Of a DNA stretch of 64,000 bases, positions 1-64,000 are shown piece after piece. How positions within the stretch are numbered: the first letter of the stretch is position 1; each line of letters opens with the position of its first letter. Position numbers and translations under genes: made by a program. The notes under the pieces are model-generated. The model was not told the DNA's origin, did no database searches, and worked only from the letters and a program-made list of their open reading frames with translations. This DNA is from Levilactobacillus fujinensis (lineage in GTDB: Bacteria > Bacillota > Bacilli > Lactobacillales > Lactobacillaceae): positions 1-64,000 of the forward strand of contig NZ_RHNX01000008.1 of the NCBI RefSeq assembly GCF_003946335.1, written 5' to 3'.

Positions 1-4
1 GTAC

Positions 5-40
5 AAAAAAGAGGCCCAATTCGTAAATGAATTGAACCTC
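5..40 (-). terminator. gyrA transcription terminator
   Basis: On the minus strand a hairpin (stem GAGG..CAATTC at 29-40 pairing with GAATTG..CCTC at 11-22) is followed by a run of T (positions 10-5). It lies about 40 bases beyond the gyrA stop, so it is the likely end of the yaaA-recF-gyrB-gyrA transcript. Confidence 0.8.
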
Positions 41-78
41 CGAAATTCCCTCCATCAACACCGGTTGACAAAGAGCCC

Positions 79-2655
79 TTAATTATCGGCGTTATCGTCA
101 TCACTATCACTAGCAACATCGGTGTCATCTGGCACGACAGGAGCCGATTCAGCGGTGACATCGTCGCTAGCTGCCGGGGCATCCCCGTCAGCTGGTGCGG
201 TCTCATCGTCCGTTTCGTCTTCCTTCGCCACCTTTGCCATCGTTGCCACGGCAGTATCGTCGTTCAACCGAATCAAGTGGACCCCTAGGGTTGCCCGCCC
301 CGTTTCGGAAACGTCGGCACCGCTAAAGCGAATCATGACACCCTTGTTGGTCACCAACATGATGTCTTCATCACCGTCGAGTGTGGTCAAACCAGCCAAA
401 GGCCCGTTCTTCTCACTCACATTAACGGTCTTGATCCCCTTACCGCCACGACCCTTGATTGGGTACTCGCTGGCAGCCGTTTGCTTCCCATAACCTTTTT
501 CGGAAATGACAAACACATGACTATCTGGCTTGAGGACGCTGGCACCAATGACGTAGTCGCTTTCACGCAACCGAATTCCACGAACCCCAGTTGCCGAACG
601 ACCCATTGACCGCACGTCTTCAGCCGCAAAGCTGACGGCGTAGCCTAGGTGGGTCCCGATGATCATGTTCGCTTGGGCATTGATAATGTCCACGTCGATC
701 AGCTCATCGTCTTCCTTCAGGTTGATGGCCTTCAGACCATTACTCCGGATGTTGGCAAATTCATCAACTGGCGTCCGTTTGACCGTCCCCTGAACCGTCG
801 TGAAGAAGAGGTCCCGGTTGGCGTTCTCACCCGGATTAGCCACGTTGATAACGGCCTGAACGTGCTCGTTATTGTTGATTCCCAGTAAGTTAATCACCGG
901 AATCCCCTTGGCCGTCCGTCCGTATTCAGGGATTTCATACCCCTTCATCCGGTAGACCTTCCCAGTATTGGTGAAGAACAGCAGCATATCATGGGTCGAG
1001 GTTGCAACGAGGTGCTCAATGAAATCATCATCATGCACGCCCATCCCTTGAACCCCTTTACCACCGCGGTTCTGCGCCTTGAACTCAGACGTTGGCAACC
1101 GCTTGATATAGCCGTTATGGGTCAGAGAGACCACGACGTCTTCTTCAGCAATCAAGTCTTCATCTTCCAAGCTCAGCACTTCGCCGACCATTAATTCAGT
1201 CCGTCGCTTGTCACCAAACTTGTTTTGGATTTCCAAGAGTTCTTGGTAGATGATGTCTTGTTGACGTTCCTTGGATGCCAAGGTTTCCTTGTAATCCTTG
1301 ATGTTCGCCATGACATCGTTGTATTCCTTTTCGACCTTTTCCCGTTCCAAACCGGTCAGACGAACCAATCGCATGTCCAAGATGGCTTGTGATTGTTTAT
1401 CTGACAGGCTGTAACGACTCATCAACTCATTTTTCGCCACTTCAGCGGTCTCGGACTGCCGAATAATGGTGATAATGGCATCGATATGGTCTAGCGCGAT
1501 CCGCAACCCTTCCAGGATGTGGGCCCGCGCTTCGGCCTTCTTCAGTTCAAACTCGGTCCGCCGACGGATAACTTCCATCTGGAATTCCAAATAGTACTGC
1601 AGAATTGGCTTTAAGCCCAGAACTTTTGGTGCGCCGTTGACGATGGCCAACATGTTGATCCCAAATGAGGTCTGCATCAAGGTCATCTTGTATAAGTTGT
1701 TTAAAATAACTTCGGCACTGGCATCGCGACGAACATCGACCACGATCCGCATCCCTGTCCGGTCAGACTCATCGTTAACATCGGTGATGCCTTCGATACG
1801 CTTGTCCCGGGCCAATTCAGCGATCCGTTCGATCAATTTCGCCTTATTGACCATGTACGGAATTTCCGTGGCCACAATGCGTTGCTTCCCGTTCTTTTCT
1901 TCTTCGATATCGACCTTCGCCCGTAAGGTAATGGTCCCCTTACCGGTCTCGTAAGCCCGCCGAATAGCGGCCTTACCCATCACGATCCCCCCAGTAGGGA
2001 AATCGGGGCCTGGTAAAGCTTCCATCAAATCAGCCAAAGTCGCGTCTGGATTATTCATCAAGATGTGCAGCGCGCTGATTACTTCCGTCAGGTTGTGTGG
2101 TGGAATGTTCGTTGCCATCCCCACGGCAATCCCGGAAGCCCCGTTAACTAAGAGGTTAGGAAAGCGTGACGGCAAGACAACGGGTTCTCTTTCAGACCCA
2201 TCATAGTTGTCCTGGAAATCAATCGTGTCCTTATTGATGTCCCGCAGCATTTCCATCGCAACTTTGCTCAGACGTGCTTCGGTATACCGCATGGCAGCGG
2301 CACCGTCACCATCGACGGAGCCAAAGTTCCCGTGACCGTCTACCAACATGTAGCGGTACGAGAAATCTTGGGCCATCCGGACCATGGATTCATACACGGC
2401 GGAATCCCCATGCGGATGATACTTACCCAGAACATCCCCAACCACTCTGGCTGACTTCCGGAATGGCTTGTCAGGAGTGATCCCAAGTTCTTGCATATCG
2501 TATAAAATCCGGCGGTGGACTGGCTTTAAACCATCCCGCACGTCCGGTAACGCCCGCTGAACAATCACACTCATCGCATAATCCAGGAAGGATGTGCGCA
2601 TCGTTTGTGAAAGGTCAACGTCGGTGATTCGACTTAAATAATCTTGATCAGCCAA
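79..2655 (-). CDS. gyrA: DNA gyrase subunit A
   Basis: 858-residue GyrA, the breakage-reunion subunit of the type II topoisomerase that introduces negative supercoils into DNA. The active-site tyrosine is Y124 (motif [10 protein letters not shown]). The quinolone-resistance region [10 protein letters not shown] has the wild-type Ser85 and Glu89. The C-terminal half carries the beta-pinwheel repeats including the GyrA box (about residue 537, QNRGGKG), and the protein ends in a long Asp/Glu/Ala-rich acidic tail. The start is TTG, supported by GGAGGG about 9 bases upstream. It lies 32 bases after gyrB and is the last gene of the recF-gyrB-gyrA operon pointing away from the origin. Confidence 0.98.
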
Positions 2656-2687
2656 ATTTTTTTACCCTCCGTTCTTCCCGTTACACG

Positions 2688-4634
2688 TTAAACATCAAGG
2701 TCAGCAAAGGTCGCGTTATCCTCGATAAATTGCCGGCGGGGCGCAACTTTATCTCCCATCAACATGCTGAAGACTTGATCGGCATTGATGGCGTCTTGTG
2801 CGTCGACCCGTAAGAGCCGCCGGTTTTCAGGATCCATGGTCGTTTCCCAGAGTTGTTCCGCGTCCATTTCACCTAACCCTTTGTACCGTTGAATCTGTGG
2901 CTTTGGTGCGGGGGCTAACTTGCCTAACATTTCCTTCAACTCATCATCGGTATCCAAGTAGCGTTGGAACTTCCCTTGGCGCACCCGGTAGAGCGGTGGG
3001 CAGGCAATATAAACGAACCCGGCATCCAGTAATGGCCGCATGTAACGGTAGATCAGCGTCAACAGTAACGTCCGAATATGGGCGCCATCGACATCGGCAT
3101 CAGTCATGATGATCAGCTTGTGGTAGTTGGCCTTGGCGACATCAAAATCGTCACCAAACCCGGTCCCCATGGCGGTAAACAGCGAACGAATTTCTTCGTT
3201 GGCCAGGATCCGATCCATTGAGGCCTTTTCCACGTTTAAGATTTTCCCCCGAATTGGCAGGATGGCTTGCGTCAGCCGTGAACGACCTTGCTTAGCCGAC
3301 CCACCGGCAGAATCCCCTTCGACAATAAACAATTCGGAGATTTCCGGATCCTTGGAGGTGTTATCAGCGAGCTTCCCGGGCAGGTTACTGATTTCGAGGC
3401 CGCTCTTTTTCCGCGTAACTTCCCGCGCACGTTTAGCAGCGACCCGGGCTTTGGACGCTAACGTCCCCTTGTCCACAACCTTACGGGCAACGTCCGGATG
3501 TTCCATCAAGAACCGCATAAAGTGATCAGCAAATGTGTGATCAACCGCCGTCCGGGCATCTGAGTTCCCCAGTTTAGTCTTGGTCTGACCTTCAAATTGT
3601 GGATCCGGGTGCTTAACGGACACAACGGCCGTTAAACCTTCACGCACGTCATCCCCGGTCAGATTGGGCTCGTTATCCTTCATCAGCTTGTTTTGCCGCG
3701 CATAGTCGTTTACGACCCGCGTTAAGGCGCGTTTGAACCCTTCCTCATGCGTCCCACCTTCGTAGGTATGGATGTTGTTGGTAAAGGTCAACAGGTTGTT
3801 GTGATAATCATCTGTGTACTGCAGCGCCACTTCAACGGTGATACCATTTTCTTGGCCCTCAACGTAGATTGGTGGTTCGAACAGTGTGGTTTTATTTTCG
3901 TTTAAGTAGTCAACGTAGTGGCGAATCCCACCCTCATAGAGGAAGTCGTCTTCCGTTGGCGTTTCAGGCCGCTCGTCACGGATCGTGATGCGTAAGCCCT
4001 TGTTCAAGAAGGCCAGTTCGCGGATCCGGGTCGTTAACGTCTTAATATCAAACGTCGTCGTTTCCCGAAAAATATCGGGATCCGGCACAAAGTGGACCGT
4101 CGTCCCGTGTTCGTCAACGGGTAACCCCGTCTCCGTCACGGTCATATCTTCCTTCACGTGACCACGACTAAAGACCATGGAGTACTGCTTGCCATCACGA
4201 ATGACTTGCACATCTAGTTCAGTAGACAACGCGTTCACAACGGAAGCGCCGACCCCATGGAGACCACCGGAGACCTTGTACCCGCCACCGCCGAATTTAC
4301 CACCGGCATGCAGGATGGTGAAGACCGTTTCCAAGGCAGGTCTCCCCGTCTTCTTTTGGATATCCACCGGAATCCCCCGACCATTATCACTGACGCTGAT
4401 GCTGTTATCCTTCTCAACGACAACGTGAATTTCGTCGGCAAAGCCCGCTAAGGCCTCATCGATCCCATTATCAACAATTTCCCAGACCAAATGGTGCAGA
4501 CCTTGGGAACTAGTCGTACCAATGTACATCCCAGGACGCTTCCGCACCGCTTCCAAGCCTTCCAAGACTTGAATTTGGCTGGCATCGTATTCCCGGGCTT
4601 GTTCTGCTTTGGTTTCGTGTTCGTAATCAGCCAC
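2688..4634 (-). CDS. gyrB: DNA gyrase subunit B
   Basis: 648-residue GyrB, the ATPase subunit of gyrase. An N-terminal GHKL ATPase domain shows DNGRGIP (about 99-105) and [14 protein letters not shown]. The TOPRIM domain shows [13 protein letters not shown] and the metal-binding [11 protein letters not shown]. The C-terminal segment ends with [21 protein letters not shown], typical of GyrB and lacking the proteobacterial insertion. The start is GTG, and its ribosome-binding site (AAGGAGG) lies in the last codons of recF, 3 bases upstream, suggesting translational coupling. Co-transcribed with gyrA. Confidence 0.98.
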
Positions 4635-4637
4635 TGC

Positions 4638-5792
4638 CTAATCCTCCTTTGTTGCCGAATCACCCGTTCTAGGCGATCCATCGGCCACCACGGCCCCGTT
4701 TTCAACGTAAAAAATAGTTGGGTCCTTAATCAGCTGGCGCGTAATTCCGCTCAAGCTGGTGGTGGTAATAAACGTTTGTACTTTGTCCTGAATCGCCGTC
4801 AATAAATGTGTCTGGCGGGCATCGTCCAGTTCGGAAAGTACGTCATCAAGTAATAAGACCGGATATTCACCGGTCTCTTCTTTCATCAGGTCGATCTCAG
4901 CGAGTTTGATGCTTAACGCCGTCGTCCGTTGCTGGCCCTGCGACCCGAACGTCTGCACGTTCTTGCCGTTGACCTGAAAATGCAGGTCGTCGCGGTGCGG
5001 ACCAACCAGAGTCGTCCCCTGATAGAGCTCCTTGTCGCGCTGCTTGTTGTAAAGAGCCGTTAACGCGTCACAAATGGTCTTGGCATCCGTCAATTGGTCG
5101 GCGGGAACCTGTGTGGCGTAGTGGAACGTCAACTCCTCACGTTGCTGCGAAATCTCAGCGTGAATCGTCTGGGCCCAGTGCTCAAGCTTGCGTAACATCG
5201 TCAGCCGCGCCATGATAATTTCCGCACCGTAAGCCGCTAACTGGTCGGACAGCACAGACAAAAAAAGAAGATCCTTTTTCTGCTTGTGCTGCAAGTCCTT
5301 CAAGTAGTGGTTCCGTTGCTTCAATAAGGTTCTGTACTGACTAAGGTTATAGAGGTAACGCGGGTTCATCTGACCGAACTCCATGTCCATAAAGCGTCGC
5401 CGCACAGCGGGAGCCCCTTTGACAATGGCGAGATCTTCCGGCGCAAACAAAATCACGTTCAGCTGTCCCACATACTGAGAGAGCCGCGCTTGCTCCAAGT
5501 GATTGACCTTGGCCCGTTTCCCCTGCCGCGAAAAAGTGAGCTCTAACGGCACCGTGCCGGCAGATTTAACCACACGGCCACTCACCTTGGCCGTTTTGGC
5601 CTGCCAGTTGACCAAATCATGGTCATTGGCGGTTCGGTGACTGCGGGTTAACGCCAGCACGTAGATTGCCTCTAATAAATTGGTCTTGCCCTGCGCATTT
5701 TCACCCAATAAGACGTTGATGCCTTGACCTAATTGAAGATCTGCATCTTGGTAATTACGAAAATGCTGCAGCTGCAACTCTTGCAAATACAT
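4638..5792 (-). CDS. recF: DNA replication and repair protein RecF
   Basis: 384-residue SMC-like ATPase that helps load RecA at single-stranded gaps, acting with RecO and RecR. The Walker A motif GENAQGKTN is at residues 30-38, an ABC-type signature is in [19 protein letters not shown], and Walker B/D-loop is [14 protein letters not shown]. The ATG overlaps the TAA stop of yaaA (TAATG), a classic coupled arrangement. The length and the 3-base gap to gyrB match the usual lactobacillar yaaA-recF-gyrB order. The C-terminus extends about 15 residues past the conserved ATPase core, as in many relatives. Confidence 0.97.
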
Positions 5793-6019
5793 TATTCACC
5801 CTGCTTTGAGCGTATAACAAATGAGCCTGCATCAGGAACATCGACCGTATCGTCAGGATACAGTTTCCGGCCCCGTCGATCATCTGGCTCGTCGTTGACC
5901 TTCACGGTGTTTTCCCGCAAAAACCATTTGGCTTGACCGCCAGTACTGATAACGGATTCTTCCTTGAGCATCTGGCCCAAAGTGATGTAGGGCGTGTCAA
6001 TGAAAACTTCTTTTTTCAC
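5792..6019 (-). CDS. yaaA: S4 domain RNA-binding protein YaaA
   Basis: 75-residue protein of the YaaA/RlbA family, consisting of little more than one S4 RNA-binding domain (motif [32 protein letters not shown]). The family is linked to ribosome or RNA binding; its exact role is poorly known. The start is GTG with GGGGTG upstream, and the stop overlaps the recF start by one base. The conserved position between dnaN and recF makes the identification firm, although in this genome it sits 600 bases from dnaN and probably has its own promoter. Confidence 0.93.
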
Positions 6020-6048
6020 AATTTCACCCCTTAATTTTCTTCTCTTAT

Positions 6049-6054
6049 ATTATA
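6049..6054 (-). promoter_or_regulatory. -10 element ahead of yaaA-recF-gyrBA
   Basis: On the minus strand TATAAT lies about 30 bases before the yaaA start codon, in an AT-rich stretch. No good -35 hexamer is seen at the usual distance, so only the -10 is proposed. Confidence 0.45.
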
Positions 6055-6055
6055 C

Positions 6056-6561
6056 CGCTTTTTACATCAAAGGTACAGATTAGCCACCTTATTTTTGCGT
6101 TCTCAGCCGATTTGACCCCTTCTTGATATTTTTGGTATAAATGCTGTAAATTTGCTCAGAATTAAAATGAGCGGCGTTCTGGCGAAAAACGGCTATTTTT
6201 GGCCACAAAATCAACATCCACCGGATTTCTTTGAAAGTTCGTTGGCATGTGCGCACGCAAGTAACGGTTTTGTTCCAAATTTTACATCGTTTTCACGAAT
6301 CTTGGGCTGAAATGAAGACGACCCCGTTGGCGCTTGGATTGCGACCTCGTGGTTACGACCGTTGCAACTTGATGCTTAGCCCTCCAGTATCGTGTTGACG
6401 ATTAGCGTAAACATTTGCCAAGACGGCTGGCTATCCGGCGGCCACAAAAAGTAACGGTGTGTGGTTTCTATGGTCGAGACCGAGAGTCCCAGATTGTGGT
6501 GTTGCGTCACACTGCCACTTTTTCGCCAAGTTAACTCCCGTTTAACGGCTAATTTTTCCGT
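6056..6561. other. 500-base gap between yaaA and dnaN, no gene recognised
   Basis: No open frame in this stretch has both a plausible ribosome-binding site and a recognisable product. Two short segments look alike (GCCACAAAA followed later by AGTAACGGT, near 6200-6265 and 6441-6460), suggesting degenerate repeated non-coding sequence. No DnaA box with a full match is seen. Function unknown. Confidence 0.4.
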
Positions 6562-6598
6562 AAAAAAACCACATCCGCTCAAACACAGCGTGATGTGG
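6562..6598 (-). terminator. dnaN terminator
   Basis: On the minus strand the stem CCACATC (6598-6592) pairs with GATGTGG (6575-6569) and is followed by seven T residues. It lies 24 bases after the dnaN stop. Confidence 0.85.
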
Positions 6599-6621
6599 CT
6601 TCATTTTTAGTTAACCCTAGT

Positions 6622-7761
6622 TTAGAACGTCCGTACTGGCGTGATCAACTGGATAAAGTTGCTTGTATCTTCCGTTGGCACTAACGTGAAGGGCCGCAAT
6701 GCGGAGGTAAAGGCCACACGAATCGTCGCTTGACCGAATGACCGCAACGCATCCTTCATGTAGTCAGGGTTAAACGAAATTTCGAGGTCATCCCCAGTGA
6801 GATCCTTGGGCGACAAGTCTTCTTCAACGTTCCCGACATCAGGTGAGTTGCTGAAGATGGTGACCTGGTTATCCGCTGGCGTTAACGTCAACTTAACCAC
6901 ATTGTTCCGCGATTCGTGAGATAACAGTGAGGCCCGTTCTACAGCAGCCAGTAATTCTGGCGCTTCAAATTCAACGGTCGTTGAGGCTTCCTTTGGAATC
7001 AGCCGAGATGTGTCCGGGTAATTCCCTTCCAGTAAGCGTGAATAAAACGAGGTGTCCCCGAGCAAGAAGAGCACTTGGTTTTCGGAGAATTGCATCTTCA
7101 CGTCGCTATCGTCGTCCCCGATCATCCGCGACAATTCAGTCAAACTCTTCCCAGGAATGATGACGTCAAACGTCGCGTTACTTGGCGTTGGCAACTCAAT
7201 CTGTCGTTGACTCAGCCGGTGACTATCCGTGGCAACTGCCAGGAATTTGTTGTCAGCGAGGACAAAGTGGACCCCCGTCAAAATTGGTCGACTTTCCTGG
7301 TTGGAAACAGCGATTACCGTTTGACTGATCAATTCTTTAAAGACCGCACCGGAAAGGACAACGGAATCTGCAGCGTCGATTTCTGGTAAATGAGGATAGT
7401 TATTGGCATCCTGCCCATTAATGTTGAAGGACGCTGCCCCAGAAGTGATTTCGGTTTGGAAACCATCTTTGACCGTGACCGTCAATTCGTTTTCAGGCAA
7501 CTTTTTAACGATTTCACCAAAGAAACGGGCGGTTAGGACGATTGATCCAGGTTCGTCAATGGCTAACCCGATGTCTGGATCATCTGCCTTGATCAAGGTT
7601 TCAATTGAGATATCGGCGTTGGATCCGGTTAGCAGTAGGCCGGCATCACTAGCGACAATCTTTAGTCCAGTCAATATGGGGATAGTCGTTTTGGACGAGA
7701 TAGCCCGGGAAACGTTATTCAATTCTTTGATGAACGCTGCCCGGTTGATGGTGAATTTCAT
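6622..7761 (-). CDS. dnaN: DNA polymerase III beta subunit (sliding clamp)
   Basis: 379-residue beta clamp, the ring that tethers DNA polymerase III to DNA and recruits many replication and repair partners. The N-terminus MKFTINRAAFIKELNNVSRAISSKTTIPILTG and the C-terminus ending LITPVRTF (equivalent to the usual LxxPVRT end) are typical of Firmicutes DnaN, and the length fits three clamp domains. ATG start with AAAGGAG 10 bases upstream. It follows dnaA, separated by the dnaA-dnaN arm of the origin, and has its own terminator, so it is at most partly co-transcribed with dnaA. Confidence 0.98.
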   Translation of the reverse strand: MKFTINRAAFIKELNNVSRAISSKTTIPILTGLKIVASDAGLLLTGSNADISIETLIKADDPDIGLAIDEPGSIVLTARFFGEIVKKLPENELTVTVKDGFQTEITSGAASFNINGQDANNYPHLPEIDAADSVVLSGAVFKELISQTVIAVSNQESRPILTGVHFVLADNKFLAVATDSHRLSQRQIELPTPSNATFDVIIPGKSLTELSRMIGDDDSDVKMQFSENQVLFLLGDTSFYSRLLEGNYPDTSRLIPKEASTTVEFEAPELLAAVERASLLSHESRNNVVKLTLTPADNQVTIFSNSPDVGNVEEDLSPKDLTGDDLEISFNPDYMKDALRSFGQATIRVAFTSALRPFTLVPTEDTSNFIQLITPVRTF

Positions 7762-7787
7762 AGATGAACACTCCTTTGTGTGGTGCG

Positions 7788-7933
7788 CTATTTACTTAAT
7801 TAAAAGAAAAAGATAGTAGCCGTAGTAGAGCGGTGTATACTGTGGATAACTTTGGAGAAGACCTTGTGTTACTAGGTTTTCCACCTGTGGATAACTTGTG
7901 GAAAACTTTTGACCTTTTTCCTTTTTATCCACA
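7788..7933. other. oriC: Replication origin, dnaA-dnaN arm with DnaA boxes, DnaA-trios and unwinding element
   Basis: DnaA boxes: TGTGGATAA at 7841-7849 and 7886-7894, TTATCCACA at 7925-7933, and the near match TGTGGAAAA at 7897-7905. On the minus strand the innermost box is followed by a short GC-containing stretch, then CTACTACGGCTACTATC (7828-7812), which matches the DnaA-trio element that guides strand opening in Bacillus subtilis. An AT-rich stretch at 7811-7788 follows as the probable DNA unwinding element. The order box, GC cluster, trios, AT-rich DNA is the same as in the B. subtilis basal unwinding system. Confidence 0.85.
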
Positions 7934-8058
7934 TGCCAGTTTAGCTTGCCGTGCCCAGTTTACGGCTACCAGTCTAATTTCATCATACGCCAGTTAGTCA
8001 CAAAAAGATCGCCGCGAGTCCGTCTCGTTTTAACTTAGAGACCCGGACGATTCTTTGC

Positions 8059-9417
8059 TTAGCGCTGCAACTCGTCGCGAAGGTTCTCGATATCCTTTTG
8101 GAGTTCGGGATCGATCTTGAGCGAAGCAGCGATTTTGTCGTAGGCGTGAATAACGGTCGTATGGTCTTTACCGCCAAATTCGTTCCCAATACGGGGTAAG
8201 GACGCTTCCGTCAGTTCACGTGACAGGTACATGGCGATTTGACGAGGCATCACGATGACCTTTTTGCGTTTCTTTCCTTTGAGGTCCTTTAAAGACACGT
8301 GGAAATAATCGGCAACTCGGTTTTGAATCACCGGAATCGTGACGGCATCACTGGCACTAGCGAGATTCAGGCTCTTAAGTGCTTCGGCGGCAAGATCAGT
8401 CGTGATCGGTTGATGCATCAACTGATGGTAAGCTTGAACACGGGCTAAGGCCCCTTCGAGCTCACGAACGTTGGAGTCGATCTGCCCGGCGATGTAGCTT
8501 AAGGTATCATCCGGGATGTCGATTTGGTCGGCGTCGGCCTTGTTTCTAAGAATGGCGATTCGCGTCTCTAGGTCTGGCGGCGTGATATCGACCGAGAGAC
8601 CCCAAGCAAACCGCGAAACGAGGCGGTCTTGCAGCTTCGGAATCTCATTTGGTAGCCGGTCGGACGTCAGCACAATTTGCTTGTTGTCGTCGTAGAGGGC
8701 ATTGAATGTATGGAAGAACTCTTCTTGTGTTCCTTCCTTATTAGCGAAGAATTGAATATCATCGACCAGCAGCAGATCAACGTTACGGTACTCCTGACGG
8801 AACTGCTCCTGCGTCCGGGTTTGAATCGCATTGATAAAGTCATTCGTGAAGGCCTCGCTAGTGACGTACTTGATCTTGGTGTCCGGGTGATCTTCGAGCA
8901 TTTTATTGCCGATCGCGTGCATCAAGTGGGTTTTACCCAGACCGACGCCACCGTAGAAGAAGAGTGGATTGTACATCTCACCAGGTTCTTCTGAGACAAC
9001 TAGGGCCGCAGCATGGGCCATTTGGTTGCCTTTTCCGATGACGAAAGTGTCAAACGTGTAGCGGGGATTCAGGGCCGTTTCCTTCATAAAAGTTGGCGTC
9101 GGTTCGCTGAGAGCGATGGCGTCAGGGGTGCCAGTCTTGGCTTTGAGCGTCGCTTGTTGCTGACGCTCCCCTTCTAAAATGAGAACGGGCTGAATATCTT
9201 CGTGAGTGGTTTGGTATGCGTATTCTACCAATTGCTGGTCCAAGTGTTGGTGGTTCCAGTAATCACGATGCAGGGGTGATGGAAGTTCCAAAGTTAATTT
9301 GTTGCCGACTAAAGAAATCGGCTTGGCTGTTTTGATCCAAGTTGTATAGGTCGTTGGTGCGTAGTTGACCTCAAACAATTTTTGGATGTCAGCCCACAAA
9401 TCTGACATTTCTGGCAC
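8059..9417 (-). CDS. dnaA: Chromosomal replication initiator protein DnaA
   Basis: 452-residue initiator that binds DnaA boxes and opens the origin in an ATP-dependent manner. Domain I is at about 1-85, followed by a short variable linker. The AAA+ domain has Walker [12 protein letters not shown] and Walker [11 protein letters not shown]. Domain IV carries the box-binding signature [15 protein letters not shown] near the C-terminus. The start is GTG (MPEMSDLW), favoured because AGGGGG lies about 9 bases upstream; an in-frame ATG three codons later is too far from that site. It is flanked by both arms of the origin. Confidence 0.98.
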
Positions 9418-9457
9418 TGAGGTATCCCCCTATTTTAGTTTAAAAACTCATTTGTCC

Positions 9458-9479
9458 TTTGGGGGGATGACCCCCCAAA
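9458..9479. promoter_or_regulatory. GC hairpin in the dnaA leader
   Basis: A perfect inverted repeat of six G and six C with flanking A/T pairs (TTTGGGGGG at 9458-9466, CCCCCCAAA at 9471-9479, 4-base loop) lies about 40 bases upstream of the dnaA start. It is not followed by a T run in either direction, so it is not a typical terminator. It may affect dnaA mRNA stability or translation; that is inference. Confidence 0.5.
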
Positions 9480-9495
9480 AAGAAAACGTACATTC

Positions 9496-9526
9496 AGTGT
9501 AGCATGAAGAAAAAAAGTTTTCCACA
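9496..9526 (-). promoter_or_regulatory. dnaA promoter overlapped by a DnaA box
   Basis: On the minus strand TACACT preceded by TGC (extended -10, 9501-9496) has a -35 region that coincides with the near-consensus DnaA box TTTTCCACA at 9518-9526. This layout predicts autorepression by DnaA. Confidence 0.5.
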
Positions 9527-9787
9527 GGCTATTATGAGGTGTGCATAATTGTTTCACAGGAAGTGGAAAGAGTTATCCACAGGGTAGTCAAAAACAGTGG
9601 ATAACTTTTATTCAGGTAACTTATCCACAGGAACACGTATGTTTGAAACGTGACAGCAATAAGTGTTTCACAAGTTATCCACAGAATTAACAAAGCTTAA
9701 TTTTTAGAAATGAACAGCCTGTGGAACAGTGGATAACCCAGTTGGCAAGTCCCCGATAACTTTTTTGGAATCTTTGAGTTATCCACA
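9518..9787. other. oriC: Replication origin, dnaA-upstream arm (DnaA box cluster)
   Basis: Perfect DnaA boxes TTATCCACA lie at 9573-9581, 9621-9629, 9675-9683 and 9779-9787. One-mismatch boxes lie at 9518-9526 (TTTTCCACA), and at 9596-9604 and 9728-9736 (AGTGGATAA). The cluster sits between dnaA and rpmH, the position of the upstream origin arm in B. subtilis-type chromosomes. Gene orientation switches here from minus to plus, as expected for bidirectional replication. Confidence 0.9.
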
Positions 9788-9958
9788 GGCTAAGTGTATG
9801 AAACAAATTTATCCGGGGACAACTTTTTCTTGGAAATTTAAAGTTGCTGTTTCAATTTGGCGTTTTTTATGATAGTATATTCAGGAAATGCATTTAGTAT
9901 TTGTCTGGCACCGTCAGATGAAAAATAAATAGTCATCGTTAAGAGAGGAGAACTTACC

Positions 9959-10093
9959 ATGAAACGTACTTTCCAACCAAAGAAACGTCACCGTTCACGT
10001 GTCCACGGCTTCCGCAAGCGCATGAGCACTAGCAATGGCCGTCAAGTATTAGCACGTCGCCGTCAAAAGGGACGTAAAGTATTGTCTGCATAG
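9959..10093 (+). CDS. rpmH: 50S ribosomal protein L34
   Basis: 44-residue, very basic protein beginning [18 protein letters not shown] and ending KGRKVLSA, the full L34 signature of the large ribosomal subunit. ATG start preceded by GAGAGGAGAACTTACC. It is the first rightward gene from the origin and is followed 100 bases later by rnpA, the usual pairing. Confidence 0.98.
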
Positions 10094-10193
10094 GCCGCTG
10101 ATGGTTCAGTGGTCTTTTTATTTTATCTGCGGAGTGACTGGGACACCAATTCCCCGCGGACTGAAAAATAGTTGAGAATTTTGGAGATGCACC

Positions 10194-10550
10194 ATGCGAA
10201 AATCTTACCGCATTAAGAAAGAAGCGGAATTTCAGCAGGTCTTTGAAACCAGGAATTCAGTCGCTAATCGGCAATTCGTGGTGTATTCAATGGAAAAACC
10301 AGATCAGCCGCACTTTCGGGTCGGTATTTCAGTTGGGAAAAAAATTGGTAACGCCGTTCACCGTAACTGGGTGAAGCGCCGAATTCGACAGAGCTTGCTC
10401 GAGTTAAAGCCGTATCTGAAACAAGATGTGGACTTTCTCGTCATTGCTCGGCCGCGTGCGGATGGTATTGCCATGCCCGATGCGAAACGCAGCCTAGTGC
10501 ACGTCTTGAAACTGGCCAAACTGCTGGATTCTAGCTATAGCGAGGAATAA
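10194..10550 (+). CDS. rnpA: Ribonuclease P protein component
   Basis: 118-residue protein subunit of RNase P, which assists the catalytic RNA in removing 5' leaders from pre-tRNA. It starts [17 protein letters not shown] and carries the family signature [24 protein letters not shown] (about residues 44-67), including the basic RNR-type RNA-binding motif. ATG start with GGAG 9 bases upstream. It lies between rpmH and yidC, with a 2-base gap to yidC, so the two are translated from one mRNA. Confidence 0.97.
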
Positions 10551-10552
10551 AC

Positions 10553-11395
10553 GTGAGAAACGTGAAAAAGTACAAACGCACCCTACTGATGCTGGGCATT
10601 GTGGGTTTAGTGTTCATCCTTTCCGCTTGTAGCAATAAGCCAATCACCAATCAAAGTACCGGGATTTGGGACGGCCTGATCGTTCTGAACTTCTCGCGGG
10701 CGATTATCTGGTTGGCCCATTTCTTCGGGGGTAGTTACGGAATCGGGATCATCATCTTTACGATTATTATCCGGATTATCTTACTACCACTGATGATCTT
10801 CCAAACGCGTAGCATGCGGAAGACCCAAGAGGTTCAACCCCAATTAAAAGCATTACAGAAAAAGTATTCGTCTAAAGACAGAGAAACAATGGCCAAGCTT
10901 CAGTCAGAACAGCAAAAGCTGTACTCGGAAGCTGGCATCAACCCAATGATGGGCTGTTTACCAGCCTTGGTTCAACTGCCAATTATCTGGGCACTGTATC
11001 AAGCCATCTGGCGGACGGCCGTTCTGCGGTCTGGGACGTTCCTGTGGTTGCAACTTGGTCACAAGGACCCGTACTTCATTCTGCCAATCTTGGCGGCCTT
11101 AGCGACGTTCTTGAGTTCGTGGCTAACGACGAAGTCAGCACCAGAGTCTAACTCCATGAACACAATGATGATTGTCGGGATGCCCGTGGTGGTCTTCTTC
11201 ACCGCCATGAACGTTGCCTCATCATTGTCGTTGTACTGGACGGTTTCTTATGTCTTCCAAGTCGGCCAAACCTTGTTGATTCAAAATCCGTGGAAGATTC
11301 AGGCGGAACGTGATCAAAAGGAAAAGGTCAAAGCCGAACATGAGCGCACTGTGAAAAAGGCAATGCGGCGTGCTAAGCAAAGTAAACGTAAATAA
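10553..11395 (+). CDS. yidC: Membrane protein insertase YidC/OxaA, lipoprotein form
   Basis: 280-residue YidC/Oxa1 family insertase that inserts and folds membrane proteins, alone or with SecYEG. It has a type II signal peptide with lipobox LSAC (cleavage before Cys26 or so), a cytoplasmic loop with YSSKDRETMAKLQSEQQKLYSEAGINP, the conserved GCLPALVQLPIIWALYQAIWR helix, two further membrane helices, and a Lys/Arg-rich cytoplasmic C-tail. The start is GTG, 2 bases after rnpA. Bacilli usually have two YidC copies; this origin-proximal one corresponds to SpoIIIJ/YidC1. Confidence 0.95.
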   Translation: MRNVKKYKRTLLMLGIVGLVFILSACSNKPITNQSTGIWDGLIVLNFSRAIIWLAHFFGGSYGIGIIIFTIIIRIILLPLMIFQTRSMRKTQEVQPQLKALQKKYSSKDRETMAKLQSEQQKLYSEAGINPMMGCLPALVQLPIIWALYQAIWRTAVLRSGTFLWLQLGHKDPYFILPILAALATFLSSWLTTKSAPESNSMNTMMIVGMPVVVFFTAMNVASSLSLYWTVSYVFQVGQTLLIQNPWKIQAERDQKEKVKAEHERTVKKAMRRAKQSKRK

Positions 11396-11416
11396 CACCT
11401 AAAAAATGCATTTCTC

Positions 11417-11446
11417 GCCGTTCGGTTAAGTCCGGGCGGCTTTTTT
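11417..11446 (+). terminator. Terminator after yidC
   Basis: Nine-pair stem GCCGTTCGG (11417-11425) with CCGGGCGGC (11432-11440), including two G-U pairs, and then TTTTTT. It ends the rpmH-rnpA-yidC transcript before jag. Confidence 0.85.
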
Positions 11447-11887
11447 GTTGTCAAAGAACCAGGTCTATCGTGAAAACACTGTGCCGCAAATTCGCCGTGG
11501 GACGGGGTCACCTCCTTTACATGGTTGTGACTTAGTCTACTAAAATTAAAATGACTTTTCCGGTTGTAGTGACCGCCGATAGTGTTACTAACGAAATTTC
11601 TAACAGAATTGGGACATGAAATCCTTGGTCTTAAGGGATTCTTACGAGTTGGTGTTAAATTCTCGAGCTCGAAACCTAAATTCGTTACATGATTCTTGCG
11701 ACAGGACAGTGAGCCGGCTTACGCGAAATGGGCGCACTCTGGCAGCCAGAGATTCGGAGAACGTTCCCACAGTCCCCAATCGGGCTTCCCGCCAGGCTGG
11801 GTGGCTTAACTGGGGTCTCAGTATCGTGGTGACAACCAGAGAATTCTGCATTTTTAGATGGATTACGTAGTGCCTAGCGAGCGTTAT
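11447..11887. other. 440-base non-coding stretch between yidC and jag
   Basis: Open frames on both strands overlap here but none has a ribosome-binding site or a recognisable product. The stretch has balanced base composition and several short inverted repeats (for example GGCAGCCAGAG near 11742). It resembles neither repeat family A nor B. Function unknown. Confidence 0.35.
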
Positions 11888-11895
11888 GGTATACT
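11888..11895 (+). promoter_or_regulatory. Extended -10 promoter of jag
   Basis: TGG followed by TATACT (11890-11895) lies 34 bases before the jag start and 25 bases before its ribosome-binding site. No convincing -35 is visible, as is common with extended -10 promoters. Confidence 0.5.
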
Positions 11896-11929
11896 AAAAT
11901 TTAGCGAATAGACACGGGAGGAATAAACG

Positions 11930-12715
11930 ATGACGATCTTTACGGGGAAAACGGAAGCAGCGGCGATCGAAGCGGGACTAGCCGCATTGAACAGCCGTCG
12001 TGACCAGGTGATTACGAAGGTGGTCACGGCGCCACGTAAGGGTTTGTTTGGTATTGGTCGGCGGGATGCCATGGTCGACGTGGTCTTAAAACCCGTCGCG
12101 GCAGCCAGTGCAGCGGCTAAGCAACCAGTAGCTGCCAAGCCGAGTAGTACCGTTGTAAAACCAGTGCAGCGGGCAAAGGCCCAACCGGCACCGGTGGCAG
12201 CCCAGCCAACAACTGAGCCAGCGACCGAACCAACGGTGACCCCTGAGGAGCGCCGTGAGCAGCGCGAGGCGGCCGTCGAAGCCGTTCAGGATTACCTAGC
12301 AAACATCGTGGAACAACTGGGCATTGACGCGACGTTAGACGTTGAGAACACGGCCCACCGACAAGTCCGACTGGAATTTACCACGGACAAAGAAGGCCTG
12401 CTGATTGGAAAGCACGGGCGGACGATCAATGCCCTGCAGAGTTTGGGACAGCTATTTTTGAATCATCATGGCGCTGCACACGTCGATTTGGAATTGGACG
12501 TGGCGGGATACCGGGAGCGCCGGGCAGCTACGTTAGTTCGTTTGGCGGAGAGCACCGCGCGTGAAGTGGTGGCAACCGGGAAACCGATCTATTTGGATCC
12601 GATGCCTTCGTTTGAGCGTAAACAGATTCATGCGGTCCTAGCAAAGAATCGCCACGTGACGACGTACTCGGCCGGTAAAGAGCCACACCGCGCTGTTGTG
12701 ATCGAACCGGCATAG
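11930..12715 (+). CDS. jag: RNA-binding protein Jag/KhpB
   Basis: 261-residue Jag (KhpB/EloR) protein. It has an N-terminal Jag domain (MTIFTGKTEAAAIEAGLAAL and KGLFGIGRRDA), a long Ala/Pro/Thr-rich linker (about 60-110), a KH domain with the GLLIGKHGRTINALQSL loop, and an R3H domain near the C-terminus (MPSFERKQIHAVLAKNRHVTTYSAGKEPHR). In streptococci and lactobacilli it works with KhpA in RNA binding and control of cell elongation. ATG start with GGGAGGAA upstream. Unlike many genomes, it is separated from yidC by a terminator and has its own promoter. Confidence 0.95.
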   Translation: MTIFTGKTEAAAIEAGLAALNSRRDQVITKVVTAPRKGLFGIGRRDAMVDVVLKPVAAASAAAKQPVAAKPSSTVVKPVQRAKAQPAPVAAQPTTEPATEPTVTPEERREQREAAVEAVQDYLANIVEQLGIDATLDVENTAHRQVRLEFTTDKEGLLIGKHGRTINALQSLGQLFLNHHGAAHVDLELDVAGYRERRAATLVRLAESTAREVVATGKPIYLDPMPSFERKQIHAVLAKNRHVTTYSAGKEPHRAVVIEPA

Positions 12716-12791
12716 TTTCCGTTTGACAAAATGACCGATTGCCCTTATAGTGAAGACAATCATTCTTATCAAGTTTATGATAAAGTAGTGA

Positions 12792-12842
12792 AAGTACTTT
12801 ATCCGCGCACAGTTAGGTGGCGTGGAGTAGGTGCTTTTTTTT
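12792..12842 (+). terminator. Terminator after jag
   Basis: A long imperfect hairpin (AAGTAC..TCCGCGC against GCGTGGA..GTGCTT, about 15 pairs with two mismatches) ends in a run of eight T. It lies 80 bases after the jag stop. Confidence 0.65.
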
Positions 12843-12969
12843 ATGGCGTTAAATGATACACCAGGCCTGTTGAATGTCCATTCTTACGCATGGTATCCGG
12901 GTAATATGGCCAATCTACCGATAAACTTGATGTAAGGACCAACATTGAAAAGAACAAGGAGGATGGCTC

Positions 12970-14364
12970 ATGGCAGTCACGACCACAGAATTTGATACGA
13001 TTGCGGCAATTTCGACCCCACCTGGTGAGGGAGGCATCTCCATCATTCGGTTGAGTGGTGAAGAGGTCTTTGATGTCGCAGAGAAGCTGTTTAAGGGGGC
13101 TGACTTGACCAAAGCGGCCACCCACACGATTCATTATGGTCACATCATTGATCCAGAGAACGGTGAAGAGGTCGATGAGGTCATGGCAACCGTTATGCGG
13201 GCGCCTAAGACGTACACGAAGGAAGACATTATCGAAATCAACTGTCACGGTGGTATCGTGGCGACGAACCGGATCTTGCAGCTCTGCCTGAGCTATGGTG
13301 CACGGTTGGCTGAACCCGGTGAGTATACCAAGCGGGCCTTCCTCAATGGCCGAATCGATTTGACGCAGGCGGAATCCGTCATGGATTTGATTCGTGCGAA
13401 AACGGATAAGTCAATGAAGGTTGCTTTGGACCAATTAGACGGAAATCTGTCTCATTTGATTAGAAATTTACGCCAAGACATTCTCGATGCGTTGGCCCAA
13501 GTGGAAGTTAATATTGACTACCCTGAGTACGATGACGTGGAAACGATGACGACCAAGATGCTGTTGGAGAAGGCCCAAGAGGTTCAAAAGCAGATCAAGT
13601 CGCTCCTTGCGACCGCTAAACAGGGAAAAGTCTTACGCGAAGGCCTGGCCACTGCAATTGTTGGCCGACCAAATGTGGGGAAGAGTAGTCTGCTCAACCA
13701 TTTATTACACGAAGACAAGGCCATTGTGACCGACGTTGCCGGGACCACGCGTGACGTGATCGAAGAATATGTGAATGTCAAAGGGGTTCCGTTGAAGCTG
13801 ATCGATACGGCTGGTATTCGCGATACCACGGACAAGGTTGAAAAGATTGGGGTCGAACGCTCACGTAAGGCCATCAACACCGCTGATTTGGTAATGTTGG
13901 TCTTGAATGCCAGTGAGAAATTGACTACGGAAGACAAGGCGTTACTGAAGGCGACGGCCGACACACAACGCATTCTCATTTTGAACAAGACCGACTTGCC
14001 CATGAAGCTTGATCTGGCGGCGGTTAAGGCAGCTGCAGGGGATAGTCCAATTATGGAAACGTCAATTCTGCAGAGCACGGGAATGGATCAGCTGGAAGGT
14101 ACCATCGCCCACCTGTTCTTCGATGAAGGTATCGAGTCCAATCAAAATAACGTGATGGTCACGAATGCGCGGCACATTGGTCTGCTACATCAAGCCAGCG
14201 ATGCCTTAACGGACGTTCAGAGCGGGATTGCTGCGGGGATGCCGGTTGACTTAGTCCAGATCGACATGACGCGTGCTTGGGACCTGCTCGGTGAAATTAC
14301 TGGGGATAGTTACCAAGACGAACTGCTCGACCAGTTGTTCAGCCAGTTCTGTTTAGGAAAATAA
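12970..14364 (+). CDS. mnmE: tRNA modification GTPase MnmE
   Basis: 464-residue GTPase that, with MnmG, installs carboxymethylaminomethyl groups on wobble uridine 34 of certain tRNAs. An N-terminal folate-binding domain ([16 protein letters not shown]) and central helices surround a G domain with G1 [10 protein letters not shown]3 DTAG (DTAGIRDT) and G4 NKTD. The C-terminus is CLGK, containing the conserved cysteine of the CxGK motif. ATG start with AGGAGG upstream. The adjacent mnmG makes the pair functional partners, although 160 bases separate them. Confidence 0.97.
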
Positions 14365-14528
14365 CGAAGTAAAGTTAGCGAAATACCGTGCCTTATCGGC
14401 TATCAGATAGGTCGGTGCAAATGCAACTAGAAACCGCAGCGAACACGAATTTTGGTTTAGGAAAATTGCGCACAAAAGAGACCGTTTAGCCGCCGTCAGT
14501 GGCAGTTAAGCATGGAGGGAAAGAACCA

Positions 14529-16439
14529 ATGACTGAAGTAATTGAATATCCAGGTCAGGACTACGACGTTATCGTTGTGGGTGCCGGCCATGCTGGTAGC
14601 GAAGCCGCATTAGCTGCTGCGCGAATGGGGAACAAAACCTTATTAATGACGATCAATTTGGACATGGTGGCCTTTATGCCATGTAACCCATCTGTCGGGG
14701 GTCCTGCAAAGGGAATCGTCGTTCGTGAAATCGATGCATTAGGTGGCGAAATGGGCCGCAATATCGACAAGACCTACGTCCAGATGCGAATGCTGAATAC
14801 TGGGAAGGGACCGGCCGTCCGTGCCTTACGTGCCCAAGCCGATAAGCATGCGTACCATGCCGAAATGAAGCACACCATTGAACGGGAACCCAACTTGACC
14901 TTGCGCCAGGGAATCGTGGATGATTTGATCGTGGAAGACGGCGCCTGCAAAGGGGTCATCACCAATACGGGTGCGCGTTACAGCGCCAAGGCGGTGGTTA
15001 TCGCGGCGGGGACCGCTGCTCGCGGTAAGATCATCATCGGGGAACTGATGTATTCCTCTGGGCCCAACAATTCCCAACCCGCCAACAAATTGACGGCTAA
15101 TTTACCCAAGTATGGTTTTGATCTCGAACGGTTCAAGACCGGGACGCCACCACGGGTCGACGGTAACACGATTCATTACGATGAGACCGAGGAGCAGCCA
15201 GGTGACAAGGAGCCGAACCACTTTAGCTTTACAACGCCAGACAGTGCCTACATCGACATCAAGAATCAGCTGTCTTGCTGGTTGACGTATACCAACCAAA
15301 AGACGCATGAAATCATCAAGGCCAACCTCGACCGCGCGCCGATGTTTACCGGGGTGATCGAAGGGGTCGGTCCCCGTTACTGCCCATCCATTGAGGATAA
15401 GATCGTGCGGTTTGCTGATAAGCCACGGCACCAACTCTTCTTGGAGCCAGAAGGTCGCAACACCGATGAGTGGTACGTTCAAGGCCTTTCAACGTCTATG
15501 CCAGAAGAAGTTCAGCAGAAAATTTTGCACTCCATTAAGGGGTTAGAAGACGCACAAATGATGCGGCCGGGTTATGCCATTGAATACGATGTCGTTTCCC
15601 CATATCAATTACGGCCAACTTTGGAAACGAAGCCGTTGAAGAACCTGTTTACTGCAGGCCAAACGAACGGGACTTCCGGGTACGAAGAAGCCGCTGGCCA
15701 GGGCCTGTTAGCCGGAATCAACGCTGGCTTACGGGCGCTGGGCAAGCCAGGGTTTACGTTGAAGCGTTCCGATGCCTACATCGGTGTCATGGTCGACGAC
15801 TTGGTGACCAAGGGAACCAAGGAACCTTACCGCTTGTTGACGAGTCGTGCAGAGTACCGGTTGATTTTGCGGCATGATAACGCCGACTTACGTTTGACGG
15901 CGAAAGGTCATGAATTAGGCCTGATCAGTGACGACCGTTACGCTGATTTCTTAGCCAAGAAGGCGGCCTTGAAGGCTGAGATCGACCGGTTGAATAGCAT
16001 TCGTATCAAGCCAAACGATGCCATCAATGCCTTTGTTGAGAGTCACGGCGACAAGCCACTTCAAGATGGCGTGTTAGCTGCAGCGTTCCTCCGGCGGCCA
16101 TACGTCAATTACCAAACGTTATTGCAGTTCATTTCGGCTCCAGAACAACCGTTGGACCGGCATATCGTTGAAGAGATCGAAGTGTCATTGAAGTATGCTG
16201 GCTACATCAAGAAGGCCGAAGACAACGTGGCCAAGTTGAAGCGCATGGAAGCCAAGGCCATCCCCGCTAAGATCGACTACGATGCCATCGATGGTCTTGC
16301 AACTGAAGCACATCAAAAGTTAAAGAAGATTCAACCCGAAACGTTAGCTCAGGCCAGTCGGATCAGTGGGGTCAATCCTGCTGATATTGCCATCCTGAGC
16401 GTGTATATCGAACAAGGTAAGATTGCCAAAGTGAACTAG
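14529..16439 (+). CDS. mnmG: tRNA U34 modification protein MnmG (GidA)
   Basis: 636-residue FAD-dependent partner of MnmE in wobble-uridine modification. The N-terminus has the dinucleotide-binding motif [19 protein letters not shown]. Characteristic motifs [11 protein letters not shown] and [12 protein letters not shown] follow, and the C-terminal helical domain binds MnmE. I place the start at the ATG of [14 protein letters not shown] because GGAGGGAAAGAACC precedes it; an upstream in-frame ATG adds 10 residues that do not resemble the family. In many lactobacilli rsmG, noc and parAB follow; here none does. Confidence 0.97.
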
Positions 16440-16454
16440 GTTTGGTGACAAAGG

Positions 16455-16563
16455 GAGAGTGGGACAAAAGGCGGTTAACCGGTTGCCTTCTGGCACACGT
16501 TTCGACCAGAAAAAGTTGAATAACTAAAGGGGCCCCGTGATGACTGTCGCGGGCCCCTTTTTT
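16455..16563 (+). repeat. Repeat family A, copy 1, ending in the mnmG terminator
   Basis: It begins GAGAGTGGGACAAAAGGCG, the same opening as copies at 30673 and 47066, and has the internal CACGTTTCG block. It ends in a strong hairpin, GGGGCCCCG (16529-16537) with CGGGCCCC (16550-16557) followed by T residues, which is a good terminator for mnmG. Confidence 0.75.
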
Positions 16564-16887
16564 GTTTGTAATCAATTAAAAATTAATAACAAAAAACAAC
16601 TAATTATTATTAAATTAATAATTAGTATACATAAACTTTACACGTTCTTTGCGTTAATGACACGGAGCGTTGGTAAAGTTGAAAGCTGTAGTGAGATAAT
16701 TATCCACTCGAATAGCTTGGGTGCTGAAGCGTTTCAGACATGACGAAAACCAGTGGGGATGCTAGATCAGGTTAGAAATTTTTACATAAAGAAGGTCACC
16801 GAACGGATAAAGCTGAATATCTGGCCAGTCAAGTAGTGGCAACGTTAAACTCGTGCTATGTTCCGCTGGCTTGAAGGGAGGAGACAC
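16564..16887. other. AT-rich intergenic stretch after mnmG
   Basis: The first 70 bases are strongly AT-rich (AATTAATAAC..TTATTATTAAATTAATAATTAG). No gene with a ribosome-binding site is seen before the CDS beginning at 16888. Confidence 0.4.
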
Positions 16888-17274
16888 GTGCTAACGGGAT
16901 TGCAGATTGTAGGCGTCATGTTGACTGTGTTTTTTTACGGTTGGCATTGGCGACTGGTACGACAATTGCCAGCGCAGAGTAGTCCGATGCGAAACCGGTG
17001 GCGATATTTGGCGCACAGTTTTCTACTTCTGACCCTGCTTTACATTGGGTTAGGGTCGTGGCGAGCCGCTTGGCTAGACGAACGGGTCTTAGTGCTGCTC
17101 GGCATCGTGAACGCTACTGTATTGGTTGCCCGGATTCTGTGGCAACGACAACATCCGTTTTCAGCAACCGACCGGCTAGTACGGCAGGTTCAAGTCAAGT
17201 TACTGACGCTGAGTCAGCTCTCGTTACTATTCGTCTTATTAGCAACTTTCAATATATTAGTAGCTGAAAATTAG
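16888..17274 (+). CDS. Small integral membrane protein, unknown function
   Basis: 128 residues with four predicted membrane helices (about 1-20, 45-63, 68-87 and 107-126) and short basic loops rich in Arg. I do not recognise the family. The GTG start at 16888 is preferred because AGGGAGGAG lies 5-7 bases upstream; an earlier in-frame ATG at 16858 has no ribosome-binding site. The stop is 10 bases before pnuC, whose ribosome-binding site overlaps this stop, so the two are likely one operon. The protein may be an accessory to PnuC or an unrelated passenger. Confidence 0.65.
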   Translation: MLTGLQIVGVMLTVFFYGWHWRLVRQLPAQSSPMRNRWRYLAHSFLLLTLLYIGLGSWRAAWLDERVLVLLGIVNATVLVARILWQRQHPFSATDRLVRQVQVKLLTLSQLSLLFVLLATFNILVAEN

Positions 17275-17284
17275 GGGGATTAAC

Positions 17285-18025
17285 ATGACAAATACACAGA
17301 CACATGGTTGGTGGTTCAACCAGCTTTTCACAAATTGGAAAAAATTTGAGATCATCTATGTTTCGCTCTTATTAATTTTACAGGTGGCCGTGTATGCGGT
17401 CGTGCCAGATAGTTTAATTGGGATGGTCTCCGGAGTCATGGGGGTTCTGTGTCTGATTTACGGGATGAAGGGCCGAAAAATTTCATTCATCTTCGGTCTG
17501 GTTCAATGTGTGGCGATGACGTATATTGCGTGGATCAGCCATGCCTATGGCTCGTTTGCGATGGACATCATCTACGTTGTCTCACAACCGATCGGCTGGG
17601 TGATGTGGGGGCGCGATGAGGCAACCCATTCGTTCGCTAAGCAAACCCGGAATATGATCTTTGTGGGTGCGTTTGTGGCTTGGATCATTGGCTGGGTCGT
17701 CCTGGCCATGCTGCACGGTCAGTTGCCTTACTTTGATTCCATCAACTTTGTGGTCAGTCTGATTGCACAACTGCTATATATTTTGAAATTCAAGGAAAAC
17801 TGGTCATTGTGGATCGTCGTTAATATTGCCAACGTTATTTATTGGGGGACGTTGACCGTGCAAACCCTGATGGGAGTCACGAAAATTGGGTCGCTGGGCG
17901 CAAATCTGTCACAGGTAGCCTTACAAGCGGCCTTACTATTTAATGCCGTCTACGCAACGAAGGTTTGGGCCAGCGGTGAAGCCGATAATGAAGGTGGCGC
18001 CGGAGCCAACCAACAGACAAAATAA
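17285..18025 (+). CDS. pnuC: Nicotinamide riboside transporter PnuC
   Basis: 246-residue PnuC-family transporter, which takes up nicotinamide riboside for NAD synthesis by facilitated diffusion coupled to intracellular phosphorylation. About seven membrane helices are visible, along with the family-typical aromatic-rich region FAMDIIYVVSQPIGWVMWGRDE and the later helix FKENWSLWIVVNIANVIYW. ATG start with GGGGGATTAAC upstream. It follows the small membrane gene by 10 bases and is ended by a strong hairpin. PnuC relatives can carry thiamine or riboflavin, so the exact vitamin is inference. Confidence 0.9.
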   Translation: MTNTQTHGWWFNQLFTNWKKFEIIYVSLLLILQVAVYAVVPDSLIGMVSGVMGVLCLIYGMKGRKISFIFGLVQCVAMTYIAWISHAYGSFAMDIIYVVSQPIGWVMWGRDEATHSFAKQTRNMIFVGAFVAWIIGWVVLAMLHGQLPYFDSINFVVSLIAQLLYILKFKENWSLWIVVNIANVIYWGTLTVQTLMGVTKIGSLGANLSQVALQAALLFNAVYATKVWASGEADNEGGAGANQQTK

Positions 18026-18038
18026 AACACGACAAAGA

Positions 18039-18081
18039 ACTCGCCCGTTAACGTCATTTTCAACGCTAACGGGCGAGTTTT
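18039..18081 (+). terminator. Terminator after pnuC
   Basis: Twelve-pair perfect stem ACTCGCCCGTTA (18039-18050) with TAACGGGCGAGT (18067-18078), followed by TTTT. It lies directly upstream of the next gene's ribosome-binding site. Confidence 0.9.
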
Positions 18082-18104
18082 GCGACCTTAGGAGGAAATC
18101 AATT

Positions 18105-18335
18105 ATGAAGCACTATTCGCCAGAAATGGCGCAAACCGATCTCATGGAACTCTTGGCGGCGGTTCATCAGTTAAAGGAAACGATTGTGATCACCCCAACG
18201 GACGCGAATGATGTCCATGCTGCAGTATTGATCCCGAAGAGTGAATGGGAAGCCTTACGTGAGTTGGCTTTTCTTCAGCAGTCACCGTTACCGACACCGC
18301 CAAAGCGGCCAGTTATCGAGACGGAGTGGGGTTAA
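18105..18335 (+). CDS. Phd/YefM-like antitoxin-type protein, orphan
   Basis: 76 residues. The middle part, IVITPTDANDVHAAVLIPKSEWEALRELAFL, resembles the Phd/YefM antitoxin fold (xxNDxxxAVLxxxxxYExLxE). The ATG has AGGAGGAAATCAATT upstream, which sets the start; the frame stays open further 5' through pnuC but is not translated from there. No toxin gene (RelE, Doc, YoeB) lies beside it: the next gene, 4 bases away, is convergent and encodes a HAD phosphatase. It could be an orphan antitoxin, a remnant, or a regulator. Confidence 0.7.
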   Translation: MKHYSPEMAQTDLMELLAAVHQLKETIVITPTDANDVHAAVLIPKSEWEALRELAFLQQSPLPTPPKRPVIETEWG

Positions 18336-18339
18336 GCAA

Positions 18340-19023
18340 CTACGCGAGAACCAACCGCGTCACGGTCGCAAAATCGGCGGCTTCAAAGGTTGGCTGATAG
18401 GTACCAGGATTAGTGGTGTGCTGGGGATTATACCAGATGCTGGGAAGCTGAACATTGTTAGCGCCCAGAATGTCTGACTGCAGGCGGTCACCCACCATGA
18501 GCGTATTGGCGGCGGTTAAATCGGGATGTTGCGCGAAAATCGGCGCGAAGAAGCGTGGATCAGGCTTGTTGAAGCCAATGTCTTGGGAGATATAGACGCC
18601 ATCAAAGTAGGTACCGATTCCAGATCCAGCGAGGCGACTGAGTTGGGTGTGTTTGGTTCCATTCGTACCGATTAAAAGCTGTACGCCAGCGGTCTTGAGG
18701 TGATCCAGTAGGCGACGAGCGCCCGGGAGTGTGTAGAAGTTGTGATTGAGCATGTCGTTGTATTCAGCCTCTAGGGCCACACCGTCGACTGCGATGCCTA
18801 GCGCGTTAAAGGTCAGTGCAAAGCGCTCGTTGAGTAGTGGCTGACGGGGTGCTCCCTGTTCGATGCGCTGCCAAATCTCGCGGTTGAGGTGAACGTAGGT
18901 GTCAAAGCCTCGCTGAACGTCGGGGGCACCGTATTTTTTCAGTATGGCGGTGATGCCTTCTGTCTCGCCGCGTGTAAAGTCGAGTAGGGTATCGTCTAAG
19001 TCAAAAATTGCGTATTTTTTCAC
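18340..19023 (-). CDS. HAD-superfamily phosphatase, YjjG-like
   Basis: 227-residue haloacid dehalogenase hydrolase. Motif I is FDLDDTLLDF (nucleophile D8 or so), motif II is in LLIGTNGT, the motif III lysine is in GFNKPDPRFF and motif IV is MVGDRLQSDILGA. The sequence around these motifs and the helical cap resemble YjjG, a non-canonical pyrimidine nucleotidase that removes mutagenic dUMP/dTMP analogues. ATG start. Convergent with the antitoxin-like gene, with only 4 bases between stops, so each 3' end overlaps transcription of the other. Confidence 0.88.
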   Translation of the reverse strand: MKKYAIFDLDDTLLDFTRGETEGITAILKKYGAPDVQRGFDTYVHLNREIWQRIEQGAPRQPLLNERFALTFNALGIAVDGVALEAEYNDMLNHNFYTLPGARRLLDHLKTAGVQLLIGTNGTKHTQLSRLAGSGIGTYFDGVYISQDIGFNKPDPRFFAPIFAQHPDLTAANTLMVGDRLQSDILGANNVQLPSIWYNPQHTTNPGTYQPTFEAADFATVTRLVLA

Positions 19024-19089
19024 GGGAGTTCATCCTTTACCTGTAAGTTTTACTTAGTTTAGCGCAAATGGACTGAAATTTCAGCAAGC

Positions 19090-19330
19090 TAAAGGTTGAA
19101 AATCCCAAAATACTTATTATGATTGATGTCACAACGATATTGGATCTAAAATTAGGCAACGTTGTCCAACCAGCGCCCTACCAGCCAGCAGATATGGGCT
19201 GGATCGGTGCGAACGCAACTTGAAGCCTCGAAAAGGCCGAGTCTCCAAGCTTGGTTTTCTACTAAGCCAGTGGGAAATTCACCCACTAACTAAGTAGAAC
19301 GACGCGCCTGAGCCCATATCTGCCGACCTC
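19090..19330. repeat. Repeat family B, copy 1 (large hairpin element)
   Basis: This shares two long blocks with 50222-50440: AGGTTGAAAATCCCAAAATAC and GCGAACGCAACTTGAAGCC..TTGGTTTTCTACTAAG. A perfect 13-base inverted repeat, GCAGATATGGGCT at 19188-19200 and AGCCCATATCTGC at 19311-19323, encloses the conserved block. Inside are further hairpins such as AGTGGG..CCCACT. The rest of the gap (19331-19606) shows no gene. Confidence 0.7.
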
Positions 19331-19606
19331 TCGGCTGACGTAGTTGGTCTGAGGAAACATGGATCATGCCGTTTGAAACGCTATTGAATTATGCTTAAAT
19401 TTTGGCAGCCACTTGGGATTCAGTGATTGGAATTGACCTGCACAATCAAAGCCGGAGTGCGGCTGTTTTCACTAATTTAGCCGTGACATTTCCTACTGTC
19501 GCAAGAGTAACGCAAACATTTTGGCTTTCAACCTCAGCAACAAGAAAAAAGCGGCCCAGCAATCTTGGTTGCCAGCTCGCTTGACGTTTTGAATGCTGAA
19601 AATTGA

Positions 19607-19873
19607 TTAAGGGTGACCCCCTAAAATAAAAGCCCGGGCAATGGAGAGAATCAAATAAGCCACTTGAATTCCCAGGTCGATCTTGTTGAGAGGGTTGGTG
19701 TCAGCGGTGCTTTCGAAAACATTGAAGTGCAGCATCGCCGTAATTAACGAACTAAAGCAGAGAAAGGCAACAATGACGGGTTGCTGAATAAACAACATGG
19801 CAAAGAGTAACACCAACGTCAATAGACTTACGCCAATCTTGACGGGGGTTACTGGGTAACGGTCTTGAGTCAT
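19607..19873 (-). CDS. Small membrane protein, unknown function
   Basis: 88 residues with three hydrophobic segments (about 15-32, 36-50 and 65-85). I do not recognise the family. The ATG at 19873 (MTQDRYPV) is preferred over an in-frame GTG three codons earlier because GAGG lies 8 bases before the ATG. It lies downstream of brnQ in the same direction, about 105 bases after its stop, so it could be read from the brnQ mRNA. Confidence 0.6.
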   Translation of the reverse strand: MTQDRYPVTPVKIGVSLLTLVLLFAMLFIQQPVIVAFLCFSSLITAMLHFNVFESTADTNPLNKIDLGIQVAYLILSIARAFILGGHP

Positions 19874-19978
19874 CCTAAACACCTCGTTTCGTTCGAAATA
19901 TGAGAATATGAGATTTTAATTACAACTATCATACCAGATATTTCAAGTAAGTGGGGAATTAATTGCCCAGAAAGGGAG

Positions 19979-21313
19979 TTATACTCCCTTAAAGACAGCG
20001 ACGACCTTGCCCAACACAACACCGACCAGTGCGGGAACGACCCAACTGAAACCAAGGCTGGCCAGTGGCAGCTGATTGTTTAGGGCTAAAACGCCTTGCA
20101 TCCAGCCGGCCCGTTGTAATGCTAGTGGCAGTGCTGCAACGCCAGAGAAGATGGCGGGGATGACGGTAAAGAGCATGCTGAGGCCCCACAACCACCGACT
20201 AGTTCCCAATAGTGGTGATAAGACGGCGAGGACGATCAGAACGATGGCCAGTGGGTAAAGAAACATCAACACCGGCGTGGAGTAAGTGATCATTTTCGTG
20301 AGGCCCACGTTGGCAATCAGACAAGGGACGACACTGGCGAAGATGGTCAGTGTCGTGTAGGACAATTTAGGGAACATTTCGTGTAGCGTGTCCCCAAACG
20401 CGGAGATCAAACCAATCGACGTTTTTAAACAGGCAATGATCACAATTAGGGCGAGTAAGGCGTTCCCAAACGCACCAAAGTAATAGTTGGCAATCTGAGC
20501 AAGCGTGATGCCCCCGTTTGCGGCGAGGTTGAATTGACCCAAACTCATTGTGCCCATCAAGGCCAGTAAGGTGTAGATGAGGCCCATCAGGAGAATGCTG
20601 ATCGTGCCGGCCTTGATAATGTCCTTAGCGATTTGACCGGGATCGGTGACGCCCAGTGCCCGAATGCTATCGATCACCACGATTCCAAAGGCCAATGAGG
20701 CCAAAGCATCGAGCGTGTTATAGCCCTCGGTAAACCCACGAAGCAGGGGACTGCTGGCATACGCGCCGTGCGCGGTCGTTGTGAAGCCGCCCATGGGTTT
20801 GATGAAGGCGGCGAGCATCAGCAGCCCTAAGAGAATCAGAAATAAGGGTGTCAGCCACTTGCCGATGTAAGTCATCAGCGCACCGGGATTCCGTGCTAGC
20901 CACCACGAAAGGGCAAAGAAGAGTACGGAAAAGAGGGCCAGTGTTAGGGCTTGGTGAGACTGCGGAACAAAGGGGGCAAGACCAATTTGAAACGATGTCG
21001 TGGCCAGTCGAGGCACGGCGAAGAAGGGACCCACCGTCAAATACAATAAAAGCGTAAATAGGTAAGCAAAGGGGCGGTTGACCTTATTGGCTAAATCGAA
21101 AACGCCCTCGCTACGCGTCAGACCGATTCCGGCGACCCCCAGCAGGGGCAAGCCAATTCCAGTTAGCAGGAGACCGATGATGGCTGCACCGACATGGTGA
21201 CCAGCCTGTTGTCCCAAGAAGACGGGGAAGATAAGATTACCGGCACCGAAGAAGAGGCCAAAGAGCATCATGCCGATGAACAGTAATTCCCGCCAGTTTA
21301 ATCGAGTTTTCAA
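19979..21313 (-). CDS. brnQ: Branched-chain amino acid transport system II carrier protein BrnQ
   Basis: 444-residue LIVCS-family cation symporter importing leucine, isoleucine and valine. Twelve hydrophobic helices are visible, with the family N-terminal signature MMLFGLFFGAGNLIFPVFLGQQAG and the central ALASLAFGIVVIDSIRALG segment. The start is TTG (MKTRLNWRELLF); the ribosome-binding site is weak (AGAAAG), which lowers certainty on the exact first codon. Lactobacilli depend on amino acid uptake, and several brnQ paralogues per genome are usual. Confidence 0.93.
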   Translation of the reverse strand: MKTRLNWRELLFIGMMLFGLFFGAGNLIFPVFLGQQAGHHVGAAIIGLLLTGIGLPLLGVAGIGLTRSEGVFDLANKVNRPFAYLFTLLLYLTVGPFFAVPRLATTSFQIGLAPFVPQSHQALTLALFSVLFFALSWWLARNPGALMTYIGKWLTPLFLILLGLLMLAAFIKPMGGFTTTAHGAYASSPLLRGFTEGYNTLDALASLAFGIVVIDSIRALGVTDPGQIAKDIIKAGTISILLMGLIYTLLALMGTMSLGQFNLAANGGITLAQIANYYFGAFGNALLALIVIIACLKTSIGLISAFGDTLHEMFPKLSYTTLTIFASVVPCLIANVGLTKMITYSTPVLMFLYPLAIVLIVLAVLSPLLGTSRWLWGLSMLFTVIPAIFSGVAALPLALQRAGWMQGVLALNNQLPLASLGFSWVVPALVGVVLGKVVAVFKGV

Positions 21314-21370
21314 TATAATCGCAACTTTCTACAGAGAAGGGTATGGCGTTTAGCCAGAGGTAATGATAAC

Positions 21371-21400
21371 AAAAAACGCCGCCCGTGGGAACGGACGACG
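21371..21400 (-). terminator. Terminator of the NAD(P)-binding gene
   Basis: On the minus strand CGTCGTCCGT (21400-21391) pairs with ACGGGCGGCG (21386-21377), including G-U pairs, and is followed by six T. It lies 33 bases after the stop at 21434. Confidence 0.85.
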
Positions 21401-21433
21401 CTAGAAAGTTTCAAATTTAGATGGTGACTGACT

Positions 21434-22081
21434 TTATTTATCAGCGACCGTGAAACGGGTTTGGTGATGTTGTGGCTTTTCAATCTCGTCGAGGATGGTG
21501 ACTGCCATGGTTCCGGCAGAGGTACCAGAGTCTTGTTGCGCGTTGAATAACAAGTCGTCGACACCTAACAAGGCAGGGACAGCCTCCCCAGGATGGAAGT
21601 TCGCGGCGGGAGAGACGCCGACCCAATTGACGTTGTCGACATCACGTAAAAAGTTGAGTTCCTTTAGCTGATTCTGAGGCACACTAACGAAGTTGGCGGC
21701 GTTGGGATCCTTTTCAATGTCGTGAACGAATAAATGATTATCCGCACCAGTTCGTAAACTACCGGCCCCGAGAATGAAGACGAGACGGGGATGATCGGTA
21801 CCCCGTAATAGGCTGATCAGCTTGGTGGCCAGGTCGACGTGTAGGTAGGCCTTATCTGGGGCCGTTGCGAAGGCATCAACGATCACGTCGGCGTCGGCCA
21901 GGTCGGCGGCGGTCAAGTCGAAGGCGTCTTGAACCTGGGTGGTTAAGTTAAAATCTTCAGGTAATGCGGTCAATTTTTCAGTTGAACGCGCCAGGGCGGT
22001 AACCTGATGACCGCGGTGTAAAGCCTCTTCTACGACAGCCGAACCGGCCATTCCGGTGGCGCCAATAACAGTAATTTTCAT
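21434..22081 (-). CDS. NAD(P)-binding epimerase/reductase-like protein
   Basis: 215-residue single-domain Rossmann protein of the atypical short-chain dehydrogenase (NmrA/YwnB/FldA-like) type. It starts MKITVIGATGMAGSAVVEEALHRGHQVTALARS, with the GATGxxG nucleotide-binding motif, followed by DVIVDAFAT and FILGAGSLRTG. No catalytic YxxxK motif is evident, so it may be a redox-sensing or flavin-reductase-like protein. ATG start with AGGAGG about 9 bases upstream. It is transcribed alone and divergently from the acetyltransferase gene at 22204. Confidence 0.85.
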   Translation of the reverse strand: MKITVIGATGMAGSAVVEEALHRGHQVTALARSTEKLTALPEDFNLTTQVQDAFDLTAADLADADVIVDAFATAPDKAYLHVDLATKLISLLRGTDHPRLVFILGAGSLRTGADNHLFVHDIEKDPNAANFVSVPQNQLKELNFLRDVDNVNWVGVSPAANFHPGEAVPALLGVDDLLFNAQQDSGTSAGTMAVTILDEIEKPQHHQTRFTVADK

Positions 22082-22203
22082 AAATTACTCGTCCTCCTTT
22101 TGTTTGGGATAAGTATAGTTGATTTAGTGGTGGGCGCCAACTATTTTGGCGGCCCGGCGACTTGTGGTACAGTTAGAGCAATATTGTGAGGGGGTCGCTA
22201 AAC

Positions 22204-22764
22204 ATGAAGGATGTCGTACAAGGAAACTGGGTTCACTTAACGGAAATGCGGGACGGGGATGCCGAATGGTTGCAAGATACGCAGTGGGAGCCCGGCTTGT
22301 TGCGTAATTTATCGGCGGATGCCTGCCATCCTTGGACGGCAGCAGAGTACAGCGAGTTGGCTGCCGAGCCGGATAGTAATGAGCACTTCTTCTTCATGGT
22401 ACGGGCGAACGCCGACGACGGTTTATTGGGCTGGGTCATGCTCGACGATGTCTATTTCAAAAATCGGCGAGCAACATTGGGTATCGCGTTACCGGTTGCC
22501 AGTGACCGGGGCCAGGGCTATGGTGAGGATACGTTGAACACGATTCTGTCGTTTGCCTTTAACGAGCTAGGCTTACATAAGGTTACTTTGGAGGTCAATG
22601 CCAATAACGAAGCCGCTATTCATGCCTATGAGGCGGTCGGCTTCGTTCGTGAAGGTGTGAACCGGGAAGCAGTTTTTCAGGATGGTCAATGGCTCGACCT
22701 GTATGCGTATGGCGTGCTAGCCAGCGAATGGGTGTCTGTTTCACGTGAAACAAAGCGTGCTTAA
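22204..22764 (+). CDS. GNAT-family N-acetyltransferase
   Basis: 186-residue acetyltransferase of the RimJ/SpeG-like GNAT type. The acetyl-CoA-binding region is in ASDRGQGYGEDTLNTILSFAFNELGLHKVTLEVNANNEAAIHAYEAVGF. The substrate is unknown (protein N-terminus, polyamine or small amine). ATG at 22204 is preferred because GAGGGGGTCGCTAAAC precedes it; an upstream GTG would add six residues. A perfect parS site lies within the last few codons (residues VSVSRETK), so the protein C-terminus is partly dictated by that DNA site. Confidence 0.9.
   Translation: MKDVVQGNWVHLTEMRDGDAEWLQDTQWEPGLLRNLSADACHPWTAAEYSELAAEPDSNEHFFFMVRANADDGLLGWVMLDDVYFKNRRATLGIALPVASDRGQGYGEDTLNTILSFAFNELGLHKVTLEVNANNEAAIHAYEAVGFVREGVNREAVFQDGQWLDLYAYGVLASEWVSVSRETKRA
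22737..22752. other. parS: parS site, ParB-binding, perfect match
   Basis: TGTTTCACGTGAAACA is identical to the Firmicutes parS consensus (16 of 16). It lies inside the 3' end of the GNAT gene, about 13 kb to the right of oriC. Confidence 0.93.
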
Positions 22765-22770
22765 AAAATA

Positions 22771-22818
22771 AAGCCGACTGATTCAACCACTAATTTACGG
22801 TGGCGAGTCAGTCGGCTT
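22771..22818. terminator. Bidirectional terminator between convergent genes
   Basis: AAGCCGACTGA (22771-22781) pairs with TCAGTCGGCTT (22808-22818) over 11 bases. A runs on the left serve the minus-strand gene; the plus-strand T run is short and merges into the second parS site. Confidence 0.75.
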
Positions 22819-22833
22819 GTTTCACGTGAAACT
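22818..22833. other. parS: Second parS site, one mismatch
   Basis: TGTTTCACGTGAAACT matches 15 of 16 positions of the parS consensus, 65 bases from the first site. The pair may nucleate ParB loading together. Confidence 0.88.
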
Positions 22834-22836
22834 TTT

Positions 22837-23358
22837 CTAAATGGGCCATGGCGAATCGACCGACACATGACCGTTGAGTTCAAGTTGCTCGGCGCGCCGT
22901 TGTTTCCGCTGGGCACTGCGCTTTTCGTAGCCGGCAACGATGTAGCGCTGCTCATCAGTCATCGGCTTGACGGGCGGTAACGGGGTCGTTGCCCGGCGAT
23001 CTTCGATGACGTAGGTGATGAAACAGGTGTACCCCACGAAACGTTCACCAGTGGTCAAATTTTCGCCAATAATTTTAACAAAGACTTCCAATGATCGGGT
23101 TCCCGTGCCTGAAACGTAGGCTTCGAGGAACATGGAATCATCTATATGAAAGGGTTGCAGAAAGCTCACGTGGTCAAAGGACGCTGTGACGACCGTCTTG
23201 TGGGTGAGACGAACCGCAGAAACGGAAGCGCTGTCATCTACTAGCGATAGAATTTTACCACCAAAGACGGACTCGTGTTCGTTCAAATCGGGTTGAAAGA
23301 CACGGTGACTGGTCACAATGAGCGTGGCATTACAGGATACGGGTGTTTGATTTACCAA
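22837..23358 (-). CDS. Acyl-CoA thioesterase (hotdog fold)
   Basis: 173-residue single hotdog-domain thioesterase of the YkhA/BACH acyl-CoA hydrolase group, which cleaves CoA from acyl chains. The motif HRVFQPDLNEHESVFGGKILSLVDDSASVSA contains the conserved N..(F/L)GG and the catalytic Asp of the GGxLLxxxD pattern; FDHVSFLQPFHIDD and a CxxTFV-like FVGYTCFITYV strand follow. A TTG start at 23358 has AGGTG six bases upstream; an in-frame GTG three codons earlier overlaps that site and is less likely. The basic C-tail (KRSAQRKQRR) is common in the family. Confidence 0.9.
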   Translation of the reverse strand: MVNQTPVSCNATLIVTSHRVFQPDLNEHESVFGGKILSLVDDSASVSAVRLTHKTVVTASFDHVSFLQPFHIDDSMFLEAYVSGTGTRSLEVFVKIIGENLTTGERFVGYTCFITYVIEDRRATTPLPPVKPMTDEQRYIVAGYEKRSAQRKQRRAEQLELNGHVSVDSPWPI

Positions 23359-23551
23359 AAGATTCACCTCATGAATTTAGATTCGTTTCCTCCATTCTAA
23401 CAGACCAGACTGGAGTTACCACCCATTTTGCTGGGAAATGGACTGTCAGATTACGAGACTATTAATTTTTAGCAATGTCGCGCCGTCTGAATAGAGAAGT
23501 GCCCCTCCTCTTTGTTATACTGTGGCTAATCAATCAAGGAGGGGTGTTAGC

Positions 23552-24760
23552 ATGAATTTTCATGGCGAACCGTTAGACTTAATGCCGACGCTGGATGCAG
23601 CGCAAACTTATCCGCTACTCGAGTGTACGCTGAGTTTGACGCACCCCATCGACGTGGTTCAGTTGCAGGCCGCTGTTCAGACGACGCAGACCGTCGTTCC
23701 GCAGATCTTCAGCCGGTATAATTTTCGGTGGAATCGATTTGAGGAAGACCTCGCAACTGGGACCCACGTCATTGAAGAATATACCGTTAGTCATGATCCC
23801 GGGCGAGCACAATTAGACGTCCTCGTAGGTCCCCAGTTAAAGATCCAAGTCATTCATAGGGACGATTACGACCAGTTACGGCTATCAATGAGTCGCTTAC
23901 TGACGGACGGCGAAGGCTTCAAACACTACCTTTATCTTTTGGCTGCGGCGTATGCGGGTCAGGACTTAACCAACTTTACGAATGAACGCAGTGTCCGAAA
24001 GATTTTGGCGCACTTACGGACGCAAAAGGGTGCGCCAACGAGCCAGCCAGTACATGCCAATGAGGCAATGCCCCAGTTTAATGGGGACATTCACCATCAC
24101 CGCGGTGAGGCAACTATTCCGCAGGTCGAGAGTCGCCGGTTACGGCAGAAGGCCAGGGAACAGGGAGTGACCATGAATGCCGTGTTGTTGGCAGCTTACG
24201 CGTGCGCCCTCTTCACGTTGACTGGGGAACGCCAACTTGTGATTCCCTACCAGGTCGATCTCCGATTGCACGGACCGGTTGCCGCGACCAATATTGTGCA
24301 GGTGGCGAATCTGACCAGTGAGATGCCGATCCCGATTACCGTATTAGAGGGTGAAGACTTTCGGGAAGTGGTTAAACGGACGCAGGTGACGATCAGTGAG
24401 TTGCGAGAGTCGTTGGCTTATCTCCCACCATTGGTCGAGCTCAGCCGAATGAGTCGTGCCTTGCCACCGGAATTGGTCCGACGCTTGGTCCGTAAACACC
24501 ATACTAACACGGCAATTTCCTTCGCTAACTTTGGTCACATTGATCACACGCGACTGGACTTTAACGGGATTGCGGTCACCCAAATCTACTTTGCGGGTGC
24601 CTACCGGCCGATGCCCAACTTTCAGCTGACCGTCAGCATTTATCACGATACTTGGACGTTAGCTTTTCGCATGATGGGGTCCGAACCGGATTATCAATTA
24701 GGCATTAAAATTTTACGAAATGTGGCCACACAGCTCACCCAGTGGGCACGGCAGGCTTAG
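23552..24760 (+). CDS. Stand-alone condensation/acyltransferase-like protein
   Basis: 402-residue protein resembling a free-standing condensation-domain or wax-ester-synthase/alcohol-acetyltransferase-like enzyme of the CoA-dependent acyltransferase superfamily. The fold is suggested by the two-lobe pattern, the segment LSMSRLLTDGEGFKHYLYLLAAAY at the place of the usual HHxxxDG motif, and a late ISFANFGHID region reminiscent of the DFG-like motif. The catalytic histidine appears to be replaced (SRLLTDG), so it may be inactive or use another residue. ATG at 23552 is set by AGGAGGGG. Monocistronic, ended by a bidirectional terminator. Confidence 0.7.
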   Translation: MNFHGEPLDLMPTLDAAQTYPLLECTLSLTHPIDVVQLQAAVQTTQTVVPQIFSRYNFRWNRFEEDLATGTHVIEEYTVSHDPGRAQLDVLVGPQLKIQVIHRDDYDQLRLSMSRLLTDGEGFKHYLYLLAAAYAGQDLTNFTNERSVRKILAHLRTQKGAPTSQPVHANEAMPQFNGDIHHHRGEATIPQVESRRLRQKAREQGVTMNAVLLAAYACALFTLTGERQLVIPYQVDLRLHGPVAATNIVQVANLTSEMPIPITVLEGEDFREVVKRTQVTISELRESLAYLPPLVELSRMSRALPPELVRRLVRKHHTNTAISFANFGHIDHTRLDFNGIAVTQIYFAGAYRPMPNFQLTVSIYHDTWTLAFRMMGSEPDYQLGIKILRNVATQLTQWARQA

Positions 24761-24765
24761 GTGAT

Positions 24766-24805
24766 TAAAAAACGCGTTCTCCAAATGAATGGAAAACGCG
24801 TTTTT
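24766..24805. terminator. Bidirectional terminator
   Basis: AAAACGCGTT (24769-24778) and AAAACGCGTTTTT (24793-24805) form a stem with A and T runs on both sides. It serves the convergent genes ending at 24760 and 24808. Confidence 0.85.
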
Positions 24806-24807
24806 GC

Positions 24808-26001
24808 TTACGATTTAATGTGGTGTCCTTGGTATTTGACCAAGCTAAATGCGCCCAAGTTGCAGACTAGCAGCATCACACTCATAGCAGCGTAAGAACT
24901 GCCAGTGACCCCAACTAAGGGGGAAACGATGCCCCCACAGGCGTCTTGCGACAGCCCGATAACGGCCGAGGCACTCCCGGCATTGTGGGTAGCCTGATCC
25001 ATGATGATCGTCACGGTCAGCGTCAACAGCGCCCCAATGAGGATCACGAGGATCAGGACCAAACCAGCGACCAGCCAGACGTTGGCAGGAAATAGTAGTG
25101 AAACCAGGAGGACACCGCTGGCCGTTGCCGCAGCGAGCAAGAGACCAGTGACCTGTTGGCGGTTAGAGTAGTGTCCCGCCAGTCGGCCAGGTAAGTTACT
25201 GCCGACCACGATTCCCAGGCCATTAAAGGCGTATAGCAGGCTAAAGGTCTGGGGGGCCATGCCGAAGCCCGTTTGAAAGACGAAGGTCGACGCCGAGATG
25301 TAGCTGAACAAGGCGCCGTAGACCAGCCCAGTCGCTAAGATAAGCGGCCAGAAGCTGGGTTGGACCGTCAACTTGCCCATGGCGGCCAGAGAGGCGCTGA
25401 AGCCGCCCGTTTGCCGTTTGTCGACTGGTAGGGATTCGTGTAAGCCCACGGCTACGGCTGCCGCGATAATGATACCAATGATGGCTAATAGGATGAAGAT
25501 TGCTTGCCAGTCAACGTAACGAATCATGAAGCCGCCAATGATCGGGGCGATGATGGGGAAGACACCATTAACCGTATTGAGCAGCGCATAAAAGTGGGTT
25601 AATCGCTCGCCAGAAAAGAGGTCGCGGGCGACGGCACGTGCCAGCACTTGGCCGGTAGCCCCCGCTAGTCCCTGAACGAACCGCAGGATGATTAGAAGCG
25701 CGACGGAATGAATAAAGGCCATGGCTAATGAAACGAGGCCAAAGAGAATAAAGCCGATAATTAAAGGTTTACGCCGCCCATATTGGTCCGATAATGGACC
25801 AGCAATCAGTTGTCCCAGCGCTAGACCAATCAGACAGGCCGTGATGCTTAGCTGCATGAGTGAGGCTGTCGTGGCGAATTGTGTTTTCATTTGGGGGAGT
25901 GCGGGTAGGTACAGGTCGATAGCGAGCGGTCCCGTCGCACTTACCGTCCCCAATAACAGCGTCAGCCAGGCTAGCCGCCGCTTGGTGAGAGTAGGATTCA
26001 T
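24808..26001 (-). CDS. MFS drug exporter, Bcr/CflA family
   Basis: 397-residue major facilitator with 12 membrane helices. The N-terminal LLLGTVSATGPLAIDLYLPALPQMKTQFATT, the loop GPLSDQYGRRKPLIIGF and the fourth-helix RFVQGLAGATGQVLARAVARDLF are hallmarks of the Bcr/CflA proton-driven multidrug antiporters. ATG start with AAAGGGG upstream. It stands alone between a convergent neighbour and the family B fragment upstream of lepB. Substrates cannot be told from sequence. Confidence 0.93.
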   Translation of the reverse strand: MNPTLTKRRLAWLTLLLGTVSATGPLAIDLYLPALPQMKTQFATTASLMQLSITACLIGLALGQLIAGPLSDQYGRRKPLIIGFILFGLVSLAMAFIHSVALLIILRFVQGLAGATGQVLARAVARDLFSGERLTHFYALLNTVNGVFPIIAPIIGGFMIRYVDWQAIFILLAIIGIIIAAAVAVGLHESLPVDKRQTGGFSASLAAMGKLTVQPSFWPLILATGLVYGALFSYISASTFVFQTGFGMAPQTFSLLYAFNGLGIVVGSNLPGRLAGHYSNRQQVTGLLLAAATASGVLLVSLLFPANVWLVAGLVLILVILIGALLTLTVTIIMDQATHNAGSASAVIGLSQDACGGIVSPLVGVTGSSYAAMSVMLLVCNLGAFSLVKYQGHHIKS

Positions 26002-26074
26002 AAGTTAGCCCCTTTCTAGAGTTATCTGTCGTGTCTGTTGCGATGTAAGTTGTAGCTTGAAAGCCATGTTGCAG

Positions 26075-26160
26075 AAATTAGGCAACCGCGTCTAGATAGC
26101 ACGTTATCGGTCGCCAGAGATGGGCTGAAACCGTGCGACCAATTTAGTCACCCATCCCAA
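26075..26160. repeat. Repeat family B, shortened copy 3
   Basis: AAATTAGGCAACCGCGTC and CCAGAGATGGGCTGAAACCGTGCGACC match the left half of the copy at 19090-19330 (AAATTAGGCAACG.. and GCAGATATGGGCTGGATCGGTGCGAAC). The inner block is missing, but GATGGG still pairs with CCCATC (near 26150), so the outer stem is kept. The rest of the gap up to lepB shows no gene. Confidence 0.55.
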
Positions 26161-26420
26161 TTCAAAAGCAGTCGTGTAGAGGTATTTCTCCATTATTGCC
26201 GCAAACCGATGAATTTGCAAGTTGGGATTCGTCTTGTTTCGTCGGTGAGTTTGTCAAAATAGTTTCAGTAACATTAAATTCTAGGAAATCGTGGGACTTT
26301 GGGCCGGTAAATGGTAAGATTGTAAGCGACCCTGAGCAGAAAGTGTTTTCCACCGGTCACTCGGGGTGTATGATAAGTGTAAATCATTTTATCTCTGAAA
26401 AATAAGGAGTCTCGCTCATT

Positions 26421-27008
26421 ATGAAAGTACTAAAGGAAGTCATGAGTTGGGTCATTCCCATCGTCATTGGGTTGGCCATTGCTTTTGCCATCAAGGCCTT
26501 CGTCTTCACCCGTGTGCGGGTCGACGGGCCATCAATGGAACCGAACCTGCAAAATGACGAAAAGGTTGTGGCGTTCAAGCAGTCCAAGGTCAAGCACCTC
26601 AGTGTCATCGTATTCGATGCCCATGGGGAAGATCCAGCTGCGAAGACCAACACCAATTATGTTAAGCGGGTCATCGGCTTGCCGGGTGATACGGTTGCTA
26701 GTAAGAACGGTTATATCTATGTAAACAATAAAAAGATCAAACAGAGCTTCATTAGTCAGAGCGAACGGACGTCTGGGACTGGAAATTGGACGTTGGCTAG
26801 CTTGGAAAAGAGTAATGGTTGGGGCAATGGCAAGGTAACCGTGGTGCCAAAAGGGAAGTACTTCGTGTTGGGTGACCATCGGAGCGTGTCCAACGACAGC
26901 CGTTATTGGGGCTTTGTCGACAAGGATAAGATCGTCGGCGTTGTGAAGGTGCCATTCTGGACCTCAACGAAGACACGGCGTGCGAATATCAATGATATGG
27001 CTTACTAA
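26421..27008 (+). CDS. lepB: Signal peptidase I
   Basis: 195-residue type I signal peptidase that removes signal peptides from secreted proteins at the outer face of the membrane. It has one N-terminal membrane anchor (about 8-28). The catalytic Ser38 is in DGPSMEPNL, the catalytic Lys82 in NYVKRVIGLPGD, and box E is GDHRSVSNDSRYWGFV. ATG start with AAGGAG 11 bases upstream. Single-gene unit. Probable clients within this window include the deacetylase at 59615 and the adhesin at 60868. Confidence 0.96.
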   Translation: MKVLKEVMSWVIPIVIGLAIAFAIKAFVFTRVRVDGPSMEPNLQNDEKVVAFKQSKVKHLSVIVFDAHGEDPAAKTNTNYVKRVIGLPGDTVASKNGYIYVNNKKIKQSFISQSERTSGTGNWTLASLEKSNGWGNGKVTVVPKGKYFVLGDHRSVSNDSRYWGFVDKDKIVGVVKVPFWTSTKTRRANINDMAY

Positions 27009-27149
27009 GCGTAAATAACATGTCAAGTGAAGGCAGTTCAGCGGTCGCTGGCTGTCTTTTTGTGTGGTGTTGTGTGGGCGGCTGAGACCTTGACTTTTCG
27101 GAAAAATTAGTATATGCTTGCGCACGTAAATTTAGGAAGGAGGCGGCTT

Positions 27150-27605
27150 ATGGTCACCAGTAGTAATGATCCAGATATTCTAAAATGGCTCTCTATTGCA
27201 AATCGTTATACGCGGATTGCTCTCGACCGGCGCCTCCAACCGTACCGGCTTAATGCCAGCATGTACTATTATATTTTACGGATTCACGAACGGCCACGAT
27301 TGACCCAAGACAAGTTAATCAATTTAACCTATCTCAATCCGAGTAACGTCACGCGGGCCATCAATCAGTTGGTCAATTTAGGCTATGTCCGCAAGCGCCA
27401 ATCCAAGGCCGATAAGCGGGTCTACGAGTTATCGCTGACCAAGCGGGGCGAAGAACTCTATCCAGAAATTGTGAAATTACGGCAGGAGGTTGCCGATAAT
27501 CTGTTGGCCGATGTGCCTGTGGAGCAGCACGATGAATTGGTCGCGCTGGTCCGGCAACTGGCATTGCGCGCCGTAGAAAATGAAACGCCTAAATTAAATA
27601 ACTAA
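27150..27605 (+). CDS. MarR-family transcriptional regulator
   Basis: 151-residue winged-helix regulator. The MarR fold is visible in LTYLNPSNVTRAINQLVNLGYVRKRQSKADKRVYELSLTKRGEEL, with the recognition helix and the DxR wing (ADKRVYEL). ATG at 27150 is set by AGGAAGGAGGCGGCTT; an upstream in-frame ATG has no such site. It lies 120 bases upstream of a membrane-protein gene in the same direction but is separated by a terminator, so its target is unknown. Confidence 0.93.
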   Translation: MVTSSNDPDILKWLSIANRYTRIALDRRLQPYRLNASMYYYILRIHERPRLTQDKLINLTYLNPSNVTRAINQLVNLGYVRKRQSKADKRVYELSLTKRGEELYPEIVKLRQEVADNLLADVPVEQHDELVALVRQLALRAVENETPKLNN

Positions 27606-27608
27606 ACG

Positions 27609-27633
27609 AACTGGTCATGAGGGCCAGTTTTTT
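27609..27633 (+). terminator. Terminator after the MarR gene
   Basis: AACTGG (27609-27614) pairs with CCAGTT (27624-27629) and is followed by TTTTT. Confidence 0.75.
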
Positions 27634-27725
27634 GTTACCAAATGTTTTGGAGACGCCCCTTTTCAAGACAAAGTGTATAATCAAGGGCTAAACGTGACTT
27701 AAAAAAGACAATGAAGGAGTCAATC

Positions 27726-28280
27726 ATGCAAAATCTAGATTTAACCAACTTGGTGCTCGGCGCCTGGTTATTGGTTGTCGTGATCAGACGACAGTTAGCG
27801 CCTAAGGTGGTGCGGTTTAAAATGGAATTTTTCCTACTAGTGGTGGTGCTGGGGGCAGCATCGGTGGGGGATGCTTTCAACAAGCAACATCTACAGATTA
27901 CCGCGCAACAGGCTGTCCTCTTTGGCGGGCTGAGTTTAGTCAGTGCGGTGGTGTTTGCCTTGCTGCGGGCCTGGTCTTATCGCTTTTGGGTAAATACCGA
28001 TGGCTACGTCATGCGCCAAGGAAATTGGTTAACACTAGTTTTATGGCTCGTCGGTATCGGCATTCATTTAGGGGTTGACCGGCTATGGACAGGCAGCTCG
28101 GTGACGTTAATGCTCTACTTAGGGGTAACGCTACTGGTTCAGCGGGGCTACGTTTGGTGGCGGGCCACGCAGAAATTCCCGGCCGAGATGCGGACTAACG
28201 CGGCCTTACAAACTAGAAATCGGTACGACAAGCGTCAGGACCGGCAAAAACAGCGGCGAGAGCGACGGGGTAAGAATTAA
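27726..28280 (+). CDS. Integral membrane protein, unknown function
   Basis: 184 residues with about five membrane helices in the first 140 residues and a strongly basic cytoplasmic tail (RYDKRQDRQKQRRERRGKN). The helix-loop arrangement with RRQLAPKVVRFKMEFF is loosely like CcdC-type membrane proteins, but I do not assign a function. ATG at 27726 is set by AAGGAGTCAATC; an earlier ATG at 27711 overlaps the ribosome-binding site. Own terminator downstream. Confidence 0.7.
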   Translation: MQNLDLTNLVLGAWLLVVVIRRQLAPKVVRFKMEFFLLVVVLGAASVGDAFNKQHLQITAQQAVLFGGLSLVSAVVFALLRAWSYRFWVNTDGYVMRQGNWLTLVLWLVGIGIHLGVDRLWTGSSVTLMLYLGVTLLVQRGYVWWRATQKFPAEMRTNAALQTRNRYDKRQDRQKQRRERRGKN

Positions 28281-28306
28281 AACCAATTAAATCAATCCAG
28301 AACGTG

Positions 28307-28335
28307 ACGGGTTAACTGCATAGTTCACCCGTTTT
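28307..28335 (+). terminator. Terminator after the membrane protein gene
   Basis: ACGGGTTAACT (28307-28317) pairs with AGTTCACCCGT (28322-28332), one mismatch, followed by TTTT. Confidence 0.7.
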
Positions 28336-28350
28336 ATGTTAAACTATGTA

Positions 28351-28366
28351 GTGAGTAATCACTCAC
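28351..28366. promoter_or_regulatory. Palindromic operator upstream of the TetR gene
   Basis: GTGAGTAATCACTCAC has perfect 6-base arms and a 4-base centre, the style of a TetR-family operator. It lies 128 bases upstream of the tetR-type start at 28494, suggesting autoregulation. Confidence 0.6.
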
Positions 28367-28493
28367 CAAACGGGTAACTAGCCGACACTGAAGTGGTTGG
28401 TGTGACTAGGGTAAACCGATTTGACTCAGTGGTGTAACGAAAATTAGTAGCGCATGGTAATCAGCCAAGGAGACAGTAACGGAGGAATTAAAC

Positions 28494-29138
28494 GTGGTAA
28501 AAGAAATGACGATTCAAGATGCGTTTCAGAGCGTAATGGCGACGCGGGGGGATGTCCCACCAAAGCAACAGCGGGTACTCGCAGCCAGTCTGGTATTATT
28601 TGCCGAACAGGGATTCTCGAACACGACGACGAAACAAATCGCTGCACGAGCTGGCGTTGCCGAAGGAACTGTATATCGGCGTTACAAGACTAAGGACGAA
28701 CTGTTAGCGGCGGTGTTGGCCCCGTTTGTGTCAGGCGTCCTCCCTAGCTTGATTGGCGACTTTGCGAATAATATTGTGAAACGCGACTACCTGACGCGTC
28801 ACGATTTGATTGCGGCGGTAATTCAGGATCGGCTTCATTTTATTCAGGAAAATCGGGATGTTTTGCAGGTCCTATTGACGGAGTTCTTGGTCAGAAGCGA
28901 TGTACGAGAACAATTAATTCCGCAGGTGATGCCGCTATTACAACATAATTTATATCCCGTCTTAGATCGGCTAAAAACCAACGGTGAGTTGATCGATTGG
29001 CCGGATGACCGGATTGCCCAGTTTATGATTGGGACCATGATGAGCCAACTGGTTCGCGGTGTTTTGGCGGACGAAGAGGTTGAGTCGGTGGGGCCGATAA
29101 TGATTGCATTTATTGAGAAGGGCTTGGCACCAGAGTAG
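28494..29138 (+). CDS. TetR/AcrR-family transcriptional regulator
   Basis: 214-residue regulator. The N-terminal helix-turn-helix is in AASLVLFAEQGFSNTTTKQIAARAGVAEGTVYRRYKTKDELLAAVL (about 30-76), followed by an all-helical ligand-binding domain. The GTG start is set by GGAGG eight bases upstream; an ATG four codons later is too far. No neighbouring transporter shares its direction, so its target beyond its own operator is unknown. Confidence 0.93.
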   Translation: MVKEMTIQDAFQSVMATRGDVPPKQQRVLAASLVLFAEQGFSNTTTKQIAARAGVAEGTVYRRYKTKDELLAAVLAPFVSGVLPSLIGDFANNIVKRDYLTRHDLIAAVIQDRLHFIQENRDVLQVLLTEFLVRSDVREQLIPQVMPLLQHNLYPVLDRLKTNGELIDWPDDRIAQFMIGTMMSQLVRGVLADEEVESVGPIMIAFIEKGLAPE

Positions 29139-29287
29139 GGATGGTGTTGAATCATTGAAACTTGCCGGTTGGGGAGTCTTTTTCTGTTGGGTGAAACGTA
29201 TGCCAGCTAGCGACTCTTTGACGCGCACTTAAAATAAATTGCCATTCCACGCCAAAAGCGCTAGAATGAATTCAACTTTGATTATGA

Positions 29288-29315
29288 GATTTTCATGAGT
29301 CTTCTCATGAAAATC
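29288..29315. promoter_or_regulatory. Perfect 12-base inverted repeat in the pepC leader
   Basis: GATTTTCATGAG (29288-29299) and CTCATGAAAATC (29304-29315) are separated by 4 bases and end 20 bases before the pepC start, just ahead of its ribosome-binding site. No T run follows. It could be a protein-binding operator or an mRNA hairpin affecting translation. Confidence 0.6.
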
Positions 29316-29335
29316 CAGGAGAGAGGAGTCATTTT

Positions 29336-30667
29336 ATGCCAGAAACCAAGACTGAACATGAATTAACCGCTGCTGAGACCGCGGATTTACGTGCTGATTT
29401 ACAACAACAACCCGCCCACGACGTTGTCGCGCGGGCTGTGATCAAAAATGGGGTCCTTAACGCTGCCGAAGACCCACAGGCTGCGGTTCGTTTAAACCGG
29501 ACCTTCTCCGTTGAACTCGATACGGGTAAGGTATCTAACCAGAAACATTCTGGCCGTTGCTGGCTCTTCTCCACGTTAAACGTTGTGCGACATCAATTTG
29601 CAGCGAAGTACAACGTAAAGGATTTTGAGCTGTCCCAGAGTTATTTGTTCTTCTGGGATAAGGTCGAACGCGCTAATATCTTCTATGACCGTATCTTGGC
29701 GACGGCGACGCAACCGTTAGATGACCGGGAAGTCGCCGCTTACTTGAGTTATCCCGATGGCGACGGTGGTCAATGGGCCATGGGCGCAGCGTTGATTCAA
29801 AAATACGGGGTCGTTCCAGTGAGTGCGATGCCGGAATCCTTTAACACCAACGATACGACCGGCTTTGGTGCAGCGTTGCATTTAAAGCTACGGAAAGATG
29901 CCTTAGCTCTGCGGCAATTGGTCGCGGACGGTGCCAGTGATGCCGATATTGCGGACGAACGGGCAGCGGACATGAAGGAAGTTTACCGGATGGCGGCCTA
30001 TTCGTTTGGAGAGCCACCAACCACGTTTGACTTGGAATACAAGGATGACGATAAGGGTTACCACTTAGATGCCGGTTTGACGCCCAAGGGTTTCTTCGAC
30101 AAGTACTTTGACGTTGATCTCGATGACTACGTCGTGCTGAGTAATTCACCTGAGAAGCCATTTGACAAGTTATACAGTTTGCCAAGTCAGGATAACATTG
30201 TTGGCGGCAAGCACATTACCTTCCTGAATGAACCGATGGCCGTTCTGAAAGAGGCTGCCATTGCACAATTACAGGCTGGAGATGCCGTTTGGTTTGGTAA
30301 CGATGTCTTGCAGCAGATGAGTCGCGAACGGGGGTTCCTCGATAGCAATTTGTTCAAGACTGCCGACTTGTTTGGCGTCGATCTGAGCTTGACGAAGGCT
30401 CAACGACTGGCTACCGGGGAAGCTGAGGTTTCTCACGCCATGACATTGACCGGCGTCGACTTGGTCAAAGGCGAACCAACCCGCTGGAAAGTTGAAAACA
30501 GTTGGGGCGAAAAGAACGGTGAGAAGGGTTACTTTGTGATGACCGATGACTGGATGAATGATTTCGTCTACGAAGTCGTGGTGCGCAAGGAATTCCTGAC
30601 ATCGGACCAACAAGCCCTGTTGCGCACAACGCCGCAAGTACTCCCAGCTTGGGATTCGTTAGCCTAA
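29336..30667 (+). CDS. pepC: Aminopeptidase C (bleomycin hydrolase family)
   Basis: 443-residue cytoplasmic cysteine aminopeptidase (peptidase family C1B), which frees N-terminal amino acids from peptides; it is typical of proteolytic systems in lactobacilli. The catalytic cysteine is C75 in KHSGRCWLFSTLN, the histidine is in VSHAMTLTGVD and the asparagine is in KVENSWGEKNG. The C-terminus extends to the active-site cleft in this family, consistent with aminopeptidase activity. ATG start with GGAGAGAGGAG upstream, preceded by a notable inverted repeat. Confidence 0.97.
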   Translation: MPETKTEHELTAAETADLRADLQQQPAHDVVARAVIKNGVLNAAEDPQAAVRLNRTFSVELDTGKVSNQKHSGRCWLFSTLNVVRHQFAAKYNVKDFELSQSYLFFWDKVERANIFYDRILATATQPLDDREVAAYLSYPDGDGGQWAMGAALIQKYGVVPVSAMPESFNTNDTTGFGAALHLKLRKDALALRQLVADGASDADIADERAADMKEVYRMAAYSFGEPPTTFDLEYKDDDKGYHLDAGLTPKGFFDKYFDVDLDDYVVLSNSPEKPFDKLYSLPSQDNIVGGKHITFLNEPMAVLKEAAIAQLQAGDAVWFGNDVLQQMSRERGFLDSNLFKTADLFGVDLSLTKAQRLATGEAEVSHAMTLTGVDLVKGEPTRWKVENSWGEKNGEKGYFVMTDDWMNDFVYEVVVRKEFLTSDQQALLRTTPQVLPAWDSLA

Positions 30668-30672
30668 ATTTA

Positions 30673-30880
30673 AGAGTGGGACAAAAGGCGATTAGCTGGC
30701 GAGCATTAAGGCTGATAACCGAATAATTCCAGAGCTTGGATTATTTGGTTATCAGTTTTAAGCGGATTCAGCTGCCACTATGGCGCACGTTTCGGCACCA
30801 TAGTGGCATAAACAAAAGTTGCTCCTTTCAGAATCTAACGATTCTAAAAGGAGCAACTTTTTGAGTTATGTCCCAGACCC
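30673..30880 (+). repeat. Repeat family A, copy 2, including the pepC terminator
   Basis: It opens with GAGTGGGACAAAAGGCGATTAGC. CTGATAACCGAATAAT pairs with ATTATTTGGTTATCAG in the first half. The second half holds a long terminator-like hairpin, AAAAGTTGCTCCTTT..AAAGGAGCAACTTTTT (30814-30862), and ends ATGTCCCAGACC. It is nearly the same as the copies at 47066 and, inverted, at 48388. Confidence 0.8.
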
Positions 30881-30890
30881 TTTCCTACCT

Positions 30891-31202
30891 CTATTGGTGA
30901 AAAATAACGCTGAGTATAAAGAGCCCAAGCACACTGACTACAGTTGCTGCTAAAATGCCTAAGAGAGCGCTCCAGACAAAAAATAACTTACGGTGTGCGA
31001 GACTGACGGTCCAGTAGTCGGCTAAGAAAAAGAAGTCGAAGCCATACAAGCCGAAACCCAAGTTCGGTTGGTTGACGGCCATTAGGATAATACTGATGAG
31101 AATGCCTAACATTAACCAGGGCATAACTCGGTGGGCCTTTTGCGTTGCTTGTGTCCCCAGTTTTGTCGTGTACTGATCTCCCCATTGTTTCACGTGAAAC
31201 AC
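30891..31202 (-). CDS. Small membrane protein beginning within a parS site
   Basis: Up to 103 residues with three hydrophobic segments (about 28-43, 50-65 and 78-101); family not recognised. If translation starts at the GTG at 31202, the N-terminus MFHVKQ is encoded by the parS site itself; a start further in is possible. GTGGGG lies just upstream but at poor spacing. It ends close to family A copy 2. Treat the start as uncertain. Confidence 0.55.
   Translation of the reverse strand: MFHVKQWGDQYTTKLGTQATQKAHRVMPWLMLGILISIILMAVNQPNLGFGLYGFDFFFLADYWTVSLAHRKLFFVWSALLGILAATVVSVLGLFILSVIFHQ
31186..31201. other. parS: parS site, perfect match
   Basis: TGTTTCACGTGAAACA, 16 of 16 to consensus, lies at the 5' end of the minus-strand membrane gene, about 22 kb right of oriC. 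Confidence 0.93.
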
Positions 31203-31323
31203 CCCACTTCGCGCTTAATTATAATCGAGGTAGGCGGTCACTTCAAAAGAAACTGGTCAGATAGGGACGGAAGCGCGTAAAATGGAAGAAGATAAAGGCG
31301 ACTAATCCTAATGAGGTGATTTA

Positions 31324-31962
31324 ATGCGTAATTTTTTATTCGATTTTGATAGTACCTTGGCCGATACACGCAATGTTGCGGTTACATCGACCCAAGCGGC
31401 GTATCGGCTCCAGGGATTGACCGTTCCATCTCGAGATGCTGTGGTGAGTTATATGGGGGTTCCCATTGAGGTCTCCTTTGCTAAGATGGCAGATCGGTCA
31501 ATGAGCGACGCCGAATTACAAGCGTTATACACGGTCTTTCGTGAGCAGTACCATTTGGCCGAAACGAACGGAATTACGCTCTTCGCTGGCATGGGTGAGG
31601 CATTGACCGGGCTAAAGGCCAAAGGCGACCATATCTTTGTGGTGTCCAGTAAGCATTCGGTCCCACTGCAGCGAAACTTGGAGCAGATTGGCCTGGGCGA
31701 TACGTTTGCGGCTATTAGTGGCTCAGACTCGGTGGCCCATTACAAGCCAGCACCGGATGGTATTTTGAATCTCCTCGAGCGGTTTAACTTAGCGGCAGCG
31801 GACAGTGTGATGATCGGTGATGCCATTTATGATATGCAGATGGGGAAAAACGCTGGTGTTGCGACCGCGGCAGCCATGTGGGGGGCTGCCGATCCAGTGG
31901 CCGTTAGGGCGGAACAACCGACCTATATTTTAAAGACACCATTGGACTTGTTACAGATTTAG
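31324..31962 (+). CDS. HAD-family hydrolase, phosphoglycolate phosphatase/PpaX-like
   Basis: 212-residue phosphatase. Motif I FDFDSTLADT carries the catalytic aspartates, motif II has VVSS, the conserved lysine is in HYKPAPD and motif IV is MIGDAIYDMQMGKNAGV. The small alpha-helical cap between motifs I and II places it with the PGP/PpaX group. The substrate is not determined by sequence. ATG start with GAGGTG upstream. It stands alone and ends at a hairpin with eight T. Confidence 0.88.
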   Translation: MRNFLFDFDSTLADTRNVAVTSTQAAYRLQGLTVPSRDAVVSYMGVPIEVSFAKMADRSMSDAELQALYTVFREQYHLAETNGITLFAGMGEALTGLKAKGDHIFVVSSKHSVPLQRNLEQIGLGDTFAAISGSDSVAHYKPAPDGILNLLERFNLAAADSVMIGDAIYDMQMGKNAGVATAAAMWGAADPVAVRAEQPTYILKTPLDLLQI

Positions 31963-31975
31963 ATTGCGTGACTTG

Positions 31976-32006
31976 GGGCGGCCGGCATGTGACCGCTCTT
32001 TTTTTA
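31976..32006 (+). terminator. Terminator after the HAD gene
   Basis: GGGCGGCC (31976-31983) pairs with GACCGCTC (31991-31998), with one mismatch and a G-U pair, and is followed by eight T. Confidence 0.65.
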
Positions 32007-32279
32007 ATCAGTAAATTTTGACGGAAAATAGCCAAAAAACTTATTATATTAAAATTATGTTATACATTAGAAATTAAGCAACAAACGTTTTCTGAATGAG
32101 AAATTTAAGCGGAATTTGAATGAAATATACTGTAAATGATTAGAAAAAAGTAATCCAACCCCCTAATGGACTTGAAAAGCATGCTTTTAGACCAACCAAT
32201 CAGATATTTCTAATCAATCATATTATTATCGCGTGAATATTCTTCACAATTTCTTCACATTTACCAGTTAGGATAGCCA

Positions 32280-32395
32280 TATACCAAAAACCTATTAACC
32301 AACCTTTCTTCATTTTATTAACCAAGTAAAATGAATGCCGTTTGCCCTAACCAAGTAAGCGGTCCGACCGTCCTCTAACCAGGGACGGTTTTTTT
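32280..32395 (+). ncRNA. Candidate small RNA with three hairpins displaying UAACCA loops
   Basis: Three hairpins follow one another. First, TTCATTTTA (32309-32317) pairs with TAAAATGAA (32327-32335), loop TTAACCAAG. Second, CCGTTTG (32338-32344) pairs with TAAGCGG (32356-32362), loop CCCTAACCAAG. Third, ACCGTCCT (32367-32374) pairs with GGGACGGT (32382-32389), loop CTAACCA, followed by seven T as a terminator. A further single-stranded TTAACCAACC lies upstream (32295-32304). No open frame explains this. The repeated loop suggests a protein- or mRNA-binding RNA. The 5' end is not determined; upstream DNA (32030-32270) is AT-rich and includes the palindrome AAAAGCATGCTTTT (32176-32189). Confidence 0.55.
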
Positions 32396-32437
32396 GTCTG
32401 CCATTTTGGTACTGAGATTTTGGATATAAGAATGAAA

Positions 32438-32519
32438 GTGGAAGCGGCTACCTTTTGGTGTAAGTTTTGACCATATAAAATTGGATAACAAAAGAGCCCG
32501 GGGTTTTATACCAGGCTCG
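32438..32519 (-). repeat. Repeat family A, 3' fragment, acting as a minus-strand terminator
   Basis: AGTGGAAGCGGCTACCTTTTG and CCATATAAA match copies at 34770 and 57026. The end forms GAGCCtGG..CCgGGCTC on the minus strand followed by TTTTG, a plausible terminator for the gene ending at 32532. Confidence 0.6.
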
Positions 32520-32531
32520 TAATGGTAACTT

Positions 32532-32831
32532 TTAATGATGAATCAAGTGATGGTGTGGCCCAGCAAGCAGTTTGGGCTTGCCATTCCGGCGTCCGGGAAG
32601 ATGGCGTTCCATCATGAGCTGTTTCGTGTGTTCCCGTTCGATTTGGAGTTGCTTCTTTAACTGACGGTTCTTCCAAAAGCCATGAAGCATAACCGTTGCG
32701 GGGATTATTTCAAGTGAGACCAGAGCCGGCAGTAACCAAGGGTTGTCGCCGACTAGGGTGGTGAATTTTTCGCGTTGTTCCTTGAACACTTCGGGTTCGT
32801 CATCCAGCATGAACTTATGTGTACACATCAT
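32532..32831 (-). CDS. Small membrane-anchored protein, unknown function
   Basis: 99 residues beginning MMCTHKFMLDDEPEVFKEQREKF, with one probable membrane segment (about 33-50, WLLPALVSLEIIPATVML), a basic coiled segment (KNRQLKKQLQIEREHTKQLMMER) and a His-rich C-terminus (GPHHHLIHH). I do not recognise the family. AAAGGAG lies 8 bases before the ATG chosen. The His-rich tail might bind metal; that is speculation. Confidence 0.65.
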   Translation of the reverse strand: MMCTHKFMLDDEPEVFKEQREKFTTLVGDNPWLLPALVSLEIIPATVMLHGFWKNRQLKKQLQIEREHTKQLMMERHLPGRRNGKPKLLAGPHHHLIHH

Positions 32832-32897
32832 CAATCACGCTCCTTTGGCCCTATCATAACCCAAAGTGGTAGCGCTGTCAGCTGGTTCAACCGTTTC

Positions 32898-33065
32898 TTA
32901 TTTATGGCGAAAGAAACTGGCAATGTGTAAGATGGCTAAAATCGCGGCAATGCCCAGAACCAGGGTCTCTAACATCACGAATCCGCTGAGATGGCGCAGC
33001 TGCTGATAGACCAGCACGCCGCTAATGACCAGGATACCCAACAGCCAGGGGATAAATTTTTTCAT
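32898..33065 (-). CDS. Small two-helix membrane protein
   Basis: 55 residues, MKKFIPWLLG at the start, with two hydrophobic helices (about 4-21 and 29-48) and the C-terminus FFRHK. The ATG at 33065 is set by GGAGGAAACG. It shares direction and closeness with the lipoprotein gene upstream but a terminator hairpin lies between them. Function unknown. Confidence 0.6.
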   Translation of the reverse strand: MKKFIPWLLGILVISGVLVYQQLRHLSGFVMLETLVLGIAAILAILHIASFFRHK

Positions 33066-33081
33066 CGTTTCCTCCAAATAT

Positions 33082-33108
33082 AAAAACGGCACCCGCAGGC
33101 ACCGTTTT
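33082..33108 (-). terminator. Terminator of the lipoprotein gene
   Basis: On the minus strand AACGGTGCC pairs with GGTGCCGTT (partly) and TTTTTAT follows, 12 bases after the stop at 33120. Confidence 0.7.
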
Positions 33109-33119
33109 CAGTCGTGTGT

Positions 33120-33659
33120 TTAGTTGGCGACCTTGACCAACACGGCCTTGGTGACGTCTTGATCGACGTCTCTGGCAATGTGGTAGCCGGCAACTTTCAA
33201 CTTCGACGCGTTGTTCTTGCCGGTCAGGGTATCCTTGACCGTGAACTTTTGGGTCATCGGGATGTCAGATAACTTCCCTTTGAAATTGATGATGGTGTTA
33301 TCACCCTTGGTTTTAAACGTCGTATTTAGTGTTCCGACCTTATTGAGGGCGTTAGCCTTGTTGGCGGCACTATAGGACTTGTAGAACTTATCAACGTTAT
33401 AGACGGTAACTTTACCGTCGGAATTGAACCGGTAAGCTTCCAAACCGGAGTTACTCTTAGAATTAACGGCACCAGCCACGTACCAAAGTTGCGTGGATTT
33501 GGTCAACGTGGATTTCACGTCGGCCTTTTTCGTAGTTTTGTTTTTAAAACTAGCTTGTTGGTTACTCCCCGACTTGCTACTTTTACTGCAGCCGGCTAAG
33601 CCAATGGCAAAAACTGCCAGTAGACTCAGAGCGACGGCAACGATACGAGATTTCTTCAT
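33120..33659 (-). CDS. Putative secreted lipoprotein
   Basis: 179 residues. A type II signal peptide MKKSRIVAVALSLLAVFAIG ends with the lipobox LAGC, so Cys24 or so is lipidated and anchors the protein outside the membrane. A Ser/Lys/Gly-rich linker follows, then a beta-rich domain of about 130 residues with no recognised family (LWYVAGAVNSKSNSGLEAYRFNSDGKV). ATG start with GAGGTGATTTAGAC upstream. Monocistronic. Confidence 0.8.
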   Translation of the reverse strand: MKKSRIVAVALSLLAVFAIGLAGCSKSSKSGSNQQASFKNKTTKKADVKSTLTKSTQLWYVAGAVNSKSNSGLEAYRFNSDGKVTVYNVDKFYKSYSAANKANALNKVGTLNTTFKTKGDNTIINFKGKLSDIPMTQKFTVKDTLTGKNNASKLKVAGYHIARDVDQDVTKAVLVKVAN

Positions 33660-33918
33660 GTCTAAATCACCTCATCAAAAATGATAACAGTTTTGTGGTT
33701 AACACACAAACCGCCTGCTTCCTCTAAGCGTAGTATAGCATGGTCATCGGGTCGAAAAGGGAGTCAGCCGGTTAAAAAAGCGTTAAGTTCCTGTGACAAC
33801 AAAAATATTCATTGATTATTAATAACAAAATATTGTAATTAATAACGCAAAAGTAGAGACGAACGTATGTTTTTCTGGTAGACTATGACGAGAGAGATTT
33901 TTGAGGGAGAGGGATTTT

Positions 33919-34737
33919 ATGAGCAAGCGTCGTCGCCGTCGTGGACGGAACCAGATTTCTATTTATGGGGCGTTACTTCTATTAGTAGTTGGGATTATTG
34001 GTGGGTTAAGCAGTCAGGGAAACCCCACTGCGAAAAGGGTCGCGGAAACGGCTTCAAGTCTTGTGGGTCAGGTTGCCGGCAATGAGTCGTCATCGACAGG
34101 TACGTCTGCGCCTAAGCAGTCCGTTGCGACCCAAGCCTTGGCTGAGCAAAAGTACTCGGGAACACAGATTGTTGCCGTCAATCACAACAAGCCAACCTTT
34201 ACGACAGCCGAACTGTCGGTGAAGCGCGGCGCTTGGGCAACCTATGCCAATTTGGACAATTTAAACCGGGTCACAACGGCCAACGCCATGTTGAGTAAAC
34301 GGACGATGCCGACCGCCAAACGGGAGCCCTTGTACGTCAACCCGACTGGCTGGAAAAATAAGCCATATACAGTCAATGGTAAGCGCGGCTACCTGTACAA
34401 CCGGAGTCACTTGATCGGGTATCAACTGACGGGTCAAAATAACAATCTAAAGAACTTGATGACCGGGACCCGATCGTTAAATGATCCTGGTATGACCGCC
34501 TATGAAAATCCGGTGGCCAGTTATTTGAAGAGCCATCCTAGTGATTACGTGCGCTATCAGGTGCAACCGGTCTTTCGGGGGAATGAGCTAGTGGCCCGTG
34601 GCGTGCATATGCAGGCCAAATCGGTTGGTAGCGCGGGTATTTCCTATAACGTTTATATTTTCAATATTCAAGCGGGTATTAAAATCAATTACAGTACCGG
34701 GACCAGTCAATTAGGTAATCCGGCAGCTAGTTTTTAG
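33919..34737 (+). CDS. Secreted DNA/RNA non-specific endonuclease, EndA-like
   Basis: 272 residues. A basic N-terminus (MSKRRRRRGRNQ) precedes one membrane anchor or signal helix (about 14-32), then a Ser/Thr-rich linker and a nuclease domain. The beta-beta-alpha-metal motif is YLYNRSHLIGYQLTGQNNNLKNLMTGTRSLNDPGM: it has His in the NRSH position equivalent to DRGH and the Asn of the metal-binding helix. Such nucleases degrade extracellular DNA, or assist uptake as EndA does. ATG at 33919 is set by GGGAGAGGGATTTT. Confidence 0.88.
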   Translation: MSKRRRRRGRNQISIYGALLLLVVGIIGGLSSQGNPTAKRVAETASSLVGQVAGNESSSTGTSAPKQSVATQALAEQKYSGTQIVAVNHNKPTFTTAELSVKRGAWATYANLDNLNRVTTANAMLSKRTMPTAKREPLYVNPTGWKNKPYTVNGKRGYLYNRSHLIGYQLTGQNNNLKNLMTGTRSLNDPGMTAYENPVASYLKSHPSDYVRYQVQPVFRGNELVARGVHMQAKSVGSAGISYNVYIFNIQAGIKINYSTGTSQLGNPAASF

Positions 34738-34769
34738 ACTAAATTAAAAACAGTGTGCCGAAAATGATT

Positions 34770-34918
34770 CGGCTGGCGAAGATCAACGGGGATGGTCGAA
34801 TAATCCTGGGTTGTTCGGTTATCGGTGTTAAGTGGAAGCGGCTACCTTTTGACATACGGTTCAGCTATAGAGGTTCGGAGATGCCAAATAGGCTGTGACA
34901 AAGGTCACAGCCTATTTT
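34770..34918 (+). repeat. Repeat family A, diverged copy, with a bidirectional terminator
   Basis: GGCTGGCGAAGATCA..GAATAATCCTGGGTT..GGTTATCGGTGTTAAG matches the copies at 30673 and 47066 with many substitutions. It ends in a strong stem, AAATAGGCTGTGAC (34886-34899) with GTCACAGCCTATTTT (34904-34918), which would stop both the nuclease transcript and the small minus-strand gene. Confidence 0.65.
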
Positions 34919-34946
34919 CAAACGAGTTTAGTGCGGGTTGACGGTC

Positions 34947-35102
34947 TTAGCGCCGATTCATGTAACGGTAGATGGCGTAGAGCATGATACCAGCCAAGAT
35001 GATGATACCAACGGTTGGACTGTCGCGAAAGATCCAGTGGAAGACACGAATGGGACTGGTCCCATGTAGGCCGCCAATTAATGAGATGAAATCAGTGTGC
35101 AT
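34947..35102 (-). CDS. 51-residue membrane protein
   Basis: A short gene missed by a length cut-off. It starts MHTDFISLIGGLHGTSPIRV, has one membrane helix (about 31-46, VGIIILAGIMLYAIY) and ends RYMNRR. The ATG is preceded by ATAGGAGG at good spacing and the gene ends 30 bases before a terminator hairpin. It is divergent from the cardiolipin synthase gene. Function unknown; the size and helix recall small membrane-stress peptides. Confidence 0.65.
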   Translation of the reverse strand: MHTDFISLIGGLHGTSPIRVFHWIFRDSPTVGIIILAGIMLYAIYRYMNRR

Positions 35103-35218
35103 GGTGTGAACCTCCTATCGAAAAATTGCTATTTCTGATGAAAAGTTTAAAGAAAAGTAAAGACATTTGAATGATTTAGCGTATCATGAAATCACAGAGA
35201 ATAGAGGAGGGTTTACAC

Positions 35219-36676
35219 GTGAATGTGAATTACATGCTCATCCTAGAGATCATTGTGGTGGTCAACGCGGCATTGGCCTTCGTGACGGTTTTCCGGGAGA
35301 AAAGAGATATCGCGGCGACGTGGGCGTGGATGTTGGTGTTGGTACTCTTGCCAATCGTTGGGTTTATCGCCTATGCCTTCATCGGCCGAAAACTGCCAAA
35401 GGGCCGGATGTTTCGTTTGCAACGGCAAGTCGCCGTTCAACTCGACGAACGCTTGTCACAGCAGCGCGAAGAGATTGGGACGCAAATCATGCCGGCCGAT
35501 CAAATTAGTCATTCGGTAATCAACATGGTAAATATGTTTATGGAAACGGACCACGCTTTCTTAGCCCGGAAGAACCGGGTGCGCGTGATCACGGATGGTC
35601 ATGATCTGTTTCACCTGATGATGGAAGACATCGAACGGGCCCACTCCAGTATTCATATTGAATTCTACACCTTTTATAACGACCAGATAGGAAATGACAT
35701 CTTGGATCTGCTGGTAAAAAAGGCACGAACAGGTGTTGAAGTACGTGTCATCTATGATCCATGGGGGTCCATGGGGACGTGGAAAAAGTTCTTTAAACCG
35801 TTGATGGACGTTGGCGGCCACGTAGAGCCCTTCCTGGGAACGCGTTCGGCGGTCATTGACTTTCGGCTAAACTTCCGTGATCACAGAAAAATTGTGACGA
35901 TTGACGGTCAGATTGGGTACGTTGGTGGCTTTAACATTGGGGATCAGTACTTAGGCCGTAAGGAAAAATTTGGCTACTGGCGTGACACGCATTTACGAAT
36001 CGTTGGCTCCGGGGTCTTCTCACTTCAGGCACGATTCATGCTGGATTGGAACGCTACGGATCGGGACCATCCATTTAAGGATGACCAAATAGAGCATCGC
36101 TACTTCCCATTGACGAAGGTTAAGGGGGAAACTAGCCTGCAGATTGTATCCAGTGGACCAGATTCCGACCTCCAGCAGATTAAGATGGGATACATGCGTC
36201 TGATTCAGACCGCCGAAAAGCGGTTGTGGATTCAGACGCCATATCTGATTCCAGACGATAGTGTCTTGGACTCCCTGCGGATTGCAGCTATGGCGGGAAT
36301 CGATGTCCGAATCATGATTCCGGATAAGCCAGACCATGCCTTTGTTTACCGAGCAACGCAGTACTATGCTCGGCAACTAGCGGACGATGGCGTTAAGATT
36401 TACTTCTATCACAATGGCTTTATTCATGCCAAGACGATGGTCGTGGATGGCAAGATTGCTTCCGTGGGGTCAGCCAATATGGACTACCGGAGCTTCAAGT
36501 TAAACTTCGAAATCAACGCGTTCATTTACGATGCAGAGATTGCCAATCAGCTCGAAGAAATCTACGAAGCTGACATGCGGCACAGCGAATTAATTACGCC
36601 AGAGAAGTTTAAAAACCAGTCAACTTATTTGAAATTCAAGCAGACGGCATCGCGTTTGTTGTCGCCAATATTGTAA
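35219..36676 (+). CDS. cls: Cardiolipin synthase
   Basis: 485-residue phospholipase-D superfamily enzyme that joins two phosphatidylglycerols into cardiolipin. Two N-terminal membrane helices (about 5-25 and 36-56) precede two HKD motifs: HRKIVTIDGQIGYVGGFN in the first half and HAKTMVVDGKIASVGSANMD in the second, with HxKxxxxD intact in both. The GTG start at 35219 is set by GAGGAGGG seven to eight bases upstream; an earlier in-frame ATG at 35186 lies within the leader. A terminator follows directly. Confidence 0.96.
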   Translation: MNVNYMLILEIIVVVNAALAFVTVFREKRDIAATWAWMLVLVLLPIVGFIAYAFIGRKLPKGRMFRLQRQVAVQLDERLSQQREEIGTQIMPADQISHSVINMVNMFMETDHAFLARKNRVRVITDGHDLFHLMMEDIERAHSSIHIEFYTFYNDQIGNDILDLLVKKARTGVEVRVIYDPWGSMGTWKKFFKPLMDVGGHVEPFLGTRSAVIDFRLNFRDHRKIVTIDGQIGYVGGFNIGDQYLGRKEKFGYWRDTHLRIVGSGVFSLQARFMLDWNATDRDHPFKDDQIEHRYFPLTKVKGETSLQIVSSGPDSDLQQIKMGYMRLIQTAEKRLWIQTPYLIPDDSVLDSLRIAAMAGIDVRIMIPDKPDHAFVYRATQYYARQLADDGVKIYFYHNGFIHAKTMVVDGKIASVGSANMDYRSFKLNFEINAFIYDAEIANQLEEIYEADMRHSELITPEKFKNQSTYLKFKQTASRLLSPIL

Positions 36677-36681
36677 CGGAT

Positions 36682-36717
36682 AGAGCCTTCTGTGCGAGTG
36701 TGCAGAGGGCTCTTTTT
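36682..36717 (+). terminator. Terminator after cls
   Basis: AGAGCCTTCTG pairs with CAGAGGGCTCT (36682-36713), one bulge, followed by TTTTT. Confidence 0.85.
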
Positions 36718-36755
36718 GATTGCTATATGCACGATAATAAGGAAAAGTAGCGCGA

Positions 36756-36789
36756 GTTGGTTGCTATAAACAACCAACATTAGTATAAT
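36756..36789 (+). promoter_or_regulatory. Promoter and inverted-repeat operator of the first AraC gene
   Basis: TATAAT at 36784-36789 has a weak -35 TTGCTA 17 bases upstream. An 8-base perfect inverted repeat, GTTGGTTG (36756-36763) and CAACCAAC (36771-36778), overlaps the -35 and spacer, as expected of an operator. Confidence 0.6.
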
Positions 36790-36805
36790 GGGGCCAACAG
36801 GGGTA

Positions 36806-36819
36806 GTAAACCGCTTTCA
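36806..36819. promoter_or_regulatory. cre-like site downstream of the AraC promoter
   Basis: The complement TGAAAGCGGTTTAC matches the catabolite-responsive element TGWAANCGNTNWCA at 12 of 14 positions, about 17 bases downstream of the -10. CcpA bound here would block elongation. It also forms part of a small hairpin (CCGCTTT..AAAGCGG). Confidence 0.4.
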
Positions 36820-36868
36820 TTTTAAAGCGGGTGTCGTATCGGATTCTAATTCGGGGAGGTCTTGTATT

Positions 36869-37774
36869 ATGAAGCCATTTATTCCCATACCAGTCGTGGA
36901 TTCAAGCTTATATTTATTTGGTGGGCACCGACGGACCGTTCCTGGGGGATGGCAGTTCTTCGAACAAAAACACCAGGCCTTTGAGCTAATGTGTCTGGTT
37001 GATGGTCGGCAAACGACCGAAATTAAGGGTGTTGCTACATACGACTATGGACCTGGTGATGCGATGATCATTTCGCCGGGGACGTTGCATACGAACAAAA
37101 ACTCCAGTGATGAGGAAACAATGACTTATATCTGTTTTCACTTTAATATTGAGAGCCTGGAGTTGAAATCTGAACTATTGGGTAACGTGGTGAATGCTGT
37201 AATTCCCGCCGAAGAACCGATTGCGCAAGCGGCAGGGAAGGCGGCAGGAGAAATCGTGGCTTACAGCGCGGATAATGAATTAACCAAGGAACAGGCTAGC
37301 TTAAAAATTCAACGGGCTTTTTTAGACTTTTTATTGGCATTAACGGAGAATCTCTCGAGCTATGCGCAACAAAAGGGAACCAAGTATAGTGAGAGTGAAG
37401 CCAAAACAAGTCGGCTGATTGCGACATTGATCAAGAAAAATGTCGAGCAGAAGGAAATCCCGTTATTTTCGTTTGAAGATATTTGTCAAAAGGTTGGGAT
37501 TAGTAGTGGCTATGGCCATCGAACGTTTAAAAAGGTCTATGGTGTGACACCACTCCACTACATTGAAAGCCAAAAGTACAATAAAGCAAAACGGCTTTTG
37601 GGCTCGCCAGAGTATTCGATTGAGGATATCTCATATCTGATGGGTGCTAGTAGTACGTCGAATTTTACAAAGCAGTTTAAAAAGTGGGCTGGGATTACAC
37701 CGAGCCGTTATCAACGACAAATGAAGCAGAAACGGCGCGTGCGGACACTTAAAGAAAGTGGCTATTTTGAATAG
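36869..37774 (+). CDS. AraC-family regulator of the GH43 xyloside locus
   Basis: 301-residue regulator. The N-terminal half is a cupin sensor (LYLFGGHRRTVPGGWQFFEQKHQAFELMCLVDGRQTTEI..ISPGTLHTNKN); the last 100 residues are two helix-turn-helix units with FEDICQKVGISSGYGHRTFKKVYGVTPLHYIESQKYNKAKRLLGS. The ATG at 36869 is set by GGGGAGGT. It lies upstream of the XylP-like transporter and beta-xylosidase genes in the same direction, separated by a terminator, so it probably controls them in response to a xyloside. Confidence 0.9.
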   Translation: MKPFIPIPVVDSSLYLFGGHRRTVPGGWQFFEQKHQAFELMCLVDGRQTTEIKGVATYDYGPGDAMIISPGTLHTNKNSSDEETMTYICFHFNIESLELKSELLGNVVNAVIPAEEPIAQAAGKAAGEIVAYSADNELTKEQASLKIQRAFLDFLLALTENLSSYAQQKGTKYSESEAKTSRLIATLIKKNVEQKEIPLFSFEDICQKVGISSGYGHRTFKKVYGVTPLHYIESQKYNKAKRLLGSPEYSIEDISYLMGASSTSNFTKQFKKWAGITPSRYQRQMKQKRRVRTLKESGYFE

Positions 37775-37785
37775 CGTCAATTTTG

Positions 37786-37817
37786 GCATGATAGTGTGGA
37801 TACTATCATGCTTTTTT
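37786..37817 (+). terminator. Terminator after the AraC gene
   Basis: GCATGATAGT (37786-37795) pairs perfectly with ACTATCATGC (37802-37811), followed by six T. Confidence 0.9.
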
Positions 37818-38012
37818 ATTCACAAAAAGTCGAATTTCGGACTCTTTATAATATTTTACACGCTACAAAGAGATAAGAGTAGTTCAAAGGTGACTGAAAG
37901 CGGGAATGACTGGCAACAGTAGGATGCACAAATTTTGATACCAAGCTTAGTGACCGATAAACAAACGTTTTGACTATTTTTGGTTAGAAAAGGATAAATC
38001 AGCGGTATAAAC

Positions 38013-38058
38013 GTTGATTTGGCGGTGCTTCTCCTCACCGACGAGGTCACAAATCAAC
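38013..38058. promoter_or_regulatory. Inverted repeat upstream of the xyloside transporter gene
   Basis: GTTGATTTG (38013-38021) and CAAATCAAC (38050-38058) are a perfect 9-base inverted repeat around an inner partial stem (CGGTG..CTCACCG). A possible promoter (TTGACT, 17 bases, GATAAA; 37970-37998) lies just before it. It may be an AraC operator or a leader-RNA hairpin. The rest of the 37818-38223 gap holds no gene. Confidence 0.5.
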
Positions 38059-38093
38059 TAAAAACAGTCATGAAAGAAGATAGCCAACTTTTC

Positions 38094-38131
38094 TGAAAGC
38101 GTTTACAATTCGGGGTGTAGTTAGCTAACTT
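38094..38131 (+). promoter_or_regulatory. cre site and promoter of the GH43 xyloside operon
   Basis: TGAAAGCGTTTACA (38094-38107) matches the cre consensus TGWAANCGNTNWCA at all positions. Its last six bases TTTACA can serve as a -35, with TAACTT 18 bases downstream as -10. The palindrome AGTTAGCTAACT (38119-38130) overlaps that -10. The layout predicts CcpA repression when glucose is present. Confidence 0.75.
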
Positions 38132-38223
38132 AACAAAACGGACGTTGCTTGATCAGCACGTCGCAATCACTTCTCGTTTTAGAACTTCCACATAAATTTT
38201 TTATTCGAAAGGGGTTCTCACAT

Positions 38224-39702
38224 ATGGCCGAAAATACAGAGGCTGCCCCGAAAGCAAACACGGCAAATGATGAATTTGCGAAGCTTTCCTGGCGTGAGCG
38301 TATTAGTTATGGTGCCGGAGATTTAGCTCAAAACTTAATCTTTGGTACAGTTGGCTCCATGCTCTTATTCTACTTAACCACCGTTTATGGTATTTCCGCA
38401 GCGGTTGGTGCCACGATTTTCTTAGTCGTTCGGTGGGTCAACGTTTTCTGGGATCCATGGGTTGGTGCCTTCGTCGATAAGCACGGATTCAAGTCTGGTA
38501 AATATCGGCCTTACTTGATTTACGGTGGGATTCCACTGACAATCATGGCCGCTTTACTCTTCTTACCAATTGATGCGGTTCGCGGCAACGTTTTCTACGC
38601 ATTCATTGCTTACTTAGCTACCGCCTTAATCTACTCATTCGTTAACATTCCTTATGGGGCGCTGAATGCTTCCTTAACACGGGATAACGATGAAATTTCA
38701 ACGTTAACGACTGTCCGGATGACGGAAGCTAACATTGGTAACTTACTGGTTTACACCTTCTTGCCATTATTTGTTCAAATGGCTTCACCAAATCCACAAT
38801 CTAAGGATATTGGTTTCTTCGGGATTCACATGAATTTAGGGGATTACACATCTCCTAAGGCCGGGAAGGCTTACTTCTTGGTTATGGCCATTTACATGGT
38901 GATTGGATTCGTCATGTTAATGTGCACTTACTTTGGAATCAAGGAACGGGTTTTACCAACACAAAAAGAATCCGATTCCGTTAAATACTCTGACTTGTGG
39001 GTTGAATTTAAGCAAAACAAACCCTTACAAGTTCTTGGCTTCTTCTTCCTGATTGGTTTTACCTTCATGTTCTTTGGGAACACCGTATGGCCATTCTACA
39101 TGCAATACAACATTGGTCACTCCGAATGGATGGCTTCAATCAACTTGATCGGGTCAATTCCCGGGATCTTCTTAGTCTTCTTATGGCCTATTATCCGTAA
39201 AAAGATTGGGAAACGTCAATTCTTCTATGCTTTCTTAACGCTCTTCATTATTGGGACCTTAGTTATCTGGGTATGGTCCATGCCTGCCTTTAAAGACAGC
39301 ACTGCCCTTGGCTACACTGGTCGTTTCTTACAACAATGGGGGATTACCGCTGCTACTGGTTACATGTGGTCATTGGTTCCAGAAGTTGTTTCTTACGGCG
39401 AATACAAGTCCAAGAAGCGGGTTGCCGGGATCATCAACGCCATCATGGGTCTGTTCTTCAAGATTGGGTTGGCTCTTGGTGGGATCATCCCTGGTTACAT
39501 CAACGCCTTCTTTAAGTTTGATGGGACTAAGACGACGCAAAGTGCTGCTGCCTTAAGTGGTATCCAGTGGTCAATGATCTGGTTACCAATTATCATGGCG
39601 TTAGTTGCGATGTGGGTTATGAGTCGTTACACCTTAACTGATGATGAAGTTAAGAAGATGAACGAAGAACTCGAAGCAGATCGTCGTGCAGCTCAAGAGT
39701 AA
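38224..39702 (+). CDS. GPH-family xyloside:cation symporter, XylP-like
   Basis: 492-residue glycoside-pentoside-hexuronide transporter with 12 membrane helices. Family features: LSWRERISYGAGDLAQNLIFGTVGSMLLFYLTTVYG at the start, and FWDPWVGAFVDKHGFKSGKYRPYLIYGG between helices 2 and 3. Closest by pattern to XylP of Lactiplantibacillus pentosus (isoprimeverose) and to xylo-oligosaccharide carriers. The ATG is preceded by AAAGGGG. Forms an operon with the beta-xylosidase 49 bases downstream, so its cargo is probably xylobiose or a related xyloside. No EIIA regulatory domain is present. Confidence 0.9.
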   Translation: MAENTEAAPKANTANDEFAKLSWRERISYGAGDLAQNLIFGTVGSMLLFYLTTVYGISAAVGATIFLVVRWVNVFWDPWVGAFVDKHGFKSGKYRPYLIYGGIPLTIMAALLFLPIDAVRGNVFYAFIAYLATALIYSFVNIPYGALNASLTRDNDEISTLTTVRMTEANIGNLLVYTFLPLFVQMASPNPQSKDIGFFGIHMNLGDYTSPKAGKAYFLVMAIYMVIGFVMLMCTYFGIKERVLPTQKESDSVKYSDLWVEFKQNKPLQVLGFFFLIGFTFMFFGNTVWPFYMQYNIGHSEWMASINLIGSIPGIFLVFLWPIIRKKIGKRQFFYAFLTLFIIGTLVIWVWSMPAFKDSTALGYTGRFLQQWGITAATGYMWSLVPEVVSYGEYKSKKRVAGIINAIMGLFFKIGLALGGIIPGYINAFFKFDGTKTTQSAAALSGIQWSMIWLPIIMALVAMWVMSRYTLTDDEVKKMNEELEADRRAAQE

Positions 39703-39751
39703 TCACGCTTTTTAAAAATTTGGTAAACACACACGAAAGGAAGATTCTCTC

Positions 39752-41374
39752 ATGAAGATTCAAAATCCAGTTTTACCTGGTTTTAATGCCGATCCTAGCA
39801 TGATTCGGGTGGGTGACACGTACTACATCGCCAATTCAACGTTTGAATGGTTCCCTGGTGTTCGGCTTCACGAATCAAAGGACATGGTTCATTGGAATCT
39901 CTTGCCATCACCACTGTCAACGACCACGCTCTTAGATATGAAGGGTAACCCGGCTTCTGGTGGGATTTGGGCACCAGATCTGACCTACGCTGACGGCAAA
40001 TTCTGGTTGATCTACACCGACGTTAAGATTACCGACGGTCCATTTAAGGACATGACCAACTACTTAACCACGGCTACGGATATCCACGGTCCATGGACTG
40101 ATCCAATCAAGGTTAACGGGGTCGGCTTCGATGCTTCCCTGTTCCATGACAAGAACGGCCGCAAGTACCTGGTACAACAGACCTGGGATCACCGTGAATA
40201 CCACCACCCATTCGATGGGATTACGTTGACTGAATTCGATACGACGACTATGAAGCTCAAACCAGAAACTGCCCGGAACATTTACAACGGTGACGATGTG
40301 AAATTGGTTGAAGGGCCACATCTGTACCAAATCAAGGGGTACTACTACCTGTTTGCTGCTGAAGGTGGGACTGTCTTTACCCACCAAGAAGTCGTTGCCC
40401 GTTCTAAGACGCTTGATGAACTCTCATTTGAGAGTGAACCAGACGGCCCATTCATTACGAATATGGATACCCCAGACTTCTACTTGCAAAAGCAAGGTCA
40501 TGGTGGCTTGACGGACACCCCAAGCGGCGAATGGTATTACGCATCACTTGTTTCTCGTCCTTGGAACCATGCCAACGAATCCAGCCACGACCCTCGCGGC
40601 TGGAGCACCCTTGGCCGTGAAACTTCCATCCAAAAGGTTGAATGGGATGACGAAGGCTGGCCACGTGTTGTTGGCGGTCATGGTGGCCAAGTTGAAGTTG
40701 AAGCACCAAAGGATGCCATTTTAACCGATGCGCCTAAGGATCACTCACAACATGACGAATTCGACAAGCCAGAACTCGACATGAACTGGAACACGTTACG
40801 GCAACCATTTACCAAGAAATTAGGGACGGTTGGCAACGGCGAGTTGAAGTTAGTGGGTCAACAATCCCTGTCCAGCACGTTTGACGTTTCCTTTGTCGCT
40901 CGTCGTTGGCAAGCATTCAACTTCGATGCTGAAACGAAAGTTAAGTTCGATCCATTCAGTTACCAACAAATGGCCGGACTGGCTAACTTCTACAATGACA
41001 AGCATTATTCCTGGATTTTCATCACCAACGATGAAAAGAAGGGCCGTGTGATTGAAGTTGCGCAAAACGACAACAATAACTACACTTCATTCTTGAAGGA
41101 CGACGCTATTCAAATTCCAGAAGGAACAGAATACGTTTGGTTCAAGGTAAAGGCACGTAAAGAATCATACACGTACCAGTACTCCTTTGACGGTAAGAAC
41201 TGGGAAACTGTCCCAGTGGAATTGGATGCAGCCATTTTGTCTGATGACTACGTTCTACAAACATCTGGTGGCTTCTTCACTGGTGCCTTTGTCGGCCTTG
41301 TTGCGGTCGACTACGCCGGTTACGAACAGGTTGCGACGTTTGACCACTTCGACTACAAGGAATTACCGGATTAA
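39752..41374 (+). CDS. xynB: GH43 beta-xylosidase
   Basis: 540-residue intracellular glycoside hydrolase family 43 enzyme that releases xylose from xylo-oligosaccharides with inversion. The five-blade propeller occupies about 1-320. Expected catalytic residues are visible: base D14 (PGFNADPS), pKa-modulating D127 (GFDASLF) and acid E187 (KLVEGPHLY), the spacing seen in Selenomonas SXA. A C-terminal beta-sandwich (about 330-535) completes the family's usual 535-540 length. No signal peptide. ATG with GAAAGGAAG upstream. Shares the cre-controlled promoter with the transporter. Confidence 0.95.
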   Translation: MKIQNPVLPGFNADPSMIRVGDTYYIANSTFEWFPGVRLHESKDMVHWNLLPSPLSTTTLLDMKGNPASGGIWAPDLTYADGKFWLIYTDVKITDGPFKDMTNYLTTATDIHGPWTDPIKVNGVGFDASLFHDKNGRKYLVQQTWDHREYHHPFDGITLTEFDTTTMKLKPETARNIYNGDDVKLVEGPHLYQIKGYYYLFAAEGGTVFTHQEVVARSKTLDELSFESEPDGPFITNMDTPDFYLQKQGHGGLTDTPSGEWYYASLVSRPWNHANESSHDPRGWSTLGRETSIQKVEWDDEGWPRVVGGHGGQVEVEAPKDAILTDAPKDHSQHDEFDKPELDMNWNTLRQPFTKKLGTVGNGELKLVGQQSLSSTFDVSFVARRWQAFNFDAETKVKFDPFSYQQMAGLANFYNDKHYSWIFITNDEKKGRVIEVAQNDNNNYTSFLKDDAIQIPEGTEYVWFKVKARKESYTYQYSFDGKNWETVPVELDAAILSDDYVLQTSGGFFTGAFVGLVAVDYAGYEQVATFDHFDYKELPD

Positions 41375-41478
41375 GCTGTGAAATTGTCGCTTAGCCAACG
41401 CTAGACCATCGTGTGCAAAATGATTGGCACGCCCGACCGCCGGGTGTATGATGGTGGCGCTAAAGGTGATAGGCCCAA

Positions 41479-41521
41479 CAGCTGGCCGGATTGAGGCCGG
41501 AAATTTCCGGTCGGTCAGCTG
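41479..41521. repeat. Nested palindromic hairpin
   Basis: CAGCTGGCCG (41479-41488) pairs with CGGTCAGCTG (41512-41521), and inside it CCGGAAATTTCCGG is a perfect palindrome. No T run follows. The function is unknown; it may be a protein-binding site or a degraded mobile repeat. The rest of the 41375-41817 gap shows only the terminator below. Confidence 0.45.
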
Positions 41522-41556
41522 AACCGACGCTAACGGCAGACTAGTATGTATGTGTG

Positions 41557-41584
41557 AGGGCCTCCAGAGATGGGGGTCCTTTTA
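41557..41584 (+). terminator. Probable terminator of the GH43 operon
   Basis: AGGGCCTCCA (41557-41566) pairs with TGGGGGTCCT (41571-41580) around a GAGA loop, followed by TTTT. Confidence 0.65.
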
Positions 41585-41817
41585 GTTTGCAGATTGCTAG
41601 TTGCCACATGAACTTTAGACGGAAAATAACGCAATTATCAGGCAACAAGTTCTGAGGATAGTCTCTATAGTAGAGAAGACGTCTGACAAAAGCAATCGAA
41701 GCCTTCCGCAATCGTTTCACCCTATCAGTAGTCAGCTAGCTCCGTCAACTTCGCCTTGGGCCGGGCTTCGCGCTATGATACACTGAGTATAAATCACGGG
41801 GAAGCAGGGGATTTGGA

Positions 41818-43647
41818 ATGAAGCATAGAGGGATGTTACTGGGACTACTGAGTCTACTGACAATCATCGCTGCTATAGCGGTTAGCAGGCCCGTGGCGGC
41901 CGCTGCGGATTATACGATCGATCCTTATCAGATGCACATTGCGGTGCTGAAAAATGGGGATGCGGACGTCACACAGGCCATGACCTATAGGTTTGACGAC
42001 GATTACCATGGTGTCTACAACAACCAAGACCTACGGGGGATTAAAGGGGGCAAACTGACCGGCATCACAACGGCCTTTAACGGTGGGAAGCTAACAGCTG
42101 CCCGCCAGTCGACGGCCCACACAGATAATACCTATCAGGTTAGTTATGCTGGGCAAAATGCTAAGGTGAAGCTGTACCATCGGGCGAGCGACGGCGATAA
42201 GCTAAAGGTGACCTATCACTACCATCTGCAGGGGGTCATTACCAACTATCGAGATACGGCTGAATTAAATTGGCGGGTAATTGGGTCTAACTGGGACGTG
42301 GATCTGGAGAACGTCAAAGTGGTCATCCAACTGCCGGCGACGCAGGTGAAACAGTTGCAGGCGTGGACGCATGGTTCCTTAGACGGCTACACGAAGGTTG
42401 ATAAGGCACAAGGACGCGTGACGATGACCCTTGCTGAGAATCCGTCGGGCACGTTCGTTGAAAGCCATCTGCTATTTCCAACTAGTGTGACGGCGGCGAA
42501 TACGAACATTAAAGACGAAAAACGTAAAGCTGCCGTCCAAAAACAAGAGGCAAATTTGGCAGAACAGGCCAACGCGAAGCGAAAACAGAAAAAGCAACAG
42601 GCTTACGGTGGCTTTCTGGCATTTATTGCCGTCATCGTCGCGTTAGGACTCGGCTTCTGGTGGTGGCTGTGGCGCCATCCGGCTAATCGTTACCCGCACC
42701 CCATTCCGGCCAATCATTTCTTTGATGTGCCCAGTGTGTCACCGGCGTTGGCAGAGTCGCTGGTTGATTTTAAATCGCCCAATACCGATGCTTTATCTGG
42801 TGAGATCCTCATGGCTGTTAGCAATCATGAGATTACGATGGTACCCGTTAAGGACGGGCGGCGTGAGACCTTGAAGCTGACTAAGCTGGTTCCGACCGTT
42901 TCCAACTATTTTCTGCAGAAATGCTTCATGAAGATTGCCAAGGCGGATAGCTTTACCCTTCTCGACCTGAAGAAATACGGCAAGCACGACAAAAAAGGAC
43001 GGCTGAGCAAATGGTTCCGCACGTGGCAGGAGCAAGTCGACGAGTTAGCAGAACCGTATCAAGATGCGGCTAACGTCAAATTACGCCAACGGACGATGCT
43101 CGGAACAGTGGGGCTCACTGCTCTAATCAGCATTGCCATTGGGGTCGGGTGGACGTTGAACCGGACTATCAGTTTAGCAACGACCATCATTGGCCTACTG
43201 GCAGTACTCGTGTTGTGGATCTACACGGTCCGGCTCTACCAACACACGGACCGTAACAATGAAGCTGGTCTGATTCAAGTCAACGAGGTTGGCGGATTCC
43301 GGCGGATGCTCAAAGACATTGGTCACTTTAATACGGCCGAAGTTGGGGATCTGATTCTTTGGGAACAAATCCTACCTTATGCCGCGGCGTTTGGCCTAGC
43401 TCAAAAAGTTGCCAATAAACTGGCAGTCGATTTTGGTACGGCGGCGTTGAACGATAATTTTGTGGTCTTCTACCCGATTTTCTATTCGAATGATTTTAGT
43501 GGTTCCATTGGCGATTCCCTTAACGACAGCATTTCCAGTGCCATTCAAACATCGACATCGGCGAGTTCCAGTTCAGGTGGTTCTGGCGGCTTCTCTGGCG
43601 GCAGTTCTGGCGGATTTGGTGGTGGATCGGGTGGTGGCGCGTTTTAG
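41818..43647 (+). CDS. DUF2207 membrane protein
   Basis: 609-residue DUF2207 protein. A signal peptide (about 1-28, ending VAAA) is followed by an extracellular beta domain beginning YTIDPYQMHIAVLKNGDADVTQAMTYRFDDDYHGVYNNQDLRG. Then come a membrane helix near 265-285, a cytoplasmic domain, two further helices (about 425-470) and a Ser/Gly-rich tail with repeated GGSGGFSGGSSGGFGGGSGGGAF. The biochemical role of the family is unknown; it is common in lactobacilli and likely acts at the cell envelope. ATG start with AGCAGGGG upstream. Monocistronic. Confidence 0.85.
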   Translation: MKHRGMLLGLLSLLTIIAAIAVSRPVAAAADYTIDPYQMHIAVLKNGDADVTQAMTYRFDDDYHGVYNNQDLRGIKGGKLTGITTAFNGGKLTAARQSTAHTDNTYQVSYAGQNAKVKLYHRASDGDKLKVTYHYHLQGVITNYRDTAELNWRVIGSNWDVDLENVKVVIQLPATQVKQLQAWTHGSLDGYTKVDKAQGRVTMTLAENPSGTFVESHLLFPTSVTAANTNIKDEKRKAAVQKQEANLAEQANAKRKQKKQQAYGGFLAFIAVIVALGLGFWWWLWRHPANRYPHPIPANHFFDVPSVSPALAESLVDFKSPNTDALSGEILMAVSNHEITMVPVKDGRRETLKLTKLVPTVSNYFLQKCFMKIAKADSFTLLDLKKYGKHDKKGRLSKWFRTWQEQVDELAEPYQDAANVKLRQRTMLGTVGLTALISIAIGVGWTLNRTISLATTIIGLLAVLVLWIYTVRLYQHTDRNNEAGLIQVNEVGGFRRMLKDIGHFNTAEVGDLILWEQILPYAAAFGLAQKVANKLAVDFGTAALNDNFVVFYPIFYSNDFSGSIGDSLNDSISSAIQTSTSASSSSGGSGGFSGGSSGGFGGGSGGGAF

Positions 43648-43781
43648 AAAGCGGGTGCTCAAGACCGATCAACTGATGAATCTGAACATTACTAGCTATT
43701 AAATCCTGGTTCTGGTTTCATTGCCCAGTGGAATTAGCTGTCCTTGAGACTACGCAGCAGCAACGCAATCGATCAATTAAG

Positions 43782-43818
43782 CGAGAGTCGACACAACCAA
43801 GTCGACTCTCGTTTTTTT
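43782..43818 (+). terminator. Terminator after the DUF2207 gene
   Basis: CGAGAGTCGAC (43782-43792) pairs perfectly with GTCGACTCTCG (43801-43811), followed by seven T. Confidence 0.9.
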
Positions 43819-43833
43819 CTTCAGAGCTCGTCA

Positions 43834-43849
43834 TGTTTCACGTGGAACA
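43834..43849. other. parS: parS site, one mismatch
   Basis: TGTTTCACGTGGAACA matches 15 of 16 positions of consensus. It lies in the gap before the yfhO-type gene, about 34 kb right of oriC. Confidence 0.85.
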
Positions 43850-43960
43850 TTATTTTTACGTATAGTCTGGTCAGAAGCATTGACACAATCCTCGCCGCCC
43901 GGTAAATTGGGTAACAGGTGGTCTTGCGACCAATTGCGAGTTAGTATTGGGGGAATAATC

Positions 43961-46900
43961 ATGGAAATCGCACACCGCCGCTGGCCATTATGGGTGTTGT
44001 ACACTCTGGCCTTTGCGGTGATTGCCGCGTTAAGCTTTGGCGTGTTTGGCCTGGCAAATCGCACACTGATTTGGAATATGGATGGGATCACGCAGCACTA
44101 TCCAGTGATGTTGGAACTGCATCGACTGTTGATTAAGTCCGGTCTGGCAGGAATCACGGGGTGGTCGTGGACCTTTGGCTTGGGGGCCGATAAGTTAACC
44201 ACGCTGGCCTACTACGTGTTGGGGGATCCATTTGCCTACGTGCTAGCGCTATTTCCCGTTCGAATGATGGCGACCGGCTATGGTGTCTTTATCGTTTTGC
44301 GGCTGTATGCGACGGGATTGGCGTTCCTGGCGTTGGCACAGCGTTATGCCTTTCGTCCGGGAGGTCAATTGCTGGGGGCCGTGACGTACGCTTTTACTGG
44401 CTACTCGTTGATGATTGGTGTGCATCATCCCTTCTTCTTACTACCGATGATCTGGTTTCCTCTATTATTAGTGGGCATCGATCGGATTCTACGCGGGCAC
44501 GGCTGGCAACTGTTGGGCTGGATGACCGGTCTGGCAATTTTGAGTAACTTTTATTTTGCTTACATATTAGGATTAGGAAGTCTGATCTACGCGGCAATTC
44601 GTTTCTGGAGCCTGCAGCGACAAGGTCTATTGGCAATTAAATGGCCCGTTGCGCTCCGTCGATTTCTAGTTGCAGCGGTCAGCGGCGTTTTCGTGGCGGG
44701 GGTCCTGCTGATTCCGTCGCTACTGATGATGTTGAAGTCGACACGGGTCGGCACCATCTTTGCCAATGGTCTGTGGCTGTATCCGGGAAGTTATTATTTA
44801 AAATTGGCGAATGCCGTGCTGACGACCGGGAGTGAACCCACTTACTGGGCCGTGTTTGGCATGAGCGGGGTCACGTTCTTCGGTTGTGTCTACGTGTTAC
44901 GGCATTGGCGAGAAAATCGACCGTTGGCAGCGACCCTGGTCCTGATGGCAGTCGGGTTGTTGTTCCCAGCGGTAGCAGCATTCTTCAACGTACTGTCGAC
45001 GCCGTCTAACCGGTGGCTGCTGCTGGCAGCGGTACCATTTGGCCTCGCCACGATGGTGCTGGGTGATCATTTAAACGAATTAACCAAACGAGACCGCTAC
45101 TGGTTAGCGGGAAGCGCCATTGGTCTCTTGGTGGTTGTCTACGCCTGCAATGGGTTTATTTTCAGCAATCCGGAACGGGATTTGGTCACGTACGGCGTAT
45201 TTTTAGCGACAACGGTAGTGGTTCTCGGGAGCGCACAGTGGACGCTGCGCACGACAGTTACGTTGCTCAGCGTGGTCGTGGGAGCCAACTTGGTCAACAA
45301 TGCGTGGGGGTATTATGATCCGAACATGGGGTCACAAGCCACTGACCAACTGCGTCAAGGCGATGCGACGCGCTACATTCAGGACTACTTTGACGGCGCA
45401 CAAACAGCCGTCAAACAGCAAACGACATTTTCACGGGTCAATACGGCCTATAACTTCAACCTGTTACGGACGGTCGGGAACAACATGACCATGAGCCATG
45501 GCTTGCACGGCATCATGTCCTACTTTTCAGTGCAAAATGGGTACGTGGGCCAGTTCAGTCGGGACCTGCAAAATGCGCAGGTGGCGATGAACGCGCCGTT
45601 GGGACAGGCCGACAATCGTACGGCAATGGATAATCTGTTGGGCGTCAAAACGATTTTTGCACGTGAGGATCAGGTCGCTAACAACGCGGCCCTGCCGTAC
45701 GGCTACCATGCGGAAAAACGTGTGTATCCTGAGGAACCAGTCTACGGCTTGTCCAACGGTACAGGGACGCAGCTGTTGACGACGACACTGAACTTTCCAT
45801 TGGTCTATACGCAGCCAACCGCGATGACACGGTCGGCATGGCGGCATTTGAGTGCTGTTGATCGCGAGCGGAGCCTCACCCAAACGGCTGTTACGACGAC
45901 AGCGACTAACGTTAAGCATGCGAGCTATCGGTCACCCAAACGCACGGTGCCTTACACGGTGACCGCCGACACGATTCCGGTGGTCGACAGCACCAACAAG
46001 GTCATCCAGTATCGGTTACAGCAGGCCGTGACGGGCCAACAAAAGGGGCTATCACAGAAGCAGTTGGAAAATTACGGCAGTACCATCAAGGTGCCTAAGC
46101 TGACGGTCGATAAAAATGGTCTGATCAGTGACCAGGATGTTCAGCAGTATGAACCGATGGTGGCGCTAGATCGAAATAAGGCCGCGTTGCAGCGGGTGCT
46201 CACAACGAACCAGCAGATCGTGAAGCAGACGACCGAAGTTAATCGACAAGGGCTGCGGCAGGTGACGAGCGATGCGTTGGGCAATCCCATAAGCTATACG
46301 TTGACGCTGAAACGGCCACGACAGGCGCAAGGGACAGAATTATATTTGAAACTTGATGGAATTAAGGCGCAACGGCTGACAACACAGGATAAGCTAACGG
46401 CTCAGGCGAACAATAGTGTGCTGGGTGGGACACCGCTGTCGACGCTGACACAGCTGAACACGTGGCGAACGGCAATGTTGAACCCTGATTTGGGCGATTA
46501 TTGGTTGACGGTCAAGACGCGTAATCAGACCAAGACGTTCTCACAATTTGGGGTCGATAATCTGTCCGATTACGAGCCAAAATCGCGTGCACTGCTGAAC
46601 CTAGGCTATTCGACGCAGGAACGCGATACCGTCAGCATCACATTTAATGCGACGCGACAAATCAGTTTTAAGTCGGCGAAGTTGATTGCGATGCCATTTA
46701 ATAAATCCTATGATCGTCAGGTCCACGCAGTCCAGAAGCGTGGCCTGCAACAGGCGCATGTGCGTGATAATCGCGTAATGGGCAGGTTGACGACGACCCA
46801 ACCCAGTGTGCTGGCCACGTCCATTCCGTATTCCACGGGGTGGCGACTGAAGGTCGATGGCCAACCAGTTAAGACGCAGGTGGTGAACGATGGTTTTGTG

Positions 46901-47041
46901 GGCGCTAAATTAGCGGCCGGCAAGCATCGGATTCAGCTGACATACCAGACACCGGGGCTCCTGGTGGGAAGCTGGTTAACTGGCTTAGGTGTGCTTGGGT
47001 TGCTGGGGAGTGCAGGTTTGGCGCGTTGGCGGAAGCGTTGA
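43961..47041 (+). CDS. YfhO-family membrane glycosyltransferase-like protein
   Basis: 1026-residue protein of the YfhO family, with about 12 membrane helices in the first 480 residues, a large extracellular domain (about 500-990) and a final membrane helix ahead of a RWRKR end. The N-terminus has the GT-C-like pattern with NMDGITQHYPVMLELHRLL in the first outer loop, carrying a DG..QH motif. YfhO relatives are implicated in glycosylation of lipoteichoic acid or lipids. The ATG at 43961 is set by GGGGGAATAATC; an upstream in-frame ATG at 43880 lacks a ribosome-binding site. Monocistronic. Confidence 0.88.
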   Translation: MEIAHRRWPLWVLYTLAFAVIAALSFGVFGLANRTLIWNMDGITQHYPVMLELHRLLIKSGLAGITGWSWTFGLGADKLTTLAYYVLGDPFAYVLALFPVRMMATGYGVFIVLRLYATGLAFLALAQRYAFRPGGQLLGAVTYAFTGYSLMIGVHHPFFLLPMIWFPLLLVGIDRILRGHGWQLLGWMTGLAILSNFYFAYILGLGSLIYAAIRFWSLQRQGLLAIKWPVALRRFLVAAVSGVFVAGVLLIPSLLMMLKSTRVGTIFANGLWLYPGSYYLKLANAVLTTGSEPTYWAVFGMSGVTFFGCVYVLRHWRENRPLAATLVLMAVGLLFPAVAAFFNVLSTPSNRWLLLAAVPFGLATMVLGDHLNELTKRDRYWLAGSAIGLLVVVYACNGFIFSNPERDLVTYGVFLATTVVVLGSAQWTLRTTVTLLSVVVGANLVNNAWGYYDPNMGSQATDQLRQGDATRYIQDYFDGAQTAVKQQTTFSRVNTAYNFNLLRTVGNNMTMSHGLHGIMSYFSVQNGYVGQFSRDLQNAQVAMNAPLGQADNRTAMDNLLGVKTIFAREDQVANNAALPYGYHAEKRVYPEEPVYGLSNGTGTQLLTTTLNFPLVYTQPTAMTRSAWRHLSAVDRERSLTQTAVTTTATNVKHASYRSPKRTVPYTVTADTIPVVDSTNKVIQYRLQQAVTGQQKGLSQKQLENYGSTIKVPKLTVDKNGLISDQDVQQYEPMVALDRNKAALQRVLTTNQQIVKQTTEVNRQGLRQVTSDALGNPISYTLTLKRPRQAQGTELYLKLDGIKAQRLTTQDKLTAQANNSVLGGTPLSTLTQLNTWRTAMLNPDLGDYWLTVKTRNQTKTFSQFGVDNLSDYEPKSRALLNLGYSTQERDTVSITFNATRQISFKSAKLIAMPFNKSYDRQVHAVQKRGLQQAHVRDNRVMGRLTTTQPSVLATSIPYSTGWRLKVDGQPVKTQVVNDGFVGAKLAAGKHRIQLTYQTPGLLVGSWLTGLGVLGLLGSAGLARWRKR

Positions 47042-47065
47042 TTATTCATTTATAGGCAAGTAAAA

Positions 47066-47239
47066 GAGAGTGGGATAAAAGGCGATTAGCTGGCGAGCAT
47101 TAAGGCGGATAACCGAATAACCCTGGGCTTGGATTATTTGGTTATCCGTTTTAAGCGGAGTCAGCTGCCTTTTGTCCCACGTTTCAGCAACGTAAATTTG
47201 GAGATAGCAAAGGAGTCTGGGGTTTTATCCCAGACTCTT
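47066..47239 (+). repeat. Repeat family A, copy 3
   Basis: It opens GAGAGTGGGATAAAAGGCGATTAGCTGGCGAGCATTAAGG. CGGATAACCGAATAA pairs with TTATTTGGTTATCCG; in copy 2 the stem pair is T-A where here it is G-C. It ends with AGTCTGGG (47214-47221) pairing CCCAGACT (47229-47236), a terminator-like stem with a T-poor tail. Likely ends the yfhO transcript. Confidence 0.75.
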
Positions 47240-47485
47240 ATTGTGTCGATTTTTCTGTTTGAGGTGGTTGTATCCACCCATCAAGATGACGTCACCGATA
47301 AAATAGAGGCCGCAGCCGCTAAGGGTAAACTAGACATAACTGAGAAAAAAGTAGTGCCCGGTGGTGAAAAGGTCGATGCTCCCCTTGACGACAAAGAGGA
47401 CGACCAAGCAGACGGCGAGAAATAGTTGTGTCGACTCGAAGAAACTTTTAAGTTGTTCTCGGAAACGATTGCCTTTTTTTCGCAT
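47225..47485 (-). pseudogene. Small membrane protein gene interrupted by an in-frame TAG
   Basis: On the minus strand an ATG at 47485 opens a frame of 51 codons (MRKKGNRFREQLKSFF.., membrane helix about 21-34) ending at TAG (47332-47330). The same frame continues with protein-like sequence, SGCGLYFIGDVILMGGYNLKQKNRHNK, to TAA at 47225, about 86 codons in all. The continuity suggests one small membrane protein broken by a nonsense change, perhaps TGG to TAG. Its end overlaps the hairpin of repeat A copy 3. No strong ribosome-binding site (AGAAGG is 13 bases away). The plus-strand frame over the same DNA is hydrophilic and looks spurious. Confidence 0.45.
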
Positions 47486-47711
47486 GCTAAGTGGATGCCT
47501 TCTTTATAAGATGTTGATAATTGCGTGTGACCGATGTTCCTTAAGCATCATCGTTCATAGTTGAGCAGTCTGCCAACTCACTCACGACTAATACTACATG
47601 TTAGTAAGCATTGTAACCATCATTTTTTCATAGAATTGACCACCTATCCGGTGTTGTTTGCCCTGCGGACCTGGTTATAACCCGGGTTAAGTTGAGTTGA
47701 AAATAAAATTA

Positions 47712-47754
47712 GGAGCAGCAAGTCGTTGACGATAACGACGCGCTGCTCTTTTTG
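47712..47754 (+). terminator. Terminator-like hairpin between the first two palindromes
   Basis: GAGCAGC (47714-47720) pairs with GCTGCTC (47743-47749), with an inner GTCGTT..AACGAC stem, followed by five T. No upstream plus-strand gene is evident, so it may end a short non-coding transcript. Confidence 0.7.
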
Positions 47755-47765
47755 AAGTGAATGTT

Positions 47766-47774
47766 TGCTATACT
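47766..47774 (+). promoter_or_regulatory. Extended -10 element upstream of the palindromes
   Basis: TGC followed by TATACT (47769-47774). A start here would place palindromes 2, 3 and 4 in the leader of the gene at 47972. Confidence 0.4.
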
Positions 47775-47971
47775 TGAAAAACGGTTATGAATTTGTGGTG
47801 GTTAACCCGGGTTATAACTGTTATGGCGGAGAAGTTAAATGCAGGGGAAGTCGCCAAGATGCTAGGTAATGGTGATGGCATACCCGGGTTACTGGCTAAG
47901 TTGTTTCATAGTTTAGTTCTGAGTCAGAGTTGTATAACCCAGGTTATGGTGATAACGCGTAGAGGGGGATT

Positions 47972-48328
47972 GTGTTAACTAGTCTACTGACCGGATTCTT
48001 TGCTTCCTATTTAGCGGTCAGTAGTTCGGTGCGTTGGGGAGTCTTGATAGGACTACTACTCTTGAATAATTGGACAATTTACTGGGTATTGGCGCATTGG
48101 GATGAGTTTCTACATAGCCTCACCAGTAAGTATCAGACATTTCTATTTTTGATTCTGAGTGAAAGTATTAATATAGTATGCAATGACGCAACGCATTTGA
48201 CGGGGCCACTGTTTTGGCTTTGGCTGTGTGGCGAGATTCTGTCGAGCATTGTGGTGGCATGGGTGCTGACCAAAGTACTTGCTTGGGGTTATCATCGCAT
48301 ACGTCAGGTACTAAAGCCGAAGCTCTGA
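47972..48328 (+). CDS. Membrane protein, unknown function
   Basis: 118 residues with three to four hydrophobic segments (about 5-20, 22-42, 55-70 and 78-103) and a short basic C-terminus (RIRQVLKPKL). Family not recognised. The GTG start has AGAGGGGG five bases upstream. The fourth TAACCC-type palindrome lies 26 bases before the start, so expression is probably controlled by whatever binds there. Confidence 0.6.
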   Translation: MLTSLLTGFFASYLAVSSSVRWGVLIGLLLLNNWTIYWVLAHWDEFLHSLTSKYQTFLFLILSESINIVCNDATHLTGPLFWLWLCGEILSSIVVAWVLTKVLAWGYHRIRQVLKPKL

Positions 48329-48387
48329 TGAGAAATAGTGAAAGGGTGTCTGATGCGGCGGCTGAGGTGAATGAGTCGGCAACAATG

Positions 48388-48484
48388 AGAGTAGGACATC
48401 ACTCAAAAAGTTGCTCCTTTCAGAATTATTAGATTCTGAAAGGAGCAACTTTTATTTACGCCACTATGGTGCCAAAACGTGGGT
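48388..48484 (-). repeat. Repeat family A, inverted copy 4
   Basis: Read on the minus strand this is CCACGTTTTGGCACCATAGTGGC.. then AAAAGTTGCTCC..GGAGCAACTTTTT (48453-48406) and GATGTCCTACTCTC, closely matching 30785-30880. It lies between convergent genes and can form a terminator in both directions. Confidence 0.8.
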
Positions 48485-48593
48485 CATCAGGCAGTTTGTT
48501 GCGTTCAACTCGATAGCAAAAATTATGCCAGAGTCAGGCATAATTCCTGCTATCACGTTGATGCTCGTAAACTGACCGTCCGATGTCTCACGC

Positions 48594-49475
48594 TCATTTT
48601 TGGTAAACGTGGGCGAACTCTTTGACGAAGTCAGCTAGTTTAGAGGGGCCCAATACGGGTTGGTGCGCGCGGTAATCGGCGTAGAAATCGTTATCTCGTT
48701 CGTAAGCTGTCATCTTGACGTACTGGTGGGCGAAGCTAGCGGGTGCGCCACTGGCACGGAGGTTTTGTTCCATGGTGTCGTCGCTGATCTGGACCAGCTT
48801 AACGTCGAAACCCAAAGCGTGACTTAAGTATGCGGCGACTTCGGTATAGCTTTTTTCATCGCTGGCCACGTATTGACTGGTGATGCCGGCAGCTGGTGAG
48901 GTTAATGCCGATGCGGCGACGGGCACAATGTCGGCTGGTGCGACCCATGAATTTGGTTTGGTAAGACTGCTATTGGTGTAAATCGCGTGGTCTTGCTTGA
49001 GCGTGGTCAGATTGCTAAAGAGGTTGTAGAACATGGCAGTTGGGCGAAGGAAGGTCAAGTTAACGTTGGGTAGCTCGTGAGTTAAGACGCTCTCGATGAT
49101 GTTGTAGATGTGCAGAGCACCAACTTCTGGCCCCAGATTGGCGCCAACGCTACTGAGATTGACGACTTGTTTAACACCAGCCGCTTTCACAGCATTGGCA
49201 TAGGTCTCGGCTTGCTGGCGACCGGCCGCAAAAACGTCCGCGTCGTTATTTGCAGCAGTGATCATGAGGTAAACGGCGTCGGCCCCGGTGAAGGCTTGGG
49301 TCAAAAAGGCCCCGTCGGCAATGCTACCAATGGCGGGTGTGGCACCCAGTGCGACAATATCGGCTGCCCGCTCGTCACTGTGACTGATAATGGTTATGTC
49401 ATGACCGGCGGCAATTAAGGTTTGGGCTAAGGGCTTGCTGATGTGACCGAGAGAACCGGTTAATGTAATTTTCAT
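48594..49475 (-). CDS. NmrA-like NAD(P)-binding oxidoreductase
   Basis: 293-residue Rossmann-fold protein of the NmrA/quinone-oxidoreductase-like atypical short-chain dehydrogenases. The start MKITLTGSLGHISKPLAQTLIAAGHDITIISHSDERAADIVALGA carries the glycine-rich nucleotide motif (TGSLGHIS), and VVNLSSVGANLG follows. The ATG at 49475 matches family length; an upstream in-frame ATG adds 27 residues that run through the promoter. Divergent from a TetR gene with operators over its promoter: such pairs usually respond to quinones or electrophiles. Confidence 0.87.
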   Translation of the reverse strand: MKITLTGSLGHISKPLAQTLIAAGHDITIISHSDERAADIVALGATPAIGSIADGAFLTQAFTGADAVYLMITAANNDADVFAAGRQQAETYANAVKAAGVKQVVNLSSVGANLGPEVGALHIYNIIESVLTHELPNVNLTFLRPTAMFYNLFSNLTTLKQDHAIYTNSSLTKPNSWVAPADIVPVAASALTSPAAGITSQYVASDEKSYTEVAAYLSHALGFDVKLVQISDDTMEQNLRASGAPASFAHQYVKMTAYERDNDFYADYRAHQPVLGPSKLADFVKEFAHVYQK

Positions 49476-49500
49476 AAGTGAGGATCTTCTTTCATAAAAT

Positions 49501-49556
49501 ATAAGTCTATCTTTTAACTTGAAATCATTATAAGAGATAGACTTATCCTTTGTCAA
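49501..49556 (-). promoter_or_regulatory. Consensus promoter and paired TetR operator sites
   Basis: On the minus strand TTGACA (49556-49551), an 18-base spacer and TATAAT (49532-49527) form a near-consensus promoter for the oxidoreductase gene. ATAAGTCTATCT (49501-49512) and AGATAGACTTAT (49535-49546) are a perfect 12-base inverted repeat; one arm is in the spacer, the other just downstream of the start of transcription. Repression by the adjacent TetR protein is the natural reading. Confidence 0.8.
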
Positions 49557-49597
49557 CTGATAAACTAAAGAAAATTGAAAAAAAGGAATGAGCAGTT

Positions 49598-50218
49598 GTG
49601 AAATTGAAGGATGAAGAAAAGCATGATCGTCTACTGGATGCTGGTGTAACGGTGTTGGCTAAGGGTGGGATGGCTAATTTTTCCACGACAAAGGTGGCTA
49701 AGTTAGCTGGGATTCCCCAATCGAACCTCTATATTTATTTTCAGAATAAAGGGGCGCTGCTAGAAGCCGTTTACCGAATGACCGTCCATCAACAGAGTGT
49801 GGCTGTTGTGGCAGCACTAAAGGATGAAGATCCGCTGACCACGCAGGTGATGGCCAGTGTGCGGGCACTGTATCAGTTTGCTATGGCCCAACCGGAGACG
49901 GTGACGGCCATTCAAGCCTTGCTGGATGATATCGAATTGAAGCACAAATGGGGGTTAAAGCAAGACGACTTAGCGAACCAGCGGATCCAACGATTGCTAC
50001 AAGATGGCATCGACCAGCACGTTTTGCGGGCGACCGACCAAAATTTTATTCGTTACTTCCTGGCGCGCCCCGTTTTTCACTATGCGGATGGTATTCGTGC
50101 AGGACTTTATCCAGATACGCCGGCCGCATTAGCTGATTTAACGGCCATGATCATGGGCGCGGTCCTGCAACCAGACGTGTACCGGACCTGGTGTCTCGAA
50201 ATGGCGTCAACTAGGTAA
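49598..50218 (+). CDS. TetR-family regulator, divergent from the oxidoreductase
   Basis: 206 residues. The helix-turn-helix is in DAGVTVLAKGGMANFSTTKVAKLAGIPQSNLYIYFQNKGALLEAVY (about 10-56); the rest is the helical ligand domain. GTG start with AAGGA upstream. It faces away from the NmrA-like gene, and the shared 120-base gap holds its likely operators. It probably represses both genes until an inducer binds. Confidence 0.93.
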   Translation: MKLKDEEKHDRLLDAGVTVLAKGGMANFSTTKVAKLAGIPQSNLYIYFQNKGALLEAVYRMTVHQQSVAVVAALKDEDPLTTQVMASVRALYQFAMAQPETVTAIQALLDDIELKHKWGLKQDDLANQRIQRLLQDGIDQHVLRATDQNFIRYFLARPVFHYADGIRAGLYPDTPAALADLTAMIMGAVLQPDVYRTWCLEMASTR

Positions 50219-50221
50219 CTC

Positions 50222-50440
50222 AGGTTGAAAGTTCCCAAATACCTGTATGACTGTTGGCACAGCGATACGGCGGCTAAAATCCCAGTCATCGCCTTACCGG
50301 ACGGTAGCTAGGGGCGGAAACGGGGCGAACGCAACTGGAAGCCTCGAAAATGCCGAGTTTCTAAGCTTGGTTTTCTACTAAGTCAATGGGGAACCGATCC
50401 CCTGGCAGCCGGAATGCGATCATTGCCATTAAGTTAGCGG
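50222..50440. repeat. Repeat family B, copy 2
   Basis: AGGTTGAAAGTTCCCAAATAC and GCGAACGCAACTGGAAGCC..TTGGTTTTCTACTAAG match the copy at 19090-19330. The inner hairpin is GGGGA..TCCCC here against AGTGGG..CCCACT there, so the bases differ while the pairing is kept. Confidence 0.7.
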
Positions 50441-50504
50441 TGACAATCCTTACGGTCATAAGAACAGTATGAACATTCTAGGGCTCACCTCTCAGTTAGG
50501 TAAT

Positions 50505-50549
50505 AAAAAATCCTCACGACATCGATGATGATGTCGTGAGGATTTTTTT
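50505..50549. terminator. Bidirectional terminator
   Basis: TCCTCACGACATC (50511-50523) pairs perfectly with GATGTCGTGAGGA (50530-50542), with A and T runs on both sides. It ends the purine permease gene and closes the TetR side. Confidence 0.9.
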
Positions 50550-50560
50550 GGTTTGAAAAC

Positions 50561-51871
50561 CTAAGCAGCGTTTAAGATCCAAAGGAAGAGAATGAAGATT
50601 ACGGCTAAACCGTACATCATGGGGCCAACTTCCTTACCACGCTTTGCGGCCAACATGGTCAGCGGGTAGGTGATAAAACCCAAAGCGATCCCATCGGAAA
50701 TGCTGTAGGTCAGTGGCATGCCCACAACAATCAGGAAGGCCGGTGCGGCAATTTCGAACTTTTCCCAGTGAATGTTCTTGAGAGACTGGGCCATCAGAAC
50801 ACCGACGATAATCAGTGCGGGTGCGGTCACCTGGTTAGTAACGACGGCGAGCAGTGGGGAGAAGAAGGCGCCAAAGATGAATAGGATACCAGTCACAATG
50901 GCGGTAAATCCAGTCCGACCACCCACGGCGATACCAGCTGAGGATTCAACGAAGGCCCCCATTGGCGAGGTTCCAAGTAAGGAACCCACGACCATGGTGC
51001 TGGAGTCAGCCATCAGCGCTTTACCGATCCGTGGCAGTTTGTTGTTCTTAACCAGACCGGCTTGTTCGGCTAGTCCAACCAAGGTACCAGTGGTATCAAA
51101 GAACGTTACTAGTAGGAAGGTTAGAACGACGACTGCAAGTTGTAAGGTATTGATATCGCCGATGTGTGTGAGGCCAACCATAAACGTTGAACTGATGCTA
51201 GGAACGGCGGAGATAATGTGTGCGGGCATTGGAATCAACCCAGTGATCAAGCCAAGAATAGAGTTGGCGACCATCCCAATAAAGATGGCACCAGGAACTC
51301 GGGCACTCATTAAGATAATAGTAACCAGGAGGCCGAAAATGGTCAGCCACGTGCTGCCAACCTGTAAGGATCCTAGGCTAACGATGGTTGATTTATCGGC
51401 GCTGACTAAGCCACCTTGACTCAGACCAATAAAGGCAATAAACAAACCAATCCCAGCGCTAATTGCCATTTTGAGATCTCGTGGAATCGCGTCGACGACC
51501 ATTTCACGTAGTTTGAAGGCCGTTAAAATCATGAAGAGAATTGAAGCGACAAAGACGCCAGCCAGTGCCGTCTGCCAAGGAACCTTCATCCCAATCACGA
51601 CGGAGTAAGCGAAGAAGGCGTTGATCCCTAAGCTCGCGGAAATCGCAATAGGGTAGTTGGCCAGGATCCCCATTAAGAAACACCCAAAGGCCGATGCAAA
51701 GGCCGTCGCGGTGAAGACGGCTCCCTGACTGATACCAGAAGCACCCAATACTTGGGGGTTCACAAACAGGATGTAAGCCATGGAGACGAACGTGGTTAGT
51801 CCGGCTAAAATCTCCGTTTTATAGGTCGTTCCCAATTCCTCAAAGTGAAAATAGTTCGCAATTTTTTGCAT
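50561..51871 (-). CDS. pbuG: Purine permease of the AzgA/PbuG family
   Basis: 436-residue NCS2-like xanthine/uracil permease superfamily protein, AzgA-type, importing hypoxanthine, guanine or adenine. Features: N-terminal FHFEELGTTYKTEILAGLTTFVSMAYILFVNPQVLGASG, the TAFASAFGCFLMGILANYPIAISASLGINAFFAY segment that lines the substrate path, and the VTFFDTTGTLVGLAEQAG motif. About 12-14 membrane segments. ATG start with GAGGAGCGCACAGC upstream. PurBox-like sites in its 5' region point to purine control. Symbol given by family resemblance. Confidence 0.9.
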   Translation of the reverse strand: MQKIANYFHFEELGTTYKTEILAGLTTFVSMAYILFVNPQVLGASGISQGAVFTATAFASAFGCFLMGILANYPIAISASLGINAFFAYSVVIGMKVPWQTALAGVFVASILFMILTAFKLREMVVDAIPRDLKMAISAGIGLFIAFIGLSQGGLVSADKSTIVSLGSLQVGSTWLTIFGLLVTIILMSARVPGAIFIGMVANSILGLITGLIPMPAHIISAVPSISSTFMVGLTHIGDINTLQLAVVVLTFLLVTFFDTTGTLVGLAEQAGLVKNNKLPRIGKALMADSSTMVVGSLLGTSPMGAFVESSAGIAVGGRTGFTAIVTGILFIFGAFFSPLLAVVTNQVTAPALIIVGVLMAQSLKNIHWEKFEIAAPAFLIVVGMPLTYSISDGIALGFITYPLTMLAAKRGKEVGPMMYGLAVIFILFLWILNAA

Positions 51872-51900
51872 GCTGTGCGCTCCTCAACCATTATTTATTA

Positions 51901-51933
51901 AAACACGAACATTTATCACTATAGTTCGTGTTT
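51901..51933. promoter_or_regulatory. Inverted pair of PurBox-like sites
   Basis: AAACACGAACATT (51901-51913) and, on the opposite strand, AAACACGAACTAT (51933-51921) resemble the PurR site AWWWCCGAACWWT with C to A at one position. They are head to head 30 bases from the permease start. Confidence 0.5.
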
Positions 51934-52014
51934 ATTCGTAAAATCAATCCTTATAGAGCTTAACATTTTTAAAAATTGAAAGCAATCACGAAATACAAAT
52001 AATTTTATAAAAAT

Positions 52015-52027
52015 AAAGTTCGGAATT
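52015..52027 (-). promoter_or_regulatory. Perfect PurBox upstream of the purine permease
   Basis: On the minus strand AATTCCGAACTTT matches AWWWCCGAACWWT at all positions. It lies about 145 bases upstream of the permease start. A cre-like inverted repeat GAAAGtaatCGCTTTC (52061-52076) is nearby. Confidence 0.6.
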
Positions 52028-52082
52028 TACAGCTAACGACTTGAACCCCGTTAGTTGTGCGAAAGTAATCGCTTTCGTCGAA

Positions 52083-52112
52083 AATAAAAAGTCGAGATCG
52101 TTTTCTCGACTT
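52083..52112 (-). terminator. Terminator of the second AraC gene
   Basis: On the minus strand AAGTCGAG pairs with CTCGACTT (52112-52089), followed by TTTTATTTT. Confidence 0.85.
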
Positions 52113-52146
52113 AAAGGAAGGCATAATTTATATGGTGTGGTTTATA

Positions 52147-53067
52147 TCAGTCCAGCGGGGGCTGATGACTATCTCGATCTTCAGGTAGCGGAATCGTGGG
52201 ATCGACCTCGACATTGTTCAGATAGGTTTTGGCATAGGCGTCACGGTACTTGGTCGGGGTTAGCGAGGAAATCTGTTTGAAGACACGGAGAAAGTACTTT
52301 TCGTTTTCAAAGCTAAGTTCATAGGCAATCTCTTTGACGGATAAGTCCGTCGTTAATAGGAGTTCCTCGGCCTGCTTGATCTTCGTTAAATTAATGAAGT
52401 GAATTGTCGTCATCTTTTCGTACGCACGGAAAAGTTTCGTCAAATAGACCGGGGTCATCTTGAACTCGGTAGCCACTCGTTCGACCGTTAACTTTTCGTG
52501 ACTGTGGATACGAATCCAATTCTTGATCATTTCGAACCGTGACGTGTAGCCCTGTTCTTGGTTAATTGTTGTCATAAACTGATGGGAGAGTTCAATCAGA
52601 ATACTTGAGATGAAGAAGTTTGTTGCGAGCGACGCGGTGGTCTCATCGTTGTCGCTATCAAGCATTTGGCGAATTAGCAGTGTTAGGCGACCAAAATTTT
52701 TGACGTTAAACTGTTGTGGTAGATTCACGGCCGTTGGATTGGTCGGGTGGTGGATTTCATCGGTCACGTAGCTGGTCGTGACGGGGCTGCTGGGAAAGAA
52801 GTGCATCCAGTAATAGACCGTGTCGGCGGGTGAGCCTTGAAAACCGATGTGCCGAATGTGGGGTGGGATTAGAAGACAATCATGGGTGGTTAGCGTGTAC
52901 TGGGTATGGCCAATCTGAATGTAGGCGGCACCCTTAAGCATAATGAAGAGCTCATAGTCGCCATCGTTGATGATGTTTTTATGTCGCCACCCCGCCTCGG
53001 CGAAGTACTGACCGGCCTTAAAAAAGTGAACGGGTTCCGCTAATGAAAATTTGTACACCTTATTCAT
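52147..53067 (-). CDS. AraC-family regulator of the GH31 xyloside locus
   Basis: 306-residue regulator. It has an N-terminal cupin sensor with YELFIMLKGAAYIQIGHTQYTL and LIPPHIRHIGFQG. The C-terminal AraC domain has ERVATEFKMTPVYLTKLFRAYEKMTTIHFINLTKIKQAEELLLTTDLSVKEIAYELSFENEKYFLRVFKQISSLTPTKYRDAY. The ATG at 53067 is set by GGAGGTGCACTTAAAG; the frame is open 15 codons further but has no start signal. Divergent from the GH31 operon, which it most likely activates, as XylR-type AraC proteins do. Confidence 0.9.
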   Translation of the reverse strand: MNKVYKFSLAEPVHFFKAGQYFAEAGWRHKNIINDGDYELFIMLKGAAYIQIGHTQYTLTTHDCLLIPPHIRHIGFQGSPADTVYYWMHFFPSSPVTTSYVTDEIHHPTNPTAVNLPQQFNVKNFGRLTLLIRQMLDSDNDETTASLATNFFISSILIELSHQFMTTINQEQGYTSRFEMIKNWIRIHSHEKLTVERVATEFKMTPVYLTKLFRAYEKMTTIHFINLTKIKQAEELLLTTDLSVKEIAYELSFENEKYFLRVFKQISSLTPTKYRDAYAKTYLNNVEVDPTIPLPEDRDSHQPPLD

Positions 53068-53092
53068 CTTTAAGTGCACCTCCAGTTTTGAT

Positions 53093-53102
53093 TTGTATAC
53101 CC
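53093..53102. promoter_or_regulatory. GGTATACAAA element, AraC side
   Basis: On the minus strand GGTATACAAA, identical to the sequence at 53204-53213 on the plus strand. The two face apart in the divergent promoter region and can act as -10 elements or as paired operator halves. Confidence 0.5.
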
Positions 53103-53155
53103 TTATCGCCATTTTATTAGTTTTTGAATGATCAGTAAAGCACTATCATCATTAT

Positions 53156-53169
53156 TGTAAACGCTTACC
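53156..53169. promoter_or_regulatory. cre site of the GH31 operon
   Basis: TGTAAACGCTTACC matches the cre consensus at 13 of 14 positions. It lies in the divergent gap upstream of the extended -10 TGGTATACA (53203-53211) that probably serves the GH31 gene. Confidence 0.7.
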
Positions 53170-53254
53170 AGTTACATAGCATGCTAAACGATTTGTTTTC
53201 AATGGTATACAAAATGTTTGGATTGATGGAAACCACTTGAAAGGGGTTAGGACG

Positions 53255-55309
53255 ATGATTTATGAAGATAATAACCGCCTATACTTACGTAATGCGAGTG
53301 AACTGCTCGAGGTTCAAGCCTGGGGCGAAAATAGTCTCCGGGTTCGTAGTAGCAAGTACGCTGAATATACCGGTAGAAATAATGCGCTCACCGAGAAAGT
53401 AGCGACGGGGAATGCCGTCGTGACGGTTGATGAGGGCCATCACACGGGACAGATTACGAATGGGAAGTTAACCGCGAAGATCGATGCCTTTAAGAACCTC
53501 AATTTCTATAATCAAAAGGGCGACCTGCTTTTAAAGGGATATCAACGTAATCGGATCGATGATATGTCCGCGGGTGAAAATGACGAGAAGGTCAACCACT
53601 TTAACAGTGCTCTGAATATTGATTCTAGAGAGTTCAAAGCGATTCCCGGTGGTGACTTCGAATTGAAGGTGCGCTTTGACGCGGCGGCTGATGAAAAGCT
53701 ATTTGGCATGGGACAGTATCAACAGGACTTTTTGAATTTGAAGAATGCCAAATTAGAATTAGCCCATCGGAATTCGCAAGCTAGTGTCCCGTTTGTTCTT
53801 TCAAGTAAGGGCTACGGTATGCTGTGGAACAATCCGGCAATTGGTGAGGTTAGTTTTGCCAAAAACTTAACGGAATGGCATGCGCTGTCCACAAAGGAAA
53901 TGGATTACTGGATAACCTGTGGGGATACGCCAAGTGCTATTGAAGAGCAATATGCAGCCGTTACCGGGAAGGTCCCGATGATGCCCGACTATGCGATGGG
54001 GTATTGGCAATGCAAGCTACGTTACCGGACGCAAGACGAACTGTTAGCGGCCGCACATGAATTTAAGGATCGCAATTTGCCAATCAGTGTCATCGTCATT
54101 GACTACTTCCACTGGCCAAAGTCCGGCGAATACACGTTTGATAAGACCTACTGGCCAGATCCAGAAAAAATGATCAAAGAACTGCATGAAATGGGGATTA
54201 AGCTCATGGTTTCAGTGTGGCCAACGGTTGATCAGACCAGTTCACACTATCAAGAAATGAAGGAACAAGGTTACCTGGTTCAGACCGAGCGCGGTGTCCC
54301 AATTACCATGGACTTTTTAGGGAACAATGGCTTTGTTGATTTCACCAATCCTGATGCACAGACTTATTTATGGCAATTATTAAAGAAAAACTATGCTGAT
54401 AAAGGGGTCGACTTGTTCTGGTTGGACGAAGCCGAACCCGAATACACGGTCTACGACTTCGATAACTATCGCTACCACAATGGGACGAACCTTCAGATTG
54501 GAAATACGTATCCCGTAGCCTACTCCAAGGCGATTTATGATGGCCAAACAGAAGAAGGCAACAAGCAAGTCATCAACCTTGTTCGCTGTGCCTGGGCCGG
54601 TAGCCAAAAATATGGTGCTCTGGTTTGGTCTGGTGATATCGATTCTAGTTTCCAATCCTTACGGAACCAACTCGCAATTGGTCTGAATATGGCGATTGCG
54701 GGGATTCCATGGTGGACCACAGATATCGGTGGTTTTCACGGTGGTGTGGATGATAATGAGAGTTTCCGTGAACTGGTTACCCGGTGGTTCGAATTTGCCA
54801 CGTTCTGCCCCGTTATGCGGATGCACGGGGACAGGGAACCACATACTGAGCCACTGAGTGATATTGGCGGCGGTAAGATGCCTTCTGGTGGTGCCACTGA
54901 GCCTTGGGCCTATGGGGACAAGGTTTACGGCATCATGCGGAAATACTTGAACCTGCGGGAAAATCTTAAGGACTATATTCGGGTACAAATGCAGGCAGCA
55001 CATGAAAAGGGGACGCCGGTGATTCGGCCACTGTTCTACGATTTCAGTGCCGATAAGGCCGCTTGGGATGTCGAAAATCAATACATGTTTGGGTCAGATA
55101 TTTTAGTTGCACCGGTCTTATTTGAAGGCGCCAAACAGCGAGATGTCTACTTACCAGCTGGCACAACTTGGGTCAACGTTTATACGAACGAGTCCTATGC
55201 TGGTGGGCAACAGATTACGGTTGCTACGCCATTAGCTCAGTTGCCAGTCTTTGTTCGGCAAGCGGCGCAAGCAAGCTTAGCACCGGCATTTACAGCAATT
55301 ACGCAATAA
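53255..55309 (+). CDS. GH31 alpha-xylosidase-like glycosidase
   Basis: 684-residue family 31 glycoside hydrolase with no signal peptide. The N-terminal beta domain is followed by the (beta/alpha)8 barrel from about 245. The nucleophile is D391 (DLFWLDEAEPEY) and the acid/base is D461 (ALVWSGDIDSSF). The WLDEAEP form is typical of alpha-xylosidases. With a XylP-type transporter next to it, the substrate is probably an alpha-xyloside such as isoprimeverose; alpha-glucosidase activity cannot be excluded. The ATG at 53255 is set by AAAGGGGTTAGGACG. First gene of a three-gene operon. Confidence 0.9.
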   Translation: MIYEDNNRLYLRNASELLEVQAWGENSLRVRSSKYAEYTGRNNALTEKVATGNAVVTVDEGHHTGQITNGKLTAKIDAFKNLNFYNQKGDLLLKGYQRNRIDDMSAGENDEKVNHFNSALNIDSREFKAIPGGDFELKVRFDAAADEKLFGMGQYQQDFLNLKNAKLELAHRNSQASVPFVLSSKGYGMLWNNPAIGEVSFAKNLTEWHALSTKEMDYWITCGDTPSAIEEQYAAVTGKVPMMPDYAMGYWQCKLRYRTQDELLAAAHEFKDRNLPISVIVIDYFHWPKSGEYTFDKTYWPDPEKMIKELHEMGIKLMVSVWPTVDQTSSHYQEMKEQGYLVQTERGVPITMDFLGNNGFVDFTNPDAQTYLWQLLKKNYADKGVDLFWLDEAEPEYTVYDFDNYRYHNGTNLQIGNTYPVAYSKAIYDGQTEEGNKQVINLVRCAWAGSQKYGALVWSGDIDSSFQSLRNQLAIGLNMAIAGIPWWTTDIGGFHGGVDDNESFRELVTRWFEFATFCPVMRMHGDREPHTEPLSDIGGGKMPSGGATEPWAYGDKVYGIMRKYLNLRENLKDYIRVQMQAAHEKGTPVIRPLFYDFSADKAAWDVENQYMFGSDILVAPVLFEGAKQRDVYLPAGTTWVNVYTNESYAGGQQITVATPLAQLPVFVRQAAQASLAPAFTAITQ

Positions 55310-55329
55310 TTATGTAGGAGGCGACAATC

Positions 55330-55524
55330 GTGAAAATGTTTTCTAGAATGTTTGCGGGCCAGTCCTTGATTTCATGGGGCTTGCAGTTGATTTTAATCTA
55401 TGTTGCGTGGCAAGTTGCGGACCATCATATCGAAAACAATCTGTGGACGATCACCGGTGTCGCCGTCTTATTACTATTAACTTACGCTAGCTTATCACGT
55501 GATGGTAAGCAACGGACAAAATAG
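55330..55524 (+). CDS. Small membrane protein within the GH31 operon
   Basis: 64 residues, MKMFSRMFAGQSLISWGLQLILIYVAWQVADHH at the start, with two hydrophobic segments (about 12-28 and 38-54) and a basic end (LSRDGKQRTK). GTG start with AGGAGGCGACAATC upstream; it lies 20 bases after the GH31 gene and 18 before the transporter, so it is translated from the same mRNA. No family recognised. The position suggests an accessory role to the transporter or glycosidase. Confidence 0.75.
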   Translation: MKMFSRMFAGQSLISWGLQLILIYVAWQVADHHIENNLWTITGVAVLLLLTYASLSRDGKQRTK

Positions 55525-55542
55525 AAAGCGAGGAGTTAAGCG

Positions 55543-56958
55543 ATGAGTTCGAATGCGGGACAATCAGATCACAACGTCGCAGCGGCCCAGGCACTACTTA
55601 AAAATGACCGCCTGCCCTTTCACCGTAAGGTCACGTATGGTTTTACGGATATGGCCGGTAACTTACTTTACTGTATCGTCGGGTCATACATGTTGTATTT
55701 CTTCACCAATGTCTTTGGCTTGAGTGTTGGGACAGCCGGGTCGTTATTGTTACTGGGACGGTTCATTGATGCCATTGGGGCACCAGTGATGGGCGTCTTG
55801 GTTGACCATACCCACAGTAAGTACGGGAAGAGTCGACCATGGTTCTTGTGGATGGCCTTACCATTTACTATCTTCATCTGGTTACTGTTTACGACGCCAG
55901 CCATCAGTGGGACGGCTAAAATCGTCTATGCGGGTGGAATGTATATTTTGGCTGAATTAGCTTATACGGCCATGTCGACGCCAATTACGTCGGTACTGCC
56001 CAACCTGACCTCTAATTCGGATGACCGGATGTCTGCCAACTCGATCCGACTGGTTTTAGGGAACGTTGGGAACTTCTTTGCGGTCACATTTATCATGCCT
56101 TTGGCTAGTGCTGTGGGCCACGGCAACGAGCAACGTGGCTGGTCGATTGCCGTCGGAATTTATGCGGTGATTGGTTTTATTCTCCTGATGATTGGCTTCT
56201 TGGACATGCGGGAGAAGAACATTGAAAACGATGAGATCGTCACGATCAAGGAAAGTCTGAAGGCCACTAAAGGCAACTGGCCGTGGATTTTGATTGTAGC
56301 GGCGAACCTGATTTACTGGACGGCCTATTCCGCAAGAAATGCAGCCTTACCTTACTACTTTCAGTATAACTTGGATGATAAAGGGTTGATTTCATTCTTC
56401 AACGGATTCTCGATCATTCAAATCATCGGGATGGCTTCGGTGCCATTCTTCGTTAAGTTCATGCATAAATGGGGAACAACCGTCTTCATGCTTGCCATGA
56501 CAATGGTCGGTCAGATCTGGATGGGGTTAGCTGGTGGCAACGTTACCTCTGCGTTAATCGGTTGGATTCTGGCATGTATCGGTTCTGGGTCTGCTTGTAC
56601 CATGTTCTTCGCTATGGTTGGGGATACCGTCGACTTTGGTGAATGGAAGAGCGGCGTTCGTGCCAACGGCCTGCTAACGGCGATGGGAGCGTCCTTCTGT
56701 ATTCAGATGGGGTCTGGCTTTGGTTCCTTTATTGCCGCAAAGATCATGGCAGCGTTTGGGTTCTCGGCAGCTAAGGCAACGCAATCCGCTGCTAGTATGA
56801 GCTCTATTAGTTTTACGTTCATCTGGATTCCGGTTATTATTTATGCCATTAGTTTGATTATCATGGTCATTTACCGTAAGTGGGAACGTCACGAACCAAT
56901 TGTGACCGAGGAACTTGCTGAACGACATGCACAAACACAGGAAGATGCTGCAGAATAG
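55543..56958 (+). CDS. GPH-family alpha-xyloside symporter, XylP-like
   Basis: 471-residue transporter with 12 membrane helices. Family signatures: LPFHRKVTYGFTDMAGNLLYCIVGSYMLYFFTNVFG, and the loop DAIGAPVMGVLVDHTHSKYGKSRPWFLWMALPF. The same family as the transporter at 38224 but clearly diverged, so probably with a different cargo. ATG start with GCGAGGAGTTAAGCG upstream. Last gene of the GH31 operon; a family A fragment with a hairpin follows as probable terminator. Confidence 0.9.
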   Translation: MSSNAGQSDHNVAAAQALLKNDRLPFHRKVTYGFTDMAGNLLYCIVGSYMLYFFTNVFGLSVGTAGSLLLLGRFIDAIGAPVMGVLVDHTHSKYGKSRPWFLWMALPFTIFIWLLFTTPAISGTAKIVYAGGMYILAELAYTAMSTPITSVLPNLTSNSDDRMSANSIRLVLGNVGNFFAVTFIMPLASAVGHGNEQRGWSIAVGIYAVIGFILLMIGFLDMREKNIENDEIVTIKESLKATKGNWPWILIVAANLIYWTAYSARNAALPYYFQYNLDDKGLISFFNGFSIIQIIGMASVPFFVKFMHKWGTTVFMLAMTMVGQIWMGLAGGNVTSALIGWILACIGSGSACTMFFAMVGDTVDFGEWKSGVRANGLLTAMGASFCIQMGSGFGSFIAAKIMAAFGFSAAKATQSAASMSSISFTFIWIPVIIYAISLIIMVIYRKWERHEPIVTEELAERHAQTQEDAAE

Positions 56959-57025
56959 AAAAATTGTTTGCTAGGATTGTCGAAACGGCAGGATTTTTAA
57001 CCGTACCGACAGTATCTCTAGTTGA

Positions 57026-57118
57026 GAGCGAAACCGTTTGCTTTTTAGGTGGGCGTTTCGGCCATATAAACTTGAACAACAAACGGGCCTGGGACAAAAT
57101 CTCAGGCTCGTTTGTTGC
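57026..57118 (+). repeat. Repeat family A, 3' fragment, terminator of the GH31 operon
   Basis: GAAACCGTTTGCTTTTTAGGTG and CGTTTCGGCCATATAAA match the fragment at 32438. It ends with CAACAAACGGGCCTG (from about 57077) pairing CAGGCTCGTTTGTTG (to 57117). Confidence 0.65.
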
Positions 57119-57120
57119 GC

Positions 57121-57146
57121 AAAAAAACTCGGGCGAGGCTCGAGTT
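57121..57146 (-). terminator. Terminator of the aldo/keto reductase gene
   Basis: On the minus strand AACTCGAGC pairs with GCCCGAGTT and is followed by TTTTT, 28 bases after the stop at 57174. Confidence 0.75.
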
Positions 57147-57173
57147 TTAACTTAATTTGAAAATGGGATGAAG

Positions 57174-58157
57174 CTAATCGGGATCAGCTAGTGATTTACC
57201 ATTGGCACTGGTTTTAAAGCCAGCAAAAGCGTTATCGATGGTCTGGTACTCAGCGGGACTCAGTGTCACTTCTAGAGCCTGAGCATTGGCTTCGACCTGA
57301 CTTGCACGCTTGGCGCCAGGGATAACGACGCTGATCAGTGGGTCTTGCATGTACCAGGCCAGAACAGTCTGGGTGACAGTTGCTTGATGCGCGGCGGCAA
57401 TTGGCCGAACTTGGTCGATAGCCTTTAAAGCAAGGCTGTAGCGGGGTTCTTGGAAGTCACTGATCTGGCTACGAATATCGTCAGCCGGGAAGGTGACTGA
57501 TTGCGCATACTTACCGGTTAATAGGCCGGAAGCTAGTGGGAAATACGGGACAAAGCTAATCTGATGGTCTTTTAAATAAGGCATGAGGTCAGCCTCATGG
57601 TCACGATGAAGGAGGCTGAATTCGTCTTCTACAACATCTACGTAGCCATCGGCATTGGCTTCTTTGACTTGGTCCAAGCTGAAGTTCGAAAGGCCAATCG
57701 CCCGAATTTTACCCTGTTCGCGCAAGCGTTGAAGCGCGCCAACGGCCTCGGCCTTGGGTGTTTGCTTATCTGGAAAATGAATATAGTAAATATCGAGATA
57801 GTCGGTATTTAAGCGCTTCAGGCTGGCCTCAACTTGTTGTGTCAAAAAGTCAGGATCATTGGAAATGACTTGTTCACCACTTGAAAAGTCCTGTGCCCCC
57901 TTAGTGGCCAGCGTAAAGCTGTGACGGTTGAAGTCGTGCATCGCTTGGCCCACCAGTTCTTCAGAGTGACCGAGACCATAAACAAAGGCGGTATCTAGCA
58001 ACTGAATACCGTGATCAAGTCCTGCTTTAACTAGGTTTAAGCCATCTTCATCCTTTAAATTAGGGAAGAGGTTATAACCACCGACAGCATTGGTTCCAAG
58101 GCCTAGGGGTGTAGTTTGCACGTCTGTCTTGCCAATTGTTACCATTTCGTGTGTCAT
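57174..58157 (-). CDS. Aldo/keto reductase
   Basis: 327-residue NADPH-dependent oxidoreductase. The barrel shows GLGTNAVGGYN (near residue 18), the catalytic Asp/Tyr region LLDTAFVYGLGHSEELVG, the Lys in LATKGAQ and the His in YIHFPDKQTP (usually HxPD), with a C-terminal cofactor region ISVVIPGAKRASQVEANAQAL. The family reduces aldehydes and ketones; the physiological substrate is unknown. ATG start with AGGAGG upstream. Divergent from an NAD(P)-binding gene. Confidence 0.92.
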   Translation of the reverse strand: MTHEMVTIGKTDVQTTPLGLGTNAVGGYNLFPNLKDEDGLNLVKAGLDHGIQLLDTAFVYGLGHSEELVGQAMHDFNRHSFTLATKGAQDFSSGEQVISNDPDFLTQQVEASLKRLNTDYLDIYYIHFPDKQTPKAEAVGALQRLREQGKIRAIGLSNFSLDQVKEANADGYVDVVEDEFSLLHRDHEADLMPYLKDHQISFVPYFPLASGLLTGKYAQSVTFPADDIRSQISDFQEPRYSLALKAIDQVRPIAAAHQATVTQTVLAWYMQDPLISVVIPGAKRASQVEANAQALEVTLSPAEYQTIDNAFAGFKTSANGKSLADPD

Positions 58158-58302
58158 CGAATATCCTCCTAATATGAAAACGAATTCAAATACACATTCA
58201 TTATACCGAATTCAGGTTTATTCCCAAGCGACTTGGTTCAGAAATTGCCGATTGACCGTTGTTTCTGGTACACTGGGAACCAAGGAAAAAGGAGCGAAAT
58301 TC

Positions 58303-58905
58303 ATGACAACTTATTTAATCGTGGGAGCTACGCCGTTGGGGCAACTAGTTGCCCAGCAACTCATTGATCTTCAAGCGGGAACGGTTCGGATTCTACATGA
58401 CACAGCTGACGACTTACCAGCTAGCATAACTGCTAAGGCAACCGTGTTTAGTGGCGATTTAACTAAAGAAGCCACGTATGATGATGCGTTAAAGGATGCA
58501 CCCGTTATTTTTTCTGCCCTTGAGGGGATGGACGTGGATCTCGCATTTGAAGCATTATTTGACGCGCAGTACCATCATCAGTTGAAGCTGACTCGGTTTA
58601 TCATGCTTAGCACAGCCGGAGTTGATCAGGAAGTTAGTGGTGAACTAACTTATCCGGGAATCGATGATTCCAAAGAATATTTGAATCAGCAGCGATATGC
58701 TGCCAAGTTGGTGGATGAAGCCGAATTTCCGTACACAATTTTGCGACCGGTCACGTTGGTAGCTACAGCAGCGAGTGAACCGCAGATCATCAAGGAGGGT
58801 AATGCCGTACCAGCCGGGACCGTGTCACAGATGACGGTTGCCCAGGTGGTGGTTGATTTACTCCAAAATGGTGGTGCCGACTACCAATCACTGGCCATTT
58901 GCTAA
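58303..58905 (+). CDS. NAD(P)-binding, NmrA-like protein
   Basis: 200-residue single Rossmann-domain protein, MTTYLIVGATPLGQLVAQQLIDLQ at the start, with the GATPLG nucleotide-binding motif, then FIMLSTAGVDQEVSG and YTILRPVTLVAT, typical of YwnB/NmrA-like atypical short-chain dehydrogenases. ATG at 58303 is set by AAAAAGGAGCGAAATTC; the long upstream open frame overlaps the neighbouring gene and is spurious. A promoter-like TTGCCG, 18 bases, TGG-TACACT lies just before. Function unknown. Confidence 0.85.
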   Translation: MTTYLIVGATPLGQLVAQQLIDLQAGTVRILHDTADDLPASITAKATVFSGDLTKEATYDDALKDAPVIFSALEGMDVDLAFEALFDAQYHHQLKLTRFIMLSTAGVDQEVSGELTYPGIDDSKEYLNQQRYAAKLVDEAEFPYTILRPVTLVATAASEPQIIKEGNAVPAGTVSQMTVAQVVVDLLQNGGADYQSLAIC

Positions 58906-58982
58906 ATCTTTCCCAAAACCCTGTGAAAATTCAGGCCGTTTAGAGAATTGTTTGGTAGAATAGACGCAGTGGGGTGAAGGTA

Positions 58983-59351
58983 TTGGCATTAAAAATAGAC
59001 GATCAGCAATTAGCAGCAATCCGTGAGCGGATGGGTGAAGCCAATCAGCGTGCCCACTTCGTTATTTTTCAGTCAACGGAGAAAGAATCCGGTAAAATTT
59101 TACGTTTAATTACGGACATTGAAAGTTTTCGGACGATTCAAGAACAACATGCGGATGATTCAAATATGGAAATTATTCAAGATATTGTTCCGATTACAGA
59201 TACCTTGGCTCGGTGGGCAGTTGCGGAGAACATGGCCGCACAGCAACAGAACGATGATGCGGAAATTTTAAAAGATCTGGAACATTATACGAACGAAGTT
59301 TTAAAGGAAAATCATCAGGCGATTAATCCACCAGATGATGAAACGGACTAG
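58983..59351 (+). CDS. Conserved-looking cytoplasmic protein, unknown function
   Basis: 122 residues, soluble and acidic, with AIRERMGEANQRAHFVIFQSTEKESGKILRLITDIESFRTIQEQHAD and a C-terminal helical stretch rich in Glu/Asn ending NPPDDETD. I do not recognise the family. The TTG at 58983 is preferred because GGGGTG lies six bases upstream; an in-frame GTG at 58974 lacks a ribosome-binding site. Own terminator downstream. Confidence 0.7.
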   Translation: MALKIDDQQLAAIRERMGEANQRAHFVIFQSTEKESGKILRLITDIESFRTIQEQHADDSNMEIIQDIVPITDTLARWAVAENMAAQQQNDDAEILKDLEHYTNEVLKENHQAINPPDDETD

Positions 59352-59379
59352 GTGCTTACCGCGGTGAGCATCTTTTTTT
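59351..59379 (+). terminator. Terminator
   Basis: GGTGCTTACC (59351-59360) can pair with GGTGAGCATC (59363-59372), followed by seven T. Confidence 0.8.
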
Positions 59380-59614
59380 AAAAGTAGAAAAGAACGTTTG
59401 TTCGGATTGGGCTACTCATAGTGTACGAAAGAGTTTACAGAAAAACAAGTCCATCTAAGTTGGGGAAGTGCCGGTTAAGTCAGTGAATACGGCACAGAAG
59501 CTCCCGTTAAATTTATTAAATTATAAAAAAATGGGTCTTCTACTCCCCGTTTAGCTACAAATACTGATAAACTGAGTTTAAGCTTCAGGGGAAGCTTTTC
59601 GAGGAGGGGATTTC

Positions 59615-60631
59615 ATGAAAAATAAACGGTTATTTTTAGCAAGCTTAGCACTTATTTTGAGTGTTCTATTAATCGGGGGAACGACGGCACAGGCAAAAAG
59701 TAAGACGGTGACCAAAACGGTTACTTTTGGCCAATTGACTAATAAAAATACGCAGCGTTTAGCGGCAATTCGCCAGGCGGCTCGAGAACAAATTCTAAAG
59801 CAGACGAAGTCGAAGGGGGGTCAGGTAACGGCGGTATACAAGGTTAAGCTCCCGAAAAACATGGCCAAGAAGGCAACATTAACGGCGACGGGATTGCAAA
59901 TGAATCTATTGGCAAATAGCTTCAAAGTCAAGCAGATTACGATTCCCTACACGCAACTGAAGGGTAAGGTTCTTAATCGTTACCTACCGAAGGCGAATCG
60001 CACGACTACGGTTAAAACTAATAAGATGGTCGCGCTGACCTTTGACGATGGCCCCGATCCAACACTAACGCCGCGACTACTCAAGACGTTAAAGACGTAC
60101 AAGGTTCACGCAACCTTCTTTGAGGTGGGGCAGAGTGTTAGTCGTTACCCTAAGATTTCGCGAGCTGTCCTGGCTGGTGGAAATGAGCTGGGCAACCATT
60201 CTTGGAACCATCCTAATTTTAGTGCGATTGGTACGGCACAGACGGTCAGCCAGATTACGCGGACGAACCGGGCCATTTTTCAAGCAACCGGAACGTTACC
60301 ACAGTACGTACGCCCACCATACGGGAATATTACGGCAGCTGAGGGGCGTGCAATCGAGCAACCGATTATTCGCTGGTCGGTCGATTCACGTGATTGGTCT
60401 TACTTAAATACGGCTAAAGATATTAATGAAGTTATGAAGGATACGCGTGGCGGTGATATTGTGCTCATGCACGACATTCACGCGCAGTCGGTCGCAGCAG
60501 TGCCAACGATCATTAAGCGATTGAAGGCTAAGGGTTACAAGTTGGTCACGGTCAGTCAGTTGCTGAACTACCAGGCATTGCCGGGCTTACAATACTTTGG
60601 CGCTAAGGATTACCGGACGGCTGGAAAGTAA
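59615..60631 (+). CDS. Secreted polysaccharide deacetylase
   Basis: 338 residues. A signal peptide (MKNKRLFLASLALILSVLLIGGTTAQA) is followed by an N-terminal beta domain and a NodB domain from about 140. Motif 1 is ALTFDDGPDP (catalytic D and metal D), motif 2 is GNHSWNHPNF (the HxxxH metal site), motif 3 is RPPYG, motif 4 is WSVDSRDW and motif 5 is IVLMHDIH. These are complete, so it should be active, probably removing N-acetyl groups from peptidoglycan outside the cell. ATG start with GAGGAGGGGATTTC upstream. Monocistronic. Confidence 0.93.
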   Translation: MKNKRLFLASLALILSVLLIGGTTAQAKSKTVTKTVTFGQLTNKNTQRLAAIRQAAREQILKQTKSKGGQVTAVYKVKLPKNMAKKATLTATGLQMNLLANSFKVKQITIPYTQLKGKVLNRYLPKANRTTTVKTNKMVALTFDDGPDPTLTPRLLKTLKTYKVHATFFEVGQSVSRYPKISRAVLAGGNELGNHSWNHPNFSAIGTAQTVSQITRTNRAIFQATGTLPQYVRPPYGNITAAEGRAIEQPIIRWSVDSRDWSYLNTAKDINEVMKDTRGGDIVLMHDIHAQSVAAVPTIIKRLKAKGYKLVTVSQLLNYQALPGLQYFGAKDYRTAGK

Positions 60632-60671
60632 AGTTAGCCTGGACGTCCGCAATATGAAAAGAGTAACGCGT

Positions 60672-60701
60672 AAGACTGGTGTAAAATGCGCCAGTCTTTT
60701 T
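60672..60701 (+). terminator. Terminator after the deacetylase gene
   Basis: AAGACTGG (60672-60679) pairs with CCAGTCTT (60691-60698), followed by T residues. Confidence 0.85.
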
Positions 60702-60764
60702 AATTTGCCGGTTCCAAAAGGATAGGGGCAAAGGGCGTGTCATATATGGGTGGAAAAAGTTCTT

Positions 60765-60794
60765 TTGTTAATCGTTGAACACCATAAGTATAAT
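60765..60794 (+). promoter_or_regulatory. Promoter of the adhesin gene
   Basis: TTGTTA (60765-60770), 18 bases, TATAAT (60789-60794). It lies about 75 bases before the adhesin start. Confidence 0.6.
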
Positions 60795-60867
60795 GGAAAA
60801 TTACGTGTATACTAAGAATTGTATAGAGACTACGTAGCTTGCTTTAGGACCTTTGAGGAGGAATATC

Positions 60868-63800
60868 ATGGGACAAGTGGTAGGTAATAAAAGTTGGGTA
60901 TACATGGGAGTTACTCTAGCCAGTTTAAGCTTGGGGAGCTTAGGGTTAACGGTAAAAGCACATGCCGATGTACAGTCTGAGGCGAATTCGTCGACGCCAA
61001 ATGTTACGGCAACAACCGAATCATCTATAGCGGCGACAGGTGAGTTGGAACAGGATGCGAAATCTGTTACGAACGAGCAGGAAACCGATCCAACCAAAAC
61101 AACCCCACCGGTGACTGAAAACCAGAAAAAAGCAAGTGAACCAACAGCGGATGAGAGTCAAGATACACCTGATTTAGCAGCGATAAAAGCGCCAGAACAA
61201 ACAACGAATTCGCAGTCAGAAAAAGCACCTGTGACAGCAGGAACGGGTCCAGTTAAAACTGAGCCATCTGAGGAACCGCAAGAAGCAGACACGCCAGAAG
61301 TGGTAAAACCAGTGGTGGCGCCAACGACAAATTCGCTTAATCCAGTTGCTTCGAAGCAACCAGGGACGTCTTTAGTAAAGACGCGAATTTCTGCTGAAAA
61401 GGTGACGAATTCGACCCAGTTAATCCAGGCCCGTAAAGTCGCTTTAAACCGGTTGGCCGTTCCGGCAGCCGCCATAACAACGGATATGTCTGGGACCTTT
61501 GGAACCAGTGCCTGGAATATCGATGCGGATGGCGTCTTGCATTTTGGTGCGGGGACGTTCACAGATACTATGTCAAATGCGAAACAAAATCCATGGGCAG
61601 CCTATGCAGATGAGATCAAGAGCATTTCGTTTGATAATAAAGTTGTTGCTAGTAACAATTCCGCCTACTTGTTTGCTGGTTTACATAATTTAGTGGCTAT
61701 TGAACATGCAGATCGATTTGATGTCAGTCAGGCGACGAACTTTATGCGGCTGTTTGCACAGGATACGAGCTTAGTTAAAGTTGATACTAGCAATTGGGAT
61801 ACTAGCAAAGTAACGGACATGTTTGGGACATTTGAAGGGGCTAAAAGTTTAGTTACGGTGGACGTTTCCCAATGGAATACCAGCCAAGTGGTTGAGATGG
61901 CAAATATGTTCAACTTTGCCCAGTCACTGACAACGGTGGACGTTTCTCATTGGGATACCAGTCAGGTTAAAAGCATGAGTTACATGTTTAATCAAACTGT
62001 TGGTAATCCGGAAACACAAATTACGGATACGGGGTCGTTACAAGCATTAGATGTTTCCCACTGGAATATGAGTAACATTGGGACGAGTCCTTATGGCAAT
62101 GGTGGTGACATTGCGTATATGTTTGCTGGTCAGAATAAATTGAAATTTTTAGATGTCAGTCATTGGGATGTCAGCCATAATCCGACATTCTCGCATACAT
62201 TTGCAGCCTGTTCGGCATTGGAAACCTTGGATGTTAGTCGGTGGAATACCAGTCGGTCAGGTGATATGACAGCAACCTTTTTACGAAATTCAGCACTGTC
62301 TCAACTAGATGTCAGTCGTTGGGACGTTTCTCGAGTCCAAATTATGGATTATATGTTTTCGGGTATGACTGCTGTAAAGGAATTGAATTTTAGTCGGTGG
62401 CAGACAAATGGCAAGGTATTCTTTCATATGATGCATCTCGTTTCGGGTGATGCGGCATTGACGTCTTTAGACTTGTCAGGATTTCATATGAACGAAAATG
62501 GGCAGATGTATTTTGTCGCCTATTTATTGGGGACCAATTTACGATCTTTTACCATGGGACCGCAGTCTGCTTTGATGGGGACATACTACGGTGCAATTAA
62601 TGACGATGCCAATTTGCCAGAAATCTCTACCATGAAGGGATTCAATCCCAAATTATATACAGGTAAGTGGCAGGCCGTCGGAACGGGGACCGTGGATTCA
62701 CCCAATGGGGCGTCCTATTCGTATGTCCAACTTAGAGGCATGTATAAACGGTCAGAATCCGCGGATGGTAGTATTGTTGGCCCAGCTGAAACTTATGTCT
62801 GGCAGGAAAATAATGTTGTGGCTATCACGGGAGAAGGGACGAAAGTCTATGATGGTCAAGCACTTTCAACAGCAGATCTAGCCAATTATAAGGTCGAGGT
62901 TTATGGCAAAGTGGTGGCACCGACGAATGGCTGGCAAGCGGGAGATTTGATGGGGACGTCCGTTCAACCAGCGTTGCGGGGAACATCTGCGGATCTACGT
63001 AACGCCGGGACCTATGGGGTGACATTGAGTGCAGCAGGGCATGCGAAATTGGTTGCTGCTAACCCGAACCTGGCTGATATTAACGTTATAGATGGTACTT
63101 ATACAATCATGCAGGCACCAGCGACCATTACGGTTAATGGTCAGCAGGCTGTATATGACGGTCAGGCACACCAAGCGACAGTGACAGTTACAGGAGAAGT
63201 GAACGCGGAGAAGCTCGCGTATAAGCTAGATACTGTTCCCCAGACTGAAGTGGGGACTTACCTCGTCACGCCCATTTTGAATGAGGCAGCGGTGAATGGA
63301 AATTATGACATTAAATTAGAACCGGGAACGTTAGCAATCACAGCGGCGACAGGACATGTAAGTGTTCATTACGTCAATGAGAGTGGCCAACAGATTGCGG
63401 CCGATGATGATCAATCCGGTGAAGTTGGTGCGGACTATACGTTAGTGGCGCCCACAATTTCTGGTGCGGTTCTAGTTAGCACACCAACGAATGTTACGGG
63501 AAAATATGCGCTCACATCAACTGATGCGACCTTTGTTTATCACCAGTTTAGTCCAACTAATCCTGATAATTGGGGTCAAGTAAGTGTCCGTTATCTAGAC
63601 GAAAGGGGCACGCAAATTGCGGATGATCGGACAATGGTGGGTGAAATTGGAACGACTTACCAGGTGCCAACGGGACAATTAGGCTATGTATTGATTCAGG
63701 CAACACCTGATGTTGCGGGCCAATATATGGCAACTGGTACGACCATCACGCTCGTTTATCATCAACTGAAAAATACGACGGCAGATCACGGGGTAGTCAT

Positions 63801-64000
63801 TGCCCACTATATTGACGAAGCCGGTAAAACTTTAACGGGAGATACACTGCAAAGCCAGTCGACCGGTGTTGATTATCATTTAACAGCCCCAAGCATCGCA
63901 GGTTACGTGCTCACGGCACAGCCTATAAATGTAGCCGGAAAATTTAATGGGACTACTCAGGAAGTCACTTTTGTCTATCATCAGTTAGCCACGACCTCGG
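60868..64000 (+). CDS. Cell-surface adhesin with BspA-type repeats, MBG and MucBP domains (3' end outside window)
   Basis: At least 1044 residues; the frame is open to the window end. A signal peptide (NKSWVYMGVTLASLSLGSLGLTVKAHA) is a shortened form of the KxYKxGKxW type. A Thr/Glu/Pro-rich stretch follows. BspA (DUF285) repeats with LDVSxWDTSxVxxMxxMF lie at about 270-520, then an MBG-like domain (ITVNGQQAVYDGQAHQATVTVTG). At least three MucBP-type units follow (VSVHYVNESGQQIAADD.., VSVRYLDERGTQIADD.., VIAHYIDEAGKTLTGD..). The domain set predicts mucin or matrix binding and a sortase LPxTG anchor beyond the window. ATG with GAGGAGGAATATC upstream. Confidence 0.93.
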   Translation, partial: MGQVVGNKSWVYMGVTLASLSLGSLGLTVKAHADVQSEANSSTPNVTATTESSIAATGELEQDAKSVTNEQETDPTKTTPPVTENQKKASEPTADESQDTPDLAAIKAPEQTTNSQSEKAPVTAGTGPVKTEPSEEPQEADTPEVVKPVVAPTTNSLNPVASKQPGTSLVKTRISAEKVTNSTQLIQARKVALNRLAVPAAAITTDMSGTFGTSAWNIDADGVLHFGAGTFTDTMSNAKQNPWAAYADEIKSISFDNKVVASNNSAYLFAGLHNLVAIEHADRFDVSQATNFMRLFAQDTSLVKVDTSNWDTSKVTDMFGTFEGAKSLVTVDVSQWNTSQVVEMANMFNFAQSLTTVDVSHWDTSQVKSMSYMFNQTVGNPETQITDTGSLQALDVSHWNMSNIGTSPYGNGGDIAYMFAGQNKLKFLDVSHWDVSHNPTFSHTFAACSALETLDVSRWNTSRSGDMTATFLRNSALSQLDVSRWDVSRVQIMDYMFSGMTAVKELNFSRWQTNGKVFFHMMHLVSGDAALTSLDLSGFHMNENGQMYFVAYLLGTNLRSFTMGPQSALMGTYYGAINDDANLPEISTMKGFNPKLYTGKWQAVGTGTVDSPNGASYSYVQLRGMYKRSESADGSIVGPAETYVWQENNVVAITGEGTKVYDGQALSTADLANYKVEVYGKVVAPTNGWQAGDLMGTSVQPALRGTSADLRNAGTYGVTLSAAGHAKLVAANPNLADINVIDGTYTIMQAPATITVNGQQAVYDGQAHQATVTVTGEVNAEKLAYKLDTVPQTEVGTYLVTPILNEAAVNGNYDIKLEPGTLAITAATGHVSVHYVNESGQQIAADDDQSGEVGADYTLVAPTISGAVLVSTPTNVTGKYALTSTDATFVYHQFSPTNPDNWGQVSVRYLDERGTQIADDRTMVGEIGTTYQVPTGQLGYVLIQATPDVAGQYMATGTTITLVYHQLKNTTADHGVVIAHYIDEAGKTLTGDTLQSQSTGVDYHLTAPSIAGYVLTAQPINVAGKFNGTTQEVTFVYHQLATTS

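Follow-up and report, generated by a model that had tools for sequence, protein, structure and literature searches.

Within a 64,000-nucleotide stretch of the Levilactobacillus fujinensis genome (assembly GCF_003946335.1, contig NZ_RHNX01000008.1; hereafter the window) lies what is very probably the gene of a conserved small regulatory RNA, RNA A, in which one short sequence is exposed repeatedly. Our preferred explanation of the whole, to which we give about two chances in three, is an antisense small RNA, induced by a regulator, whose target is an oppA-like mRNA bound close to its ribosome-binding site. The locus and its relatives display a promoter, a covarying structure, UAACCA outside the stems, a terminator-like end and a match to the oppA leader in eight orthologues. 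It is hypothesized that a phosphorylated OmpR-type response regulator binds a direct repeat and switches on RNA A together with at least two siblings, and that the 5' segment of RNA A (ACCUAUUAACCAACC) would block translation by pairing with mRNA over the Shine-Dalgarno (SD) sequence and the bases immediately 5' of it. For the L. brevis group, the predicted target is the mRNA of an oligopeptide-binding (OppA-like) lipoprotein, with UAUUAACC of RNA A as the partner of GGUUAAUA in the oppA leader. The UAACCA loops may serve as extra contact sites on the same or other mRNAs. The features of the locus are as follows.

32139..32155, no strand: palindrome-like ATTAG-N7-TAATC, upstream of the RNA A promoter in 25 of 29 copies
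32243..32259, + strand: direct repeat TTCACA-N5-TTCACA, presumed response-regulator box, in 29 of 29 copies
32269..32274, + strand: -10-like hexamer TAGGAT, 9 bp 3' of the box
32281..32396, + strand: predicted small RNA (RNA A) of about 115 nt, from fold, conservation, covariation and terminator-like end
32295..32304, + strand: unpaired 5' TTAACCAACC, presumed pairing segment, conserved and able to pair with oppA leaders of eight genomes
32309..32335, + strand: predicted hairpin 1, loop containing TTAACCAAG in the window; seen in the fold, absent from the RNAalifold consensus
32337..32363, + strand: hairpin 2, loop containing CTAACCA; 7 of 7 consensus pairs changed on both sides
32366..32396, + strand: terminator hairpin (hairpin 3), loop CTAACCA, followed by a T run; 3 of 8 pairs changed on both sides

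The motif TAACCA starts at 32296, 32319, 32348 and 32376. The first copy is unpaired; each of the other three sits in a hairpin loop of the predicted fold (hairpins at 32309-32335, 32337-32363 and 32366-32390), and a T run comes after the third hairpin. This is the arrangement that the initial annotation had described: three consecutive hairpins with UAACCA loops, a further unpaired copy 5' of them, and a last stem acting as terminator, the third hairpin being the single terminator-like site in the scanned stretch. The predicted fold has an energy of -32.6 kcal/mol versus -16.3 in shuffled sequences (z = -5.5; 0 of 200 shuffles equal it). Four TAACCA copies were reached in none of 5000 dinucleotide shuffles of the region, and some hexamer occurred at least four times in 184 of the 5000. 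TAACCA is also the sole hexamer of the window with at least three kinds of letter that has four copies within about 90 bp on the + strand. Window-wide it is mildly over-represented (47 occurrences on both strands versus 32.7 expected; 1 of 100 shuffles as high). Transcription of RNA A probably starts near 32280.

The RNA A element was matched in 29 of 35 Levilactobacillus genomes, the nearest copies (95-96% identity) being those of G002, G013 and G007. When the element pattern was compared with a named genome collection, 26 stretches were found: 18 from Levilactobacillus, two from Lactobacillus sp. and six from unrelated taxa (Sphingobium, Xenococcaceae, Fibrella, Pseudomonadota, Lachnospiraceae and Chlorobiota), a number that by rough estimate can be attained by chance. 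Across the family, model R1 found 19 of 397 genomes, using strict search filters under which weak matches are lost; all 19 were Levilactobacillus, out of the 25 genus genomes in that sample. TTAACCAA was unchanged in all 29 oriented copies of RNA A. For covariation analysis, alignment A3 comprised 27 of the 29 copies, L022 (G021) and L028 (G024) being excluded for a divergent middle or 3' part, and the 5' unpaired TTAACCAAC was present in all 27. Without a supplied structure, RNAalifold recovered hairpins 2 and 3 from these 27 full copies. At ten of the 15 pairs in the two hairpins, both bases have changed and pairing is preserved. The covariation score was 0.523 versus 0.281 in shuffled alignments (0 of 500 shuffles reach it) and at most 0.172 for slid structures; paired cells amounted to 95.9% under the consensus structure versus at most 53.2% with slid partners. 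The count of pairs changed on both sides is a weaker statistic, with 11 of 500 shuffles attaining 10. The compensatory changes strongly support a structured small RNA ending at the terminator, and the covariation in relatives that had been proposed as a check was thus found for hairpins 2 and 3.

The loops of these two hairpins are more constant than their stems, with mean identities over the 27 copies of 97% (loop) and 67% (stem) in hairpin 2, and 99% and 84% in hairpin 3. Hairpin 1 behaves otherwise: its loop is UAACCA in 4 of 27 copies and mostly UUCACC-like in the others, and its stem is rather constant in most relatives while the loop changes. The idea of constant loops on unrelated stems therefore stood for hairpins 2 and 3 and failed for hairpin 1, which in most relatives displays the reverse pattern of varying loops on kept stems that the initial annotation had named as speaking against its reading; hairpins 2 and 3 show the opposite. 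A peptide-coding reading of RNA A was dropped for want of a conserved open reading frame, none longer than 20 codons starting within it in the 27 copies and those of 20 codons running off its end. An Rfam scan of the window returned no family at the gathering score; the initial annotation likewise knew of no described family with this loop.

The TTCACA-N5-TTCACA box precedes RNA A in all 29 copies, the first repeat being TTCATA in some. It is separated by 9 bp from the -10-like hexamer, which in relatives reads TATGCT, TAAGAT or similar. Farther upstream, ATTAG-N7-TAATC (TAATG once) is a putative second, palindrome-like control site. It occurs 103/104 or 92/93 bp 5' of the box in 25 of 29 copies, two distances that differ by about one helical turn. 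CAACCCCC comes after this element in many relatives. The promoter box, the small RNAs that share it and their mostly CU-rich motifs were absent from the initial annotation.

A HAD hydrolase gene lies 318 bp 5' of RNA A in the same reading direction, and the consensus scan placed no terminator between them. Both facts would fit a 3' untranslated region of the HAD gene, making the stretch part of a neighboring transcript, but we regard that as very improbable. By eye, a GC-rich hairpin and T run stand directly 3' of the HAD gene; RNA A has a conserved promoter of its own; and the reading frames starting in its 27 copies do not exceed 20 codons. The orientation of the unit relative to the same neighbors is also one way in L001-L004, the clade of the window, and the opposite in all 25 others (L005-L029). 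Because of this flip, the unit belongs to neither neighbor and is autonomous. The RNA A region is best explained as an independent small-RNA gene.

For a search for targets, 761 initiation regions drawn from the window and from 0.4 Mb of each of the genomes G030 and G034 were compared with the 5' segment. The best target was the gene of an SBP_bac_5 (OppA-like, by Pfam) lipoprotein in G030, of the L. brevis group, in which the oppA leader GGUUUGGUUAAUACUUUUUAUUGGAGG faces ACCAAUAAAAACCUAUUAACCAACC of RNA A. Within this one genome the match of -23.8 kcal/mol is not significant, as an energy of -23.5 or below was attained among the 761 regions by 25 of 60 shuffled segments. An oppA orthologue (at least 73% identity) was found in 8 of the 35 genus genomes, and GGUUAAUA is kept 5' of the SD in all eight leaders, the flanks differing between two groups. 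Each RNA paired with the leader of its own genome gave -23.8, -25.4, -23.3, -23.3, -22.4, -22.4, -20.3 and -15.7 kcal/mol. None of 500 shuffled segments reached the mean of -22.1 across the eight leaders, a result that is inflated because the orthologues share descent and the best gene was picked beforehand.

The bases that differ in RNA A also differ in the leader. G030, G003, G014 and G006 have AAUAAAA in RNA A and UUUUAUU in the oppA leader, and G031, G032 and G027 have AAUAUAA and UUAUAUU. Leaders of the first group pair at -23.3 to -25.4 with AAUAAAA-type RNA versus -19.8 to -22.1 with AAUAUAA-type RNA. Those of the second group pair at -22.4, -22.4 and -20.3 with their own AAUAUAA-type RNA versus -18.4, -18.4 and -16.3 with the AAUAAAA type. 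Pairing strength thus tracks the RNA A variant in seven of the eight oppA genomes. The exception is G007, which keeps a UAUAUU leader beside an RNA without matching bases (-15.7 for its own pair, versus -19.6 and -23.1 when the RNA comes from one of the other groups); given this mismatch, the exchange of bases between RNA and leader counts as a single event. Shared descent and the prior choice of gene make the support for oppA good but not decisive, and at that strength we regard the oppA leader as the predicted pairing target of the 5' segment.

It is possible, if clearly less likely than true pairing, that RNA A is real and conserved while its match to oppA is coincidental and its true targets are other mRNAs. 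The single-genome energy within the shuffle range, the presence of the orthologue in 8 of 35 genomes versus RNA A in 29, and the poor fit of G007 all leave room for this explanation. It does not readily account for a GGUUAAUA kept in 8 of 8 leaders despite group-specific flanks, or for a pairing strength that goes with the RNA variant in 7 of 8 genomes. The genome of the window itself lacks an oppA orthologue, its best match having 46% identity. A genus-wide search with the leader motif gave 59 matches, eight of them these oppA sites, and there is little overall excess because the reversed pattern gave 42.

The initial annotation had pictured an RNA that pairs with many mRNAs, or one that titrates a protein, and had pointed to UUGGUUA near mRNA start sites. 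No clear excess of UGGUUA or UUGGUUA was found near start codons, and among 309 orthologue pairs of G030 and G034 (about one third of each genome) UGGUUA was shared in one initiation region, inside the coding sequence. A TGGTTA in the leader of another OppA paralogue was left uncounted, since by eye it lies within the coding end of the upstream gene. What stands of the pairing claim is one supported target, oppA in eight genomes, which would be bound by the unpaired copy at the 5' end and the bases beside it. CsrB/RsmZ-type RNAs titrate a protein through GGA loops, and RNA A likewise repeats an identical loop motif, UAACCA and not GGA, on different stems. Its repeated loops might bind and titrate a protein, or sequester another RNA, and the near invariance of loops 2 and 3 on changing stems and the lack of a widespread target motif at start codons agree with that. 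We nevertheless consider such a role unlikely. One copy of the motif lies outside the hairpins, and hairpin 1 is without the motif in 23 of 27 copies. Furthermore, in eight orthologues the oppA leader is matched by the 5' copy with its flank, and siblings with the same box mostly have CU-rich, anti-SD-like motifs.

A promoter-pattern search of the genus gave matches in 34 of 35 genomes, the one miss being a genome that is 72% complete, and the reversed-pattern control gave three matches in the 35. Besides RNA A, two orthologous box-bearing sets, RNA B and RNA C, each with a predicted length of about 160 nt, were found in all 34 near-complete genus genomes; the sequences of each were read in 21 of the 34. 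RNA B (L076:5633-5830, G000:C1) lies between antiporter-like (by eye) and 5'-nucleotidase-like (Pfam) genes, and RNA C (L075:4764-4965, G000:C26) lies 3' of dnaB (by eye). Both contain ACUCCUCC. RNA C also contains ACUCCUCCUCCCC, is near-identical over about 150 nt in the 21 genomes read, includes GUACUCCUCCUCCCC, and has UUAACC in most of the 21. Fold z scores are -4.4 for RNA B and -6.2 for RNA C, and neither matched an Rfam family. Used as a DNA query against 301 family genomes, RNA C matched 26; eleven matches lie outside the genus, of which eight (genera g20 and g38) carry the box and are alike and three do not. A box match in G026 may belong to a divergent RNA A. A match in G023 (L030/L082) was dropped: it lies between rex-like and ABC-F-like genes (by eye) and resembles what we take to be the Rex operator motif.

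Two further arrangements were observed. At L078:5163-5300 and L079:7484 (- strand), a box-like promoter and a short terminator-ended stretch, which could be either a leader or a small RNA, lie directly 5' of an arylsulfotransferase-like lipoprotein gene. In several genomes a weaker box-like site, TTCATAAGTT-T/A-TTCACA (L077:5711; L081:8237, - strand), precedes an operon of a gene for a SpaA-domain protein (Pfam) and sortase-like genes (by eye).

Across the family, the box with its -10 hexamer is present in 145 of 301 genomes, which belong to 26 of the 40 genera, and the reversed pattern gave eight matches in total. Twenty-nine loci were fetched, one per genome (13 from g4, 11 from g12 and five from g13, g27, g31 and g40 together); these are related and not 29 independent events. 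In the 200 nt 3' of the promoter, CTCCTCC occurs in 14 of the 29 loci versus 1 of 346 control stretches from the same loci, any CU-rich motif in 26 of 29 versus 50 of 346, and a terminator-like hairpin in 23 of 29 versus 30 of 346. Both a CU-rich motif and a terminator-like hairpin are present in 21 of 29 loci, and the g13 locus has neither. Small-RNA-like sequence 3' of the box was read in eight genera, the box itself being in 26. We lean towards the view that the box is the mark of a regulon extending through the Lactobacillaceae, that this regulon acts chiefly through small RNAs, several in each genome and with target motifs that differ by lineage, and that its response regulator is new to small RNAs. 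As part of that reading, the target motifs would be CU-rich and anti-SD in most lineages and UAACCA in RNA A of Levilactobacillus.

The promoter geometry of RNA A is that of OmpR-type activation, as given for CiaR in PMC3091779. Nine OmpR-type regulators are present in the genome of the window, and at the nine fetched loci no box with fewer than three mismatches lies near the regulator genes. The recognition helix most like that of CiaR belongs to L204 (VVEVYMSNLRKEL versus VVEVYVSKVRKKL in CiaR, by eye). A close L204 orthologue is absent from all 14 box-bearing genomes of g38 and all six of g25 (best matches at E about 1e-39 to 1e-43, as for paralogues); all six g24 genomes without the box have one (E about 1e-82 to 1e-83). 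This distribution disfavors L204 as regulator of the box in general. A plain phosphate (PhoP) box is likewise disfavored, since a phosphate-transport promoter of G000 has TTTACA and not TTCACA repeats, but the geometry is related and PhoP keeps some probability. NCBIfam gave WalR/YycF as the sole name among seven regulators scanned (L198, above the cut-off), and a PDB search with L204 returned general response regulators only.

According to PMC3091779 and PMC8186281, streptococcal csRNAs occur several to a genome and depend on CiaR, which acts at a direct-repeat box with a 5-bp spacer about 10 bp before the -10 element; the RNA then ends at a terminator and has regions complementary to translation initiation sites. 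RNA A resembles them in the N5 spacer of its box, the 9 bp to the -10 element and the terminator-like end. It differs in the box itself, which is NTTAAG-N5-TTTAAG in csRNAs and TTCACA-N5-TTCACA (with TTCATA variants) in all 29 RNA A copies, and, less clearly, in its motif, which is UAACCA where csRNAs have anti-SD and anti-AUG sequences in an unpaired region. The pairing segment of RNA A would reach the oppA SD without a CUCC core, and siblings B and C carry ACUCCUCC. Furthermore, L204, whose recognition helix is the most like that of CiaR, and the box do not go together across genomes; PMC3091779 states that no homologues of CiaH had been found in Lactobacillus.

The LhrC1-5 RNAs of Listeria monocytogenes are described in PMC4132741 and PMC5880928 as a response-regulator-dependent family whose loops and linker carry UCCC redundantly. 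One target site is addressed by three UCCC sites, oppA is repressed at its SD region, and the LisR-responsive positions lie at about -55 to -75. RNA A shares with LhrC a presumed dependence on a response regulator, a repeated motif in loops and linker, and a predicted oppA-type target with pairing at the SD region. It differs in that the repeated motif is UAACCA and not UCCC, in that its box stands beside the -10 element whereas the LisR-responsive sites are at about -55 to -75 in LhrC, and in that no Rfam model matched in the window. By the tests made, RNA A is filed under neither LhrC nor csRNAs. As a candidate trans-acting antisense small RNA it has a promoter and a terminator-like end of its own, a conserved structure and a conserved segment complementary to a target leader, the support for oppA being good but not decisive.

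We class RNA A as a probable regulator-driven antisense small RNA, which is a known kind, and the family-wide box as the newer part. No small RNAs of this kind in Lactobacillaceae were found in the open-access literature, nor was a control layer in which a shared box stands before likely small RNAs in several lactobacillus genera found described. Lactobacilli are major food and gut bacteria in which small-RNA control seems little described, the papers found being, by title, on 6S RNA and on an abundant RNA from L. salivarius. With the box in 26 of 40 sampled genera, and small-RNA-like sequence behind it in each of the eight that were read, the signature would supply experimenters with loci to test at once. 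Through its oppA site RNA A would be tied to peptide uptake, the kind of target that is repressed by LhrC in Listeria. This suggests that Gram-positive bacteria have a shared, or a convergently evolved, logic for small RNAs driven by regulators.
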